A stretch of 64,000 nucleotides of DNA, from contig NZ_JAAIYO010000001.1 of the NCBI RefSeq assembly GCF_014930455.1, positions 248,001 through 312,000 of the forward strand, given 5' to 3'. A program made the position numbers and the translations under genes. Origin of the DNA: Corallococcus soli (GTDB taxonomy: Bacteria > Myxococcota > Myxococcia > Myxococcales > Myxococcaceae). Below, piece by piece: positions 1-64,000 of this stretch (position 1 is its first letter; the number at the start of each line of letters is the position of its first letter). The notes below the pieces were generated by a model. It saw only the letters and a list, made by a program, of their open reading frames with translations. It searched no databases and was not told the origin of the DNA.

Positions 1-2351
<2,351 letters not shown>

Positions 2352-2357
2352 GGGGAA

Positions 2358-2362
2358 CCTCC
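2358..2362 (-). promoter_or_regulatory. Shine-Dalgarno supporting a CTG start of pulA
   Basis: The minus strand reads GGAGG here, six bases before CTG at 2351-2349. This is the only strong ribosome-binding site near the signal peptide. It is the reason for placing the pullulanase start at a non-canonical codon rather than at an in-frame GTG that would delete the signal peptide. Confidence 0.6.
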
Positions 2363-2597
2363 GGGGGGTGAAAATTTCCAGCGCACGGTAGCAGCGGGGC
2401 CCGTCACACGCGGCCGCAGGGTGGTTTCCCGAGTTGCTGGGACCTCAGGATGATCCACGTTCAGACCCGGGAATCCGCCCCGCTGCGTCGGGTGCGAAAG
2501 GGCCGCAAACGAGACGCGGTGCGGCAGGAATCACGCGCTCCGTCGAAGTCGCCCACGCCTCGCGTCACACGGATGTGCAGCGGAAAACACCTGGGAC

Positions 2598-2614
2598 ATG
2601 CCGCGTTGCGGCAT
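2598..2614. promoter_or_regulatory. Perfect inverted repeat, candidate operator
   Basis: The arms ATGCCGC and GCGGCAT flank a GTT spacer. The palindrome is 64 bp upstream of the amylase ATG, in the gap between two divergent starch genes, which is a usual place for a LacI-type or similar sugar-responsive repressor. No regulator gene lies in the visible part of the locus. The assignment rests on position and symmetry only. Confidence 0.35.
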
Positions 2615-2677
2615 CAGGCGATTGTTCCAAGGGGCCTTCACCGCTTGAGAAACTGTTGGCTACAGTGCCGCGCCTAG

Positions 2678-4306
2678 ATGTCCCCAAGCCGCCCTCGCCC
2701 ACAATCGAACGCTGTCTGCCACCGTGGTCCCTGGAACCCGCTGCTCCGGGGGCTTGTCGCCCTGTGTCTGGCGGGGTGCGCCACGGCCCCGGAGACACCG
2801 ACCCGACCCGCGACGGAGGCCGCGCCGACGCAGCCCGCCGTGACCGCCCCGGTGACGCCCGCTCCGGTGACGGAGGCCGCGCCCCCCCCGGCCCCGGCCG
2901 CCCCGAAGGAGCCCGCGCGGTCCTGGGCGGATGAGGTGCTGTACTTCGTGGTGGTGGATCGCTTCGCGGATGGCGACCCCACGAACAACGAGAAGGGCGA
3001 CACGAAGGCGCCTGGCACCTTCCACGGCGGGGACCTGAAGGGGCTCACCGGGAAGCTGGACGAGCTGTCTTCGCTGGGCGTGACGGCGCTGTGGGTGACG
3101 CCGCTGCTCAAGCAGATCCCCGGGTTCGTCACCGGCGCGGGCTTCCCGGACTGGGGCTACCACGGCTACTGGGCGGACGACTTCCACGCGCTGGATGAGC
3201 GCTTCGGCACGGAGGCGGACTTCAAGGCGCTGGTGGACGCGGCGCACGCGCGCGGCATCCGCGTGCTCCTGGACGTCGTCTACAACCACCCGGGCTACAA
3301 CTCGCGCTACCTCAAGGAGAAGCCGGACTGGCTGCGCTCCGAGGACAAGAACACCTGCGGCCAGGACGACCTGACGTCGTGCGTGGCGGGCCTGCCGGAC
3401 TTCAAGACCGAAGTGCCGGAGGTGGCGAAGTACCTGCTGGACGCGCAGCTGGACTGGGCGAAGCGCTCCGGGGTGGACGGCTTCCGGCTGGACACCGTGA
3501 AGCACGTGGCCCACGACTTCTGGAAGGAGCACCGCCGCCGCACGCGCGCGGAGGTGAGCCCCGACTTCTTCCTGCTGGGCGAGCTGTGGGGCGGCGACGT
3601 GGAGTCGCTGGCGCCGTACTTCACCCCGGATGAGATGGACGCCGGGTTCGACTTCGCCTTCGTGGGCAACACGCTGGGCTTCCTGCAGGGCCGTGGCCGC
3701 GCGGTGGCGTTCGACCGCTACCTCCAGTCGCGCGGGAAGGTGACGCCGGGGCATCACCTGGCGCACTTCCTGTCGTCGCACGACGTGGTCGGGGCGCTGC
3801 ACCAGTTGAAGGGCGACATGTCGCTCTTCCGGCTGGCCGCCGCGCTGCAGCTCACCACCACCGGCATCCCGGTCATCTATTACGGCGAGGAAGTGGGCCG
3901 CGCCGGCGGTGACTGGCCGCAGAACCGCAGCGACATGCCGTGGGGCAAGCAGGCGGTGAAGCCGGGGGCCGGAAAGAAACGCGACGAGGCTTTGCGCGAG
4001 TATTACAAGCGCCTCATCTCCATCCGCCGTGCGCACCCGTCGCTGTCGCGGGGCTCGCACGAAGCGCTGTCCACGGAGGGCGATGTGTATGTCTTCCAGC
4101 GCAAGGACGCGGCTTCGGGTGACACGGTGGTGGTGGCGATCAACCGCGGCAAGACGCGGGGCGCGGCTTCGGTGAAGTGGCCGGAGGGTTGGACGGGCGT
4201 CGCGGAGGTGGAGGATCTGCTGAACGGAGGGCGGACGAAGGCGGGCGCCACGCTGGAGCTGGCGTTGGAGCCGCTGTCCGCGCGCATCCTCGGGCGCGTG
4301 CCGTGA
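2678..4306 (+). CDS. Lipoprotein alpha-amylase, GH13
   Basis: A 542-residue GH13 glycosidase expected to cleave alpha-1,4-glucans at the cell envelope. The N-terminus has a type II signal with lipobox LAGC (Cys34), then a Pro/Ala/Thr-rich linker to about residue 82. The (beta/alpha)8 barrel follows with region I DVVYNHPG (199-206), nucleophile Asp272 in GVDGFRLD, acid/base Glu302 in GELWG and the third acid Asp369 in SSHD. All catalytic residues are present and the length is normal. The importer genes begin 79 bp downstream on the same strand, so it probably supplies their substrate. It may be a maltodextrin-forming amylase or a related GH13 activity; the exact specificity cannot be read from sequence. 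Confidence 0.92.
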   Translation: MSPSRPRPQSNAVCHRGPWNPLLRGLVALCLAGCATAPETPTRPATEAAPTQPAVTAPVTPAPVTEAAPPPAPAAPKEPARSWADEVLYFVVVDRFADGDPTNNEKGDTKAPGTFHGGDLKGLTGKLDELSSLGVTALWVTPLLKQIPGFVTGAGFPDWGYHGYWADDFHALDERFGTEADFKALVDAAHARGIRVLLDVVYNHPGYNSRYLKEKPDWLRSEDKNTCGQDDLTSCVAGLPDFKTEVPEVAKYLLDAQLDWAKRSGVDGFRLDTVKHVAHDFWKEHRRRTRAEVSPDFFLLGELWGGDVESLAPYFTPDEMDAGFDFAFVGNTLGFLQGRGRAVAFDRYLQSRGKVTPGHHLAHFLSSHDVVGALHQLKGDMSLFRLAAALQLTTTGIPVIYYGEEVGRAGGDWPQNRSDMPWGKQAVKPGAGKKRDEALREYYKRLISIRRAHPSLSRGSHEALSTEGDVYVFQRKDAASGDTVVVAINRGKTRGAASVKWPEGWTGVAEVEDLLNGGRTKAGATLELALEPLSARILGRVP

Positions 4307-4385
4307 GGCACTCGCAGGGCGCGCAGAACCTGACCCGGACGTGCTGTCGTCGTCGGCGCGAGCGGGGCTCTTGTTGGAGGGCCTG

Positions 4386-5480
<1,095 letters not shown>

Positions 5481-5500
5481 TATCCCGGAGGAATTCCCCC

Positions 5501-6727
5501 ATGACGAACCTGCGAACGCTGCTCGCGGCCCTCTGTCTGTGCGCAGTCGGCCTGTTGCCCGTCCCGTCCTTCGCCGCCACGGAGCTGGTGCTCTGGCACG
5601 CCTACCGCGCGGAGGAGAAGGCCGCCCTGGAGAAGGTGGTCGCCGAGTACAACAAGGCCAACGAGGCCAAGGGCGTCAAGGTCACCACGCTGGCGGTGCC
5701 GTACGACGCCTACGCGGACAAGATCTCCGCCACGGTGCCGCGCGGCAAGGGCCCGGACCTCTTCATCTTCGCGCAGGACCGCCTGGGCGGCTGGATTGAA
5801 GCGGGCAACACGGTGGAGCCCATCGACTTCTTCCTGGATGACGCGACGAAGAAGCGCTTCATCCCCACGACGATGGAGGCCATGGTCTACCGCGGGACGA
5901 CCTACGGCCTGCCGCTGAACTACAAGGTCATCACGCTCATCTACAACAAGAAGCTGGTCCCCACGCCGCCCAAGACGTCCGGTGAGATGGTGGCGATGGC
6001 GAAGAAGCTCTCCGACGCGAAGGCGGGCCGCTTCGGGCTCGCGTACGCGTACGGCGACTTCTACTACCACGCGGCGGTGATGAACGGCTTCGGCGGCGGC
6101 GTGTTCGACGCGAAGACGACCCCCACGATGAACTCGCCCGCCAACGTGAAGTCGGTGGAGCAGGTCCTCAAGTGGAAGAAGGCCGGCATCCTGCCGGCGG
6201 AGCCCTCCAGCGCGCTCATCACGTCGCTCTTCAACGAAGGCAAGGCCGCGATGGTGTTCTCCGGCCCCTGGTTCCTGGGCGAGGTCGCCAAGGGCGTGGA
6301 CTTCGGCCTGGCGAAGCTGCCCACGCTGGATGAGAACAAGGGCACGCCGATGAAGCCCTGGATGACGGTGGAGGGCGTGTACGTGGCCGCCCCGTCGAAG
6401 AACAAGGAAGCGGCGTACGACTTCGCGAAGTTCCTCACGGACGTGGGCGCGGGCAGGACGCTGGCCCTGGAGGGCCGTCAGAGCCCGGCGAACAACGCGG
6501 TGTACGCGGACCCGAAGGTGACCGCGGATCCGCTGCTCAAGGCGATGAAGGAGCAGGTGGACGTGGCCATCCCCATGCCCAACGTGCCGGAGATGTCGAT
6601 GGTCTGGACCCCCGCGACCAGCGCGATGAACTCCGTGCTCAAGAACACGGCCACGCCGAAGGCGGCGCTGGACGTGGCCCAGAAGAGCGTGGCGAAGGAC
6701 GTCGCGGGCCTGCGCACCAAGAAGTAA
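5501..6727 (+). CDS. malE: Maltose/maltodextrin-binding periplasmic protein
   Basis: A 408-residue family 1 extracellular solute-binding protein that captures maltodextrins in the periplasm. A Sec signal peptide ends at PSFA (about residue 25). The mature start ELVLWHAY and the pattern of lysine and aromatic residues resemble MalE-type proteins. The ATG at 5501 follows GGAGG by nine bases. It lies between the ATPase and the permeases, in the usual CUT1 order. The specificity (maltose, longer dextrins or another glucoside) is inferred from the amylase and pullulanase next door. Confidence 0.93.
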   Translation: MTNLRTLLAALCLCAVGLLPVPSFAATELVLWHAYRAEEKAALEKVVAEYNKANEAKGVKVTTLAVPYDAYADKISATVPRGKGPDLFIFAQDRLGGWIEAGNTVEPIDFFLDDATKKRFIPTTMEAMVYRGTTYGLPLNYKVITLIYNKKLVPTPPKTSGEMVAMAKKLSDAKAGRFGLAYAYGDFYYHAAVMNGFGGGVFDAKTTPTMNSPANVKSVEQVLKWKKAGILPAEPSSALITSLFNEGKAAMVFSGPWFLGEVAKGVDFGLAKLPTLDENKGTPMKPWMTVEGVYVAAPSKNKEAAYDFAKFLTDVGAGRTLALEGRQSPANNAVYADPKVTADPLLKAMKEQVDVAIPMPNVPEMSMVWTPATSAMNSVLKNTATPKAALDVAQKSVAKDVAGLRTKK

Positions 6728-6740
6728 GTGAGGACCTGAA

Positions 6741-8780
6741 GTGAGCCAGAACGCCCCCCAGCAGTCCCCTTCCGCGGCCAGCACGGTCCGCGCTTCTCCG
6801 AATGACGACGCGACGGCCCCCTCCGACCCGGGGGCCACGGGCCGTTCCGGGGGAAGCAAGCGGGGGCGTGTCCTGGTGGGGCTCGCGCTCGCGCTGGGGT
6901 TGTCCCTGGCCCTGGCGCACGGGCTGCTGGTCCGTGCCCAGGCGGAGCGCGGTGCGGAGCGCGCGCAGCGCAAGTCCGTGGTGGCCCTGCTGGGCCTAGC
7001 GGACCTGGTGCAGCGCGCGGGAGGAACCGGCGACGCGGTGGGTGCCGTCGTCGCCGGCTGGCCCCGGACGCAGGGGGGCGCCGCGCGCGTCATCGCCTTC
7101 AGCGGCATCAAGCTGGAGGCGTCCACCTTCCCGGAGGACACCGGCGACAAGGCGGCGCCGCGCCGGCTGGCGCGTGAAGAGAAGCCGCTGTACGACCGCG
7201 GTCAGCGCCTGCGCGCCGCGGTGGAGACGAACCGCGAGGAGGGCGGCGCGCGCAAGGTGGAGGTGGAGTCGGAGACGCTGCCCTCCGGCGGCCGGCTGCT
7301 CTCCGCGCCGGTGGAGGTGGACGGGCAGGTGGTGGGGTCGGTGGAGTGGTTCACGCCGGTGCTCACGGAGGCGGAGCCCATCTCCTGGGGCCCGGCGCTG
7401 CTGGCCTTCCTGCTGCCGCTCGCGGCGTGCGCGGGCGCGGTGTTCGCGCTGTCGCGCCAGGGCGCGCGCGTGGCGGTGGCGGCGGTGCTGTTCGCGGCCG
7501 GGCTGGGCGGCTACACCGTCTATTCGCTGCGCACGCTGGACGCGGAGCTGCGGGAGACGGAAGAGGCCGTGAGCGCGGAGCTGCTCACGCGCGGCCAGAC
7601 GGCCGAGAAGCTGATGGCAACGCACAGCCTCAGCGCGGAGCCCCTGCTGAAGCCCGGCGTGTGGGACGCGGACGCGATGCGCCGCCCGCTGGGCCAGTTG
7701 TCGGACGCGGGCGTCCCGGACGCGGGCAAGCTGGCTGAGCGTGGCGCCCGGGTGCGCGGCGACGCGGGCAAGGCGCTGGGCGCGCTGGGCGTGCTGGGCC
7801 TGGCGGTGCTGCTCTTCATCGGCATGGGCGCGCTGCACCGCACGGTGGCGACGGCGGTGGAGTTCCGGCAGGCGTACGCCTACGTGGCGCCGGCGATGGT
7901 GGGGATGGTGCTGCTCGTCTTCTTCCCCTTCGCCTACGGCATCACGCTGTCGTTCACCGACGCCAATCTCTACAACAGCAGCCAGCCGCTGTCGGAGCTG
8001 TGGATCGGCCTGAAGAACTACACGGACATCCTGGGCGACTTCAGCTTCGCGAAGACGGCGGCGGACGGCTCGCTGGTCTTCAACTACCTGAACTTCTATT
8101 ACACGCTGCTGTTCACCATCCTCTGGACGGTGACGAACGTGACCATCGGCGTGACGGTGGGCCTGCTGCTCGCGCTGGCGCTCAACGTGCCCAACCTCCG
8201 GATGCGCCCCGTCTACCGGGTGCTGCTCATCCTGCCGTGGGCCATGCCCAACTACATCACCGCGCTCATCTGGAAGGGCATGTTCCACCAGCAGTTCGGC
8301 GTGGTGAACCACGTCATCCGGATGTTCGGCGGGGAGGGCCTGGCGTGGTTCGACTCGCCCCTGTCGTCCTTCTTCACGGCGCTGGCCACCAACGGCTGGC
8401 TGTCCTTCCCGTTCATGATGGTGGTGTCGCTGGGCGCGCTCCAGTCCATCCCCGGGGAGCTCTACGAAGCGGCGCGCGTGGACGGGGCCAATCGCTGGCA
8501 GCAGTTCACGGCCATCACGCTGCCGGCGCTGAAGCCCGCGCTGGTGCCGGCCATCATCCTGTCGGTGGTGTGGACCTTCAACATGTTCAACATCATCTTC
8601 CTGGTGACGGGCGGAGACCCGGGCGGCTCCACCGAAATCCTCGTCACGCAGGCGTACAAGTTCGCCTTCGAGCGCTACCGCCACGGCTACGCGGCGGCGT
8701 ACTCCACCGTCATCTTCGGCATCCTGCTCATCTACAGCATGGTGCAGAACCGCATGAGCCGCGCCACGGAGGCCGCGTAA
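6741..8780 (+). CDS. malF: MalF-type sugar permease with N-terminal sensor-like extension
   Basis: A 679-residue inner-membrane permease. The C-terminal 300 residues (about 375-679) are a standard CUT1 permease with the EAA loop EAARVDGAN near residue 575, which contacts the ATPase. The first 370 residues are unusual. They comprise a charged cytoplasmic start, TM1 (about 44-64), an extracytoplasmic region of about 150 residues (65-215), TM2 and TM3 (about 218-262), a second external loop (263-345) and TM4 (346-363). The 65-215 part contains GGRLLSAPVEVDGQVVGSV, which looks like the beta hairpin of Cache/PAS-type sensor domains. Escherichia coli MalF also has extra N-terminal helices and a periplasmic P2 loop, but this layout is different. 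The start is GTG at 6741 with GAGGA upstream. Confidence 0.9.
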   Translation: MSQNAPQQSPSAASTVRASPNDDATAPSDPGATGRSGGSKRGRVLVGLALALGLSLALAHGLLVRAQAERGAERAQRKSVVALLGLADLVQRAGGTGDAVGAVVAGWPRTQGGAARVIAFSGIKLEASTFPEDTGDKAAPRRLAREEKPLYDRGQRLRAAVETNREEGGARKVEVESETLPSGGRLLSAPVEVDGQVVGSVEWFTPVLTEAEPISWGPALLAFLLPLAACAGAVFALSRQGARVAVAAVLFAAGLGGYTVYSLRTLDAELRETEEAVSAELLTRGQTAEKLMATHSLSAEPLLKPGVWDADAMRRPLGQLSDAGVPDAGKLAERGARVRGDAGKALGALGVLGLAVLLFIGMGALHRTVATAVEFRQAYAYVAPAMVGMVLLVFFPFAYGITLSFTDANLYNSSQPLSELWIGLKNYTDILGDFSFAKTAADGSLVFNYLNFYYTLLFTILWTVTNVTIGVTVGLLLALALNVPNLRMRPVYRVLLILPWAMPNYITALIWKGMFHQQFGVVNHVIRMFGGEGLAWFDSPLSSFFTALATNGWLSFPFMMVVSLGALQSIPGELYEAARVDGANRWQQFTAITLPALKPALVPAIILSVVWTFNMFNIIFLVTGGDPGGSTEILVTQAYKFAFERYRHGYAAAYSTVIFGILLIYSMVQNRMSRATEAA

Positions 8781-8785
8781 ACCCC

Positions 8786-9673
8786 ATGGCGCTCTTCTCT
8801 GAACGTCGCGAAGGCATCCCCCATGCGCCCCTGCACGTCGTGCTGGTGGCCTTCACCCTCTTCACCATCTACCCCATCCTCTGGGTGGTGAGCCTGGCGT
8901 TCTCCGGCAAGCAGAGCCTGGCCATCGCCACGCTGCCGGAGAACCCCACCTTCTGGGACCGGCTGCGCGCGGTGACGCCGTGGCCGGAGCAGTTCTCCGT
9001 CTCCAACTTCGCGTCGGTGATGACGGACCAGCCGTTCGCCAAGTGGATGCTCAACAGCGCCATCATCTCCATTGGCACCACGGTGGTGGGCGTGTTCCTG
9101 GCGTGCACGGCGGCGTATGCCTTCAGCCGCTTCAAGTTCCCCGGCCAGCGCGCGGGCATGATGGCGTTCCTCGTGTCCCAGATGTTCCCGGGCACGCTGA
9201 TGCTCATCCCGCTCTACATCATCCTGGTGCAGTGGCTGGGCCTGGGCAGCAGCCGGCTGGGCCTCATCATCGTGTACGCCACGACGTCCATCCCGTTCAG
9301 CGTGTGGATGCTCAAGGGCTACTTCGACACCATCCCCAAGGAGCTGGAGGAGGCGGCGCTGATTGAAGGGGCGTCCGTGGGGCGCATCTTCTGGAGCGTC
9401 ATCCTGCCCCTGGCCAAGCCCGCGGTGGCGGTGACGGCGCTCTTCAGCTTCATGACGGCGTGGAACGAGTTCATCCTCGCCGCGACGTTCATGGACCAGG
9501 AGACGATGTACACGGCCCCCGTGGGCCTGCGCTTCTTCGTGGGAGGGTTCAGCCAGCAGTGGGGCTACTTCGCGGCCGGCTCCATCATCGTGTCCGTGCC
9601 CGTCGTGTTCCTGTTCCTGTTCCTCCAGAAGTACCTCGTCTCCGGGCTCACCGCCGGTGGCGTGAAGGGTTAG
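8786..9673 (+). CDS. malG: MalG-type sugar permease
   Basis: The second inner-membrane permease of the importer, 295 residues with about six transmembrane helices. The EAA-type loop EAALIEGASVGRIF and the following LPLAKPA are clear. It starts at ATG 8786, five bases after the malF stop, so the two permeases are surely co-transcribed and probably translationally coupled. Its end YLVSGLTAGGVKG matches the usual MalG C-terminal tail, which inserts into the binding-protein cavity in the known family. Confidence 0.94.
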   Translation: MALFSERREGIPHAPLHVVLVAFTLFTIYPILWVVSLAFSGKQSLAIATLPENPTFWDRLRAVTPWPEQFSVSNFASVMTDQPFAKWMLNSAIISIGTTVVGVFLACTAAYAFSRFKFPGQRAGMMAFLVSQMFPGTLMLIPLYIILVQWLGLGSSRLGLIIVYATTSIPFSVWMLKGYFDTIPKELEEAALIEGASVGRIFWSVILPLAKPAVAVTALFSFMTAWNEFILAATFMDQETMYTAPVGLRFFVGGFSQQWGYFAAGSIIVSVPVVFLFLFLQKYLVSGLTAGGVKG

Positions 9674-9724
9674 TCGCGGTCATCCGCAGTTCCCCGTCTG
9701 TCGTTGCAAGGAGCCATCACCCCC

Positions 9725-10693
9725 ATGATCATCAACCCCCGCATTGCATTCCTCACGCTCGCCGCCTCGCTGGTGGCGTCCCCGGCGCTGGCCGACAAGG
9801 TGTCCTTCAAGGACCCGACCGGCGACGACAAGGGCCCGGGCAAGTACACCTATCCGACGGACCCCGTGTACAAGGCGGGCTCCTTCGACCTGACCGGCGT
9901 CACCGTCGACAAGGGCGGCAACAAGACGGACATCACCATCCAGCTGAAGGCGTCCGTGGAGAACCCCTGGAAGATGACGGACGGGTTCTCCGTGCAGGAG
10001 GTGTTCCTCTTCATCGACACCGACCACAAGACGGGCAGCGGCTTCACGGACAGCCCCCCGGGCCTCAACGTGGCCTTCGCCCCGGCGGACGCCTGGGAGA
10101 AGGTCGTCGTCATCTCGCCGCAGGGCTCCTCGCGCGTGCGCGCGGAGGCCAACAACAAGGCGGGCGCGATGAAGAGCGCCGTCGTGGTGCCCACCAAGGT
10201 GCGCGCCTCCGGCAACAAGATCACCGCCACGGTGATGAACGCGGACCTGGCTGACAGCGACCCGTCCACCTGGGGCTTCCAGGTCGTCATGCAGTCCAAC
10301 GAGGGCTTCCCGGCCGGCAACGACCTGCTCACGCGCCGCGTGAACGAGTACGAGGGCCAGCACCGCTTCGGCGGCGGCACCGACTTCGACTGCGATCCGC
10401 ACGTGATTGACACGCTGGCGGGCGAGGGCAAGGGCGACGCCTCCGAGGCGAAGGCGCAGTATGAGATGCTCGCCTACGAGTGCGGCCCGGATGGTTCGTC
10501 CACCAAGAAGGCCACGCTGAAGATGGTGTCCGGCCCGAAGCGCCCCGCCGCCTCGGGTGGCGCCGCCGCCGCGGCCCCCGCCGCTCCGGCGCCTGCCGCC
10601 CCGGTCCCGGCGCCCACGCCCACGCCGGCCGCTCCGGCTGGAACGACGGTGGCCCCGGCCCCGGCGCCGACGACCGCTACGCCGACGAAGTAA
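9725..10693 (+). CDS. Secreted glucodextranase_C-domain protein
   Basis: A 322-residue exported protein with a signal peptide ending at ALA (about residue 20). The body (about 22-260) resembles the glucodextranase C-terminal domain, a beta-sandwich found on starch and dextran enzymes, with the motif VFLFIDTDHKTGSG and DAWEKVVVI. The C-terminus from about 270 is a low-complexity Ala/Pro/Thr tail, perhaps a spacer or surface-attachment segment. There is no catalytic domain, so it probably binds glucan or passes it on. The ATG at 9725 has AAGGAG upstream. It follows malG by 51 bp. A lipoprotein paralogue lies at 13177-14262, on the other side of the porin gene. Confidence 0.8.
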   Translation: MIINPRIAFLTLAASLVASPALADKVSFKDPTGDDKGPGKYTYPTDPVYKAGSFDLTGVTVDKGGNKTDITIQLKASVENPWKMTDGFSVQEVFLFIDTDHKTGSGFTDSPPGLNVAFAPADAWEKVVVISPQGSSRVRAEANNKAGAMKSAVVVPTKVRASGNKITATVMNADLADSDPSTWGFQVVMQSNEGFPAGNDLLTRRVNEYEGQHRFGGGTDFDCDPHVIDTLAGEGKGDASEAKAQYEMLAYECGPDGSSTKKATLKMVSGPKRPAASGGAAAAAPAAPAPAAPVPAPTPTPAAPAGTTVAPAPAPTTATPTK

Positions 10694-10745
10694 CCGGCGG
10701 ACTGTTCAAAAGCGGTCTGTTTCAAGGTTTGATGCGACACGGGGA

Positions 10746-10774
10746 GGGCCGCCGCGGAAGCCCCGCGGTGGCCC
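10746..10774 (+). terminator. Strong hairpin between glucodextranase_C gene and porin gene
   Basis: Twelve-base arms (10746-10757 and 10763-10774) pair with one mismatch around a five-base loop. There is no T run, so it may be a partial terminator or an mRNA-stabilising stem that sets the ratio of importer to porin transcript rather than a full stop. Confidence 0.4.
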
Positions 10775-10832
10775 CGGGAGAGGGGATGACCCCCCTCAGA
10801 CTCACGTTTTCGAGAAGGGTTTTCCGAACATC

Positions 10833-13028
10833 ATGAAGATTCGTACGACTGTTGTGCGGGGTGCGTGCGCGCTCTCCGTTGCGGCCGGCCTGGTTCCCGG
10901 GGCGGTCATGGCGCAGGACAGCGGCCCCAAGCTCACCATTGGTGGCACGACCTATACCAAGTACCTCTGGGGCAACCAGCGGGACCAGGGCGCGCTCTAC
11001 AACTTCTCCACGGTGCCCGGTGAGGGCTACGGCGACAACGGCATCGGCACGGAGCTGGAGCTGCTGCTCAACGCGAAGATCTCCCCGCAGGTGGAGGTCA
11101 ACGGCCGCATCCACAGCCGCTTCAACCAGAACTTCTGGACGAACTTCGGCGGCTTCGGCGGCAACGCGGCGGGCCCCTGCCTCAACGGCGACTGCGGCGA
11201 GTTCGATCCGCGCTCCAACCAGTACATCAAGCTGCGCGGCATGTCGGTGACGCTGCGCCCGGGCTACCTCATCGACTCGGCGCTCATCGGCGCGACGGAC
11301 CTGGGCCAGTTCGACCCGTTCGTCATCGGCCGGGTGCGCTACATCGACCGCGACAACGCGGCGGCCATCATGATCCAGGGCTCCAACCTGGACCGGAAGC
11401 TCACCTGGGACGCGGCGCGCATCTCCCTGCCCCGCCTCTGGGCCGGCCCGAACTTCAGCACGGGCGCCTTCCACGCGCGCGACGCGGCCTACGGCTTCCA
11501 GGCCAGGTACACCCCGTCGGAGATGTTCGACGTGGGGGGTATCTTCCAGTACGCGAACGACCAGGAGGTGCGCGCGGAGGACACGAACCTGGATGACGGT
11601 CGTGACCTGACGCCGCGCTACCGCAACGGCGTGGGCGGCCTGAAGGCCGGCCTGCACATGGGCTCGTGGCTGGACGTGCGCGGCGCCGTGTACACGTCGT
11701 ACTCGAACGCGGACCCCATCCTGACGCCGAAGAGCTTCGGCGTGGGTGGCTACAGCGCGGTGCTGGCCGGTCACCACACGGACCAGACGTACATGCTGAA
11801 CGCGTCGCTCAACGACCCGCTGGACGTGGGCCTGTCGCTGAACTTCCAGCTCTTCAGCATCGGCGCGGACTACGTGGCGGTGATGGCCAGCCGCCGTGAG
11901 GCGGACGTGCTGCTGACGGAAGGCCACGACGGCAGCTTCGCGTTCCCCGGCCCGTCCAATGCCTCCTACGGCGTCTACAAGGGCAACCCCACGCGCATCG
12001 GCTACGGCGGCTGGTCCAGCGAGTCGCAGCAGGTGGCGACCATCAACGTGGACAACGACTTCACGGACTTCGACGAGCCCTTCGCGGAGACGGCGATCGG
12101 CTGGAAGGGCGCGACGGCGAACCCGGTCTACACGAACGGCGCGCTGGAGCTGGGCGGTGAGTATTCCTTCATCACCTACAACACCAACTGGCAGGCGTAC
12201 GGCAGCGCGGACAAGGCGCTGGGCGACAGCCAGTACCCGGGCACGGAGCTGGACTCCGGCGTGGGCCACAACTACCGCACGGCCTACCAGCCCTTCCAGG
12301 AGAAGCGCACGCACCTCATCGCGCTGCGCGCCAAGTACGTCGTGGACGTGCTCAAGGGCATCGATGTGTTCGGCAAGTTCAAGTACATCCATGAGAACGA
12401 CAAGCGCATGAACGACCCGCGCTTCCTGCCGTTCCAGCAGGGCGCGTGCGCCGGCGGCTCGGTGGCGTGCGACAACTCGCTCGTCAATGAGTACAGCCCG
12501 GGCAACAGCACCTCCGGCCTGTACGGCAACCCGAACGTCATCACCAACAGCCAGGGTGAGACGGGCTACCAGTTCAAGCCGTTCGACAACCTGGCGGACG
12601 ACGACCGGGTGCTGGACTACACGACGTTCACGGCGGGCGCCGGCTACCAGTTCACGGACGACCTGTACCTGTCCGCCAGCTACTCCAAGTTCTTCGCGGA
12701 CCTGCTGGACGGCAACACGGCGTTCCAGGCCTACAACAACCACGAGATGGCGTCCGGCAAGCACAACAAGAACCAGCTGCTCGTGAAGGCGCGCTACATC
12801 CTGTCCGGCGTGGAGTTCGGTCTGGAGGGCCAGTACGCGTTCGGCACCTTCCGTCCCGACTTCGGCGACGGCTTCGTGACGCAGTACGCGGACGACACCA
12901 TCGCCGCGGACCACAACGTCGCGGTGGGTTCGCGCGGCTTCACCAACCGCAACGGCGGTTGGAACAGCCTGGAAGAGCGCAACTTCGACCACATGCGCGT
13001 CAAGGCGTTCATGAAGGCGCAGTTCTAG
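10833..13028 (+). CDS. Large outer-membrane beta-barrel, probable glucan porin
   Basis: A 731-residue outer-membrane protein. The signal peptide ends at VMAQ (about residue 25). The mature chain is made of many short alternating strands rich in Tyr, Phe and Gly with acidic turns, and it ends in Phe (KAFMKAQF), the usual last-strand signature for BAM insertion. I do not recognise a named family. Its place between two glucodextranase_C proteins, downstream of the ABC importer, suggests it is the outer-membrane pore for maltodextrins, in the role LamB has in enterics. The ATG at 10833 is favoured because the signal peptide begins there, although the frame is open further upstream. Confidence 0.8.
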   Translation: MKIRTTVVRGACALSVAAGLVPGAVMAQDSGPKLTIGGTTYTKYLWGNQRDQGALYNFSTVPGEGYGDNGIGTELELLLNAKISPQVEVNGRIHSRFNQNFWTNFGGFGGNAAGPCLNGDCGEFDPRSNQYIKLRGMSVTLRPGYLIDSALIGATDLGQFDPFVIGRVRYIDRDNAAAIMIQGSNLDRKLTWDAARISLPRLWAGPNFSTGAFHARDAAYGFQARYTPSEMFDVGGIFQYANDQEVRAEDTNLDDGRDLTPRYRNGVGGLKAGLHMGSWLDVRGAVYTSYSNADPILTPKSFGVGGYSAVLAGHHTDQTYMLNASLNDPLDVGLSLNFQLFSIGADYVAVMASRREADVLLTEGHDGSFAFPGPSNASYGVYKGNPTRIGYGGWSSESQQVATINVDNDFTDFDEPFAETAIGWKGATANPVYTNGALELGGEYSFITYNTNWQAYGSADKALGDSQYPGTELDSGVGHNYRTAYQPFQEKRTHLIALRAKYVVDVLKGIDVFGKFKYIHENDKRMNDPRFLPFQQGACAGGSVACDNSLVNEYSPGNSTSGLYGNPNVITNSQGETGYQFKPFDNLADDDRVLDYTTFTAGAGYQFTDDLYLSASYSKFFADLLDGNTAFQAYNNHEMASGKHNKNQLLVKARYILSGVEFGLEGQYAFGTFRPDFGDGFVTQYADDTIAADHNVAVGSRGFTNRNGGWNSLEERNFDHMRVKAFMKAQF

Positions 13029-13035
13029 TCACGCC

Positions 13036-13066
13036 CCCACGGAGGCCCTGACGGGCCTTCCGTGGG
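13036..13066 (+). terminator. Hairpin after porin gene
   Basis: CCCACGGAGGCCC pairs with GGGCCTTCCGTGGG with a single bulge around a TGAC loop. It starts 8 bp after the porin stop and is followed by a second hairpin, so the pair probably ends the transporter transcript. Confidence 0.6.
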
Positions 13067-13073
13067 ATGCAGG

Positions 13074-13119
13074 GGAGCCCGGGGCGCCTGAGCACAGGCA
13101 CTCCGGGCTCCTTGCGTTT
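13074..13119 (+). terminator. Rho-independent terminator after porin gene
   Basis: A perfect nine-base stem (13074-13082 with 13103-13111) is followed by TTGCGTTT. It is the second of two stacked hairpins between the porin and the next lipoprotein gene. Confidence 0.7.
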
Positions 13120-13176
13120 GGGGCACCGCGCGATACACCTCCCAGGGTCGTTCCCCCCTTGTGCTCGAGGTGTCCC

Positions 13177-14262
13177 GTGCTCCTGCGCCGTCGCGGTCTG
13201 TCCGCGTTCCTGCTCGCCTCCTGCCTGGCCGCGTGCTCCGGGGCGCGCACGCGCGAGGACTCGCTGCTCTTCCGCATGGAGGACCCGGTGGGGGATGACG
13301 TCGGCGACGGGGAGCTGCTCTACCCGCGCCGGACGGACCTGGGGCGGGGCGCCCTGGACGTGGTGGCGGTGGCGGCGTTCGCGGACGGAGAGGCGACGCG
13401 CTTCGAGGTGACGTTCGCGCACCCCATCGCGAAGCCGTCGCGCGCGCAGGCGGTGGACATTGGCGGCGCCACGGTGGCGGACCGGGCGCGGCACGGCTTC
13501 TACACGTTCAACGTGGACCTGTACGTGGACACGGACCGCGTGACGGGCTCCGGGCGCACGGACACGCTGCCGGGGCGCAACCTCACCTTGTCGCCAGACT
13601 CCGCGTGGGAGAAGGCCATCCTGCTGACGCCGCGCCCCTACGAGGCGCGGGAGCTGCTGCGCAAGCACTGGCGCGAACTGGCGCTGCGCGAGTACCAGGA
13701 GAAGAAGGGCCCCATCGGCGGCAAGGTGGAGGCGGAGCTGAACGCGGCGGCCGAACAGGACCTGGAAGCGCGCGTGTTCTTCCCCACCCTCATCCAGGTG
13801 AGTGGACGCACCGTGATGTTCCAGGTGCCCGACCGCTTCCTGGGCAGACATGCGCAGCCGGACTGGGGGTATGGCGTCGCGGTGACGGGGGCGTCCATCG
13901 ACCGGCGTGTGTCATTGGGCGGGATGTTCGGGGGCGTCACGGAGGGCAACACGGGGCTGATGGCGATGGGCATCGCGCCAGGTGAGCCGGTCAACGACCG
14001 CTTCGGCGGGGGCCGCAAGGGCGACCCTTCTCAGTCGCCGGTGGTGGACCTGCTGGTGCCTCCGGGGGAGACGCAGGAGGCGGTGCTGGGGGCCGCGAAG
14101 CCGGGCTGGAGGACGGTGGTGCCCTCGGGGCGCGTGACGACTCCGGCTCCGGCGGTCGTGGCTCCGGAACCGGATGCGGGGACCGTGGACGCAGGCGTGC
14201 CCGACGTGGCGCCGGCGGTGGAGGATGCGGGCACTCCGTTGTCGCCGCCCCCCACGCCCTGA
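13177..14262 (+). CDS. Glucodextranase_C-like lipoprotein
   Basis: A 361-residue lipoprotein with lipobox LAAC close to the N-terminus. The central region repeats the pattern of the protein at 9725-10693: DLYVDTDRVTGSG and SAWEKAILL line up with its IDTDHKTGSG and DAWEKVVVI, so the two are paralogues. The last 60 residues are Pro/Ala/Asp-rich. The GTG at 13177 has GAGG six bases upstream and gives a clean type II signal; a TTG 18 bases earlier is less likely. It lies after the terminator pair and so is probably expressed on its own. A role in surface glucan binding is inferred. Confidence 0.75.
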   Translation: MLLRRRGLSAFLLASCLAACSGARTREDSLLFRMEDPVGDDVGDGELLYPRRTDLGRGALDVVAVAAFADGEATRFEVTFAHPIAKPSRAQAVDIGGATVADRARHGFYTFNVDLYVDTDRVTGSGRTDTLPGRNLTLSPDSAWEKAILLTPRPYEARELLRKHWRELALREYQEKKGPIGGKVEAELNAAAEQDLEARVFFPTLIQVSGRTVMFQVPDRFLGRHAQPDWGYGVAVTGASIDRRVSLGGMFGGVTEGNTGLMAMGIAPGEPVNDRFGGGRKGDPSQSPVVDLLVPPGETQEAVLGAAKPGWRTVVPSGRVTTPAPAVVAPEPDAGTVDAGVPDVAPAVEDAGTPLSPPPTP

Positions 14263-14296
14263 GCGGCGGTCCGCGTCCGGCGACTGGAGGTGTTGC

Positions 14297-15661
14297 GTGT
14301 CCCTGGGTCGGAGCTGGCTTGTCGTGGTGCTGGCGCTGCTGGGCGCGGGGTGTTCAGCGGCGCGCGTCGTGCGATTGGACACGGGGCGGGGCGCGCCTGT
14401 CGTCCATGCGCCACGGGCGGAGAGCGCTCCGGTGGTGTTGGAGGCGGACGCGTTCGCGGAGGCGGTGAAGAGGCTGGCGGAGGATGCGCCGGTGTCCGCG
14501 CGTCCGAGGGAGGAGGCGTACCGGCTGTTCGCGGGCTCCTTCTCCTCGAAGGCGTACTCGCGGGTGCGGGGGCGCCTGGGACTGGTGTCCTTGGAGGAGC
14601 CTCCGCGCAGGCGACTGCTGGTGGAGGACGGCGCGGACGCGGAGCTGGCGAGCGCCTACGGGCGGTGGTGCCAGCGCAAGCAGACGCCGGGGGACTGTCT
14701 CCAATTGTTGGAGCTGGGGCCGACGCTGGATGAGGACGCCCGGCGCGCGCTGGCCTTCGCCATCGCGTTGGATTCGGTGTGGGAGGAGACGGCCGAGGCG
14801 CTGGTGAGGATGACGAACCGGGAGGCGGTGCTCGCCACCGTCGTGGCGACGGGGACGGTGTACCTGTGCCTGTGGGCGCTGCCGGAGCCGGTGTCCAAGG
14901 GCGTCGCGGCGGCGATGACGGTGGTGCTGATTGGCTATCTGGGCATCGACACGGTGATGGAGCTCATCCGTGGGTGGCGGGTGCTGTCCGAGCAGGTGAG
15001 GGTGGCGAGGAGCTTCGAGGAGGTGCGCGACGCGGGGGAGCAGTACGGGGAGGTGCTGGGAGGGAACGCGGCGCGGGCCTTCGTGATGCTGGCCACGGCG
15101 GCGGTGGGGAGCACTGCGCAGACGCTGGCCGCGAAGGTGCCGGTGCTTCCGGGCTCAGGACAGGCCGCGGTGGTGGCGGCGGAGCAGGCCGGCGTGCGGT
15201 TGGGAGCGGTGGGGCAGGTGGAGTCGGTGGCGGTGGCCACGGACGGTGTCATCACCCTGGCCCTGGCGCCGACCGCGATGGCGATGGCCGCGCGGGAAGA
15301 AGGGGGCCCTCCTGTTTCGGGTGGCGTGGAGGGCGAAGGACATGAGCACCACATCGCTTCGAACAAGTGGTGGAGTGCCACGAACCGGGGGGGGCCGTGG
15401 TCGCCAAGGTTCCAGAAGATCTTCGACAAGGCTGGAATGTCACTCGATGATCCAGCGAACAAGGTGCGTGTGCCGGGCCATCGGGGACCGCATCCTCAGG
15501 AGTATCATGAGGAGGTTTTTGAGCGTTTGACGAGAGCGACCAGGAATTGCAAATCCCTTGAGAATTGCAGGGAGTCGCTGACGAATGCGTTGAGAGGGCT
15601 CGCCAGCAAGATTCTTGATACGAAATCAGGGCTGAATCGAATGATCACCGGCCAGGAGTGA
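14297..15661 (+). CDS. SitA-like lipoprotein toxin with C-terminal AHH nuclease tip
   Basis: A 454-residue predicted lipoprotein toxin. The type II signal ends at LLGAGC (Cys19). A helical region and two hydrophobic segments (about 178-225) precede a Gly/Ala-rich stretch. The C-terminal 105 residues carry HEHHIAS (His349, His351, His352), GGPWSP and HRGPHPQEYHEEV, the pattern of the AHH branch of HNH/endonuclease VII nucleases. This architecture resembles the Myxococcus TIGR02269/SitA-type polymorphic toxins, which are exchanged between kin through outer-membrane exchange. A GGAGG six bases before GTG 14297 fixes the start. The gene for its presumed immunity protein starts 15 bp downstream. 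No SitB-like helper is adjacent. The tip is about 50% GC against about 68% in the lipoprotein body, as expected for tip exchange. Confidence 0.8.
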   Translation: MSLGRSWLVVVLALLGAGCSAARVVRLDTGRGAPVVHAPRAESAPVVLEADAFAEAVKRLAEDAPVSARPREEAYRLFAGSFSSKAYSRVRGRLGLVSLEEPPRRRLLVEDGADAELASAYGRWCQRKQTPGDCLQLLELGPTLDEDARRALAFAIALDSVWEETAEALVRMTNREAVLATVVATGTVYLCLWALPEPVSKGVAAAMTVVLIGYLGIDTVMELIRGWRVLSEQVRVARSFEEVRDAGEQYGEVLGGNAARAFVMLATAAVGSTAQTLAAKVPVLPGSGQAAVVAAEQAGVRLGAVGQVESVAVATDGVITLALAPTAMAMAAREEGGPPVSGGVEGEGHEHHIASNKWWSATNRGGPWSPRFQKIFDKAGMSLDDPANKVRVPGHRGPHPQEYHEEVFERLTRATRNCKSLENCRESLTNALRGLASKILDTKSGLNRMITGQE

Positions 15662-15676
15662 TGCAGGAGATTCATG

Positions 15677-16924
15677 ATGGGAAAGAAATACTTCAAGCTT
15701 TCTGAGGACGTCGCTGAAGGCTTCTGGTGCCTGGGGCATCCTCTCGACTCCGAGGGACGAGAACTCGAAGATCCCTGGCAATACACAGGGGGGAAGTCGG
15801 CACACTTCAAGGAGCAGGTCCGACTTCCTGTGGATGTCGAGGGCGAGGCACGCGACTTCTCCCATGCGGCGTTCGGCACTCCCGTCGTCCACTCCAGGCT
15901 TGCAGCCCTCTTCAAGGAACTGACTCCGAACGACGTGGAGTTGATTCCTGTGGAGGTCGATTCCCACACCGGCCCGTACTTCATCCTCAATGCCATTCGC
16001 CTCCTGCCATGCGTGGATGTCGAGGCCTCGGAAGAGGTGAGTTACTACACCGCGGAGGACGGATTTCCCGAGAAGGTCGGCACATTGAGTTCGCTCCTCG
16101 GGATGCGCATCGACCCGTCGAAGGTGGGCGATGCGAAGGTGTTTCGTCCCTCGGAATGGGAGGTCGCCCTCATCGTCTCCGAGGACATCAAGGAGGCGAT
16201 GGAGCGCGCGGGCATCACGGGCGCGAAGTTCAAGGAGGTGACCGGTCCCAGCACGGCCAATCCTGCGCGGCGTGCCGAGATGAAGAAGCGAGGTGAACTC
16301 CGCGACCAGGCGCGCGCTGCCCGTGAAGCCGTCTGGAAGGGACTGGGCACGCTGGAGGAGGACTTCGTCATCTCCATGGTCCTGGGCGGTGACTGGCCCT
16401 CAGGAAGCCAGGCGTGGCGGGTCATCCGTCGTCCCTCGGGGAACACGCTCGTGGTGACGGACGGGCTGTCCGCCCCCTTCGCGGACATCCTGGACCGGCC
16501 CACGGCGGGCTTCGGGTTCGAGCTCGCGATGGAGACGCCAGAGCCGCTGCCGGACCTGGAGAAGAGCTGGCTGGTGCAGTTGCTCGAACGCGTGGGCAAT
16601 GAGCTGGCGGGCCACGAGAAGCTGCGCGGCGCACTGGAGCGCGGAACCCTGTCCATGGAGGTGGACGGCTCGCACCTGCCTGAAACCCTGCTCACCCCGG
16701 AGGGGCGCGTGGCGGTGCTGCTCGGCTTGGCGACGGAGTCACTGCCCGCGCGCTTCACGGTGCCCGGGGGCGACGTGCGGTTGGTGACGGTGAAGGCGCT
16801 GCTGCCGTCGGAGCTGAAGTGGTTGCTCCAGCAGGGCCGGGGCGGCGCCGCGGAGCTGGCGCGGCGCTTCACCGAAGCGGGAGATGGCCATGTCTCCCGC
16901 TCCTGGCGACAGCCCGTCGTCTGA
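15677..16924 (+). CDS. Immunity protein, Imm11-like and SUFU-like domains fused
   Basis: A 415-residue cytoplasmic protein with no signal peptide, encoded right after the toxin. Residues 1-195 resemble Imm11 (DUF1629), including WEVALIVSEDIKEAMERAG and a following GAKFKEV. After a charged linker (about 198-225), residues 225-415 resemble a Suppressor-of-fused domain, with a tryptophan/glycine-rich start and VVTDGLSAPF. Both families occur as immunity proteins in polymorphic toxin systems. The ATG at 15677 is seven bases after AGGAG; the ATG at 15674 is only four bases away and less likely. The first 60 codons are of low GC like the toxin tip, while the SUFU half returns to the chromosomal norm. 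It converges with the GH13 gene with only 7 bp between stops. Confidence 0.75.
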   Translation: MGKKYFKLSEDVAEGFWCLGHPLDSEGRELEDPWQYTGGKSAHFKEQVRLPVDVEGEARDFSHAAFGTPVVHSRLAALFKELTPNDVELIPVEVDSHTGPYFILNAIRLLPCVDVEASEEVSYYTAEDGFPEKVGTLSSLLGMRIDPSKVGDAKVFRPSEWEVALIVSEDIKEAMERAGITGAKFKEVTGPSTANPARRAEMKKRGELRDQARAAREAVWKGLGTLEEDFVISMVLGGDWPSGSQAWRVIRRPSGNTLVVTDGLSAPFADILDRPTAGFGFELAMETPEPLPDLEKSWLVQLLERVGNELAGHEKLRGALERGTLSMEVDGSHLPETLLTPEGRVAVLLGLATESLPARFTVPGGDVRLVTVKALLPSELKWLLQQGRGGAAELARRFTEAGDGHVSRSWRQPVV

Positions 16925-16931
16925 CGGCTGC

Positions 16932-18599
16932 CTACTGCACCCGCCAGATGCCGGTGCCTCGGGCGGGTACGGTCGCCTTCCAGGCCCCCGAGCCCCCCGT
17001 GAGGGTCGACACGCCGGTGTCGGCGAAGAGGGGCTCCACCGTCGTGCCCTCCACGTCGAACGGCCCCGCCGTGACCTGCGCGTTGGAGAAGTTGTGCACC
17101 ACCAGCACCTGCTCGTCGTCCACCGTGCGCACGAACGCGAGCGTGGCGGACGGCCCCGTCGTCGGCGTGAAGAGGCGCAGGTCGCCCGTGCGCAGCGCCT
17201 CCGCGCCTTGCCGCGCGCGCAGCAGCGCCTTGTAGCGCGACAGCAGCGAACCCGGCGCCGCCTTCTGCGTCTCCACGTTGGCCGCGTCCCTGCCGCTGGC
17301 GAAGCCGTACCACGGCGAGCCCGTGGTGAAGCCTCCGCCCGTCCCGGCCGTCCACGGCATCGGCGTGCGCTTGGCCTCGTCGTTGTTGGTCGCGCCGTTG
17401 CCCAGCCCGACCTCCTCGCCGTAGTACAGGAACGGCGCGCCCGGCAGCGTCAGCAGCACCGCCGCCGCCAGCCCCAGCTTCGACGTGTCACCGGAGAACT
17501 GCGTCGCCACCCGCACCATGTCGTGGTTGGTGAGGAAGGGCGCGTCCACCACCCCGGCCGGGTAGTTGTTGCGCATCTCCAGGAACTTCGACGCCACGCC
17601 CCCGGCGTTGCCCGCGTTGATGCCCGCGAGCACCCGCTCCGACAGGGGGAAGTTGAAGTTGAGCGGCAGCTCGTCCCCGCCCGGCACCTGCGCGGTGGAG
17701 CCGTAGTACTTCGCCACCGACGGCGTCTCGCTCCAGTTCTCCCCCACCAGCACCGCGTCCGGCTTCACCGAGCGCACGTGCGCGGCGAACTCCTTCCAGA
17801 ACGCATGCGTCTCCGCCGTGTCCGACTGGCCCACGCCGCCGCCCGTCTCGATGAGGTAGCGGGCCGCGTCCAGCCGGAAGCCGTCCACGCCGCGCGACAG
17901 CCACAGCGTGGCCAGGCGCTTGACCTCCTCGCGCACCGCCACGGTCTGGAGGTTGAGGTCCGGCATCCCGCTCCAGAACACGCCGTAGTACCAGGCGCCG
18001 TTGCGCTCGTGCCAGGTGTCCGTCTGCGAGAAGGCCGGATCCCACGGCTGCTTCCACGCCGGGTTGTTGGCCCGCCACTGGTACCAGTCACGCTTCGCGG
18101 ACTGCGGTGACGACGCCGACTCCACGAACCACGGGTGCGCGGAGCTGCTGTGGTTGATGACGAGGTCGAGGATGACGCGCATGCCCCGGCGGTGCGCTTC
18201 GTCACACAGCTTCTGCATGTCCTCCAGCGTGCCGTACGCTGGCTGGATGCGCTCGTAGTCGACGACGTCGTAGCCGTGGTAGCTGGGCGACGCGAACACC
18301 GGCATCAACCACAGCGCGTCCACGCCCAGGTCGTCCGTCGTCGCCGGGTTGCCGTCGTTCAGGTAGTCCAGCCGCGAGATGAGCCCCGGCAGGTCCCCCA
18401 CGCCGTCGCCGTTGGAGTCCTGGAAGCTGCGGACGAAGACTTCGTAGAACACCGCGCCCCGGTACCACGCATCGCCCGCGGGCGCGGCGAGCGTCACGGT
18501 GCCCGGCGCGGGCGGGGAGACGGTGGGCGGGGTCGAGGAGCGCGCGCAAGCCGACAGGAGGGCCGCGCTGAACAGGGAGAGGCCGCGGAGGGGACGCAT
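16932..18599 (-). CDS. Lipoprotein GH13 enzyme of the MPDLN (intermediate) group
   Basis: A 555-residue secreted GH13 glycosidase. The lipobox LSAC places Cys18 as the lipidated residue. Region I is DLVINHSS (145-152), region V is MPDLN (212-216), the nucleophile is Asp244 in GVDGFRLD, the acid/base is Glu287 in LVGENWS and the third acid is Asp360 in FLTNHD. The MPDLN signature marks the GH13_36 group, between oligo-1,6-glucosidases and neopullulanases, so it may act on both alpha-1,4 and alpha-1,6 bonds. The frame is open far upstream, but the signal peptide fixes the start at 18599. It completes the glucan set begun by pullulanase and amylase, although the toxin cassette lies between. Confidence 0.9.
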
Positions 18600-18715
18600 G
18601 GCCCGCAGCTCTAACAGCGAACGTTCCACCCCGGCCAGTAGTGCCTGCGTCGCGTGAAGCGCGCTCCCCAGGACACCAGGCGCGTGGCCGTGTCCCGTTG
18701 GCGGACGCGGGCGGC

Positions 18716-20545
18716 TCAGATGCGGATGGGCGGCTCGATGAGGAACGGCTCGGTGGCCTTCGGGTCGTCCGGGTCGAAGGCGGGCGCCTGGGGCCCGGCG
18801 CCCGTGGGCTTCCACTTGCGGGGCACGCGCTCCAGGCCCACCGGGTAGATGGTCAGCGCCCCGTCCTTGCCAATGCGCATGCGCAGGAAGTTCTTCCAGT
18901 CCGGCAGCGCGAGCGAACCGAAGGCTTCGTTGGAGTGCGCGCCGAAGAAGTTCACGCACAGCCAGAGGTAGATGCCGGTGATGAACGGCCCCACGAGGAA
19001 GCCACCCACGAAGGTGAAGCCGCAGGAGAAGAGGAACTTGCCGGCCAGGTGCATCCACCCGTCCACGCAGTGCGCGCCGTCTGGCATCAGCGTGGGACAG
19101 ATGCCCAGCTTGCTCACCGTGAGGTAGGTGCCTCCCCACGCGACGAAGAACGCCGCCGCGATGTGCGCCAGGCCGTGCAGGCTGCCCAGCAGCGTGCGCC
19201 ACCGGCCGAGCGCCGCGTCCGCGAGCCCGGTGAGCCCGCCCACCGTCACGAGCCCCAGGATGAGCGTCCAGGGCCGGTTGACCATGCTGTTGCCCACCGC
19301 CGTGAGCACCTCCGGCAGGTGCGACAGGCCCAGGCTTCCCACCTCCGCGTAGGCCGCCAGTGCGAGCAGCAGGTACCACAGGCCGGTGATGAGGCCGAAG
19401 AGCGGGCTGTAGCGGATGAGCCACAGGTTCTTGCGCGCGAGCTTCCGGGAGGTGGCCTCGTCCGGGAAGCTCTTGCGCAGCGTGGAGCCGTCGCGCAGCA
19501 CGGGCGCCGCGGGCGCGTGCGTGGGGTGCATGAACGCGCCGCCGCCGCCCGCGGTGATGCGGTGCTGGCCGGTGGCGTCCTCGTGCCGGCGGTAGTGGTG
19601 CAGGTCGCCCGCGAGGAACACGCAGATGCGCCGCCCGAGCACCTTCTCCTCCAGGTACTCCAGGTTGTTCTCCAGGTAGCTGCCCTTGTTGCGCCGCGAC
19701 GCCGCCGCCAATATCCACGCCGGCTCCGCGTTGCAGAGGATGACGCGGTCGTTGGGCCCCATCTGCTCCGCCACGTTGCGGAAGTACTCCACCTGGGGCA
19801 CGTCGATGTCGCTGTTGAGCTGCACGTCCGTGCCGATGAGCCACCAGTCGTGCGGCAGCTTCAGCGCGAAGTAGCTGCGGCTCTGCCGCGTGCGCCGCCC
19901 CGCCACCCAGCGCTGCGCGCAGAACAGCCGCATGAAGGCGGACAGCCCGTCGTACCAGTCATGGTTGCCCGGGATGACGAACAGGTCCGGGTGGGGCGCC
20001 TGGGAGCGGCGCATGGCGGCCTCGTAGGGCTGCACCGTGCGCTCCTCGTAGGTTTCGCGGCTGGCGCCCGGGTAGACCTCGTCGCCGCCGAACACCAGCA
20101 CGCGGCCGCGCGGCGTGGTGTGCACCGTCTTGCCGTCCTCTTCCGGCAGCTTCAGCTCCGGCAGCGCCAGCAGGCGCGCCACCGCGTAGGTGGAGTCCCA
20201 GCCGTCACCGATGTCGGAGACGTAGTCCAGCCACAGGTCGCCGTCCGGGCCGGCCTCCTCCGAATAGTCGAAGAAGGGCGCCTGCGGCCGCACCACCGCT
20301 TCGATGAGCCGGTGGTCCGCGCGGGCGCCGAACACCGTGGCCACCACCGCGTCTAGGCCCGTGCGCAGCACCTGGGTGGGATGCAGCCAGCGCACCATGT
20401 CCGCGTGCTTCTGGGGCTTGGTGGCGGTGGCGCTGCCCCGCTCGCGCACGAGGTGCGGCGGAGACGGCAGGGGCCCCGGGTCCTCCCAGGGCGCGGGCGT
20501 GTCGTCGCGTCGGGCCCCTTGGGGGCGCGTGGGCTCACCCGCCAT
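18716..20545 (-). CDS. Metallophosphoesterase with C-terminal membrane domain
   Basis: A 609-residue protein. Residues about 105-340 form a calcineurin-like phosphoesterase, with SDIGDGWD (110-117), GGDEVYPG (153-160), PGNHDW (192-197) and AGDLHHY (312-318) supplying the metal ligands. From about residue 372 to 575 there are four to six hydrophobic segments, so the enzyme is anchored in a membrane. The phosphoesterase domain precedes the helices and has no signal peptide, so it probably faces the cytoplasm. The substrate is unknown. It starts at ATG 20545 and diverges from the thioesterase. It is not clearly linked to its neighbours. Confidence 0.82.
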
Positions 20546-20710
20546 CGCGAGCCCCCGGGAGGACGGAGGAGGACGGCAGGGGAAGGGGCGGCGTCAGGGC
20601 GGACCAGAAAGCCATGCACCCCTGGCTTAGCATGTCCGCCAGGGATGGCTGGAGGGCAGCCAGGCATGGTTTCCGTTCCCCGGCGGGCCGCTCCTTGCGA
20701 GCATGAGGGC

Positions 20711-21172
20711 ATGTCGGATGCGCCCCTGAAGGACTTCCCCGTCGTCGTGCCCTTCCCCGTCCACTGGAGCGAGATGGACGCCTACGGGCACGTGAACAAC
20801 GCCCGCACGTTCACCTGGTTCGAGTCCGCGCGCATCGCGTACATGGCGCGCGTGGGGCTGGTGGGGCCGTCCGCGGCGGGGAAGGAGACGACGGTGGGGG
20901 GGATTGGCCCCATCCTCGCGAACACGCACGCGGACTACGTGCGGCCGGTGGTGTTCCCGGTGAACCTGGTGGCGGGCGCGCGCGTCACCCGCGTGGGAAA
21001 TTCCTCCATCACCTTCGAGCACATGGTGGCGGGCGCGGATGACGGCGTCGTCTACACGCGTGGGGGTTCTATCGTGGTGACGTTGCGCTACGCCACGGGA
21101 GAGAAGGTCCCCGTGCCGCAGGGCATCCGAGCAGCCATCGAGGCGCTGGAAGGCCGCTCGACCGGCGGTTAG
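20711..21172 (+). CDS. Acyl-CoA thioesterase, hotdog fold (YbgC/FadM type)
   Basis: A 153-residue cytoplasmic hotdog thioesterase. The N-terminal motif HWSEMDAYGHVNN is the 4-hydroxybenzoyl-CoA thioesterase/YbgC signature, with Asp in DAYGHVNN as the catalytic acid. The length matches the family. Its physiological acyl-CoA cannot be told from sequence. The ATG at 20711 lacks a well-spaced Shine-Dalgarno, but earlier in-frame codons encode no recognisable sequence. Confidence 0.88.
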   Translation: MSDAPLKDFPVVVPFPVHWSEMDAYGHVNNARTFTWFESARIAYMARVGLVGPSAAGKETTVGGIGPILANTHADYVRPVVFPVNLVAGARVTRVGNSSITFEHMVAGADDGVVYTRGGSIVVTLRYATGEKVPVPQGIRAAIEALEGRSTGG

Positions 21173-21267
21173 TCCAAACGGGCTGGCGCTCATGGCCCCC
21201 TGCTTCCGCTGACTCGTGACGGGCATGGCGCTGGTGGCGCGTGCCGTTCTCCTTCACGAGAAAAACC

Positions 21268-22479
21268 ATGAGTGGCCTTCCCAATCCCAACATCCTTCCC
21301 CCCAAGGGTCCCCTGGCGGACGTCGAGGCGGTGGGCCGCATCGAGGCCGTGAAGACGGTGCTCCGGGTGCTCACGCAGATGACGGGCCTGCGGCTGGCGG
21401 TGGTGGCCCGGGTGACGCCGGAGTCGTGGACGTGCTGCGCGGTGCTGGACCAGATGGGCTTCGGCCTGCGCGCCGGAGACACGCTGGTGGTGTCCACGAC
21501 GTTCTGCAACACGGTGCGCGGCATGGCGAAGCCGTTGCTCGTCAACCACGCCAGCAGGGACCCGCGCTTCAAGGACCACCCCGCGCCGAAGATGTACGGC
21601 ATCGAGAGCTACGTCGCGGTGCCGCTGTACCGGCGCAACGGGGAGTTCTTCGGCGTGATGTGCGCGCTGGACGCGAAGCCCGCGGACCTCACGGAGGACA
21701 AGCTGGAGATCTTCCGCCACCTGGGGGATCTGGTAGGCCACCAGCTTGAGCAGGAAGAGGTGCTGAACGACCGCGACACGCAGTTGCTGAGCGCGCGCGA
21801 GGCGTCGCTGTTGCGCGAGCAGCTGATGGGCATCGTCAGCCATGACCTGCGCAACCCGCTCAACGCCATCTCGCTGGCGGCGGCGACGCTGATGCGGCGC
21901 TCGGACCTGGACGACCGGGCCCGCCGGGGGCTGAGGCGCATCCTGGACTCGTCGGACCGGGCGAACCGGCTCATCCTGGACCTGCTGGACTTCACCCACG
22001 TGCGCACGGGGCTGGCATTGCGGGTGAAGCCCAGGGCCGTGGACCTGCATGAAATCACCCAGCAGGTGGTGGACGAGGTGCAGCTCACCTCCCTGGGGCG
22101 CACGCTGGAGGTGGTGTGCCATGGGAATGCTCGGGGCCAGTGGGATCCGGATCGCGTCGCGCAGGCGCTGACCAACCTCATCACCAACGCCGTGCAGTAC
22201 AGCGCCTCCTCCACCCGCATCCTGGTGGAGGCGCGCGGCGAGGCGGACGCGGTGGTGCTGAGCGTGACCAACGTGGGCACGCCCATCCCCCTGGACGTGA
22301 TGCCCGTGCTCTTCGAGCCGATGACCCGGGGCACCACGGAAGGCGGCGAGCGCCGCAGCGTGGGGCTGGGGTTGTTCATCGTGAACCAGATTGCCCTGGC
22401 GCACGGAGGCCGCGTGGACGTGACCTCCACGGCGGAGGCGGGCACGACGTTCCGGGTGCATCTGCCACGCAAGGGTTGA
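21268..22479 (+). CDS. GAF-domain sensor histidine kinase
   Basis: A 403-residue soluble histidine kinase. A GAF domain (about 15-170) with FCNTVRG and AVPLYRRNGEFFGVMCALD is followed by a HisKA dimerisation helix with the phospho-acceptor His192 in SHDLRNPLNA. A HATPase_c domain follows with NLITNAVQY (N box) and GLGLFIV (G2 box). There are no transmembrane segments, so it senses an internal signal. No response regulator is adjacent. GTG 21241 is an alternative start giving nine more residues. Confidence 0.9.
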   Translation: MSGLPNPNILPPKGPLADVEAVGRIEAVKTVLRVLTQMTGLRLAVVARVTPESWTCCAVLDQMGFGLRAGDTLVVSTTFCNTVRGMAKPLLVNHASRDPRFKDHPAPKMYGIESYVAVPLYRRNGEFFGVMCALDAKPADLTEDKLEIFRHLGDLVGHQLEQEEVLNDRDTQLLSAREASLLREQLMGIVSHDLRNPLNAISLAAATLMRRSDLDDRARRGLRRILDSSDRANRLILDLLDFTHVRTGLALRVKPRAVDLHEITQQVVDEVQLTSLGRTLEVVCHGNARGQWDPDRVAQALTNLITNAVQYSASSTRILVEARGEADAVVLSVTNVGTPIPLDVMPVLFEPMTRGTTEGGERRSVGLGLFIVNQIALAHGGRVDVTSTAEAGTTFRVHLPRKG

Positions 22480-22522
22480 AGCGCGCTTCCCGGAGAGGGG
22501 TGGACGCTCCACGCCTTGATGT

Positions 22523-24607
22523 TCACGGCGCCGGTGTGTCGTCCAGGGGCCGCTTGAGCACGATGAGCGCGAGCGTGGTGGCCAGCGTTCCCGCGATGAG
22601 CGCCAGCACGTAGGGCCCCAGCGGCTGCACGGCGTTGGGGATGGCGAGCACGAAGACGCCGCCGTGGGGGGCCCTGAGCGCGCAGCCGAAGCCCATGGAC
22701 ACCGCGCCCGCGATGGCGGAGCCGAAGACGATGGCGGGGATGACGCGCAGCGGGTCTCGGGCCGCGTAGGGGATGGCGCCCTCGGTGATGAACGCGAGCC
22801 CCAGCACCGCCGCCGCCTTGCCCGCCTCGCGCTCCTGGAGCGTGAAGCGGTTCTTCGCGACCACCGTGGCCAGGGCCAGTCCCAGGGGCGGCGTCATGCC
22901 CGCGACCATCACCGCCGCCATCGGCGTGAAGGTGCTGGAGCCCAGCAGGCCTACCGCGAAGGCATAGGCCGCCTTGTTGATGGGGCCTCCGGTGTCGAAG
23001 GCCACCATCGCCCCCAGCAGCAGCCCCAGCAGCACCGCGTTCGTTCCGGACAGGCCCGTGAGGAAGCGCGTGAGGGCGCCCATCAGCGCGGCCACGGGGG
23101 CTCCAATGACATAGGTCATCAGCAGGCCCACGATGAGCGCGGAGAGCAGCGGGATGACCAGCACCGGCTTGAGCCCCTCCAGGTTCGCCGGCAGCCGGAT
23201 GCGGTCTTTCAGCGTGCGCGCCACGTAGCCCGCGAGGAACCCCGCAGCGATGCCGCCGAGGAACCCCGCGTTGAGCTGGTTCGCCAGCATGCCTCCGATG
23301 AAGCCCGGTGCGAGCCCCGGCCGGTCCGCGATGGAGTAGGCGAGGTAGCCCGCGAGCGCGGGCACCATCAGCGCGAACGCCGCGTCGCCAATCCCTTTCA
23401 GCGCGGCGGGCAGGGTACCGGGCTGCTTGTACGCGTCGATGCCGAAGACGAACGACAGCGCCAGCAGCAGCCCGCCCGCGACGACGAAGGGCAACATGAA
23501 CGACACGCCCGTGAGCAGGTGCTTGTACGCGCCCGAGGGTTCGGCCTTCGCGGGTGCGCCGAGCGCTGGCGCCGCCACGGGCCGCGTCGCGCTCATGGGC
23601 TCGGGCAGGGCGAGCGCCTGCTCCACCACGCGGTCCGCCTGCTTCAGCGCTTCACCCACGGACGTCTGGAGCAGGCGCTTGCCGACGAAGCGCTCCGTGG
23701 AGACGTGCGTGTCCGCGCCGATGATGACCGCGTCCGCCTGGGCAATCTCCTCCGCTGTCAGCGTGTTCTTCGCGCCCACGGAGCCCTGCGTCTCCACGCG
23801 GATGGCATAGCCCTTCGCCCGCGCCGCGCGCGTGAGGGCCTCCGCCGCCATGAAGGTGTGCGCGATGCCCGTGGGACAGGCCGTCACCGCGACCAGCGTG
23901 CCGGCGGGCGTGGAAGAGGGAGGCGTGCGGAGCGGCGCTCCCGAGGGGGCGGCCCGGCGGGATGTTCCATCGAGAGGCAGCGTCACGTCCGACGGAGACA
24001 GGGGCGTGGACGTCAGCAACCCGTGGGGCCGCGGGAAGGAGACGCCCGTCGGCGTGTCGGACCGCCGGGTGGCGCTGGTGGGCGGCGGGGTGCGTGCGGG
24101 GCCGGGAGGGAGTCCTGGCGCTTGTGGCTGGGAGGCGCGTGTCGAGGCACCCGGTGGGTGTTCGTTCTGGCGCGGGGCTCCCGGGAGGGGCCGCGATGCG
24201 TCGCCGTGGAGCGCCGTGGCGTCGGTGCCAGCGCGGGCCGCGTCCGGGGGCGTGGCTCCGGGGGGCCCGGCGTCTCCGGAGGCCGCCGCCGTGCGGTGCA
24301 GCGTGGCGCGGGCCACGGCCTCGTCGATGATGCGCTCGGTGTCCCGGATGGCCACCGCCGTGGAGGTGCGGACCAGCGGTTTGCCCACGAACCGCGACTC
24401 GTCCACGGTGATGTCCGTGGCGAGGATGACCGCGTCCGCCTGCTCCACCGCCGCGTCGTCGAGCGGGGTCCGCACACCCTCCGCGCCGCGCGTCTCCACC
24501 GTGAGGTCGTGTCCCTTGAGGTCCGCCACGCGGCGCAGCGCCTCGGCCGCCATGAAGGTGTGCGCGATGCCCGTGGGACACGCGGTGACCGCCACCAGTT
24601 TCGCCAT
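22523..24607 (-). CDS. fruA: Fructose PTS enzyme EIIB-EIIB-EIIC
   Basis: A 694-residue membrane component of the fructose phosphotransferase system. There are two EIIB domains, residues 1-103 and about 236-335, each opening with VAVTACPTGIAHTF and so each having a phosphorylatable Cys (Cys10 and Cys244). A proline- and alanine-rich linker of about 130 residues joins them. The EIIC membrane domain (about 350-694) has around nine to ten helices and the substrate-site motif FDTGGPINKAAY. The product is fructose 1-phosphate, passed to the kinase encoded 29 bp upstream. Escherichia coli FruA also has two B domains, but here both keep the full active-site motif and the linker is long. The ATG at 24607 follows AAGGA. 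Confidence 0.95.
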   Translation of the reverse strand: MAKLVAVTACPTGIAHTFMAAEALRRVADLKGHDLTVETRGAEGVRTPLDDAAVEQADAVILATDITVDESRFVGKPLVRTSTAVAIRDTERIIDEAVARATLHRTAAASGDAGPPGATPPDAARAGTDATALHGDASRPLPGAPRQNEHPPGASTRASQPQAPGLPPGPARTPPPTSATRRSDTPTGVSFPRPHGLLTSTPLSPSDVTLPLDGTSRRAAPSGAPLRTPPSSTPAGTLVAVTACPTGIAHTFMAAEALTRAARAKGYAIRVETQGSVGAKNTLTAEEIAQADAVIIGADTHVSTERFVGKRLLQTSVGEALKQADRVVEQALALPEPMSATRPVAAPALGAPAKAEPSGAYKHLLTGVSFMLPFVVAGGLLLALSFVFGIDAYKQPGTLPAALKGIGDAAFALMVPALAGYLAYSIADRPGLAPGFIGGMLANQLNAGFLGGIAAGFLAGYVARTLKDRIRLPANLEGLKPVLVIPLLSALIVGLLMTYVIGAPVAALMGALTRFLTGLSGTNAVLLGLLLGAMVAFDTGGPINKAAYAFAVGLLGSSTFTPMAAVMVAGMTPPLGLALATVVAKNRFTLQEREAGKAAAVLGLAFITEGAIPYAARDPLRVIPAIVFGSAIAGAVSMGFGCALRAPHGGVFVLAIPNAVQPLGPYVLALIAGTLATTLALIVLKRPLDDTPAP

Positions 24608-24636
24608 CGTCGTCGTGTCCTTGTCGTTCCGTCGTC

Positions 24637-25593
24637 TCAGGCGTTGCCCAAGGGGTGCATCCGCACCGCGCCCACCAATGCCGCCACCCGCTCCGGTGTC
24701 GGCGGCACCGGCCCCACCCGCGCGAGCTTCCCCGCCGCGAAGGCCGTTCCCCTGCGAGCGCACGTCTCCAGGTCGTTCCCATCCAGCCGCGCCGCCAGCA
24801 CGCCGGCCACCAGCGCGTCGCCCGCGCCCACCGTGCTCGCCACCTCCACCGGCGGCGGCAGCGCGCGCCACGCACCGTCATGTGACACGAACAGCGCGCC
24901 CTCCGCCCCCAGCGACACCACCACCAGCCCGATGCCGCTCGCGTGCAGCTCTCGCGCGGCCCGGCCCACGTCGCCCGGGGTCTTCAACGGACGGTCGAAC
25001 AGTTCCCCCAGCTCGTGCGCGTTCGGCTTCACGAAGTCCGGGCGCGCGGCCACCGCGTGGCGCAGCGGTTCGCCGCTGGTGTCCACCGCCACCACCGCGC
25101 CCTTCGCGCGCAGGCGCTCCGTCAGCGTGGCGTAGACGGTCGCGGGCACCCCGGCCGGTACGCTGCCCGACAGGACGAAGCAGCCGTGGTCCTCCGCCAG
25201 CGCGTCCAGCGTGGCCCCCAGCGCCTCCAGGGCCTCGTCCGGAACGCGGAGCCCGGGCAGGTTCAGGTCCGTCACCGCTCCGCTCGCGCGGTCCACGACC
25301 TTGATGTTCACGCGGCTGGAGCCGGGCAGGCGCAGGCAGCGGTCCTGGATGCCCCGGTCGTGGAACAGCGCCTCGAACAGCGTCGCGTTGTCCGCGCCCA
25401 GGAAGCCCGCGGCCGTCACCGGCCGGGAACCTCCCGCGAGGAACGCGGCCACGTTGATGCCCTTGCCTCCCGGCGTGCGCGTCTCCGCCACCACGCGGTT
25501 GACCGCGCCCGCGGTGAAGCCCGGACACTCCAGCGTCTGGTCGATGGCCGCGTTCAACGTGACGGTCACCACCCCTGGCTTCGTCGGCCTCAT
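24637..25593 (-). CDS. fruK: 1-phosphofructokinase
   Basis: A 318-residue PfkB-family sugar kinase that turns fructose 1-phosphate into fructose 1,6-bisphosphate. The first PfkB signature PGGKGINVAAFL is at 41-52, and the anion-hole and catalytic-base motif STVGAGDALVAG is near 255-266. It lies between the EIIA-HPr-EI gene and the EIIBC gene. Its ATG overlaps the upstream stop by four bases (ATGA), so translation is coupled. Confidence 0.96.
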   Translation of the reverse strand: MRPTKPGVVTVTLNAAIDQTLECPGFTAGAVNRVVAETRTPGGKGINVAAFLAGGSRPVTAAGFLGADNATLFEALFHDRGIQDRCLRLPGSSRVNIKVVDRASGAVTDLNLPGLRVPDEALEALGATLDALAEDHGCFVLSGSVPAGVPATVYATLTERLRAKGAVVAVDTSGEPLRHAVAARPDFVKPNAHELGELFDRPLKTPGDVGRAARELHASGIGLVVVSLGAEGALFVSHDGAWRALPPPVEVASTVGAGDALVAGVLAARLDGNDLETCARRGTAFAAGKLARVGPVPPTPERVAALVGAVRMHPLGNA

Positions 25594-28088
25594 GCCGTGG
25601 CTCCCTTCCTGGCCAGCAGGTCGCGCGCCAACGCCCGCACCTCCGCCGCGTTGCCGGACTCCAGGGCCCGTCGCGCCACGGCCTCCGCGTCCGTCATGGA
25701 GATGCCGCGCAGCAGCGCCTTCACCGACGGGATGCTGGGGATGGCGACGCTCAGCTCGCTGACGCCCAGGCCGGACAACACCACCGCGCCGGACGGGTCT
25801 CCCGCGATGCCACCGCAGGCGCCCACCCAGATGCCCGCCTTCCGGGCCGCGCGCACCGTGAGGTCCACCATGCGCAGCACCGCCGGGTGCAGGCCGTCCG
25901 CCTGCGGCGCGAGCACCGGGTGCTCGCGGTCCATCGCCAGCACGTACTGCGTCAGGTCGTTGGTGCCGATGGAGAAGAACGACACGTCCTTCGCCAGCCG
26001 GTCCGCCATCATCACCGCCGAGGGCACTTCAATCATGATGCCCACCTCCACGGGATCCGCGCCGACCTCCCGCCGCACGGACTCGGTGATGGCGCGGGCC
26101 TTCGTCAGCTCCTCGGGCATCGCGACCATGGGATACATGATGCGGACCGGGCCCTCCTTCGACGCTCGCAGGATGGCGCGCAGCTGCGTGCGGAACAGGT
26201 CCTCGCGCTCGAAGCACAGCCGGATGCCGCGCACGCCCAGGAACGGGTTCTCCTCCGCCGGCAGCGACAGGTAGGGCACGCGCTTGTCGCCGCCGATGTC
26301 CAGCGTGCGCAGGATGAGCGGCAGGCCGTTGAGCGCGCGCACCATGGTGCGGTACGCGTGGAGCTGCTCCTCCTCGTCGGGCGGGTCGTCGCGCTTGAGG
26401 AAGAGGAACTCCGTGCGCATCAGGCCCACGCCCTCGCCGCCCGCGTCCACGGCCTTCTGGGCCTCCGAGGCCTCGCTGATGTTCGCGGCCACCTCCACGC
26501 GCTTGCCGTCGAGCGTGATGGCGGGCCGGTAGCGCTCCAGCTTCTCCTCCTCGCGCCGGGCCCGCGTGCGCTCGCGCTGGTTCGCGGCCTTCGCGCGGTC
26601 GCGCTCCGAAGGGCCCACGACGAGCACGCCCGCGTCGCCATCCAGGATGCAGGGCTGGCCGTTGCGCAGGTCCAGCACCGACGGCCCCACCGCCACCACC
26701 GCCGGCAGGTCGAGCGAGCGCGCGATGATGGCCGTGTGCGACGTGGTGCCGCCGCCCGCCGTGCACAGGCCCAGCACCATGGCGGGGTCCAGCTTCGCGG
26801 TGTCCGATGGCGCCAGGTCCTCCGCGAGCAGCACCACGGGGTGGTCCGGGAAGGTGGCCTCGCCCTCCACCACCTTCGCCAGGGGCCGCAGCACGCGCCG
26901 GCCCACGTCCCGCAGGTCGGCGGCGCGCGCGGCCAGCGTCGGCTCGTCCAGCTTCGCCAGGGAGTCCGCGCGGTCCTCGAACACGCGGCGCCAGGCCGCG
27001 CCCGCGCTCATCCCGGTGTCGATGTGGCCGTGCGTCTCCGACAGCATCCCCGGGTCGTCCAGCAGCTCCAGGTGCGCCTTGAAGATGGCGGCCCGCTGCG
27101 CCCCGGCCTTCTTGAGGAAACCCTCGTGCAACTGGCGCAGCTCCGCGGCGGCGCCCGCGAGCGCCTCCTCCAAGCGGCGGTGCTCCTGCGCGCTGTCCGG
27201 GGCGCGCTCCTCCACCTCCAAGCGCTCCCGCTGAAAGGTCCACACCGGCCCTGCCGCGATGCCCGGCGACGCGGACAGGCCCGCCACCAGCGTCCCCTCG
27301 TAGTCGAGCGTCGCGGTGACGGTCGGCGTCGCGCTTGGGGTGGGCGCGGTGGGCGCGCCCTCACCCAGCCCCGCATCGAACGCCTCCCGGAGCGCGAGCA
27401 GCGCCGCGTCCGCGTCATCCCCCGTCGCGGTGAGCGTCAGCGCCGTGCCGCCCCGCGCGCCCAACTGGAGGAGCGACAGGAGGCTCCGGGCATTCGCCTG
27501 TCGCCCGGCGTGGTGCACGGTGACGTCGGCGCGGAAGCGCCGGACCACTTCCACCAGCGCGGTGGCCGGGCGCGCGTGCAGGCCATGCGGGGAGGGCGAG
27601 GTGACCCGGACGTGGGGCCCGTCGAAGGAGGTGACGGAGGCCTGGGGCTCCGGTGCGGGCGCGGCGCCGTTGAGCGCCTGGACGATGACGCCCGCGTCCT
27701 GCGTGTGGGCCAGCAGCTGGGACTGGGAGTCGTCGCCCAGCACGCCGGTGAGGTTGGCGAGCACCTGGAGGTGTTCGTCGGACTTCGCCGCGATGCCCAC
27801 GACGATGCGCGCGGAGCCCTCCGGACTCCACGCGACGCCAGCGGGGAACTGCACCACGACGACCCCCGTCTCGCGCACGAGGTCGCGCGCTTCGGGCAGG
27901 CCGTGGGGGATGGCGATGCCGTGGCCCAGGTACGTCGCGGACACCTGCTCACGCTGGAGCATGCTGTCGATGTAGCCGGGCGCGATGAAGCCGGACTCCA
28001 CCATCACCTGTCCGACCAGGCGGATGGCCTCCGCCTTGTTCGCGGCGGACCGTCCCAGTCGGACCTGCGAGGGCGTCAACGTCAGCAT
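25590..28088 (-). CDS. fruB: Multiphosphoryl transfer protein EIIA(Fru)-HPr-EI
   Basis: An 832-residue cytoplasmic fusion that carries phosphate from phosphoenolpyruvate to the fructose permease. EIIA spans about 1-140 with His62 in AIPHGL. HPr spans about 155-245 with His171 in HGLHARPAT. Enzyme I spans about 265-832 with His451 in GGTTSHTAI, followed by the PEP-utilising domains (LRTLDIGGDKR, FFSIGTNDLTQY). All three phosphorylation sites are intact, so this single protein can replace the general PTS proteins. AAGGAG five bases upstream supports ATG 28088. It heads the fruBKA operon. Confidence 0.96.
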   Translation of the reverse strand: MLTLTPSQVRLGRSAANKAEAIRLVGQVMVESGFIAPGYIDSMLQREQVSATYLGHGIAIPHGLPEARDLVRETGVVVVQFPAGVAWSPEGSARIVVGIAAKSDEHLQVLANLTGVLGDDSQSQLLAHTQDAGVIVQALNGAAPAPEPQASVTSFDGPHVRVTSPSPHGLHARPATALVEVVRRFRADVTVHHAGRQANARSLLSLLQLGARGGTALTLTATGDDADAALLALREAFDAGLGEGAPTAPTPSATPTVTATLDYEGTLVAGLSASPGIAAGPVWTFQRERLEVEERAPDSAQEHRRLEEALAGAAAELRQLHEGFLKKAGAQRAAIFKAHLELLDDPGMLSETHGHIDTGMSAGAAWRRVFEDRADSLAKLDEPTLAARAADLRDVGRRVLRPLAKVVEGEATFPDHPVVLLAEDLAPSDTAKLDPAMVLGLCTAGGGTTSHTAIIARSLDLPAVVAVGPSVLDLRNGQPCILDGDAGVLVVGPSERDRAKAANQRERTRARREEEKLERYRPAITLDGKRVEVAANISEASEAQKAVDAGGEGVGLMRTEFLFLKRDDPPDEEEQLHAYRTMVRALNGLPLILRTLDIGGDKRVPYLSLPAEENPFLGVRGIRLCFEREDLFRTQLRAILRASKEGPVRIMYPMVAMPEELTKARAITESVRREVGADPVEVGIMIEVPSAVMMADRLAKDVSFFSIGTNDLTQYVLAMDREHPVLAPQADGLHPAVLRMVDLTVRAARKAGIWVGACGGIAGDPSGAVVLSGLGVSELSVAIPSIPSVKALLRGISMTDAEAVARRALESGNAAEVRALARDLLARKGATA

Positions 28089-28309
28089 CGGGGCTCCTTG
28101 GCGGCTCGTGCTTCACGCGAGGGACGACGGCGCATCCTGCCCCGGGGGCCTCCTCGCGCCGCTCCATCCCTCCGGGTCCCGTCTTCCCGGTAACAGCCAG
28201 GCGCTGGGAAAGCCCTGGAAGCCCGCGCGCTTGCTTGCTCCGGGAACGCTTGCGGGGGCGCATCGGTGGACGTGACGGGGCGTGGGAGGGTGTTAAGGAG
28301 GAGGCCGTC

Positions 28310-29080
28310 ATGCCTGACAGCGTCCTGGACTTCTACGAAGGGCTGGCCGAGGAGTACCACCTGCTCTTCGCGGACTGGGAGCAGGCGGTGGAGCGGCAGG
28401 GCGCGGTGCTGGACGCGCTCTTGCGCCGTTCGGGCGCGCCGCCTCCGCGCCGGGTGCTGGACTGCGCGTGCGGCATCGGCACGCAGGCGCTGGGGCTCGC
28501 GGCGCGGGGCTTCGGGGTGCATGCCACGGACCTGAGCCCTTCGGCCGTGGCGCGCGCGGAGCGGGAAGCGCGGGCCATGCACGTGAGCATCACCACGGGC
28601 GTGGCGGACCTGCGCATGCTGGACTGGCAGGTGCCGGGGACGTTCGACGTGGTGATGGCGTGCGACAACGCGCTCGCGCACCTGCTGGAGGACTCGGACC
28701 TGCACGACGCGGCGAACGCGATGGCGTCGCGGCTGGTGCCGGGCGGGCTGCTGGTGGCGAGCCTGCGCGACAATGCCGCGCTGCTGGAGAAGCGGCCGCG
28801 CTTCACGGCGGAGCGCGTGCTGGACACACCCCTGGGGCGCCGCGTCCTCTTCCAGGTCTGGGATTGGGCGGTGGACGACCGGCAGTACACGGTGCGCCAG
28901 TTCATCCTGCGCCAGGAGTCCGGCGTCTGGCACACCACCGAGCACACCGGCGTCTACCGGCTGCTGGAGCGTCTGGAGTTGGAGCGCGCGCTCACGCAGG
29001 CGGGGCTTGTGGATCCGCGCTGGTACTCGCCGGAGGAGATCGGCTTCTACCAGCCGCTCATCACCGTCCGGAAGCCTTGA
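28310..29080 (+). CDS. SAM-dependent class I methyltransferase
   Basis: A 256-residue soluble methyltransferase. The SAM-binding motif I VLDCACGIGTQ is at 49-59, the acidic loop follows at HATDLSPSAV and the post-motif segment is FDVVMACDNALAHL. The substrate is unknown. The ATG at 28310 is preceded by AAGGAGGAGG. It diverges from fruB across a 221-bp gap and its 3' end overlaps the convergent nuclease-like gene by 20 bp. Confidence 0.85.
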   Translation: MPDSVLDFYEGLAEEYHLLFADWEQAVERQGAVLDALLRRSGAPPPRRVLDCACGIGTQALGLAARGFGVHATDLSPSAVARAEREARAMHVSITTGVADLRMLDWQVPGTFDVVMACDNALAHLLEDSDLHDAANAMASRLVPGGLLVASLRDNAALLEKRPRFTAERVLDTPLGRRVLFQVWDWAVDDRQYTVRQFILRQESGVWHTTEHTGVYRLLERLELERALTQAGLVDPRWYSPEEIGFYQPLITVRKP

Positions 29081-30200
29081 GCAGCGGCAGGCTCCAGACG
29101 TCTTCATCCGGCCGATAGACGTTGGCCTGCTTGCCGGACGAACCATGCGCCTTGGTGGCGAGCAGCCCCGCGTGCCAGAGGTTCTGCTTCAGCTTGAAGA
29201 CCGTGGAGGGATTGAAGTCCGCTCCCTTCAGCCCCGGCTTGAGGTCTCCGGAGGGGTCCGCGAGGAAGAGGGCCGTGGCCAGCGCGAGGTCTTCCTGGCC
29301 CGCGGCCACCGCCAGCTCCGGGAGCGTGAGGCTGCCGCCATGATCCGCGAGGGTGCGGTGGATGAGGCGCACCGCGGGCTGGCGCACGAGGACGAAGCGC
29401 GCCACGGCCGCGAGCGGCGCGTGCGCTTGCGCCAGTTGCTTCCGCTTCTCATACCCGGTGGCGGGGTCGAACTGGAGCGCGGCCAGCAGCTCCGCCACGG
29501 CCCTGCCTTCGAGGGTCGGCTCCCAGTCCAGGTCCAGCAACCCGAGCGTGCTGGCGCCGGTCGCCGCGTGGCGCCGCGCGCCTTCGCTCGACAGGTCCGA
29601 CCAGTGGCCCGCGAGCGCTTCCAGCAGGGACTGCGAGGACGGCTTGTGCTCCGCGAGGAAGGTGGCCGCCAGGTAGTTGAGCGGATGGTTGAGCTGGAGC
29701 CTGCGCGCGACCGGAGCGCCTTCGAGCAGCGCGGAGGCCTGGCTGACGACGCGGGGCAGCGGTGTCGGGTCGGCGGGAGGCGCGACCTCCACCCAGCGCT
29801 TCGCCTCCATCGCGAGGATGCCGACGCCGTTGTCCCGCGCCATGGTCAACGCGGAGCGGTGGATGTCGGAAGCGGGAGCGGGCAGCGCGAGATACGCGTG
29901 ATGGACGCCCGAGCGGTAGCGGTGGGCCTGTCCCATGCCCTTGACCCAATCCCTGTCCGACGCCTTCACCTCGATGCCCGCGACGAGGACGCCCTCCGGC
30001 TGCGCGACGCTGCAGAGGATGTCCGGGCGAGCGCCCTCCAGCGTGAGCCGGGTCATGGGCTCCAGCTCGTGGGCGAACGGGCTGTGGACGTAGGACGGAT
30101 CCGCGTCCACCAGCAGGTGGAGCACACGCGAGTCGCGCAGCCCGTGCTTCAGCAGGTGGTGCTTCAGCGAGCGGACGACCTGGGCCTCGGGGCTGACCAT
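29061..30200 (-). CDS. PD-(D/E)XK nuclease-like protein
   Basis: A 379-residue protein of unknown function. Residues 58-105 contain RPDIL (Asp60), IEVKAS (Glu77 and Lys79) and QAHRYR (Gln91), spaced like the metal-binding and catalytic residues of PD-(D/E)XK nucleases; the surrounding hydrophobic strands fit the fold. The rest, including a winged-helix-like C-terminal part (about 255-379), matches nothing I recognise. Its ATG is two bases after the stop of the upstream gene, so the two are co-expressed. It could be a restriction or repair enzyme, or a catalytically idle fold; the active-site residues look intact. Confidence 0.6.
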   Translation of the reverse strand: MVSPEAQVVRSLKHHLLKHGLRDSRVLHLLVDADPSYVHSPFAHELEPMTRLTLEGARPDILCSVAQPEGVLVAGIEVKASDRDWVKGMGQAHRYRSGVHHAYLALPAPASDIHRSALTMARDNGVGILAMEAKRWVEVAPPADPTPLPRVVSQASALLEGAPVARRLQLNHPLNYLAATFLAEHKPSSQSLLEALAGHWSDLSSEGARRHAATGASTLGLLDLDWEPTLEGRAVAELLAALQFDPATGYEKRKQLAQAHAPLAAVARFVLVRQPAVRLIHRTLADHGGSLTLPELAVAAGQEDLALATALFLADPSGDLKPGLKGADFNPSTVFKLKQNLWHAGLLATKAHGSSGKQANVYRPDEDVWSLPLLKASGR

Positions 30201-30202
30201 GC

Positions 30203-31321
30203 TCAGGCGCGCTTCACGTCCGCCGGGGCGTTGGGATGGCGCGCGAGCATCGCGCGGAGCTGCGGCTGACGGCGCACCAGCTCCTGCTTGAGCAGGTGCG
30301 CGATGAGCACGGGCGGCGCGGCGCTCCAGCGCGCCAGGTTCTGCACGAGCAGCGGTGAGCGGTACGTCCGGCCGCAGAGGAGCGACGCCGTCTTGCCATC
30401 CACCGGCATGCCCACGAGCGCTCCCAGCGCGCGGCCCTCCGTGTTGAGGATGAGCTCCACCTTCTCCTCGGCCGGGCCGGTGGCGAAGCGCTGGCGCAGC
30501 AGCTCGCGCGCGGTGCGGCGCGTGGACTCCGGCACGTCGCGGTCCACGGTGAGCTTGTGGTGCTCCATCAGCCGGCGCAGCGCCCACATGCGACGGAAGA
30601 GGGCCGCCGGGAGCTGCGGGTTGCGCACGAGGAAGCGCCGCACGCCGGTATCCGCCGCGAAGGCCGCGCGCGCCACCAGCGCCTCCAGCCCCACGGGGTT
30701 GCGGTGGTGCCGGGCGATGAGCCTCGCGTGCGCCAGGCCCACGCGTGGGTTCTCCAGCGCGGCCTTGATGACGGCGGGCACCGGGTCGAAGCACAGCGCG
30801 GACAGCTCCGGGTCCTCCGCCCCGTGCGCCATCGCGACCCGCTGGTCCTCGGGCAGCGCGTGCAGGCGCGTCTCGAAGAGCTTGCGGAAGTTGCCCAGCA
30901 CGGCCTCGGGGACCTCCTCCTCGGCGGCGGCTGCTTCGTCCTCCGCTTCGGCCGCTTCCGTGTCTGGCAGCGGATCCGCGTCGCGGGTGTCGAGCGAAGG
31001 CCCATCATGCCCTTCCGGGGACAGGGCTCCTCTGGCGTCCGCAGGCGTCGCGGTGGATGCGGCGCGGGCCTGCGGTTGCGTCGGGTCCTGGCGCACGGTG
31101 TTCACGGGCGCCGCGGCCTCCGCGCCCGGCAGCAGGGCGCCCTGCGCGACGAGCCGCGTGAGGATGTCGTGCAGCCGTTCCTGCGGCAGTCCCGTGAGCG
31201 CGGGAAGGTCCCGCGCCCGCGTGTGCCCGTCCAGGCGCGACAACACGAAGCCCTCCTCCGCGTTCAGGGGAAGGCGTCGCAGGTCCACCGACGGGTTCAA
31301 CTTGGGCGTCCAGTCGTTCAT
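30203..31321 (-). CDS. Unknown protein with winged-helix-like start and helical repeats
   Basis: A 372-residue soluble protein that I do not recognise. Residues 20-65 (SRLDGHTRARDLPALTG, then ILTRLVAQGAL) look like the small helical domain that begins many myxobacterial regulatory proteins. An acidic, low-complexity linker (about 70-145) follows. The rest is alpha-helical, with LALENPRVGLAHARL-like repeats recalling HEAT-type arrays. It lies two bases upstream of the PD-(D/E)XK gene and forms a two-gene unit with it. ATG 31321 is the only good start after the open upstream stretch. Confidence 0.6.
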   Translation of the reverse strand: MNDWTPKLNPSVDLRRLPLNAEEGFVLSRLDGHTRARDLPALTGLPQERLHDILTRLVAQGALLPGAEAAAPVNTVRQDPTQPQARAASTATPADARGALSPEGHDGPSLDTRDADPLPDTEAAEAEDEAAAAEEEVPEAVLGNFRKLFETRLHALPEDQRVAMAHGAEDPELSALCFDPVPAVIKAALENPRVGLAHARLIARHHRNPVGLEALVARAAFAADTGVRRFLVRNPQLPAALFRRMWALRRLMEHHKLTVDRDVPESTRRTARELLRQRFATGPAEEKVELILNTEGRALGALVGMPVDGKTASLLCGRTYRSPLLVQNLARWSAAPPVLIAHLLKQELVRRQPQLRAMLARHPNAPADVKRA

Positions 31322-31564
31322 GCGCGGACACGAGTCTTTCACGACACGCGCACCCCGCGCCTCCCGGACACCCGGGGCTGTCGGCACCGGATTGTTCCGA
31401 AGGGAGCCGAACACGGCGGGCTGCGTCGAGGCCCGCCCGGCTGCCTTCCTGCCAACGGTTCTCCTCGGGTTGCCAGGACGTGGGGGCCGACCGGTGTCGT
31501 CGCGGGCGCCCAGAATGCGGGTGTGGGTTGACGGGAGGCGAGGAGCGGGACACAACTTCACCTC

Positions 31565-31939
31565 ATGTCCGACCGCATCCAGACCTATGCCGAGTTCTGG
31601 CCGTTCTACCTGCGCGAGCACTCGCTGCCGTCGACACGCTGGCTGCACTTCTCCGGGACCAGTCTGGGCGTGTGCCTGGGCGTGACGGCCGCCGTCACCG
31701 GGCGGGGGGCGCTGATTCCCGCCGCGCTGGTGGCCGCCTATGGCTTCGCGTGGTTCAGCCACTTCAAGATCGAGAACAACCGTCCGGCGAGCTTCAAGTA
31801 CCCGCTCTGGTCGTTCATCTCCGACCTCCGCATGGCGGGGCTGATGGCCGTGGGCCAGCTGGGCCCGCACCTGGAGCGCGCCTGGGCGGGTCGGCCCGTG
31901 CCGGTCCCGGTGGCCTCGGCGCAGGCCGAGGTCCGGTAG
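31565..31939 (+). CDS. DUF962 (Mpo1-like) membrane protein
   Basis: A 124-residue protein with the family start YAEFWPFYLREHSLPSTRWLH, followed by two hydrophobic segments and the motif AWFSHFKIENNRPASF. Yeast Mpo1 is a dioxygenase of 2-hydroxy fatty acids, and the conserved His residues in this family bind iron. Whether this bacterial member has that activity is not known. Confidence 0.85.
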   Translation: MSDRIQTYAEFWPFYLREHSLPSTRWLHFSGTSLGVCLGVTAAVTGRGALIPAALVAAYGFAWFSHFKIENNRPASFKYPLWSFISDLRMAGLMAVGQLGPHLERAWAGRPVPVPVASAQAEVR

Positions 31940-31961
31940 CCCCTCCCCGTCGTCAGGGGCT
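31938..31961. terminator. Bidirectional hairpin between convergent genes
   Basis: AGCCCCT pairs perfectly with AGGGGCT around a ten-base loop in the 34-bp gap between the DUF962 gene and the oxidoreductase gene. There is no T run on either side. Confidence 0.45.
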
Positions 31962-31973
31962 CCGGTGGCACGC

Positions 31974-33245
31974 TCAGCCCTCTTCTTTCGGAGGAGGGCC
32001 CCGGAAGGCATCCAGCTTCTTCGGTGCCTCCAGCTTCACGGTCCTGCCCTCGCGGGCGGAGCGGTAGAGCGCCTCGATGATGCGCATGTCGGCGAGGCCC
32101 TCCTCGCCCGGCGTGTGCGGCACGGTGTTCTCCTGCACGCAGCGCGCGAAGTGGTCCATCTCCCGCGCGAACTGGCTGGTCTGGCTGAAGCTGCGCTCCA
32201 CCGTGTCGTCCGCCTTGGGGAAGGCCTTGGACTTCGTGGCGATGCGCAGGCGCAGGCCGCCGTAGGAGAACGCCGGATCCATGTCCGCCCACCCGTCGGA
32301 GCCCATCAGGCGCATGCGCTTCGTCTCATGCGTGCTGTAGCTGGTGGTGCAGTTCGCCTGGAAGCCGGACGGGAACTTCAGGTGGAAGGCGAAGTGTTCG
32401 TCCACCTCCTTGAAGCGCGGGTCGTTGGGCGTGCTGTGGCTGAAGCCATGCACTTCGATGGGCTCCTCGCCGCTCAGGTAGCGCGCGGCGTTGAGGCAGT
32501 AGATGCCCACGTCCGGCAGCGCGCCGCCGCCGGCCAGCGCCTTCTTGTGGCGCCACTGGTTGGGCTCGCCCTGGTTCTGTCCGTTGTCGGCGGTGAAGAG
32601 CTTGAGCGTGCCCAGCTCCTTGTCGCGCGCCATCCGGATGAGCGCGCGGTGGTGCGGCTCGTACTGGAGCCGGTACGCGATGCCCAGCTTGCGATCCGCC
32701 TTCTTGCACGCGTCGATCATCTGCTGGCACTCGGCCACGGTGTTGGCCATGGGCTTCTCGCAGAAGACGTGCTTGCCGGCCTGCGCGGCGCGCACCGTGT
32801 ACTCGGCGTGCATGCTGTTGGGCAGGACGATGTAGACGACCTGGACGTCCGGGTTGTCCTTGAGCCGATCAAACGTCTTGTAGTCGTAGAGCCCCTTGTC
32901 CGGGACGCCGTACTGCTTCGCGACCGCCTGCGCCTTGGCGCGGTCCCCGCTGACGAGCGCCACCAGCTTGTTGCGCTTCGACTGCCCGAACGCCGGCAGC
33001 AGCTCCTCCAATGACAGATGCCCCAGGCCCACGATGGCCCAGCCCACGCGCTCGGCGTCCGGTTGCGGGTTGGGCGGGCCGGGACGTTCGCGCTCCGTGT
33101 TGGCGAACGTGGGCGGCAGCTTCACCTGCGGCGAGGAGCCCGCGGCGGCGAGCACCGGCGGCATCCACGCGCTCGCGGTGACGAGTCCCCCCGCCGCGCC
33201 CAGCATGCGCCTGCGGGTCCACAGCCGGGGTGTCTCGTTCGTCAT
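31974..33245 (-). CDS. Tat-exported Gfo/Idh/MocA oxidoreductase
   Basis: A 423-residue NAD(P)-dependent sugar oxidoreductase. The N-terminus TRRRMLGAAGG is a twin-arginine signal followed by a hydrophobic stretch ending near LAAAG, so the protein is exported folded with its cofactor. The Rossmann motif VGWAIVGLGHL and EKPMANT (Lys of the EKP motif) are typical. The layout matches secreted glucose-fructose oxidoreductases. ATG 33245 with GGAGGAGG upstream is preferred to the in-frame start 33 bp earlier. No dedicated sugar operon surrounds it. Confidence 0.88.
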   Translation of the reverse strand: MTNETPRLWTRRRMLGAAGGLVTASAWMPPVLAAAGSSPQVKLPPTFANTERERPGPPNPQPDAERVGWAIVGLGHLSLEELLPAFGQSKRNKLVALVSGDRAKAQAVAKQYGVPDKGLYDYKTFDRLKDNPDVQVVYIVLPNSMHAEYTVRAAQAGKHVFCEKPMANTVAECQQMIDACKKADRKLGIAYRLQYEPHHRALIRMARDKELGTLKLFTADNGQNQGEPNQWRHKKALAGGGALPDVGIYCLNAARYLSGEEPIEVHGFSHSTPNDPRFKEVDEHFAFHLKFPSGFQANCTTSYSTHETKRMRLMGSDGWADMDPAFSYGGLRLRIATKSKAFPKADDTVERSFSQTSQFAREMDHFARCVQENTVPHTPGEEGLADMRIIEALYRSAREGRTVKLEAPKKLDAFRGPPPKEEG

Positions 33246-33415
33246 GTGCGCGCCTCCTCCGGCCCCGCGCGGGGCCATCGAGGCGGGCTGAATAGTCGAA
33301 AGCCAAAGCCCCCGTGCGAGCGGTGGCCCTCGCCCGAAGGTTACTCAACAGTGGGGCCTCGTCTGTTGTCGGGCAGAGGATGCAGCGTGTGCCCGGGGTG
33401 TCTGACGAAGACGTC

Positions 33416-35731
33416 TCAGTATTCGCCCGTGCTGCTCACCAGGGTTTCATCCGAGATGCCCACGTGGAACGGCACGGGGATGGTGTCGGCCGGGCGTTGG
33501 TCGCCGGGCGCGCCGGGGGCTTCGGAGAGGTCGAAGCGGAAGTCCGTCACGCGCAGCCGCACGCGGGTGCCCTCCGGGACGGAGACCTCCAGGAGGACGC
33601 CTTCGGGCGGTGGGGCCCAGTACTGCAAGACAGGGCCCGACTTGCGCTCAAGCAGGCGGGCGATGGCGTCCGGCTCCAGCCGGTGGCCGGCCATGGACAG
33701 GGCTCGCAGGGGCGTGCCCGGACCAAGCTGGAGCTGGAGGTGGGGCGCCTGCCGGCGCGACGTCACCCGGAGCGCGAGCCGGCGCAGGCCGTCCCGGGTC
33801 TCGTCGTGCTCCACCCGCACGTCCGGCGCGGGGAGGGGCCGCGGGGGGGCGGGGGCCACGCGGACGTCCATCGGGAGCAGGGGCAGGTAGGTGACCAGCC
33901 GGCGTGTCGTGGCTTCCTCGCCGAGGAACCCGGAGACCCACGCATCCGGTTGGAAGTCGAGGGAGAACCAGTACGCCTCGCCGCTCGTGACGTCGGTGAC
34001 GTAGGCGACGCTGCTGGGGCGCGGGTGCTCCGCGTCGAAGCGCTCCTGGACCACGCCCACGCCCAGCAGCACCCCGGCCAGCGCGAAGGCCAGCGGCGCC
34101 ACCGTCCGGCCCAGCCGCACGGGCTCCGCGACCGTCTGGGCCAGCAGCAATGCCATCCAGGGCGCGAGCACCACCGTCACCACCGCCACCAGCGCGAGCG
34201 TCAGGGCGACGTAGAGGTTGGGCACCTGCGGCACCCACAACAGCAGGCCGGGGATGGCGCTCGCGGCCAGCACCAGGCGGGTGCGCGGGGACGGGGTCTC
34301 CCCCGGTTCGCGCCACCGCCATCCCAGGGCCGGCGCCCCGAAGACGACCGGCCAGATGAACAGGTAGCTGACCCCGCTGGCCACGAAAGCGCTGGCGAGC
34401 CCCAGCAGCGTCCACGCGATGAGCGCGCCCGCCGCGAGCTCCGCCCGCCGCACCTTGCGCAGGAAGAGGGCCTGGAAGCCGGCCACCGCCGCGAGCGTCA
34501 GCGCCAGCAGCCCCACGATGAAGAGCGGGCCCTGGTAGGCGTCGCGCTGGGGCAGGGCCTTCAGCCCCCCGTCGACGTGCCGCACGAGCCACCACGCCGC
34601 GTGCGCCACCGCCGCGCTCCCCACCGTCGTCGCGAGCAGCGCGCCCAGGCCCATCAGGAGGCCGGATGTCCGCAGCGCGCCCCGCCGCAGGCCCACGGCG
34701 ACGGCGGCCCCGCAGGCCAGGAGCGCCAGCAGCGCGAGCGGCACCGCCCAGGACGCCGGGTGGTGGACGAGGAGGGGCCCGACGTTGAAGTAGATGGCGT
34801 TCCCCGTGGAGGTGGGCTCCAGCGGGTCCTGGCCCAGGTGGCGCGCGAGCGCGAGCATCACCTCGCCGTGATGCTGGAGGCTGTCGAGGTCCAGGTGGGC
34901 GAGGTCGTCCAGGCGCGAGTGGTAGCGCATGAACCCGTCGATGAAGCCGAAGTTGAGGCCCGGCTTCCCTGCCCTCAGGAAGATGGTGAAGTCCGTGTCG
35001 TTGGGCAGCCGCCGGTAGGTTTCGTCGAAGAGCGAGCTTGCCTGTGCGGGGGCCCCGGAGCGCGCCAGGTGTTCGATGAGCCAGCGGCTGTCGGGGCTCG
35101 GCTGGAACATCAGCGAAGGGCCGTGCGAGCCGCGGGCCTCGAAGTTGAGGACGACGGCGACCTGCTTCGCCAGCGGGTGCTGGAGCGCGAAGGCCCTGGC
35201 GCCGATGAGCCCCGTCTCCTCCGCGTCCGTGAAGACGAAGAGGATGTCGTTGCGGAGCGGGGGGCCGGTGCGGAGCGCGCGCAGCGTTTCGAGCATCGCC
35301 GCCACGCCAGCCCCGTCATCCGACGCCCCGGGCGAGGTGGGCACGGAGTCGTAGTGGGCCACGATGGCGATGGCCTTGCTTCCATCCACGCCCTTCAGGT
35401 GGGCGAGGACGTTGTGGACCGTGGCGCCCGGGATGTAGCGGCCCAGGCCGAGGAAGGGGTTGATGGCGGAGGTCACCTGGACCTCCGGCGTCACGCCCGC
35501 TTCGCGCACGGTGCGCAGCAGGTACTCGCGCACCTCGCGGTGCGCCTGCGAGCCGACGGGGTGCGGGACCGCCGCGATGTGCTCCAGGTGCGCGCGGGCC
35601 CGCCCGGCGGAGAACACCTCCACGGGCGCCGAGGCCGGCAGGGCCGCGGGGGCGGAGGCGAAGTGCAGGGCGAACGCGACGGTGAGCCCGACGAGGGCCA
35701 CGGCCGACAGGGAGGCGAGGCGCGTGTTCAA
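33416..35731 (-). CDS. Membrane-anchored M28 aminopeptidase
   Basis: A 771-residue M28-family metallopeptidase. An N-terminal hydrophobic anchor (about 8-27) places the catalytic domain (about 40-320) outside the inner membrane. Zinc ligands are seen in AHYDS (His126, Asp128), SDDGAG (Asp138/139) and DAEETG (Glu171/172). About seven to eight transmembrane helices (345-575) and a soluble C-terminal domain of about 180 residues follow. The arrangement recalls the Fxna/ERMP1 and Pff1 group. The start codon is TTG with a weak ribosome-binding site. The substrate is probably peptides from digested prey or medium, by inference. Confidence 0.88.
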   Translation of the reverse strand: MNTRLASLSAVALVGLTVAFALHFASAPAALPASAPVEVFSAGRARAHLEHIAAVPHPVGSQAHREVREYLLRTVREAGVTPEVQVTSAINPFLGLGRYIPGATVHNVLAHLKGVDGSKAIAIVAHYDSVPTSPGASDDGAGVAAMLETLRALRTGPPLRNDILFVFTDAEETGLIGARAFALQHPLAKQVAVVLNFEARGSHGPSLMFQPSPDSRWLIEHLARSGAPAQASSLFDETYRRLPNDTDFTIFLRAGKPGLNFGFIDGFMRYHSRLDDLAHLDLDSLQHHGEVMLALARHLGQDPLEPTSTGNAIYFNVGPLLVHHPASWAVPLALLALLACGAAVAVGLRRGALRTSGLLMGLGALLATTVGSAAVAHAAWWLVRHVDGGLKALPQRDAYQGPLFIVGLLALTLAAVAGFQALFLRKVRRAELAAGALIAWTLLGLASAFVASGVSYLFIWPVVFGAPALGWRWREPGETPSPRTRLVLAASAIPGLLLWVPQVPNLYVALTLALVAVVTVVLAPWMALLLAQTVAEPVRLGRTVAPLAFALAGVLLGVGVVQERFDAEHPRPSSVAYVTDVTSGEAYWFSLDFQPDAWVSGFLGEEATTRRLVTYLPLLPMDVRVAPAPPRPLPAPDVRVEHDETRDGLRRLALRVTSRRQAPHLQLQLGPGTPLRALSMAGHRLEPDAIARLLERKSGPVLQYWAPPPEGVLLEVSVPEGTRVRLRVTDFRFDLSEAPGAPGDQRPADTIPVPFHVGISDETLVSSTGEY

Positions 35732-35838
35732 GGGACCGCGACCCTACCGGGTTCCCTTGCCGTCCGCAGCGTGGTGGGAGGGCGCGGACCCGACGGTGGA
35801 TCCGCGCCGCGTCCCTGTGTCAGGCCGCGTGCTTCACG

Positions 35839-36495
35839 TCAGGCGCTGACGCCGACGCCAATGGGGCAGCTGACGCCCGTGCCCCCGACGCCGCAGTAGC
35901 CGCCCGGGTTCTTCTGCAGGTACTGCTGGTGGTAGTCCTCGGCGTAATAGAAGGCCGGCGCCGGCAGGACCTCCGTCGTGATGTCGCCCAGCCCTTTCGC
36001 GTGCAGCGCCGCCTGGAACGCGCGCTGCGTCTCCTCCGCGGCGCGCTTCTGGGCGTCGTTCGCATAGTAGATGCCGGAGCGGTACTGCGTGCCCGCGTCG
36101 TTGCCCTGGCGCATGCCCTGCGTCGGGTCGTGGTTCTCCCAGAACACCTTCAGGAGCTGCGCGTAGGAGACCTTCTGCGGGTCGTACACCACGCGCACCA
36201 CCTCGTTGTGGCCGGTGAGCCCCGAGCAGACCTCCTCGTACGTGGGGTTCGGCGTCAGCCCGCCCGCGTAGCCCACCGCCGTGGAGTACACGCCCGGCAC
36301 CTGCCAGAACTTGCGCTCCACGCCCCAGAAGCAGCCCATGCCGAAGACGGCCTCTTCGAAGCCCTCCGGCACGGAGCCCTTCAGCGGGGTGCCCAGCACG
36401 GTGTGCTTGGGGGGAACCGGCATCTCCTGCGGACGGCCCGGCAGCGCCTCCTGGGGAGTGGGGAGCTTCAACTTCTTCGGGGACGTGAAGAACAT
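35839..36495 (-). CDS. msrA: Peptide methionine sulfoxide reductase A
   Basis: A 218-residue MsrA. The catalytic Cys55 lies in GCFWG, and resolving cysteines Cys201 and Cys210 are near the C-terminus. The substrate-binding pattern GYAGG and EDYHQQYL are present. A 45-residue N-terminal extension precedes the domain without a clear signal peptide. It repairs oxidised methionine with thioredoxin. It diverges from the M20 peptidase gene. Confidence 0.96.
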
Positions 36496-36607
36496 GCTCT
36501 AGCTTTAGCCCCGGGCCCGCCGATTTTCACGCCTGGCGCACGGCCGCCCTCCCGCCCCCCGTCCCACCAGGAATGCCCGCCTGCGTGGTCGGTTCCCCAG
36601 GACTCCC

Positions 36608-38242
36608 ATGCGCACCCCCCTGCTCGCCGCCCTCTGCCTCCTGGCGCCCACCGCCGCCCTCGCCGCGAAGGACCCGAGATGCGCCGGCAAGCCCGCCGCC
36701 CGGGCCGCCCGCTTCTCCGACACCGCCCTGAAGGGCCAGTCCGCCGCGCAGCGTTACGCCGCCTACGTCCAGGCGTGCGCGCTGGACGACGTGGTGTCCC
36801 TCACCCAGGGACTCGTCCGGTTCAAGACGGTGAGCAGCGAGGCCCCGGCGTCCAAGAACCCGGAGGTGGCCGCCATGGGGCGCTTCCTGGAGACCTGGGC
36901 GAAGCAGCACGGCTTCGCCTTCCGCACCGTGGGCGAGCGCGACGTCTTCGAGCTGTCCTGGGGCGAGGGCGAGCCGCTGCTGGGGCTCGTCTTCCACGGC
37001 GACGTCGTCCCCGCCGCCGCGCACGAGTGGAAGCGCCCGCCCTTCAAGCCCGTCGTGGAGAAGGGGCGCCTGTATGGCCGGGGCGTGGAGGACGACAAGG
37101 GGCCCATCGCCTCCGCCCTGGTCGCGCTCGCCATGGCGAAGGACCTGGGCCTCAAGCCCCAGGGCCGCGTGCTCGTCATCATCGGCAATGGCGAGGAGAG
37201 CGACTGGTCCGGCATGAAGAAGTACGCGGACACGGAACCCAAGCCCACGCACGTCATTTCCGTGGACTCCGGCTACCCGGTGATGGCCGCGCAGTCCGGC
37301 TTCGTCGCGTGGACACTGGAGGCGCCCGTGGGCCCGGCCGCCCCCGCGCCGAAGGAAGGCACCACCGCGCGCGCCGTGGACGCCGCCGCAGGGGAGTTCC
37401 TCACCCAGGTGCCCGGCGCCGCGACGCTGAAGCTCGTGCCCGTGAAGGGCCAGACGCCGGAGGCGGTGCTGGCCCAGGTGAAGGCCGCCATCGCCGCCGA
37501 GCAGCCCGCGCGCAAGGGCCTGAAGGCGGACGTGAAGCGCGAGGGCGCTGCCGTCGTGCTCACCACCCACGGCAACGCCGTGCACTCGTCCGTCGCGGAC
37601 GAGGGCCGCAACGCGCTCTGGGACCTGTCCGCCGTGGCCGCGCGTCTGTCATTGGAGGACAACGGCATCGCCGCGATGCTGCGCGTCGTGTCCCGGCGCT
37701 TCGACGGCGACCACCACGGCGACAAGCTGGGCGTCGCGTACAAGGACACGCTGATGGGGCCGCTGCTCGTCGCGCCCACCGTGCTGCGGGTGAAGGACGG
37801 CGCCGTGTCGCTGGGCATCAACATGCGCCGCCCGCAGGGCAGGGACGCTGCGGCGTTCAACGCGAGCCTGGACGCCGCCGCGAAGCGCGTGGGTGAGGAC
37901 ACGGGCGGGCAGGTGACGGAGGCCAAGGGCCGCTACGTGGGCGACCCGCACGTGGCGGACACGTCCGGCCCGCTGGTCCAGACGCTGATGGACATCTTCA
38001 AGCGCCAGCGCAACGCACCGGACGCCGTGCCCGGCTCCATCCGGGGCGGCACCTACGCGCGGCTGTTCCCCCGGGCCGTGGACTTCGGGCCCGCGCTCCC
38101 CGACGAGCCTTACACCGGCCACGCCCCCGACGAGTCCATCGCGCTGGAGACGCTGGATTTGAGCACGCGCATGCTCGCGGAGGCCGTGCACACGCTGGCG
38201 CTGTCCCCGGCGCCGGACGTGAAGGCCCCGTCCACGCCGTGA
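36608..38242 (+). CDS. Secreted M20 dipeptidase (PepV/Sapep type)
   Basis: A 544-residue M20 metallopeptidase with a Sec signal ending at AALA (about residue 19), so it works in the periplasm or outside. Metal-binding residues appear in FHGDVVP (His130, Asp132), GRGVEDDKGP (near 160) and GNGEESDWSG (near 195). A lid domain of about 150 residues is inserted after 230. Cytosolic PepV homologues cleave dipeptides; the export signal here points to extracellular peptide feeding. It converges with the histidine kinase gene with 7 bp between stops. Confidence 0.9.
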   Translation: MRTPLLAALCLLAPTAALAAKDPRCAGKPAARAARFSDTALKGQSAAQRYAAYVQACALDDVVSLTQGLVRFKTVSSEAPASKNPEVAAMGRFLETWAKQHGFAFRTVGERDVFELSWGEGEPLLGLVFHGDVVPAAAHEWKRPPFKPVVEKGRLYGRGVEDDKGPIASALVALAMAKDLGLKPQGRVLVIIGNGEESDWSGMKKYADTEPKPTHVISVDSGYPVMAAQSGFVAWTLEAPVGPAAPAPKEGTTARAVDAAAGEFLTQVPGAATLKLVPVKGQTPEAVLAQVKAAIAAEQPARKGLKADVKREGAAVVLTTHGNAVHSSVADEGRNALWDLSAVAARLSLEDNGIAAMLRVVSRRFDGDHHGDKLGVAYKDTLMGPLLVAPTVLRVKDGAVSLGINMRRPQGRDAAAFNASLDAAAKRVGEDTGGQVTEAKGRYVGDPHVADTSGPLVQTLMDIFKRQRNAPDAVPGSIRGGTYARLFPRAVDFGPALPDEPYTGHAPDESIALETLDLSTRMLAEAVHTLALSPAPDVKAPSTP

Positions 38243-38249
38243 CGGCCGC

Positions 38250-40307
38250 TCACGGCGGCAGGAGGCCCCGGGGCGGTGGGACGCGGGGCCAGCGCACGGT
38301 GAAGGTCGTGCCCCGCTCCAGGTCGGACTCCACGTGCACGCTGCCGCCGTGCACCTGGACAATCTCATGCACGATGTAGAGCCCCAGCCCCAGGCTGCGC
38401 TGCTTGCCGCCTTCCTCCGGGATGCGCGACGCCTTGAACGGGTCGAACAGGCGCGGCAGCAGGTCCTCCGGGATGGGGTCGCCCTCGTTGTGCACGCGCA
38501 TCACCACGTCCGCGCCCTCGTCGGTGAGCGTGGTGGTGACGGGCGTGTCGTTCCTGGCGTGTTGCAGCGCGTTCACCACCAGGTTGCCCAGCACCTGCGC
38601 CACCCGGTCCGGGTCCCAGTGCCCCTCCAGGTCTCCGCCCTGGACCCGCAGGGACAGCGGGCGCTCCGGGTACGTCACCTGCAACTCCTCCAGCGCGCCC
38701 TGACACAGCTCCGTCATGTTCATGCGCTGGGCCTTCATGGGGATGCCCCCGCCCAGCCGGCTGCTCGCGAAGTCGAGGATGTCGTTGATCATCCGGCCCA
38801 TGCGCGCGGAGGACTTGCGGATGCGGTCCACCGCCCGGCGCGAGGTGGGGTCCAGTCCGTCCGAGCGGCCCAGCATGAAGGCCGACGCGTTCACCGCGTG
38901 CAGGGGGTTGCGCAGGTCGTGTCCCAGCACCGCCAGCAGCTCCTCGCGAAAGTCGATGGCCTGCTGGAGCGCGGCCTCCGCGCGCTTGAAGTCGGTGACG
39001 TCCACCACCGTGCAGCCCACGCCCAGCAGCGCGCCGTCCGTCGTGCGCACCGGGAAGTAGTCCGCCCGCCAGTACCCGCTGCCGCCCCGCCGCGCATCCG
39101 GCCCCTCCAGGAGCACGTCCTGCACCGGCTGGCCGGTCTCCAGCACCCGCCGCAGCGCATGCTCGATGGGCTCCACCGCGCCGTCGCGGATCATCTCGCC
39201 GGGGACGTGACCCTGGTGCGCCTCCAGGGGCTTGCGGTTGAGGTTCGCGAGCACGTCGTTGACGCGCAGGTAGCGCAGCTGCGTGTCCAGGAAGGCGACG
39301 CCCACGGGCGCGGAGTCCACGAGCGAGTCCAGCTGCGCCAGCGACCGCTCCGCCTCCCGCCGGGCCTCGTGCTCGCGCGCGTGCAGCTCCGCCTGGGCGA
39401 TGTGCGCGGAGGCCCGCTGCGCGACGGCGTGGAAGAGCAGGGTGTCCGCGTCGGAGAAGGTGAACGCCGTGCGCGAACCCATGTACGCCACGCCCAGCAG
39501 CCGCTCCCCCTCCAGCAGCGGCACGCCGTACAGGGCGCGCAGGTCCTGCTGGCGCAGGGGCTCCAGGAGGACGCGCGGGTCGGTGGCGGCCGAGCGGACG
39601 AAGAAGGGCTGCCGCAAGAGGGCTGCCTGCCCCGTCACGCCGCGCCCCATGGGGACGCGCTGGCCCTTCACCTCCCCGGTGCCCAGACCCACCGCGGCGC
39701 GCACCACCAGCCCGTCATCCTCCAGGAGCATCACCGCCGCGGCGTCCACGGTGAGCGTGGCCTCCATCAGCCGGGTGAGCAGGCGCTCCAGGAGCGTCTC
39801 CATGTCCGGGTCGTCCAGCGTCGCCTCGGCCATGCGGTCCAGGGTCTGGAGGGTGCGCTGCTTCATCTCCCAGAAGAACTTCATCGTCCGGGTCACCACC
39901 CGGTCGAGCGCCTCCTCCAGCCGCGTCAGGTCGCCGGGCCTCAGCCGCTGCTCCTGGTCCTCCAGGCGGCGGTGGATGCAGCGGCGCAGGAGCGCGTACT
40001 CCTGCGCCACCTCGCCCAGGTCGAAGCCCTGGTCCAGCCGCGCGGCGGCGTGCGCGAGCTGCAGCAGGCGCTCATCCAGGGTCTCCGGCCCCGCGTCCAC
40101 CGCGTCCGCCAGCGTGGAGAGCAGCTCCGGCAGGTGGTCGATGAGCCAGGGGTCGCGCGCGGGGACCCTCCCCTCCAGGTGCTCGAGGACCGCCTGCTGC
40201 CAGTCCCCCAGCAGCGCCTCGCGGTGGGCGCGCAGGAACGCCGCCACCGACAGGCGGGCCTCGCTGCCCTCGCTCTCCTTCGTGGAGCGTGAATCCGGCT
40301 CCTGCAT
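38250..40307 (-). CDS. RsbRD_N-GAF-PAS histidine kinase
   Basis: A 685-residue soluble histidine kinase. The first 150 residues resemble the RsbRD N-terminal sensor domain, with FLRAHREALLGDWQQAVLEHL. A GAF domain (about 180-330), a PAS domain (about 350-445), HisKA with His463 in LGHDLRNPLHAV, and HATPase_c with NLVVNALQH and GLGLYIV follow. There is no membrane segment and no receiver. ATG 40307 begins right before recognisable sequence; the frame extends further upstream into unlikely low-complexity sequence. Confidence 0.9.
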   Translation of the reverse strand: MQEPDSRSTKESEGSEARLSVAAFLRAHREALLGDWQQAVLEHLEGRVPARDPWLIDHLPELLSTLADAVDAGPETLDERLLQLAHAAARLDQGFDLGEVAQEYALLRRCIHRRLEDQEQRLRPGDLTRLEEALDRVVTRTMKFFWEMKQRTLQTLDRMAEATLDDPDMETLLERLLTRLMEATLTVDAAAVMLLEDDGLVVRAAVGLGTGEVKGQRVPMGRGVTGQAALLRQPFFVRSAATDPRVLLEPLRQQDLRALYGVPLLEGERLLGVAYMGSRTAFTFSDADTLLFHAVAQRASAHIAQAELHAREHEARREAERSLAQLDSLVDSAPVGVAFLDTQLRYLRVNDVLANLNRKPLEAHQGHVPGEMIRDGAVEPIEHALRRVLETGQPVQDVLLEGPDARRGGSGYWRADYFPVRTTDGALLGVGCTVVDVTDFKRAEAALQQAIDFREELLAVLGHDLRNPLHAVNASAFMLGRSDGLDPTSRRAVDRIRKSSARMGRMINDILDFASSRLGGGIPMKAQRMNMTELCQGALEELQVTYPERPLSLRVQGGDLEGHWDPDRVAQVLGNLVVNALQHARNDTPVTTTLTDEGADVVMRVHNEGDPIPEDLLPRLFDPFKASRIPEEGGKQRSLGLGLYIVHEIVQVHGGSVHVESDLERGTTFTVRWPRVPPPRGLLPP

Positions 40308-40549
40308 CGCCAGTCTCCCCAGGCCCTTGCCCGGCCGCGCCGCCCTGCCGGAAGGGTGCTCATGGTGTCGCCGCCGTGCTTCGTCCCCCCTCTCTCCCGA
40401 ACCCGCCATGGCGACCCCCGGCCCTCCGGCCCGGGGACAGGCTTCGGACACACCGCCCGGCGTGCCGTTCACCTTCGTGCGCTCGGCGGTGCCGGCGCAT
40501 GTTCCTCCGCATGGCGCTGGAGGTGCTCAGCTAGGGTGGCGGACACCGC

Positions 40550-41512
40550 ATGCGCACCCTCCTGCTCAACCGCTCCGCCGTGGCCCGCAACCTCCAGGCG
40601 CTCCTGCTCCTGGACGACATGCGCGAGGCCTTCCGCACCGACGCGCTGGCCCGCACGGTGGCCCCGCAGCGCGTCCGCGCGCCGCTGCACTCGGAGGGCA
40701 CCGCGCTGGTGCTCTTCCCCGGCAGCGTGCCCGGCATCCCCGCGTACACCGTGAAGGTGCACGCGAAGTTCCCCGGGCAGACGCCCGCCATCCGGGGCGT
40801 GGTGCACCTGCACGACCTGGTCACCGGCGGGCTGCTGGCGGTGATGGACTCCGGCCACCTCACCGCCGTGCGCACCGGCGTCGTGGGCGCGCTGGCGGCG
40901 GACGTACTCGCCCGGCCGGACGCGACGCGCGTGGCGGTGGTGGGCGCGGGCCGGCAGGGCGTGCTCCAGCTCAAGCAGCTGCGGCTGGTGCGCACGCTCA
41001 GCCACGTGCGCGTCCACGACACGAACCCGGAGCAAGCGAACGCGTTCGCTTCGCGCATGTACCAGGAGCTGAACCTGCCGGTGAGCGTGGAGACGTCCGT
41101 GGCGGACGCGGTGGCGGACGCGGACATCGTGGTGACGGCGACGTGGAGCCGCGAGCCCTTCCTGCACCCGGGCATGGTGCGGCCGGGCACGCACATCACC
41201 GCGCTGGGCGCGGACGAGCCGGGCAAGGCGGAGCTGTCCGCGGCGCTGCTGGCGCAGTCCCTCTTCGTCTGCGACCACCGCGCGCTCAGCGTGGCGTCCG
41301 GCGCCGCTGGCGCGGTGGGGCTTTCCGAAGGCGCCATCCACGCGGAGCTGGGCGAGGTGCTGGCGGGCCTCAAGCCGGGGCGCACGTCCCAGGAGCAGGT
41401 GACGGTGTTCGCCCCGGTGGGCCTGCCCTTCCAGGACCTGGCCACCGCGTGGCACGTCTTCCAGGCCGCTTCCGGCGACGAGGACGTGCCCACGCTGGAC
41501 TTCGGCGAGTGA
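40550..41512 (+). CDS. Ornithine cyclodeaminase/mu-crystallin family enzyme
   Basis: A 320-residue NAD(P)-binding protein of the ornithine cyclodeaminase/alanine dehydrogenase superfamily. The Rossmann motif VAVVGAGRQGVLQ is near 130-142, and the substrate-loop motifs YTVKVHAKFP and LTAVRTG are present. Members deaminate ornithine, reduce imines or oxidise alanine; the exact reaction cannot be told. It stands alone, diverging from a histidine kinase, and ends at a strong terminator. Confidence 0.9.
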   Translation: MRTLLLNRSAVARNLQALLLLDDMREAFRTDALARTVAPQRVRAPLHSEGTALVLFPGSVPGIPAYTVKVHAKFPGQTPAIRGVVHLHDLVTGGLLAVMDSGHLTAVRTGVVGALAADVLARPDATRVAVVGAGRQGVLQLKQLRLVRTLSHVRVHDTNPEQANAFASRMYQELNLPVSVETSVADAVADADIVVTATWSREPFLHPGMVRPGTHITALGADEPGKAELSAALLAQSLFVCDHRALSVASGAAGAVGLSEGAIHAELGEVLAGLKPGRTSQEQVTVFAPVGLPFQDLATAWHVFQAASGDEDVPTLDFGE

Positions 41513-41515
41513 CGG

Positions 41516-41552
41516 CGCGCGGGCCGGGCCCGAAAGGCAGCGGGCCCGCGCG
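41516..41552. terminator. Bidirectional terminator between convergent genes
   Basis: CGCGCGGGCC (41516-41525) pairs perfectly with GGCCCGCGCG (41543-41552). An alternative inner stem CGGGCCCG is also possible. It sits in the 54-bp gap between the cyclodeaminase-like gene and the TPR gene. Confidence 0.6.
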
Positions 41553-41566
41553 GCCGGGGGCCCGCG

Positions 41567-42754
41567 TCACGCCTTGGCGAGCACCTGCGACAGGCGGACG
41601 GCCTCCTGGTGCAGGTCGGTGTCCTCCGACAGCGGCATGGCGAGCACCTTCTGCACCAGCTCCTTGGCCTTCTTCTCCTGGCCCAGCCGCGCCTGGGCGA
41701 GCGCCAGGTTGAGCAGCGGCTCCGGGCGCTCCGGGGCGCGGCGGGTGGCCTCTTCCAGCACCGTCACCGCGCGCGGCAGGTGCTTGTCCGCCGGCTCCGC
41801 GGGGATGCGCAGCAGCAACTGGCCCAGGTTGTTCGCCGCGCGCCAGCCGTCCGGCGAAATCCCCATGCCCTGCTCGTACGCGGCGATGGCCTTGTCGTAC
41901 GCGGGCGGCTCCTGGGATTCGAAGCAGGTGGCCTCCGCCATCTTCAGGGACTCGCTGGTGACGCCCAGCGACGCCATGGTCTGGCACAGGTGCCGGGCCT
42001 GTTCGATTTGACCGCGCGCCAGCATCAGCTGCGCGAGGTTCGCCTGGGCGTCCGCGTCCTTGGGGCGCGAGGCCGCGAGCGCGGAGGCCGCCTGGTAGGA
42101 CGTGCGCAGGTCGCGCAGCGCCATGGACAGCACCGTCACGGAGGCCAGCAGGCGCGGCTGGTTGGGCACCGCCTTGAGGCCCTGCTCCAGCACGCGGCGC
42201 GCCTCCGCCAGCTTCTCCTGGGAGGACAGCGCGTGCGACAGGCTCAGGTACGCGGGCACGAAGCGCGGCTGCCGGGTGATGACCTCGCGCAGCGTGGCCA
42301 GGCCCTCTTCCGTCTTGCCGGCCTCCAACTGCACCTGGCCCAGGCGGTAGCGGAACACGTCCTGCTGGGGCTGGAGCCGCACCGCGTGGGTGAGGGCCTC
42401 CAGCGCCTGGGGCGCCTTGTCCTGCTTGATGAGCATCATGCCCCGGCCGAAGTGGGCCTCGGCGCGGTTGGGGTCCTGCGCGAGCACGCCCTGGTAGGCC
42501 TTGAGCGCGGCGTCGAGCTGGCCCTTCTGCGCGGCGATGTTCGCGCGCACCAGCCCCGTCTCCGGCGTGGCGCCCTGCGCCTCCGCCTTGGCGAGCAGCG
42601 CTTCAGCCTGGGGCAGCTTGCCCTCCACCAGGGAGAGCTTGGTCATCACCACCAGCGCGTCGCGGTGAGCCGGGTTCTTCGCGAGGAGCTTCTCGGCCTC
42701 GGCCTTGGCCTGGGCGAGCTGACCCGCCGCGAGGAGGGTTTCCAGAGAGTTCAT
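41567..42754 (-). CDS. TPR repeat protein
   Basis: A 395-residue protein made almost wholly of tetratricopeptide-type helix pairs (for example AEAHFGRGMMLIKQDKAPQA and NLALAQARLGQEKKA). There is no signal peptide, so it is probably a cytoplasmic scaffold. A GGGGG/CCCCC hairpin covers the leader just before ATG 42754 and might limit ribosome access. The function is unknown. Confidence 0.85.
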   Translation of the reverse strand: MNSLETLLAAGQLAQAKAEAEKLLAKNPAHRDALVVMTKLSLVEGKLPQAEALLAKAEAQGATPETGLVRANIAAQKGQLDAALKAYQGVLAQDPNRAEAHFGRGMMLIKQDKAPQALEALTHAVRLQPQQDVFRYRLGQVQLEAGKTEEGLATLREVITRQPRFVPAYLSLSHALSSQEKLAEARRVLEQGLKAVPNQPRLLASVTVLSMALRDLRTSYQAASALAASRPKDADAQANLAQLMLARGQIEQARHLCQTMASLGVTSESLKMAEATCFESQEPPAYDKAIAAYEQGMGISPDGWRAANNLGQLLLRIPAEPADKHLPRAVTVLEEATRRAPERPEPLLNLALAQARLGQEKKAKELVQKVLAMPLSEDTDLHQEAVRLSQVLAKA

Positions 42755-42798
42755 GGGGGAAAGTGTCCCCCAGGGTCCGGGGGCTGTCGAGCGACGGG

Positions 42799-42834
42799 AA
42801 AAAGGAAGGGCCCCGTCCGGATGGACGAGGCCCT
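42799..42834 (-). terminator. Rho-independent terminator of the Gly/Ala-rich gene
   Basis: On the minus strand a 12-base stem (42834-42823 with 42818-42807, one mismatch) with a four-base loop is followed by TTCCTTTTT. It lies 35 bp past the stop of the gene at 42869-43807 and before the TPR gene. Confidence 0.8.
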
Positions 42835-42868
42835 GGGAAGCACCTTGGGAGCGAAGGCGCCCTGACGA

Positions 42869-43807
42869 CTACCAGCCGCCCAGCGCGTTCTTGATGCCCT
42901 CGCCGACGTTCTTGATGCCCTCGCCGACGTTCTTGATGCCCTCGCCGACGTTCTGCACCGCGTTGCCGATGTCCTGCACCGCGTTGCTGACGCCTTCGCC
43001 AATCTTGCCCACGTCGACGGAGAAGCCGAACTCGATGCTCGCGCCGATGCCCAGCGCCGCGCCCACGTCGAAGTTGGCGGACAGCTTGCCGTCCTTCAGG
43101 CCGACGTTGGCCTCGAACTCCACGCCGATGCCGGCGAAGGCCTCCGCGCCCGCCGTGACGGTCGCGGGCCCGATCTCCTGGGTGACTTCCGCGCTGGCGC
43201 GGGCGCCGGCGAAGGCCTCACCGTGCACCGAGGCCGCGGCCTGGCCGTTGAGGGGATCCAACACCACCTGGCCCGTGGCGGTCGCCTCGGCGCCGACGTT
43301 GCCCTCCGCGCCCCACTCCGAGCGGCCCAGCGCGGTGTCCGCGTGGCCTTCCACCGAGCCGCGCACCAGATCCGCGCGAGCCTCGACGGTGCCCTCGGCG
43401 CCAATCTTGCCGCTGAGCGGGTCGATGGAGACGTTGCCCTGCGCGCCCACGTCCGCCGTCAGCGCCTGGCCTTCCACGGTCGTGTGGAAGTTGCTGTTCG
43501 CGTCGCCGAACGTGTGCTCACCGGACGCGGCGGTCCAGTTCTTGTTCCACTCGCCCTGGGCGACGGTCTGGTCGAAGCGGCTGGTCTCCAGCTGCTTCTG
43601 GATGTCCGTGGTGGTGGACTCGTTGGCCTTGTTGCTCGTGGTGACGCGGTTGCCCTGCACGCCGCGGTTCAGGTTGATCGTCGCCTCGCCCTGCGCCCGG
43701 TTGTGCGTCTGGGCCTGCACCTCGCGGCGCACGTTCGTGCCGTTCGCCGGGGGGGTGGTCGTGGTGTTCCGGAACACGGGGCGGTAGCGGTTGGTCTCGA
43801 TCGACAT
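42869..43807 (-). CDS. Gly/Ala-rich protein ending in GEGIKNV repeats, unknown
   Basis: A 312-residue protein without a signal peptide. Residues 1-95 are polar and rich in Asn, Thr and Gln. Residues 95-255 are a Gly/Ala/Glu-rich region of alternating small and charged residues (AEAFAGARASAEV, then a second AEAFAGIGVEFEANVGL), like the filler region ahead of the toxic tip in some polymorphic toxins. The end is a seven-residue repeat, GEGIKNV, three times, then ALGGW. The repeats are exact at DNA level. It starts at ATG 43807 with GGAG upstream and is a single-gene unit with its own terminator. I cannot assign a function; a secreted or membrane-active protein is possible. Confidence 0.65.
   Translation of the reverse strand: MSIETNRYRPVFRNTTTTPPANGTNVRREVQAQTHNRAQGEATINLNRGVQGNRVTTSNKANESTTTDIQKQLETSRFDQTVAQGEWNKNWTAASGEHTFGDANSNFHTTVEGQALTADVGAQGNVSIDPLSGKIGAEGTVEARADLVRGSVEGHADTALGRSEWGAEGNVGAEATATGQVVLDPLNGQAAASVHGEAFAGARASAEVTQEIGPATVTAGAEAFAGIGVEFEANVGLKDGKLSANFDVGAALGIGASIEFGFSVDVGKIGEGVSNAVQDIGNAVQNVGEGIKNVGEGIKNVGEGIKNALGGW
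42887..42949. repeat. Three perfect 21-bp tandem repeats inside a coding region
   Basis: The unit starts GTTCTTGATGCC and is repeated without change at 42887-42907, 42908-42928 and 42929-42949. Each unit encodes one seven-residue GEGIKNV repeat on the minus strand. Copy-number change would keep the frame. Confidence 0.9.
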
Positions 43808-43925
43808 GGGATGGTGCTCCGGAGGGCGCGAGGCGCTTGGAAGGCGTGTGACTTGAAGCTTTATCGGCTCAGGGAGTGGGAAAGTTTCCACCCATCTTTT
43901 ATTCGCCGCTGATCCACGCCGTCCC

Positions 43926-45467
43926 TCAGGACTCGGATCGCCCGGGGGCCAGGATTCCCCGGGGGTCCAGCACCGCCTTGAGCCTCCGCACCACCTCCGA
44001 GGACGCATCCCGCACCGAGGGTGACGCCTCCTGCGCCTGGAGTCCGGCTCGGGTCAGGAAGTACCCGGCCTGGGCCAGCTCGCGGGCGAGGGCGCGGTAG
44101 CAGGCGTGGGCGCGGGCGTCCTCGCCCCGGGCGTCCCGGTCGTAGGCGAGCGCGGTGACCAGGTAGAGGCAGCGGGGCGAGTGGGCGAGGAGGGCCAGGT
44201 TGGGCTCCAGGCCGAAGAGGCGGGGGACGCGGTCGGCGATCTCCACGGCGCGCCTGGCCTGGGCGCCGGTGAAGGGCAGGGCGACGGAGCACCAGATGAA
44301 GCCGCAGCGGTCCCGGTCCAGGTCGGGGGCTTGCGGGGGCGGGGTGCGCTTGCGCCAGTAGGCCATGGCGAGGTTGGCCTCGCTGGGGACGCCCTGGAAG
44401 TGGCTCTCGCCGTCGGGGGGCGGGGGGGCGAAGGTGACGGGGCGGAAGGCGCCCTCCAGGGCCGTGGCCAGCCGGCGCTCCAGGAGGGCGCCAATCTCCG
44501 CGTCCGGGGCGGAGAGGGCGCCGCTGATGGCCCAGCGGCCGAAGCCCTCGCGGAACTGGTCGCGGAACGGGTCGGGCAGGGGCGTGCGGCCCACGGAGGC
44601 GTAGGGGTACTGCTGGGTGACGCTGAGGGCCTTGAGGTCGTTCCAGAAGAAGAAGCTGCCCTTGAGGGTGCCGTCCAGGGCCAGCGCCTGGAGCCGGTCC
44701 ACCGCGTCCCAGAGGTACGCGTCGTCGTTCACGGTGCAGAAGAACTCGCGCAGGTAGGGCTGCTTGCGCGCGAGCCAGAACGTCATCCGCGTCACCACGC
44801 CCAGCGAGGACTGGCTGAACAGGCCATCCAGCACCGGCCCCAGGCCCCAGCGGAACACCGGGGCGGCGAGCGCGCCAGGGAAGCGCGCGTGGCCCGTCTC
44901 CACCACCTCGCCCGTGGGCAGGACGACCTCCAGCGCGCAGACGTGCTGGAAGATGTCCGCGTGGGGGCCGCGCCCGTCGCCCCGCTCCAGCGCGTTGCCC
45001 ACGAGGCTCGCGTCCGGCGAGCCGCCGATGGTGGTGATGAACGTGGAGGAGTTCTTCTCGCGCAGCCACGCGTGCGCCTGCCGGAACGTCACGCCGGGCT
45101 CCACGGTGAGGTACGCCAGCTGTTCGTCGTGTTCGACGATGCGGTCCATCCGCCCCAGGTCCAGCAGCACGCTGCCGTCGCCCGCGGGCACGCGCGAGCC
45201 ATAGCCCCAGTTGCGGCCGCCGCTCACCGGGTACACCGGCACGCCGTGCGCCTGGGCGATGCGCAGGCACGCCTGCACCTGGGCGGTGTCCGCCGGCCGC
45301 AGGATGGCGGGGATGCGCTGCGTGGTGGCGAAGGTGGCCGTCTGGGCCGCCTCCAGCGCGTCGGGCTCCACGACGACGTGCGCTTCGCCCAGCGCCTCCC
45401 GCCACGCGGTCAGGGCCAGCTCCAGCGGCGACCCATCCACCGGGACCTTCGCGTCGGTTTCGTTCAC
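43926..45467 (-). CDS. FAD-linked oxidase, VAO/4-cresol dehydrogenase type
   Basis: A 513-residue flavoprotein of the vanillyl-alcohol oxidase superfamily. The FAD-binding region (about 50-235) shows VYPVSGGRNWGYGSR and a diphosphate loop near TIGGSPDASLVGNALERG. The C-terminal substrate domain follows with RCGFIWCSVALPFTG. The closest known relatives oxidise phenolic compounds, but the substrate is not clear. No signal peptide is present. The start is GTG at 45467. A neighbouring cytochrome, as in 4-cresol dehydrogenase, is absent. Confidence 0.85.
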   Translation of the reverse strand: MNETDAKVPVDGSPLELALTAWREALGEAHVVVEPDALEAAQTATFATTQRIPAILRPADTAQVQACLRIAQAHGVPVYPVSGGRNWGYGSRVPAGDGSVLLDLGRMDRIVEHDEQLAYLTVEPGVTFRQAHAWLREKNSSTFITTIGGSPDASLVGNALERGDGRGPHADIFQHVCALEVVLPTGEVVETGHARFPGALAAPVFRWGLGPVLDGLFSQSSLGVVTRMTFWLARKQPYLREFFCTVNDDAYLWDAVDRLQALALDGTLKGSFFFWNDLKALSVTQQYPYASVGRTPLPDPFRDQFREGFGRWAISGALSAPDAEIGALLERRLATALEGAFRPVTFAPPPPDGESHFQGVPSEANLAMAYWRKRTPPPQAPDLDRDRCGFIWCSVALPFTGAQARRAVEIADRVPRLFGLEPNLALLAHSPRCLYLVTALAYDRDARGEDARAHACYRALARELAQAGYFLTRAGLQAQEASPSVRDASSEVVRRLKAVLDPRGILAPGRSES

Positions 45468-45616
45468 GGGGCGCAGTATGCCCGCGTCGCCCGTCCGGGC
45501 GCTGGCCTCCTGGAAGGGGGGCGGCCGGCCGGGCCTGGGGCCGGGAGGGTCGCCGGGCGGACACCGTCGATGGTCGCCCCCTGACGCGTGTTCATCTTCG
45601 GCGTGGGGAGGTGTTC

Positions 45617-45916
45617 ATGTTGGGTTTCATCGCGTCACGGACGGGACGGTGGGTGCGGATTCTGGCGGGCACGGGCCTGGTGCTGGGCGGCCTGGGTACG
45701 GGTTCGCCCCGGGGCGCCATGGTGGCCCTGACGGGGTTGGTGCCGCTGATGTCCGGGGCCCTGGACCTGTTCCTGCTGGGGCCGCTGTTCGGGCTGCCCG
45801 TGAATGGCGCGGACGCGCGGCGCGCCCTGGGACAGCCGGAGGACGCGCCGCTGCTCGACCTGGCCCACGACGGCGGGCGCTCCCCCTACGCGCCGCCCAG
45901 CACGCTCTTGCACTAG
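45617..45916 (+). CDS. DUF2892 (YgaP-type) small membrane protein
   Basis: A 99-residue protein with two hydrophobic segments (about 12-30 and 34-58), resembling the YgaP transmembrane domain that is often found alone. GGGGAGG precedes ATG 45617 by six bases. Its stop codon directly abuts the stop of the convergent lipoprotein gene. Confidence 0.75.
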   Translation: MLGFIASRTGRWVRILAGTGLVLGGLGTGSPRGAMVALTGLVPLMSGALDLFLLGPLFGLPVNGADARRALGQPEDAPLLDLAHDGGRSPYAPPSTLLH

Positions 45917-46642
45917 CTAGCGCGTGCTCACCTGGAAGGGGATGTCGAGCGCTCCGAACGGCTCCCCGCTCTCCGCGTCCACCAGCTTCACCTGGAGCGT
46001 CACCGCGTCCTCGCGGCTCGCCACGCCCTGGAAGTAGAGGAAGCCCTCCAGCGTGCCGCCGGGCTCCAGCGTGCCCTCCGGCAGCGCGTTGTTGATCATG
46101 TCCTCGGTGGGCAGCGGCTCCTGGCACTGGGGCCGGCCGTAGAGGTACGGATCGTAGAACGGACTGCCCCAGGGCCCGTAGTACGGCGGCACGAAGCCCC
46201 TGCGGGGGCGGTAGCCGTAGGCGGAGCCCACGCCCACGCCCACCCGCCAGCGCCCCGCGGGCGCGATGACGGCGCTGGAGGCGTCGGGCGCTCCATCATC
46301 CCGGGAGGACACGGCCTTCTGGAGCGACAGGGGTGCGAGCGCGGTGTAGCGGAAGCGCGACTCCGCCCCCACCAGCGCGAAGCCCGGGTACTGGAGCTTG
46401 AGCGCGCGCTCCCCCTGGTTCTCCAGCCGGACGTAGACGGGCGTGAGCCGGCGCTCCAGGTCGGACGGGTAGCCCCGCCACGCCGAGCCATCCGCCACGA
46501 GCCGCACCCCCGCCTGCTCCGTGACGGCGCCGCTCTTGCCGTCTTGAAGGACCCCCGCCTCCGGCGAGGGCCGCAACTTCGTCTCCGCCGCGCAGCCCGC
46601 GACCAGCAACAGCGCCGCGGCCCCCAGCCCGTGTGCCCGCAT
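45917..46642 (-). CDS. Lipoprotein of unknown function
   Basis: A 241-residue lipoprotein with lipobox VAGC (Cys17). The middle has the pattern VYVRLENQGERALKLQYPGF, typical of small beta-sandwich domains, and a Tyr/Pro/Gly-rich low-complexity stretch (about 140-175). No named family is recognised. AGGAGG six bases before ATG 46642 fixes the start. Confidence 0.75.
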   Translation of the reverse strand: MRAHGLGAAALLLVAGCAAETKLRPSPEAGVLQDGKSGAVTEQAGVRLVADGSAWRGYPSDLERRLTPVYVRLENQGERALKLQYPGFALVGAESRFRYTALAPLSLQKAVSSRDDGAPDASSAVIAPAGRWRVGVGVGSAYGYRPRRGFVPPYYGPWGSPFYDPYLYGRPQCQEPLPTEDMINNALPEGTLEPGGTLEGFLYFQGVASREDAVTLQVKLVDAESGEPFGALDIPFQVSTR

Positions 46643-46737
46643 GATGGACCTCCTGGGGTTTCAAGTTAGGGCCCGCGTCGTCCGGAAGACGACGCCCGTC
46701 CCGCCCCACCCCGGAGGCCGTCCAGGCAGTCACGTCC

Positions 46738-47664
46738 TCAGGGCTGCGGCGTCACGGCTTCGGCGGCGGCCCCGGGCCACGCGGCGGAGGTGACGAAGCC
46801 CCAATCCTGGTGGCGCGCCCAGGTCTCGAAGGTCTGCCAGCCCACGCGCGGGAAGCTGTTGCGCAGGGTGAGGATGTCCGCGTGGTAGCCCACCCGGTCC
46901 AGCCAGTCGTACATGCGCGCCAGGTCCTCGCTCTGCCGCGCGAGCTGCTCCAGCGGCACCTGCTCGTAGTGGATGCGGTGGCCGCTCACCATGGAGAGCA
47001 GCGCGGAGGACTGCTGGCCCGTCACCTCGTCGGAGGCCACCTCGATGCGCTCGCCGATGAACTTCTCCGGGTCCTCCAGGACGTGCTGCGCGAAGCCGGC
47101 CAGATCGTCCACCGCCACCATCTGCAACCCGCGCGACGCGGGCAGCCCCAGCGCCAGGTGCCCCGCCGCCAGCGCGTCCCGCGTCGGAGGGTGCAGCAGG
47201 TTCTCCATGAAGAAGGTGGGGGCCAGGATGGTGAAGGGCATGTCCATCCGCCGCAGGTACAGCTCCACGCGGTGCTTGCTGTCGAAGTGCGGGACGCCGG
47301 TGAGCTGATCCGCGCCCGCCACGGAGGAGTACACGTAGTGCCGCACGCCGGAGCGCTTCGCCGCGTCCGCCAGGTTCATGCCGTGGTGGGTCTCCGCGTC
47401 CGGGCCGCCGTCGCCGAAGGGCGTGGCCATGGCGTAGACGGCATCCACGCCCTGGGTGGCCTTCAGGAGCGCGTCCACGTCGTCGAAGTCGCCCTGCACC
47501 AGCCGCACGTTCTTCTCCTGGAGGGCGCGGGCCGCGGGGGCGTTCGGGTCACGCACCAGCGCGACCACCTTGTGGCCCCGGTTCAACAGTCGCCGGACCA
47601 CCGCGCCCCCCTGCTGGCCGGTGGCGCCCGTGACAAGCACGGTGATGGAGAAATCCACGGACAT
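46738..47664 (-). CDS. NmrA-like NAD(P)-binding protein
   Basis: A 308-residue Rossmann-fold protein. The start VLVTGATGQQGGAVVRRLL is the NmrA/atypical short-chain dehydrogenase nucleotide site. The usual YxxxK catalytic pair is not evident; a HYVYSSVAGAD segment and SKHRVE occur instead. Such proteins act as redox sensors or quinone reductases. The ATG at 47664 has GGAGG upstream. Confidence 0.9.
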   Translation of the reverse strand: MSVDFSITVLVTGATGQQGGAVVRRLLNRGHKVVALVRDPNAPAARALQEKNVRLVQGDFDDVDALLKATQGVDAVYAMATPFGDGGPDAETHHGMNLADAAKRSGVRHYVYSSVAGADQLTGVPHFDSKHRVELYLRRMDMPFTILAPTFFMENLLHPPTRDALAAGHLALGLPASRGLQMVAVDDLAGFAQHVLEDPEKFIGERIEVASDEVTGQQSSALLSMVSGHRIHYEQVPLEQLARQSEDLARMYDWLDRVGYHADILTLRNSFPRVGWQTFETWARHQDWGFVTSAAWPGAAAEAVTPQP

Positions 47665-47845
47665 GGGTTCAGACCTCCGGACGCGACGTGTCACGAGAAG
47701 GTGGGACCGCTCCGCACCGTTGGCGAGGTCTGGAAGTCGTACGCTGCCCCCCGGACACAGGCTCCCGGGGCAGGCAGGCAGGCCCGGAGGGGCAGGCCAG
47801 GAAGCAGGCGGGCAGGCGCGCCGCGTGGCATCTTCCAGGCATCCC

Positions 47846-48460
47846 ATGAGCAAGCGCGACGCCCCATCCCCCTCCGAGCTGGTTTCCGCCGCCCAGGCCC
47901 TCGACGCGGAGCTGCTGCGCTTCGAGTCCCTGGCGGGCCAGTTGGAGGAGGCCCCCCTGAACTCGGAGAAGCACCTGGAGCGCGCCTCGCGCATGCTCAA
48001 GGACCTGGCGGACCTGGACGACGCGCTCCGGCTGCGCGTGGGGGCGCTGGTGCAGGCCATCACCGGCGTGCGCACCCGGCAGCAGACGCAGGCGGACGCC
48101 GTCAACGCGCGCGCGCAGGAGCTGCAGCGGCGCACGGAGGTGTTCAAGGACCTGCTCACCCGCTACGGGGGCCTGGGGCAGAGCGCCGCGGACCTCAACG
48201 GGCGCATGCAGCAGTTCGCGGCCCTGCGGCAGCAGGAGTCCCGCACGCCGGAAGAGGACGCGCAGCTCACGTCCGTCTTCGGCGCCCTCCAGGAGCGCAT
48301 GGCGGAGGTGGCGGACGAGGCGGCGACCCTGGCCGGCGCCGCGGAGGCGGAGCACTTCTCCGACATCGCCCGGCAGGCGGATTCCCTGAGGCAGCAGCTG
48401 CTGTCCGCGCGCAACAAGCTGGGCCTGCTGCACCAGAGCCTGTCGTCGAACCCGTCGTGA
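47846..48460 (+). CDS. Coiled-coil protein of unknown function
   Basis: A 204-residue, almost wholly helical protein rich in Gln, Glu, Leu and Ala with heptad patterns over most of its length. There is no signal peptide or named domain. The ATG at 47846 begins the recognisable sequence although the frame is open upstream. It converges with the DUF2203 gene. Confidence 0.65.
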   Translation: MSKRDAPSPSELVSAAQALDAELLRFESLAGQLEEAPLNSEKHLERASRMLKDLADLDDALRLRVGALVQAITGVRTRQQTQADAVNARAQELQRRTEVFKDLLTRYGGLGQSAADLNGRMQQFAALRQQESRTPEEDAQLTSVFGALQERMAEVADEAATLAGAAEAEHFSDIARQADSLRQQLLSARNKLGLLHQSLSSNPS

Positions 48461-48476
48461 GCCCGGCGCGCGCCGC

Positions 48477-48881
48477 TCAGCTCAGGTAGGTGGGCTCGAA
48501 GTCGTCCGGGCTGTCGATGGGGCGGCGCCCGGAGAAGCCCGCCTGCAGGTCGTGCCAGTGCGTGACGCTCTTCTCCCCGAAGCGCCAGCACAGGTACACG
48601 GGCTCCTCCCCGCGCCGGGCGTGGAAGTCCACCAGGCCGTCCGCGCCCTTGATCTCCAGCCCCATCTCCTGCAGCGGGCCCAGCTCCGCGCGGATGCGCT
48701 CCAGCAGGGCGTCGCGCTCCTCGCGCCAGGCGTGGGTCTCCCGGGTTTCGGGGGCGGAGCCCAGGGCGTCCAGTCCCTCCGCCAGCTTCTGCACGCGCTC
48801 CACCCAGGGGCGCACGCGCCCGAAGGTGTTCGACAGCAACGGCACCAGGCGGTTGGCCTCTTCCACGCTGAAAAAGCGCAT
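48477..48881 (-). CDS. DUF2203 protein
   Basis: A 134-residue protein. RFFSVEEANRLVPLL at the start and VYLCWRFGEKSVTHWHDLQAGFSGRRPI near the end are the DUF2203 hallmarks. The function is unknown. The frame continues upstream to 49049, but the family start is at ATG 48881. Confidence 0.88.
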   Translation of the reverse strand: MRFFSVEEANRLVPLLSNTFGRVRPWVERVQKLAEGLDALGSAPETRETHAWREERDALLERIRAELGPLQEMGLEIKGADGLVDFHARRGEEPVYLCWRFGEKSVTHWHDLQAGFSGRRPIDSPDDFEPTYLS

Positions 48882-49003
48882 CGGGGCGACAGCATGCAGT
48901 GTGCGCCCTCCGCTGGCCATCACCATCCCCGGAGGGGCGCGCATGCCGGTGGGCCGGACCGCCCCGTGTCGGAAACGTGTCAGCGGGCTGGGCCTGGGGG
49001 CGC

Positions 49004-49792
49004 CTACCCGCGCCGCAGGGAGGCCAGGTGCTCCAGCAGCCAGCGCCACGCGGACTCCCGCAGGGGGAAGGCGGCCTCGCGCGCCTGGAATTCCGGGGAG
49101 TGCTCCGCGGCGCAGCGCCCGGTGTCGTCGCTGTCCCGGTCCGCGTCGCTGGAGGCCATGTCCGCGTGCAAGAGGGCGTGGAAGACGAGGTAGTCCACGA
49201 CGAAGGCGGGCACGTGGGGCTTGTCCAGGGCGGGGTGGAGGCGCACCTCGCGCAGGCGCGCGTCATAGCCGCCCAGGTGGATGGTGCGGCGCGTGCGGCG
49301 GCCCGGGCGGCGGGCCCAGCCCACCTCCACCCCGTGCACCCGGCCGTCGAACCAGGCCGCGTCCAGCCGGGCGTGCACGGCGCGCAGGTCGAAGCACCGG
49401 CCCCGGCTGCGCAGCGGGGCGCCCGGCCGGCGCTCCCGGCGCACCTGGTCCTGGTGCGCGTGGCTGAAGGCCTCCAGCACCTCGCCGGCGCCCGCCTCAC
49501 CGGCCACGTACCCGGCGATGGCGCGCACCACCGGCTCCGGCGCGTCCAGGAAGAGGTGGTGCATGCGCAGCCGCACGCCCTCCGGCAGCCGGCGGAAGCT
49601 CACCAGCGTGGCGCGGTTGTCCGTCAGGCGCAGGTGCACGGGCAGGCCCAGCAGGGCGGACACGCGCCGGGCCAGCGCCGCGGCCCGGGGCAGGGCGTCC
49701 TCGCGCGAGGGCAGCCGCGTGGGTCCGGGCGCCGGGGCGCGCTCGGGCGACGGCGCGTCGAACATCGCCAGTTGTCCGGGCGGCGGACGCAT
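49004..49792 (-). CDS. SprT-like protein with altered metal motif
   Basis: A 262-residue protein whose residues 140-215 resemble the SprT-like metalloprotease domain: RLDAAWFDGRVHGVEVGWARR, an arginine- and His-rich strand, then VVDYLVFHALLHADM. The expected HExxH zinc motif reads HALLH (205-209), so the glutamate base is missing and protease activity is doubtful. The first 45 residues are Pro/Ala-rich. The role is unknown. Confidence 0.6.
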   Translation of the reverse strand: MRPPPGQLAMFDAPSPERAPAPGPTRLPSREDALPRAAALARRVSALLGLPVHLRLTDNRATLVSFRRLPEGVRLRMHHLFLDAPEPVVRAIAGYVAGEAGAGEVLEAFSHAHQDQVRRERRPGAPLRSRGRCFDLRAVHARLDAAWFDGRVHGVEVGWARRPGRRTRRTIHLGGYDARLREVRLHPALDKPHVPAFVVDYLVFHALLHADMASSDADRDSDDTGRCAAEHSPEFQAREAAFPLRESAWRWLLEHLASLRRG

Positions 49793-49902
49793 GCCCGCAA
49801 GCTATGCCCTGGGCCGGCCCGCTGGCCAGGAGGATGCCAACGCCTTCGCCACCCGGTGTCGGGCGCCCCACGTCCCCTCCCACCCGGGCGCGGCGCCAGG
49901 CG

Positions 49903-52368
49903 TCAGGCCTTGGGCGGCGTCTCGAAGCGGCCCGCCAGCGACGCGAGCACGGCGAGCAGCTCCACGGGCTCCACGGGCTTGGGCACGTGGCTCTGGAAGC
50001 CGGCGCGCAGCACGCGGGTGCGGTCCTCCGAACGGGCGTACGCGGTGATGGCTACGGCCGGGGTGCGGCCTCCATCATCGGCGGGCAGCGCGCGCACGCG
50101 TTCAATGAAGCCGTAGCCATCCGTGCCCGGCATGCCGATGTCGGACACGAGCACGTCCGGCCGCTCCGCCTGGAGCACCTGGAGTCCCTCGGCTGCGGAG
50201 CCGGCGGTGAGCACGAGCGCGCCGCTGTCCTCCAGGAGGGTGCGCAGGAGCTCGCGCGCGTCCTCTTCGTCATCCACCACGAGCACGCGCACGCCGTTCA
50301 GCTCCGGCGGGTGGACGGGCTCCGTGCCCGGGCCGGACGGGAGCCGGAGGGGCGGGGGCAGGGCGGCGTCGCGGTGCTGGATGATGGACAGGGGCAGGCG
50401 CACGGTGAAGGTGGCGCCCTGTCCGTCGCCCGCGCTGGCGGCGGCGACGGTGCCGCCGTGCATCTCCACGAGGTGGCGCACGATGGACAGCCCCAGGCCC
50501 AGGCCGCCCGTCTTGCGGGTGGTGCCGCTGTCGGCCTGGCGGAAGCGCTCGAAGACGTGGGGCAGGAAGGCCGGGGAGATGCCCTGGCCGGTGTCCGCCA
50601 CGGTGAGCTCCACGAGCGAGGCCCGCCGCTCCACCACCAGCCGCACGCGGCCGTTGCGCGGGGTGAACTTCACCGCGTTGGAGAGCAGGTTCCACACCAC
50701 CTGTTGCAGCCGCTGCGGGTCGCCCATGACGCTGCTGGAGGAGTCCACGGTGGCCTGCACCTGGACGCCGCGCGCGTCCGCGGCGGGGCGCACGGATTCG
50801 AGCGCCTGCTGCACCACGGTGGATAGGTCCACCGGCTCCACGTCCAGCTTGAGCTTGCCGGACACGATGCGGCTGACGTCGAGCAGGTCCTCGATGAGCT
50901 GGCCCTGCGCGCGGGCGTTGCGCTCCATGGTCTCCAGCGCGCGCGCGCGGCGGGACTCGGGCAGGTGGCCGGTGCGCAGCAGCTGCACCCAGCCCAGGAT
51001 GGCGGTGAGCGGGGTGCGCAGCTCGTGGCTGACGGTGGCGAGGAATTCGTCCTTGAGCTGGTTGGCCACCTCCGCCTCCTGGCGCGCGGCGCTTTCGCGG
51101 GCGAGCAGGGCTTCGCGCTCCACCTCCGCCTGCTTGCGGTCGGAGATGTCGATGACGCTGCCGATGTAGCCCAGGAAGCGCCCGTCGGCGTCGAAGCGGG
51201 GCGAGCCGCTGTCGACGGCCCAGCGGTACACGCCGTCCCCGCCGCGCAGCCGGTAGTCCAGCCGGAAGGGCTGGTGGTGCGCCGTGTTGGCGGCGAGGAA
51301 GATGTCCCGGGTGCGCTCCATGTCGTCGGGATGGATGGCGGCGAGCCAGCCCAGGCCCAGGCCCTGGACCTCCGTCTGTCCGGTGAAGGCGTACCAGCCC
51401 CGGTTCATGTACGTCGTGAAGCCTTCCACGTCCGTCACCCAGAGCATGACGGGGGCATGGTCGGCCATGTTGCGGAAGCGGGCCTCGCTCTCGCGCAGGG
51501 CCTCCAGCAGGCGCTCGCGCTCCTGGGTGGCGGCCCTCGCCTCGGTGATGTCGCGCGCGGCGGCGTAGATGAGGCCCTTCTCGGGCAGGGGGCGCGCGGC
51601 CCAGGCCAGCCACTTGTAGCCGCCGTCCTTGCAGCGGTAGCGGTTCTCGAAGCGCAGGGTGGGCAGGCCCTGGGACAGCTTGAGCAGCTCCTGGAGGGTG
51701 GCCTCCCGGTCGTCGGGGTGGACGAGGTCCAGGAAGGGGAGCCGGTACAGCTCCGTCTCACTCCACCCGAGCACCTGGACGAAGTGCGCGTTCACGCGCT
51801 TGAAGTACGCGTCCGTGCCCGCGATGCAGAACATGTCCGGGGACAGCTGGAAGAAGCGCTCGCGGTCCTCCGCCTCCTTGCGGCTGCGCTCGGAGCTGTC
51901 GAGTTCGAACTGGGACACGGCCCCGCGCTGCGCGGTGTCGATGCGGGTGCAGAGCGCGCGCACCTGCGACAGGGGCACGTGCAGGTCCTGCTGTTCGGCG
52001 CGCTCCAGGATGCAGTCGCGCAGCAGCCCGTACTCACGGGCCACCAGGGTCACGTCACAGCCCAGGCGCAGCCGCTGGCGGCCGTGGGCCTCGGAGGCCT
52101 CGTTGTGGTAGCTGGGACGGAAGTCATCGCCGGAGTCCTTTTCGACGACGTCGTGGAGCTCGTCGATGAAGGCGGGCAGGGCGTCGACGAGCTGCTCCCG
52201 CGTCAGCCGGGATGCGCCGGGCAGCAGGGTCATGCGGGCCAGCCAGTCCTCCACGAGGGCGTCGCGGTCGAACTCCAACAGGTCCGCGAGGGACAGGGAC
52301 ACGCCGCCCTCCGTGGGCGTCCGTCCGTCCGCCGAAGGACCCCGCTCCTGTGAACCCGAGGAGGACAT
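49903..52368 (-). CDS. Hybrid histidine kinase: RsbRD_N, two PAS, kinase, receiver
   Basis: An 821-residue soluble hybrid kinase. An RsbRD_N-like domain (about 25-155) is followed by two PAS/PAC domains (about 175-300 and 305-425), each with a HPDD motif. HisKA with His448 in VSHELRTPL follows, then HATPase_c with NLLSNAVKF and GLGLGLSIV, and a C-terminal receiver (about 695-815) with Asp743 in VSDIGMPG. It shares its N-terminal domain type with the kinase at 38250-40307. The start is ATG 52368; upstream sequence in frame is unlikely to be translated. Confidence 0.92.
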   Translation of the reverse strand: MSSSGSQERGPSADGRTPTEGGVSLSLADLLEFDRDALVEDWLARMTLLPGASRLTREQLVDALPAFIDELHDVVEKDSGDDFRPSYHNEASEAHGRQRLRLGCDVTLVAREYGLLRDCILERAEQQDLHVPLSQVRALCTRIDTAQRGAVSQFELDSSERSRKEAEDRERFFQLSPDMFCIAGTDAYFKRVNAHFVQVLGWSETELYRLPFLDLVHPDDREATLQELLKLSQGLPTLRFENRYRCKDGGYKWLAWAARPLPEKGLIYAAARDITEARAATQERERLLEALRESEARFRNMADHAPVMLWVTDVEGFTTYMNRGWYAFTGQTEVQGLGLGWLAAIHPDDMERTRDIFLAANTAHHQPFRLDYRLRGGDGVYRWAVDSGSPRFDADGRFLGYIGSVIDISDRKQAEVEREALLARESAARQEAEVANQLKDEFLATVSHELRTPLTAILGWVQLLRTGHLPESRRARALETMERNARAQGQLIEDLLDVSRIVSGKLKLDVEPVDLSTVVQQALESVRPAADARGVQVQATVDSSSSVMGDPQRLQQVVWNLLSNAVKFTPRNGRVRLVVERRASLVELTVADTGQGISPAFLPHVFERFRQADSGTTRKTGGLGLGLSIVRHLVEMHGGTVAAASAGDGQGATFTVRLPLSIIQHRDAALPPPLRLPSGPGTEPVHPPELNGVRVLVVDDEEDARELLRTLLEDSGALVLTAGSAAEGLQVLQAERPDVLVSDIGMPGTDGYGFIERVRALPADDGGRTPAVAITAYARSEDRTRVLRAGFQSHVPKPVEPVELLAVLASLAGRFETPPKA

Positions 52369-52462
52369 GAGTGTCTTAAGAGGTGCGGATGCCCACCGCG
52401 CGATGCAGGGGCCGACAACCGGGCCCCTGCCGCCTCGCATGCCGGGCAGCCAGGGGAAGAAC

Positions 52463-53173
52463 CTACAGCCCCAGGTACATGAGCAGCGCGCCCAGGTCCG
52501 CGTCGGACAGGGCCTCCGTGCTGTAGGGAGGCATGTTGCCGCCCACGCCGAAGAACTGACCGTGCCGCACCTTCTCGATGACCACCCGCGCGTGCGGGAT
52601 GCCCGGGAAGAGCCGGTCGTAGTCCTGCGTCACCTCCGGCAGCACCGACGCCAGCTCCGTCAGCCGCCCCTCGCCCGTGTGCGTGGCGCCGTGGCAGTTC
52701 TGACAGGCCGCCCGGTACACCGCTTCACCGCGCGCGGTGTCGCCCCGGGGCACGTCGTCGATGTCCTTCACCACCGTGAACGGCAGCGCGGGCGCCTGCG
52801 CGTCCGGGCTGATGCTCGCCAGGTATTCGTACAGGGCCCGGGAGCGCGGGTCCTCCGGCTCCAGCTTCGTCACCCCGCGCATGAAGTTCACGTAGCAGAA
52901 GTTCACCGCGTCCAGCAGGTGCGTCTCATAGCCGCCCCACCAGCTGGGCCGCGCCGTCACGTTGTGCAGCGTGTAGCCGGAGTCGATGCGCCCCGCGGGC
53001 GCCTGCGGCGTCGTCGCGTGACACGTCGCGCACGAGAAGCGGTTGAACGTGCTCTCCGACAGCCGGGCGTCCTGGAACAGCTGCTCCCCGAAGTCCGCCG
53101 CGGCCACGGGCTCCTCGCCCCCGTCGCAGCCGGACAACACGCCCACCAGCAGCACCGCCACGCCCCACTTCAT
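52463..53173 (-). CDS. Diheme cytochrome c lipoprotein
   Basis: A 236-residue lipoprotein (lipobox LSGC, Cys16) with two haem c sites, CATCH (48-52) and CQNCH (157-161), and a possible Met ligand in GGNMPPYS. It would carry electrons at the cell envelope. It is the last gene of a four-gene unit; its ATG overlaps the upstream stop by four bases. It is shorter than MauG/MbnH-type diheme enzymes, which I considered, so simple electron transfer is the safer call. Confidence 0.85.
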   Translation of the reverse strand: MKWGVAVLLVGVLSGCDGGEEPVAAADFGEQLFQDARLSESTFNRFSCATCHATTPQAPAGRIDSGYTLHNVTARPSWWGGYETHLLDAVNFCYVNFMRGVTKLEPEDPRSRALYEYLASISPDAQAPALPFTVVKDIDDVPRGDTARGEAVYRAACQNCHGATHTGEGRLTELASVLPEVTQDYDRLFPGIPHARVVIEKVRHGQFFGVGGNMPPYSTEALSDADLGALLMYLGL

Positions 53174-54411
53174 GGCGCCCCCCGCAGCAGGCTCACCGAG
53201 TCCGGGAAGATGCCCATCCGCACCGTGGACACCACCGTGCCCTCCGCCACGTCCACGACGTGCAGCGTGCCCGGGCCCACGTGGTCGCCCTCGCACACCA
53301 CCAGCCCGTGGCGCTCATCCGGCGTCAGCATGAACTGGTGCACGTTGAGGCAGCCCGCCTGTGACAGCTCCAGCGTGCGCTGCACCGTGGACGTCGCCGG
53401 GTCGATGACCGCCACCGCGTCCTCCTGCTGATAGGGCAGGTACAGCGTGCGCCCGTCCTTCGTGAACGCGCCGAACATGGGCGACCCGCGCAGGTACACC
53501 GTGCGCTCCGGGTTCATCGCGCGGGTGCCGGGCTCCAGCACCTGCACCTGACGGCTGGCCAATGAGCTGACCCACACGTCCCCCGTCGTGGGCGACACCG
53601 TGAGCGCGTAGGGCTGGTGACGCGGGTTCGTCGCGGTGCCCGCCCCGGGCGCCACCTTCACCCGCGTCACCGGCGTGCCCTCCGTCGCCAGGTCCACCAG
53701 CGCGACCTCGTCCGACCAGCAGGCCACGTAGGCCGTGCGCTCATCCAGCGACAGGCGCACCGCGTGCGGCGCCGGGCACACCTTCACGCGCGCCTTCACC
53801 TCCATCGTCTCCGCGTCGAGGATGGCCAGCCGCGCCATCATCTCCTCCTCCGTGCCGCCCTTGCGCGCCACGTCCGCGATGCGCAGCAGGTCGAAGTGCG
53901 TCTGGTACAGCGTGCGCCCGTCCTCGCTGACGATGACGTCGCCCGGGTTGCGGTCCACGCGCGCGGAGGCCACCAGCCGGTTGTCCTTCGCGCTCAGCTT
54001 CAGGCAGTACCCGTCCGCCGTGCCGGTGCCGTGCGCGCCGTGCGGGCCGGAGCCTCCGCCGGGCACGTAGTTGGAGATGCCCACGTAGTAGTAGTCCCCC
54101 GTGGGGGACACCGCCGTGTGGTGCGGCCCCTCCAGCTCCACCGGGTTGAGCCCCACCGGCACGCGCGCCAGCTCCCCCCAGTCCGGCTGGCCCAGGCCGG
54201 CCAGGTCCAGCAGGCTCACGGAGTCATCCAGGCTGTTGGTGACGAGCAGCCGCCCCTCCGGCCCCGGAGGCGCCACCGTCGTCCCACCCCGCGTCCACGG
54301 CGGCTCTTCCGCGTACGTCAGCGCGGGCACCTCCAGCGGGTCCTCCGCCTTCGTCCCCTCGCCGTCGCACGCGCCCAGCGCCAGCGCGCAAAGCCAGGCG
54401 GCGCGCCTCAC
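53170..54411 (-). CDS. YVTN-type beta-propeller lipoprotein
   Basis: A 413-residue lipoprotein (lipobox ALGAC, Cys15) with about seven propeller blades of the YVTN/lactonase-like kind, for example LLVTNSLDDSVSLLDL, AYVACWSDEVALVDL and LYLPYQQEDAVAVIDP. Propellers of this type often sit beside cytochromes in amine and alcohol dehydrogenases, but no quinone-forming residues are identifiable here. The start is GTG with a four-base overlap with the upstream gene. Confidence 0.82.
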   Translation of the reverse strand: MRRAAWLCALALGACDGEGTKAEDPLEVPALTYAEEPPWTRGGTTVAPPGPEGRLLVTNSLDDSVSLLDLAGLGQPDWGELARVPVGLNPVELEGPHHTAVSPTGDYYYVGISNYVPGGGSGPHGAHGTGTADGYCLKLSAKDNRLVASARVDRNPGDVIVSEDGRTLYQTHFDLLRIADVARKGGTEEEMMARLAILDAETMEVKARVKVCPAPHAVRLSLDERTAYVACWSDEVALVDLATEGTPVTRVKVAPGAGTATNPRHQPYALTVSPTTGDVWVSSLASRQVQVLEPGTRAMNPERTVYLRGSPMFGAFTKDGRTLYLPYQQEDAVAVIDPATSTVQRTLELSQAGCLNVHQFMLTPDERHGLVVCEGDHVGPGTLHVVDVAEGTVVSTVRMGIFPDSVSLLRGAP

Positions 54412-55043
54412 CGTGCACCCGCCACGCCGAAGGACACCGGCTGTGCCAGCGTGTACGGCCCCTCCGTGATGCGGTTCTGCACCAGGTACGCGCTCATCAC
54501 CTGCACCGACAGCGCCTGTCCCGCCGCGTCGCGCAGCGTCCGCCAGGAGCCGTCATCCAGTTGCCACTGCAACTCCGACGTCAACATCTCCAGCGGGCAC
54601 TGCCGCCCCGGCACCTGCACCTTCACCCAGTACAGGTCCCCCGTGTACGGCGGCAGGTGCGCCTGCGCCGCGGGCAGCACCAGGCCGCCAAGCCACGCGA
54701 GCACCGACCGGCCTGTCTCACGAGGCCGCGCCACCGGAGAGGGCCCGCCGCGCCCCGGGCGCTGCAACGACGCGCGCAGGGGCGAGGTCCACCGCCACAG
54801 CGGCGCGGCTTCGCTCGTCACGTACGTCTGGCCGGCTTCGGGCGACAGGAGCGTCACCGCGCGCGAGCTGTCCTGGGGCCTGCTCCGCGCATCCACCAGC
54901 GTGCGCCACGCTTCGTCCGTGGCACCGCCCGCGTACAGCGGCTCTCCGCACTCGGGCTTCGGGTCCTCGTCGTCACCGGAGCAGGCCGTCAGGCCGAGCA
55001 GCGCGACGGCGGCGGTGCTCCAAAAGAGGGAGGGCGTCTTCAT
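54408..55043 (-). CDS. Lipoprotein of unknown function in exported redox-like operon
   Basis: A 211-residue lipoprotein (lipobox LTAC, Cys21). It has an acidic start, a possible beta-sandwich core (SPEAGQTYVTSEAAPLWRW, YWVKVQVPGRQC), and an odd internal hydrophobic and arginine-rich stretch (about 95-130). No family is recognised. It overlaps genes on both sides by four bases, so it is surely part of the same machine. Confidence 0.7.
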   Translation of the reverse strand: MKTPSLFWSTAAVALLGLTACSGDDEDPKPECGEPLYAGGATDEAWRTLVDARSRPQDSSRAVTLLSPEAGQTYVTSEAAPLWRWTSPLRASLQRPGRGGPSPVARPRETGRSVLAWLGGLVLPAAQAHLPPYTGDLYWVKVQVPGRQCPLEMLTSELQWQLDDGSWRTLRDAAGQALSVQVMSAYLVQNRITEGPYTLAQPVSFGVAGAR

Positions 55044-56395
55044 GGTCGGGAGTCCTCGCGCCGCCGGCCGCGGCGCCACAGGGGGAGGAGGAAGAGGAGC
55101 GGCAGCAACGCATTCGCGGGCGCGGCGGCGCAGCCCGACTTGGGGGGCGCCTTGGGGCCATCACCGTCGGGGGACGTGCCCGCATCGCCGGGGGGCACCC
55201 CGCCCGCGTCGACCGGGGACGTGCCTGCGTCGGACGCGCCGGCGTCGGGGATGCCGTCCGGGTAGAGCGGCGCGCCAATCGTCTCCGCGAGCTGGGGCCA
55301 GCGCGAAGGGCACAGCTCCCGCACGGGCGTGCCCGCCGGGCACTGGTGGCTGCCCTGGATGTCCTCCAGGCTGAAGAGGGGCTCCCAGGTGGTGCCCTCG
55401 TCATGGCTGCGCGCCAGCGACCAGTCATGGAGCCAAGGCGAGCCGCAGCCGTAGATGACCTCCCCCACGCGCGTGACGCACGCGTTGCCGGTGGGCAGGG
55501 TGAGCTTGTCGAAGGCCCCGCCCGCCTGGCTCCGGAAGAAGGAGTTGTAGGTGGACACCCATGCGGTGCCCCCGTCGGCGGAGACGTCCATGTTGACGAA
55601 GACGTCGTCGATGCCGCTGCCCGAGCGGTCGGTGAAGGTGCGCCCGCCGTCCGTGCTGTGGAGGATGTGCGTGGCGCCCTGCGCGGACACGCGCGCCCAG
55701 ACGCCCAGCGCGTCCACGGGGTCCGTCGCCGTCACCACGAAGTCGAACGGACGCACCAGCGCTGGGAACACCTGCGGCGCCTCCTCCCACGTCTCGCCCG
55801 CGTCGTCGCTGCGGAACAGGTACATGCGCGTGGAGTCGGACCCGGACACGTAGAGCGTCGTCGGGGCGGCGGTGGACACGCGCACCGACGAGAAGAGGAT
55901 GCCCTCGCGTTGCAGCGGAAGCGCCCGCCACGTCTCCCCGCCGTCGTCGGAGCGGAACAGCCCGTTCTTCGCCGCCGTGGAGCGCCCCGTCGCCGCGTAC
56001 AGCACCGCGTCGTCGGTGGGGTGCACGGCGAGCCCCGTCACCCAGGTGTCCTTGAAGCCGGGGTGCGCGGACCACGAACACGCGCCGTCCTTCGAGCGCA
56101 ACAGCGCGTTGCCGGTGGCCGCCAGCAGCTCACCCTGCTCGCGCCAGACGAAGGACTCCGGACGCCAGCCGCCATACCCCATGGCATCCGGACACACCCA
56201 CCTCCACGTCTGACCGCTGTCGCGCGAGATGACCGCGCCGAAGGTGGCCCCCACGAAGAAGTCCTCCGGGTGCCCCCGCCGCAGCGTGACGTTGGACGTC
56301 TCCGGAAGGCCCGCGTGCGCCTGGGCCAGGCCCGGGCCCAGCAGGAAGGCCAGCGCCACCGCCCTCCATCCCCCCGTGATTCGTGGCTTCTTCAT
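55040..56395 (-). CDS. Secreted BNR-repeat protein with MYXO-CTERM-like tail
   Basis: A 451-residue exported protein. The signal peptide ends at AQA (about residue 26). The body is a propeller of BNR/YCF48-like repeats with Asp-box motifs such as SRDSGQTW, SDDGGETW, SDDAGETW and STDGGRTF. The C-terminus has an Asp/Pro/Gly linker, a conserved-looking SGC, a hydrophobic helix and RRGRRR, which fits the MYXO-CTERM surface-sorting signal of myxobacteria. It is the first gene of the four-gene operon and diverges from rpmG. Its cargo role is unknown. Confidence 0.85.
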   Translation of the reverse strand: MKKPRITGGWRAVALAFLLGPGLAQAHAGLPETSNVTLRRGHPEDFFVGATFGAVISRDSGQTWRWVCPDAMGYGGWRPESFVWREQGELLAATGNALLRSKDGACSWSAHPGFKDTWVTGLAVHPTDDAVLYAATGRSTAAKNGLFRSDDGGETWRALPLQREGILFSSVRVSTAAPTTLYVSGSDSTRMYLFRSDDAGETWEEAPQVFPALVRPFDFVVTATDPVDALGVWARVSAQGATHILHSTDGGRTFTDRSGSGIDDVFVNMDVSADGGTAWVSTYNSFFRSQAGGAFDKLTLPTGNACVTRVGEVIYGCGSPWLHDWSLARSHDEGTTWEPLFSLEDIQGSHQCPAGTPVRELCPSRWPQLAETIGAPLYPDGIPDAGASDAGTSPVDAGGVPPGDAGTSPDGDGPKAPPKSGCAAAPANALLPLLFLLPLWRRGRRREDSRP

Positions 56396-56570
56396 CGCGA
56401 CGCTCCGGGGTTGGACCCCATGCACCCCCCAGGATAGCTCCCGGCCCGGCCCTGCATAGCGACCCTTGCGTTTTGAACGCGCCCGGCCCGCGCCCAGCCT
56501 CCCCGCGTGGAGGGCGGGCGACCGGGGCCTCCCACGGGGACCTCCAGGGACGGACGGCGCGCTGATGCCC

Positions 56571-56599
56571 TTGCGATGTTAATGCAACTTGGTTACAAA
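56571..56599 (+). promoter_or_regulatory. Candidate promoter of the rpmG operon
   Basis: TTGCGA (56571-56576) and TACAAA (56594-56599) are separated by exactly 17 bases. Each matches the housekeeping consensus at four of six positions. The site lies in an AT-rich patch in otherwise very GC-rich DNA, about 30 bp before the rpmG start. Confidence 0.5.
56577..56589. promoter_or_regulatory. Candidate Zur-type operator in the rpmG promoter spacer
   Basis: TGTTAATGCAACT contains the palindrome GTT-AATGC-AAC and resembles the core of known proteobacterial Zur boxes (TGTTA...TAACA type) at most positions. It lies between the -35 and -10 elements, where a bound repressor would block RNA polymerase. 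The reading depends on the operon being zinc-responsive, which its gene content suggests. Confidence 0.4.
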
Positions 56600-56627
56600 A
56601 ACTCCAATTCCTTCCTGGAGTCCCACG

Positions 56628-56792
56628 ATGCCCAAGGGCAACCGCACCATCATCCACCTCGTGTCCTCGGCGGGGACCGGCTTCACCTACACGACGACGA
56701 AGAACAAGCGGAAGTCGCAGGAGAAGCTCCAGAAGAAGAAGTACGACCCGAAGGTGCGCAGGCACGTGCTCTTCGTGGAGGGCAAGCCGTGA
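56628..56792 (+). CDS. rpmG: Ribosomal protein L33, cysteine-free (zinc-independent) form
   Basis: A 54-residue L33 beginning [14 protein letters not shown] and ending HVLFVEGKP. It has no cysteine at all, so the zinc ribbon of the metal-binding L33 form is absent. Bacteria often express such a form under zinc shortage to replace the zinc-containing copy and release zinc. CTGGAG seven bases upstream supports ATG 56628. Its stop overlaps the start of the COG0523 gene, linking it to metal supply. Confidence 0.93.
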
Positions 56793-58045
56793 AGCCCTCG
56801 CGTGCGAAGCAGGACGCGCGGCTGCCGGTGACGGTGCTGTCGGGGTTCCTGGGGGCGGGGAAGACGACGCTGCTCAACCACGTGCTGAACAACCGCGAGG
56901 GCCTGCGGGTGGCGGTCATCGTCAACGACATGAGCGAGGTGAACATCGACGTGAAGCTGGTGAAGGGCGGGGGCGCCGCGCTCAGCCGCGTGGACGAGAA
57001 GCTGGTGGAGATGTCCAACGGCTGCATCTGCTGCACGCTGCGCGAGGACCTGCTCCAGGAGGTGGCCCGGCTGGCGGAGGCGAAGCGCTTCGACTACCTG
57101 CTGATTGAGTCCACCGGCATCTCCGAACCGCTGCCCGTCGCGGAGACCTTCACCTTCGAGGACGCGGAGGGCCAGAGCCTGTCGGCGCTGGCGCGGCTGG
57201 ACACGATGGTGACGGTGGTGGACGCGTTCAACTTCCTGCGGGACTGGGATGCGTCGGAGGCGCTGTCCGAGCGCGGGCTGGCGCTGGCGGAGGAGGACGA
57301 GCGCACGGTGGTGGACCTGCTGGTGGAGCAGGTGGAGTTCGCGGACGTGCTGGTGCTGAACAAGACGGACCTGGTGGACGCGGACGGGCTGGGGCGGTTG
57401 CAGGACGTGCTGCGCCGGCTGAATCCGCAGGCGCGCATCGTGCTGTCGGAGCGGGGCCAGGTGCCGCTGGCGTCGGTGCTGGACACGCGCATGTTCGACT
57501 TCGAGCGCGCGAGCCGCGCCCCGGGTTGGTTGAAGGAGCTGCGCGGCGAACACGTCCCGGAGAGCGACGCGTACGGCATCCGCAGCTTCGTCTTCCGCAG
57601 CCGCGTGCCGCTGCACCCCAAGCGCTTCTGGGACTTCGTGCATGGCAGTTGGAAGGGCGTGCTGCGCAGCAAGGGTTTCTTCTGGTTGGCGACGCGCATG
57701 GACGTCACCGGCCTGTGGGCGCAGGCGGGGGGCGCGTGCAGCTTCGAGCCCGCGGGCATCTGGTGGTCCGCCATGCCGCGCGAGGACTGGCCCGAGGACC
57801 CGGAGCTGCGCGCCGAGCTGGAGCGCGACGTGGAGGCCGGACCCTACGGGGACCGGCGCCAGGAGGTCGTGTTCATCACCCGGGACGCGGACCACGAAGC
57901 GCTGGCGAAGGAGCTGGAGCGCTGCCTGCTCACCCCCACGGAGCTGGCGAAGGGGCCGAAGGCCTGGGCGCGGATGAGGGATCCGTTCCCGGAGTGGCGC
58001 GTGGCGTCCTCGGAGGAAGAGGCCCCCCAGGAGCGTGCCGGATGA
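56789..58045 (+). CDS. COG0523 (CobW/ZigA-like) GTPase metallochaperone
   Basis: A 418-residue G3E-family GTPase. Walker [10 protein letters not shown] is at 19-27, the metal-binding CICC motif at 79-82 and the guanine-specificity NKTD near 190; a CobW C-terminal domain follows. Family members deliver zinc or other metals to client proteins using GTP. It starts at GTG 56789, overlapping the rpmG stop by four bases, with GGAGGG upstream. Being in one unit with a cysteine-free L33 and DUF1826 argues for a zinc-limitation role rather than cobalamin synthesis. Confidence 0.93.
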
Positions 58046-58692
58046 GCGCGCGCGCCCTGAAGCCGCGCGAGGTGCCGGAGTCCCGCGGGGACGCGCACGC
58101 GTTCGTGTGGGAGCCCGCGGGCCTCACGGACATCTACCGCGAGGACGTGAACCTGTGCGTCTGGCGGCGCGGGCTGGATGCGCGGCTGTCCGCATGGCTG
58201 GGAGGGGTGGGGCGCAAGCACCGGCTCCAGGTCGTGGAGCGGGTGGATGCGCACGCGCTGGACCTGCGCGCGTCGCTGGCCTCCGTCCCGGAGTCGGCCG
58301 AGCGCGAGGCGTGGCTCCAGGACCTGCACGCCGTGGTGGGCCTGTACGCGGACCTCTTCGAGGCGCGCTGGCTGGGTGTCCGGCTGACCACGGTGGATCG
58401 CGACCTGTGTCCGCGCTTCCACGTGGACCGGGTGGGCGTGCGGCTGTTGTGCACCTACGCGGGGCCCGCCACGGAATGGCTGGAGGAGTGCCACGTGGCG
58501 CGCGGCCACCTGGGACCCACGGGCGAGGTGCTGCGTCCGGGAGGCCAGGTGCGCACGCTGGAGCGCTTCGACGTGGCCCTGCTCAAGGGCGAGGCCTGGC
58601 CGGGCAACGAGGGCAGGGGCGCGGTGCACCGCTCCCCTTCGCTGACGAAGGAGGGCTCACGCCGCATCCTGCTCACGGTGGACGTGTTGTGA
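58042..58692 (+). CDS. DUF1826 protein, zinc-limitation partner of COG0523
   Basis: A 216-residue protein with the DUF1826 core [17 protein letters not shown] and GPATEWL. The HVD motif and a later histidine may bind metal. DUF1826 genes are known to co-occur with COG0523 GTPases in zinc-responsive operons. Its ATG overlaps the upstream stop by four bases. The biochemical function is unknown. Confidence 0.87.
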
Positions 58693-59152
58693 GTCGCCCG
58701 ACTCCAGCCCTCGGGTGGGAACTCCGCCTGCATCAGGGACTCTTCTCCCCACACCGCAGCCTCTTCCGACGCTTCCGCCTTCGTCGGCTTCGTGGCCGGC
58801 GTGGTGGGCTCGCTCTGGGCGGCCGTGGGGGATGACACCCTGGGTAGGGGCCCTGGAGGAGGGAGCACCGGAGGTGAGGCATCTCTTTCGTCCGTGACAG
58901 CAGCCCCAAGGTGCCGTGATTCATCGCATCGTCTTCCCAACCTCTCAGGTTCGGATGACCGCTTCGTGCCCCTGGCGGCCCTCGGAAACGAGGCCCGTGT
59001 CCGGTGCGAACCCAGGTGTTCAAAGCCTGCCGTTGTTGCCGGCGATGGCTGGCTTTCCCTGTTTCAGGATGCTACGGAGATGGAGTCCCGGACGCTGGCG
59101 TGACACCCCTTTTCGCCCCGTGTCCGGGAGGAACGACAAGGTCGTGACTCCA
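58693..59152. other. Apparently non-coding 460-bp region
   Basis: I see no convincing gene here. A weak hairpin (CCCGA with TCGGG, near 58699-58722) follows the DUF1826 stop. The second half is less GC-rich than its neighbours and should contain the promoter of the downstream cNMP-binding gene. Short frames exist on both strands but lack ribosome-binding sites and recognisable sequence. Confidence 0.5.
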
Positions 59153-60322
59153 ATGGATTCGAATCTGAGCGACGTGGGCGGGGGACCCGGTTCCAGTGCC
59201 ACCCGGCTGGTGTGGGCGCGGGTGATGCAGGGCGAGGTGGAGGACGCGGTGCGCGCCTACGAGGCGATGGCGGCCGGTCACCGGGAGCGGGTGTTGGAGG
59301 AGGCGCTGGTGGTGCCCGCCGCGACGCGCGAGACGCTGGTGGAGGTGCTGCGCCAGGCGCGCGACTTCGCCGGCGCGGCGCGGCTGTTGGAGTCGGACGG
59401 TGACGACCGGGCCGCGGCGCCCATGTATGAACAGGCGGGAGCGCCGCTGCTGGCGGCGGAGGCCTGGCTGCGGGTGGGCGAGCAGGCCCGGGCGGCGGCG
59501 GCCTTCGAGCGCGCGGGTTCGCTGGAGCAGGCGCTGGCGCTCTACCAGGCACTGGGCGCGCGCGAGTCGCTGGCGCATCTGCTGGGCCGCATGAACCGGC
59601 CCATGGAGGCCGCGGAGGTGTTCCACATGTTGGGCAACACGCACGCGGAACTGGAGATGTTGCGCGCGGTGCCCACGGACGACGCCCAGCGCCCGGAGGC
59701 GGTGCTGCGGATGAGCGCGCTGCTGGACGCCGAGGGCGCGACGTGGCGCGCGTTGGTGTTGCTGGCGGACGGCCTCAAGCACGCGACGGGCGCCGGGGCG
59801 GCGATGCTCCAGGCGGAGCAGTCCCGGCTGCTGCGGCAGATGGGGCTCGCGTCGCCGCCGGAGGGCGCCGCCGCGGCGGAGAAGGCGCCGCCGGTGGTGG
59901 ATGGCTATGGCTATCTGAAAGCCATTCCCATCTTCGATGGTCTGTCATTGGAGGACATGCGCGACCTGTACCGGCTGGCGCGGCCGGTGCTGGTGCCGGC
60001 GGGGACGACGGTGCTGGAGAAGGGCGCGAAGGGCGGAGGCCTGGTGGTGTTGCTGGAGGGCATGGTGAGCGTGTCCACCGGTCCGGGGCCGGACGCGCGC
60101 CAGCTCAACATGCTGGGGCCGGGCGCGTTCCTGGGAGAGATTTCGCTCATCCTCGACGGGCCAGTGTCCGCGCATGTGCGGGCGCACACGGTGGTGCGAG
60201 CGCTGCGCGTGACCCGGACGGACTTCCAGTACTTCCTGGAGACGCACGAGGCCGCGGCCCTGCGCATCTTCCGCCTCTTCACGCAGAGCCTGGCGGAGCG
60301 GGTGCGGGCGCTGAGCAGCTGA
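59153..60322 (+). CDS. TPR-like protein with one C-terminal cNMP-binding domain
   Basis: A 389-residue protein. Residues 15-225 form Ala-rich helix pairs of TPR type. Residues 250-385 are a cyclic-nucleotide-binding domain with the phosphate-binding cassette region PGAFLGEISLILDGPVSAHVRA. No DNA-binding helix-turn-helix follows, so it is not a CRP-type transcription factor. ATG 59153 is chosen; GTG 59144 is possible. The gene for a related protein is 111 bp downstream. Confidence 0.82.
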   Translation: MDSNLSDVGGGPGSSATRLVWARVMQGEVEDAVRAYEAMAAGHRERVLEEALVVPAATRETLVEVLRQARDFAGAARLLESDGDDRAAAPMYEQAGAPLLAAEAWLRVGEQARAAAAFERAGSLEQALALYQALGARESLAHLLGRMNRPMEAAEVFHMLGNTHAELEMLRAVPTDDAQRPEAVLRMSALLDAEGATWRALVLLADGLKHATGAGAAMLQAEQSRLLRQMGLASPPEGAAAAEKAPPVVDGYGYLKAIPIFDGLSLEDMRDLYRLARPVLVPAGTTVLEKGAKGGGLVVLLEGMVSVSTGPGPDARQLNMLGPGAFLGEISLILDGPVSAHVRAHTVVRALRVTRTDFQYFLETHEAAALRIFRLFTQSLAERVRALSS

Positions 60323-60433
60323 AGTCATTCCTGACGTGGCAAGGGGCCTCCCTGGTAGGTGGTGTCCAGTGACACCTCGCCTGGACCCCCGGGCGCGTGC
60401 GTGCGCCGGGCTCCTGGGATACAGAGGGCCCTC

Positions 60434-61603
60434 ATGGTGGACACCCCACACGCGCGGTCCTTGAAGGCGCAGGCAGCGGCCCTGGCCGCGCAGGGGCAGT
60501 TGGAAGCGGCGCTGGCCGGCTACGAGGACGCCCTGCGCGCGGACCCGGGTGACCCGGAAGGTCACCAGCGCGTGGCCGAACTGCTGGAGTGGCTGGAGCG
60601 GACCCCCGAGGCCGCCCGTGCCTACGACGACGCGGCGCTCGCCTGGACCCGGGCAGGGGACCTGCTTCGCGCCGTGGCCGCCACCGTGCTCTCGCGGGGA
60701 CTCCGGGGGGCTCGGCCCCAGACGGTGCGGACCCTGGCGGAGCGCTTCGCCCTGGCCCCTGGCGCTCCGGCGCCGTCGCTCGCCCTGGTTGCCGAAGGGG
60801 CGGATCCGGGCGTGCCCATCCTGTCCTGGGTGGGACGCGAGGCCTTCGTGGCGCTCGTGGAGGCGCTGGAGGTGCGCGCCTTCTGGCCGGGCCAGAAGGT
60901 GGTGGAGGAGGGGGCGGCGGGCGACTCGATGTTCGCGCTGGTGGAGGGCCGGGCGGAGGTGGCGCGGCGGGTGGAAGGCAACGCGCGCCAGGTCGTGGCC
61001 ACGCTGGGGCCAGGACAGTTCTTCGGCGAGGTGGCGCTGGTGTCCGAGGGGCCCAGGCTCGCCAGCGTGGAGGTGACGGAGCGCTCCGTGCTGCTGGAGT
61101 TCAAGCGCGAGCACCTGGCCCGCCTCACCGCACACCCGGAGGTGGACGTCACGGTGCAGGCCTTCTACCGGCGCCGGCTGGTGGAGAACCTGCTGCGGAC
61201 CAGCCCGCTGTTCAACAAGTTGTCCCCCGAGCTGAAGCTCACCATGTCGCGCGAGTTCGACCTGCGCGCCATCCCCGCGGGCCAGGTGCTGCTCACCCAG
61301 GGCCATCCCGGTGACGCCTTCTACCTGCTGCTGCGCGGCCAATGCCTGCCATCGCTGGAGCAGCCCTCGGGCCGCACCGTGGCGCTGCCGGAGCTGCGGG
61401 AAGGCGACGTGTTCGGGGAAATCTCCCTGCTGCTGGACAAGCCCGTGTCCGCCACGGTGCGCACGCGGACGGACTGCGTGGTGCTGCGCCTGGAGCGCGC
61501 CGCGTTCGAGCGGCACCTGCTCAGCCAGCCCGGCCTCAAGGGCCTGCTGATGCGCATGGGCACGGAGCGCCTCCAGCAGACCGCGAAGGCGCTCTTCATC
61601 TAG
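60434..61603 (+). CDS. TPR-like protein with two cNMP-binding domains
   Basis: A 389-residue protein. Residues 1-100 are TPR-like. Two cyclic-nucleotide-binding domains follow, about 130-245 with GQFFGEVALVSEGPRLASVEV and about 255-375 with GDVFGEISLLLDKPVSATVRT. The second cassette retains the Gly-Glu pair and the Arg that contact cyclic nucleotide phosphate, while the first has changes near the Arg. It lacks an output domain. The tandem with the preceding gene suggests a duplicated regulator pair. Its stop is 4 bp from that of the convergent SEC-C gene. Confidence 0.85.
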   Translation: MVDTPHARSLKAQAAALAAQGQLEAALAGYEDALRADPGDPEGHQRVAELLEWLERTPEAARAYDDAALAWTRAGDLLRAVAATVLSRGLRGARPQTVRTLAERFALAPGAPAPSLALVAEGADPGVPILSWVGREAFVALVEALEVRAFWPGQKVVEEGAAGDSMFALVEGRAEVARRVEGNARQVVATLGPGQFFGEVALVSEGPRLASVEVTERSVLLEFKREHLARLTAHPEVDVTVQAFYRRRLVENLLRTSPLFNKLSPELKLTMSREFDLRAIPAGQVLLTQGHPGDAFYLLLRGQCLPSLEQPSGRTVALPELREGDVFGEISLLLDKPVSATVRTRTDCVVLRLERAAFERHLLSQPGLKGLLMRMGTERLQQTAKALFI

Positions 61604-61607
61604 CCGG

Positions 61608-62909
61608 TCAGGCTTCCGCGTCCAGCTTCACCGGATGCTCGCGCAGCCAGTCCTGCGCGCGACGGACGCGCTCAGCGCCACCCGCGCGGCCCTCCTTCTC
61701 CAGCAGCTGCCGGTAGGGCTCCAGCTGCTCCGGCGTCCACGCGGGCAGGGCCTTCAGGTCCGCGAGCGCCACCATCTCCTCCGCGCTGCGCCCCCGCGCC
61801 TCCTGCCGCGCGGTGAGCAGCGCCGCCAGCACCAGCCGCGCGGGCTCCGCCTCGAAGGCGATGGCCGCGTCGGTGAGCCACTCGCGCGTGGGCTCGTCCG
61901 CGGCGGGGTCCTTCGCCCCCGCGCGCAGCCGCTCCAGCATCCCTTCGAGGAAGTCCGGATCCACCGCCACCTTCACCGCGCGCAGCAGCGCGGCGATGAC
62001 CTCCCGCCGTCCCTGCGCATCCCCGGGCGGCGACTTCATCGCGCGCAGGGGCTCCCAGAGCGAACAGGTGAGCCACAGCTCCTCGTCGGGCGAGAAGACG
62101 GACGGCGTGGCCGGGTCGCGCAGCTTCGCCTCCACCCGCTGCGCGCGTTCCTTCGCCTCGCGCGAGATGCGCTCCACCAGCGCGGGGTCCGCCTGCACGT
62201 GCTTCACCAGCGCGTCCAGCTCACCGGCCTCCGCCTTGCGCAGCGCCTCCGCCGCTTCAGGCGTCAGGGCCTCCGGCGCCATGCCGGCGATGAGCGCCTC
62301 GTACTTGCGCACCACCTCCGCGTGCTTCTGGCTCCACTCGCGGAACTGCACGTCGAAGACGACGTCCAGCACCGGGTTGTCCTCCGGGCGCACCTTGCCC
62401 GTCTTCTTCGCCGCCGTGGCCAGCAGCGCGCCCACGCACAGCGCCCGCCGCTCCTCTGGCGTGCGCCCGCTCCGGGCCGCCTGCGCGAGCAGCCCCGCGC
62501 CCAGCTTCTCCTGGAAGCCGCGCGTGCCCAGCTCCCGCACCACGCCCACGCGCAGCCGGTCCCGGGCCTCCATCGCGTCCAGGCCTTCCTCCGCCGCCAG
62601 CTTCGCCAGCGCCTGGCCCACGTGGTCGCTGAAGGCCTTGTCGTCGTAGCGCAGCCCCGGCTGGGGGCTCGCTCCGGCGAGCAGCACGCCCAGGTGCTCC
62701 AGGGCGCCGGACAGGCGGGACACGTCCGCGTCGCCCAGCAGGGCCATGGCGCCCTCCAGGTCCTGCTTCAGCGGATGGGCGGGGGCGGCGGAAGGAGGCG
62801 GCGCGGCTTTCGCGCGGTCCTCGGCGGCATGACAGGCCTTGTACTTCTTCCCGCTGCCACAGGGGCACGGGTCGTTGCGGCCGGGCTTGGAAGGGCTCAC
62901 GGCCGGCAC
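61608..62909 (-). CDS. SEC-C motif protein
   Basis: A 433-residue protein with an N-terminal SEC-C zinc motif GRNDPCPCGSGKKYKACH (Cys15, Cys17, Cys26, His27), known from the SecA C-terminus where it binds zinc and SecB or ribosomes. The remainder is alpha-helical and unassigned. The start is GTG, at 62909 or possibly 62900. It may help protein folding or translation-linked quality control, by analogy only. Confidence 0.8.
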   Translation of the reverse strand: MPAVSPSKPGRNDPCPCGSGKKYKACHAAEDRAKAAPPPSAAPAHPLKQDLEGAMALLGDADVSRLSGALEHLGVLLAGASPQPGLRYDDKAFSDHVGQALAKLAAEEGLDAMEARDRLRVGVVRELGTRGFQEKLGAGLLAQAARSGRTPEERRALCVGALLATAAKKTGKVRPEDNPVLDVVFDVQFREWSQKHAEVVRKYEALIAGMAPEALTPEAAEALRKAEAGELDALVKHVQADPALVERISREAKERAQRVEAKLRDPATPSVFSPDEELWLTCSLWEPLRAMKSPPGDAQGRREVIAALLRAVKVAVDPDFLEGMLERLRAGAKDPAADEPTREWLTDAAIAFEAEPARLVLAALLTARQEARGRSAEEMVALADLKALPAWTPEQLEPYRQLLEKEGRAGGAERVRRAQDWLREHPVKLDAEA

Positions 62910-62914
62910 CGTAA

Positions 62915-62955
62915 GCGAAACGCCCGGGCCCTTCCACGAGGGAAGGGACCGGGCG
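62915..62955 (-). terminator. Terminator of the FadL-type gene
   Basis: A 15-base stem with one mismatch (62955-62941 with 62935-62921) and a five-base loop is followed on the minus strand by TTTCGC. It lies 30 bp past the stop of the FadL-type gene and before the SEC-C gene. Confidence 0.7.
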
Positions 62956-62984
62956 TCCGGTGCTTCAGGATGAGCGGCTGCCGA

Positions 62985-64000
62985 CTACTGGGGCGAGAAG
63001 CCCAGCGTCAGGCCGAACACGTGCGCCGAACCGGAGTACGTCCCGGCGATGCCCGGCGCGGTGCTGTTCTTGTCCGCCAACGCGACGAACTGGTAGCCCA
63101 GGTCCGCGCGGAAGGGATTGAACGCATAGCCCACGCCCAGCGTGGCCTTGATGCGGTTCGCGTCCGGCAGGTCCGGCGTCAGCGTGTTGTTGGGGCTGGG
63201 CGACGGGTCGTACACGAAGCCCGCGCGCACGTTGAGCGCCTGCGTCACGCCGTACTCGGCGCCCAGGGAGTACTTCCACTTGGCGCGCCAGCGCTTCTGC
63301 AGCGGGTTGTCGATGGACGGATCCTCGAAGCGGATGGCCAGCTGCGAGAAGCTGGACCAGTCCACCCAGCTCGCGTCGAAGGCCAGCAGCAGCCGGTCCA
63401 TGGGCGAGTACGACAGGCCCGCCGTCACGGTGGACGGCAGCACGACGTCCGCCTTCGCGCTCTGGTCGCGCAGGCGGCTCTGGAACTCCACCGGCACGTT
63501 CTGGAAGTCCGCCTTGCCGTCGAAGGAGATGTCCACGGCGCTGCGGTAGTGCAGACCGAACCGCAGGTTCTCCAGCACCAGCGCCTGCACGCCGATGTTG
63601 AAGCCGGTGCCCCAGTCCGCGCCGCCCAGGTGGACGCTGCCCTCGCTGTTGACGAAGTCCAGGCCGCGCGTCAGCTCGATGGTGGCCCGGGCGATGTCCA
63701 GACCCACGCCGAAGCGGAAGCGCTCGTGGAGCTCATACGCGATGGTGGGGTTGATGTAGTACGTGGCCAGCGACGACTCGCTGCCGCGGAAGCGGCCGCT
63801 GAAGCCGTCTTCCCAGCGGCTGCGCGCGCCGTAGGGCGTGAACACGCCCACGCCCAGCGCCAGCTTCTGGAAGGGCTTGTACACGACGAACAGGTGGGGC
63901 GGAGGCGACAGGGTCGTCTTCTGCCCTTCCTGCACGCCACCCACCCGCTGGAACTGGATGTTGGGGAGGATGCCCGTGTCACCGATCGTGATGTCCAGCT
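62985..64000 (-). CDS. FadL-type outer-membrane transporter (5' end outside window)
   Basis: About 338 C-terminal residues of an outer-membrane beta-barrel that resembles FadL/TodX long-chain fatty acid and hydrophobic-compound channels, with FTPYGARSRWEDGFSGRF, NPTIAYELHERFRFGVGL and alternating strands to a C-terminal SPQ. The reading frame stays open to the window edge, so the signal peptide and hatch domain are missing from view. It would import hydrophobic substrates across the outer membrane. Confidence 0.85.
   Translation of the reverse strand, partial: LDITIGDTGILPNIQFQRVGGVQEGQKTTLSPPPHLFVVYKPFQKLALGVGVFTPYGARSRWEDGFSGRFRGSESSLATYYINPTIAYELHERFRFGVGLDIARATIELTRGLDFVNSEGSVHLGGADWGTGFNIGVQALVLENLRFGLHYRSAVDISFDGKADFQNVPVEFQSRLRDQSAKADVVLPSTVTAGLSYSPMDRLLLAFDASWVDWSSFSQLAIRFEDPSIDNPLQKRWRAKWKYSLGAEYGVTQALNVRAGFVYDPSPSPNNTLTPDLPDANRIKATLGVGYAFNPFRADLGYQFVALADKNSTAPGIAGTYSGSAHVFGLTLGFSPQ

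Follow-up and report, generated by a model that had tools for sequence, protein, structure and literature searches.

The window, the whole 64,000-nucleotide stretch of Corallococcus soli DNA analysed here, carries a four-gene operon of exported proteins in which a seven-bladed propeller lipoprotein (YVTN) and a diheme c-type cytochrome lipoprotein (CYT) are the constant unit among relatives; an Asp-box propeller (BNR), and sometimes a second lipoprotein (LIP2), can be absent. Here, we describe the operon, its conservation and a candidate metal site in YVTN. We favour, a little short of even confidence, a membrane-anchored metallo-propeller oxidoreductase, perhaps a copper enzyme, that exchanges electrons with the cytochrome, with LIP2 as an accessory and BNR as an optional partner.

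Operon organisation

All four genes are uninterrupted frames on the minus strand: BNR (55040 to 56395; 451 amino acids), an exported propeller with a MYXO-CTERM-like tail; LIP2 (54408 to 55043; 211 amino acids), an orphan lipoprotein; YVTN (also P0003; 53170 to 54411; GTG start; 413 amino acids); and CYT (52463 to 53173; 236 amino acids). The original prediction of a four-gene operon joined by three 4-base overlaps was confirmed by coordinates and a sequence check (ATGA, GTGA and ATGA), and its claim that all four products are exported agreed with lipoboxes in LIP2 (LTAC), YVTN (LGAC) and CYT (LSGC) and with an N-terminal hydrophobic signal in BNR, read by eye. The overlaps proved to be conserved far outside the window, being kept in 62 of 64 YVTN/CYT, 60 of 63 LIP2/YVTN and 33 of 53 BNR/LIP2 junctions tested (counts over 76 loci that are not independent, with near relatives included and some places present twice). 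Such overlaps suggest coupled translation; they bear on the linkage of the genes and not on a metal, and so leave our confidence in a metalloenzyme unchanged.

In Pfam, the repeats of BNR scored 43.6 bits (cut-off, 27). Its tail aligned to the C termini of MYXO-CTERM-anchored NCBIfam models, e.g., NF045638 (E value, 1.3e-6; residues 364 to 447; far under that model's own cut-off), in line with its earlier description. LIP2, noted previously as a lipoprotein of no known family, matched no Pfam family at an E value of 0.01, nor did 14 relatives. Its residues 60 to 211 are predicted to form an immunoglobulin (Ig)/fibronectin-III (FNIII)-like domain, and H129, D43 and E44 are invariant among 15 relatives; the fold search returned no confident relative, with many Ig/FNIII domains close behind the best match.

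CYT has two haem-c motifs (CATCH at residues 48 to 52 and CQNCH at 157 to 161) and passes Cytochrome_CBB3 in Pfam (54.9; cut-off, 27), which together with the lipobox bears out its identification as a diheme cytochrome c lipoprotein. Met98 (24/24 sequences) and Met214 (22/22) are invariant, giving one candidate ligand per haem, and suggest electron transfer and not peroxidase activity. A match to a well-known free-standing enzyme, named beforehand as a point against the predicted complex, was for the most part not found: no NCBIfam enzyme cut-off was exceeded (TIGR04039, 16.6 versus 362.85; TIGR03791, 15.2 versus 443.85; NF040606, 20.6 versus 150), but Pfam CCP_MauG was passed (29.8 versus 25.6) solely over residues 25 to 57, against positions 3 to 33 of 149, around the first haem. 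A PDB sequence search with CYT alone gave a best E value of 0.024.

Distribution and gene neighbourhood

A LIP2 profile matched 75 of 195 Myxococcota genomes, and the YVTN propeller profile was matched in each of those 75; 69 belong to the window's own family (Myxococcaceae) and six lie outside it. Myxococcus xanthus presumably carries the set. At 52 of 57 evaluable places, the propeller was followed downstream by a CYT homologue within 700 bases; L044 and L100 are one and the same place, which makes the count 51 of 56 distinct places. Among the five exceptions, L052, L104 and L105 have no CYT homologue after the propeller, and L102 and L106 have a different two-domain c-type cytochrome directly upstream of it. 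In L106, a cupredoxin-like protein (our own reading, the family search being without a match) and a barrel-like protein that has a single CTACH precede this cytochrome on the same strand. L053 has a fragmented propeller gene, and the initial Cys of the first haem motif is missing there.

All four families were also found in L101, a genome of another family, in the permuted order BNR-YVTN-LIP2-like-CYT. The predicted co-occurrence was recovered by the neighbourhood search in many genomes, and the lack of it that was to speak against the prediction was not seen. The original prediction is supported in part: as a single set, the four genes stood as a conserved neighbourhood and not as an obligate one, because the propeller and cytochrome stay together where BNR or LIP2 is missing, and equal production and one physical complex of all four proteins are predictions that go beyond these observations. 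Searches of plasmid proteins outside Myxococcota yielded 24 records that matched the propeller in part (~26 to 33% identity among the 15 that were listed) and one that matched CYT in part, none covering 80% of the propeller or CYT query. A contig scan with the window LIP2 protein has a reach of close relatives only. No description of the gene set was present among the matches listed in the open-licence PMC literature.

Propeller fold and candidate metal site

YVTN passes TIGR02276 (44.9; cut-off, 27.85), and its chain ends in the closing strand of the propeller (residues 403 to 409 of 413). In 18 relatives (alignment A3; 40 to 77% identity to P0003), 7 of its 11 His (H97, H98, H124, H127, H172, H216 and H358) and four Cys (C212, C231, C354 and C373) are invariant; the proportion among His exceeds that at other positions (40 of 402; Fisher p = 3.7e-5, a guide only given shared descent). 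By the predicted topology (strand list), the seven His fall at inner-strand starts or in B-C loops, which places them on one face of the propeller and points to a His cluster there, although model residues 117 to 125, including H124, have a pLDDT below 50. Two of the invariant His sit in copies of a repeated C-x3-H-x14-C motif, one in blade 4 and the other in blade 7, and two motifs of this C-x3-H-C type are found in 18/18 relatives when a spacing of 12 to 16 is allowed.

A divergent subfamily (L102, L104, L105 and L106) has E, E and M at positions 98, 124 and 127 in 4/4 members (the alignment of the loop from 124 to 127 being uncertain), C at 172 in 3/4 and a residue other than Asp at 404 in 4/4. 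H97, H216 and all four Cys are kept in 4/4, and H358 is kept in 3/4. That these positions change jointly suggests that they form one spatial site.

End-to-end fold matches of the YVTN model were obtained with nitrous oxide reductase (NosZ; Z, 33.7 to 35.6; 307 to 324 residues) and with thiocyanate dehydrogenase (TcDH; Z, 31.3 to 32.2; 321 to 323 residues), but an archaeal S-layer YVTN propeller ranked above NosZ as the best match (Z, 39.6) and lactonases tied with NosZ, so that the likeness of the model to copper propellers is generic. A profile search of the PDB with the propeller at an E value of 0.01 recovered seven sequences (the S-layer YVTN protein, hydrazine synthase beta, three YncE-type proteins, NirF and Lp49); TcDH, NosZ and AztD were not among them.

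Comparison with known copper propellers

NosZ is a seven-bladed propeller with a ring of seven His ligands, and YVTN resembles it in the number of its blades and of its invariant His; NosZ differs in a C-terminal CuA cupredoxin domain, absent from YVTN by Pfam. The L-NosZ model (NF052460) was tried and rejected for YVTN (24.7 bits; cut-off, 700), and its cut-off was exceeded by no protein in any of 193 Myxococcota genomes. A profile comparison of YVTN with 12 Myxococcota NosZ sequences was weak (probability, 33%) and paired H216 with the NosZ SPHG motif, and in a low-confidence full-length profile alignment HH97-98 lay near the His178 blade, not His129/130. NosZ His129/130 mutants were present among the structures in the fold-match listing.

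TcDH is, like YVTN, an exported seven-bladed propeller with a histidine pair, and a c-type cytochrome is its likely electron partner (PMC9456337, PMC6504805). Its active-site set comprises Lys103, His135, His136, Gln156, His206, Glu288, Asp314, His381, His437, His482, His528, Asp529 and Arg544 (PMC6504805); the YVTN model matches TcDH end to end at the level of the fold. The window operon differs in having no recognised Cus-type copper genes, and no dedicated copper chaperone was recognisable in it with Pfam or NCBIfam.

Among copper propellers, adjacent active-site His pairs are described in TcDH (His135/136; PMC6504805), methanethiol oxidase (His89/90; PMC5739008) and SELENBP1 (His73/74). 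Mutation of His73 or His74 in SELENBP1 is described as abolishing activity with copper content unchanged, so a His pair does not necessarily ligate copper. The SBP56/methanethiol oxidase operon mtoX-SCO1-mauG likewise encodes a His-pair propeller together with a diheme cytochrome-like gene (PMC5739008), but SCO1 has no counterpart in the window operon and CYT is under the MauG model cut-off (TIGR03791). SBP56 itself (PF05694) was rejected for YVTN (12.2 bits; gathering score, 34).

Alternative explanations

YVTN and BNR propellers are often nonenzymatic, and both proteins may instead be surface binding or scaffold proteins, with structural His and Cys and an ordinary co-transcribed electron carrier. 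The S-layer protein at the head of the YVTN fold matches and the Ig/FNIII-like look of LIP2, suggestive of a binding domain (best Z, 8.7; 98 residues), fit this reading, which we nonetheless rate as somewhat unlikely in view of seven invariant His on one face, the joint replacement of several positions in the divergent subfamily and the cytochrome linkage, with its conserved overlap, across distant genomes. In another reading, YVTN would carry a haem d1-like tetrapyrrole and act together with CYT in the manner of NirN, NirF or cytochrome cd1, which share the theme of a propeller and c-type haem. Cytochrom_D1 (PF02239) was the top Pfam row for YVTN (22.5 bits, under the 25.5 cut-off), Foldseek placed NirF, NirN and a cd1 nitrite reductase at ranks 2 to 6, and G183, the sole genome with NirJ (haem d1 biosynthesis) over its cut-off, carries the set. 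NirJ was over the cut-off in just 1 of 189 genomes, however, and not in G000, versus 75 of 195 genomes with the set; a haem d1 protein is unlikely, and we give this reading very little credence.

Two other readings involve zinc. YVTN may be a metal-binding or metal-transfer protein, such as an AztD-like zinc metallochaperone, and not an enzyme, with the cytochrome serving another step; we consider this fairly improbable. AztD is likewise an exported metal-binding propeller, and its zinc ligands include His99 and His102, which flank a conserved Gly100, together with Asp104 and His218, alongside a Cys214-Cys231 disulfide (PMC6689063); YVTN has H124-G-x-H127 and C212-x3-H216...C231, and its invariant Cys and His could by analogy have a structural or zinc-binding role. 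The operon also lies beside a ZigA gene (639.2 bits; cut-off, 600). Against this, AztD reportedly has eight blades, versus seven predicted in YVTN. A profile comparison with two AztD-like proteins revealed no similarity (probability, 1.3%), and YVTN scored 15.3 bits against the AztD model NF038015 (cut-off, 400), a cut-off exceeded in 0 of 189 genomes and with no match in G000. A zinc carrier would leave the diheme partner unexplained, and we know of no cytochrome partner of AztD. The operon could otherwise belong to a zinc-limitation (Zur) response with the divergent L33-ZigA genes, given their divergent position and an element at 56577 to 56597 that we take to be Zur-like. Elsewhere in the same genome, a Zur consensus pattern matched at one place, with three mismatches. 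Within the ~260 bases upstream that were compared, the element at 56577 to 56597 was absent from seven of eight further loci (partial in L002), whereas a block at 56430 to 56461 (minus strand; coordinates of its CGCTATGCA end checked) stays and is kept, with small differences, in the 11 aligned Corallococcus-group upstream regions, with or without neighbouring zinc genes, and is likely the operon's own promoter region. Of the 76 loci, only L003 and L004, besides the window, had a ZigA gene detected next to the operon. The metal-handling role raised in the original prediction therefore gains nothing from the adjoining zinc genes, which are a local accident; a zinc regulon was rejected as a fixed feature, and membership in a Zur response is highly improbable.

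Proposed function

In the metallo-propeller oxidoreductase that we favour, YVTN would hold a metal centre, likeliest copper, on the top face with its histidine ring, where a small substrate would be oxidised or reduced. The CYT lipoprotein, probably translated in step with YVTN, would deliver electrons to the periplasmic cytochrome pool or draw them from it. A role in docking or in maturation is possible for LIP2, with its Ig/FNIII-like domain, and BNR, anchored at the surface, may be an optional partner. It is possible, although somewhat doubtful, that the proteins represent a previously undescribed class of envelope-anchored, cytochrome-coupled metallo-propeller oxidoreductases, whose metal centre would combine a His pair and an HGxH loop with two His bracketed by disulfides (C-x3-H-x14-C, blades 4 and 7), with a dedicated diheme cytochrome made in step and a second subfamily in which the same site is of a Glu/Met/(His or Cys) type and which uses other cytochromes.

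Propellers with histidine-bound copper carry out rare and important reactions, namely, nitrous oxide reduction and the oxidation of thiocyanate and methanethiol. Another branch of copper propellers, if this reading is true, would mean a novel respiratory or detoxifying reaction for myxobacteria and would show that one propeller face has been reused for different metal sites.

The four-gene operon lies on the minus strand (56395 to 52463) and runs from an Asp-box propeller (BNR) through an orphan lipoprotein (LIP2; lipobox LTAC) and a YVTN propeller lipoprotein (YVTN; lipobox LGAC) to a diheme c-type cytochrome lipoprotein (CYT; lipobox LSGC; haem motifs CATCH and CQNCH), with successive junction overlaps of ATGA, GTGA, and ATGA. 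The original prediction of an exported four-gene operon with overlapping genes was accurate as sequence, its genes, overlaps, lipoboxes, and haem motifs all being verified. A hybrid sensor kinase (49903 to 52440; PAS and receiver domains assigned by eye) follows on the same strand, 22 bases past CYT (longest frame).

In 76 related loci (L002 to L066 and L097 to L107, some places represented twice), each junction was scored as overlapping if start and stop shared 4 bases in the correct frame. Gene overlaps are kept among relatives: 62 of 64 YVTN/CYT, 60 of 63 LIP2/YVTN, and 33 of 53 BNR/LIP2 junctions had one (raw counts). BNR immediately precedes YVTN in L097, L098, L099, and L101, overlapping it in 4/4; LIP2 intervenes in the remaining 43 of 47 counted BNR/YVTN pairs.

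Loci found with the window LIP2 (n = 15) came from Corallococcus, Citreicoccus, Archangium, and one Myxococcaceae metagenome-assembled genome; sensor-kinase homologues were downstream of the operon in 8 of these, all Corallococcus, at varying gaps. Out of 195 Myxococcota genomes, 75 matched the LIP2 profile (E 1e-4) and 80 the YVTN profile (E 1e-25), the latter being all 75 LIP2-positive genomes plus G028, G029, G057, G058, and G059. A survey of 61 loci from matching genomes (30 + 20 + 11, three rounds; the window's own place included, and one place counted twice, as L044 and L100) yielded 59 propeller places located by script. A CYT homologue lay within 700 bases of the propeller in 52 of the 57 places having at least 150 bases downstream, and LIP2 within 700 bases in 48 of the 57 having at least 600 bases upstream, many of these places being from near relatives and hence not independent. 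Co-occurrence of the families elsewhere, on which the original prediction depended, is borne out in Myxococcota by the LIP2 and YVTN profile matches and this survey, and the gene set is more than an accident of a single genome. No description of it was found in open-licence literature, among the matches listed.

The set is modular, with a propeller and a c-type cytochrome as its constant theme. BNR was present in L047 and L058 to L066 and undetected throughout L048 to L057 (L051 covers only ∼290 bases upstream of LIP2), some of these BNR-less loci coming from the window's own family. Upstream of the L047 operon is a tandem pair of BNR-type genes (3428 to 8475), one of 1252 codons. A second operon, BNR-YVTN-CYT without LIP2, occurs in three Corallococcus-genus genomes (L097 to L099). 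In L097 and L098, it adjoins or follows a large gene resembling, by eye, a polyketide synthase, and it is possibly part of that gene's cluster. The order in L101 is BNR, YVTN, LIP2-like, CYT; in L059, ∼2.6 kb separates LIP2 from YVTN; in L052, CYT is absent after the propeller. The propeller gene of L053 (genome G011) is in pieces, with LIP2 and CYT still there, the latter missing the first Cys of its first haem motif; this set adjoins genes for a cbb3 oxidase and one resembling NicO (score under the Pfam cut-off). L106 (8053 to 12227) holds a same-strand run of P0006 (cupredoxin-like), P0007 (barrel-like, single CTACH), and P0008 (two-domain diheme cytochrome) upstream of a divergent propeller of the YVTN family; P0006 and P0007 had zero family-model matches, their readings coming from sequence inspection. 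Possibly, this run forms an outer-membrane redox system of its own.

Divergent from the window operon are an L33 paralogue (56628 to 56792), with a Zur-like element (56577 to 56597) upstream of it, and an overlapping ZigA-type GTPase gene (56789 to 58045; score over the ZigA cut-off), which we take to be a typical zinc-saving set. Membership of the operon in a zinc regulon was considered and rejected as a fixed feature, for the following reasons. ZigA was detected in L003 and L004 only among the 76 loci (in L017 to L046, just ∼1.5 kb flanks LIP2 in each direction, so a ZigA gene there could escape detection). The Zur-like element is conserved in L003 and L004, partial in L002, and not seen in ∼260 bases upstream in L005 to L010 and L016, whereas the operon's own upstream block was kept, with small differences, in 11/11 aligned sequences.

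The AlphaFold2 model of the window YVTN protein (P0003; 13 sequences) was a confident seven-bladed propeller (mean pLDDT, 83.4; pTM, 0.85; residues 1 to 38 and 117 to 125, pLDDT <50), whose fold neighbours (Foldseek, VIA-align) were generic YVTN propellers and lactonases. The whole propeller aligned with nitrous oxide reductase (NosZ; Z 33.7 to 35.6, 307 to 324 residues, 13 to 16% identity) and thiocyanate dehydrogenase (Z 31.3 to 32.2, 321 to 323 residues, 14 to 16% identity); the best match was with an S-layer YVTN protein (Z 39.6, 294 residues). The fold by itself therefore proves no function, and conserved residues are more informative. The family alignment (18 sequences) had 47 invariant columns, including H97, H98, H124, H127, H172, H216, and H358; D158, D174, and D404; and C212, C231, C354, and C373. 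According to the model's strand list, inner strands start at H97, H98, H216, and H358, a B-C loop holds H124 and H127, and a B strand ends at H172. Such positions lie on the same face in propeller topology; the seven invariant histidines are predicted to share one face. Blades 4 and 7 carry the same motif (C212-x3-H216-x14-C231 and C354-x3-H358-x14-C373), both copies occurring in 18/18 sequences (spacing of 12 to 16 allowed), and we infer C212-C231 and C354-C373 disulfides. Eight further propellers, divergent or second-copy, were aligned (L097 and L101 to L107). Those of L097, L101, L103 (incomplete, C-terminal part missing), and L107 retain the seven histidines; those of L102, L104, L105, and L106 have E98, E124, and M127 (124-127 loop alignment uncertain), Cys at position 172 in three and His in L102, and no Asp404, with H97, H216, and the four cysteines kept in 4/4 and H358 in 3/4.

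CYT has two CxxCH motifs, and because Met98 (24/24) and Met214 (22/22 with letters) are invariant, its haems fit two putatively Met-ligated electron carriers rather than a MauG-like peroxidase; against this, CYT passes the Pfam CCP_MauG gathering score, in a 33-residue stretch surrounding the first haem. LIP2 matched Pfam in 0/15 members, is predicted to contain an Ig/FNIII-like domain (mean pLDDT, 75.6; best fold Z, 8.7 over 98 residues), and has seven residues invariant in 15 sequences (D43, E44, H129, T134, W167, A185, and G195); our guess is docking or maturation.

Tentatively, and with somewhat less than even confidence, we propose that the operon encodes an envelope redox unit, in which the YVTN propeller would be an enzyme with a putative metal centre and would exchange electrons with the diheme CYT. 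Copper is the preferred metal, by analogy, because described His-pair propellers are copper proteins, namely thiocyanate dehydrogenase (PMC6504805, PMC9456337), methanethiol oxidase (PMC5739008), and SELENBP1 (PMC10362175). Against this, SELENBP1 His-pair mutants are reported to lose activity but keep copper (PMC10362175), zinc can be bound by AztD, whose arrangement is similar (PMC6689063), and profile comparison with NosZ was weak and in a different blade register. Membership in L-NosZ, SBP56, AztD, or cytochrome cd1 was rejected on failed family models or cut-offs. The gene set is real and conserved, and by analogy it may work in the manner of copper propeller enzymes (dehydrogenases or reductases) that have cytochrome partners.
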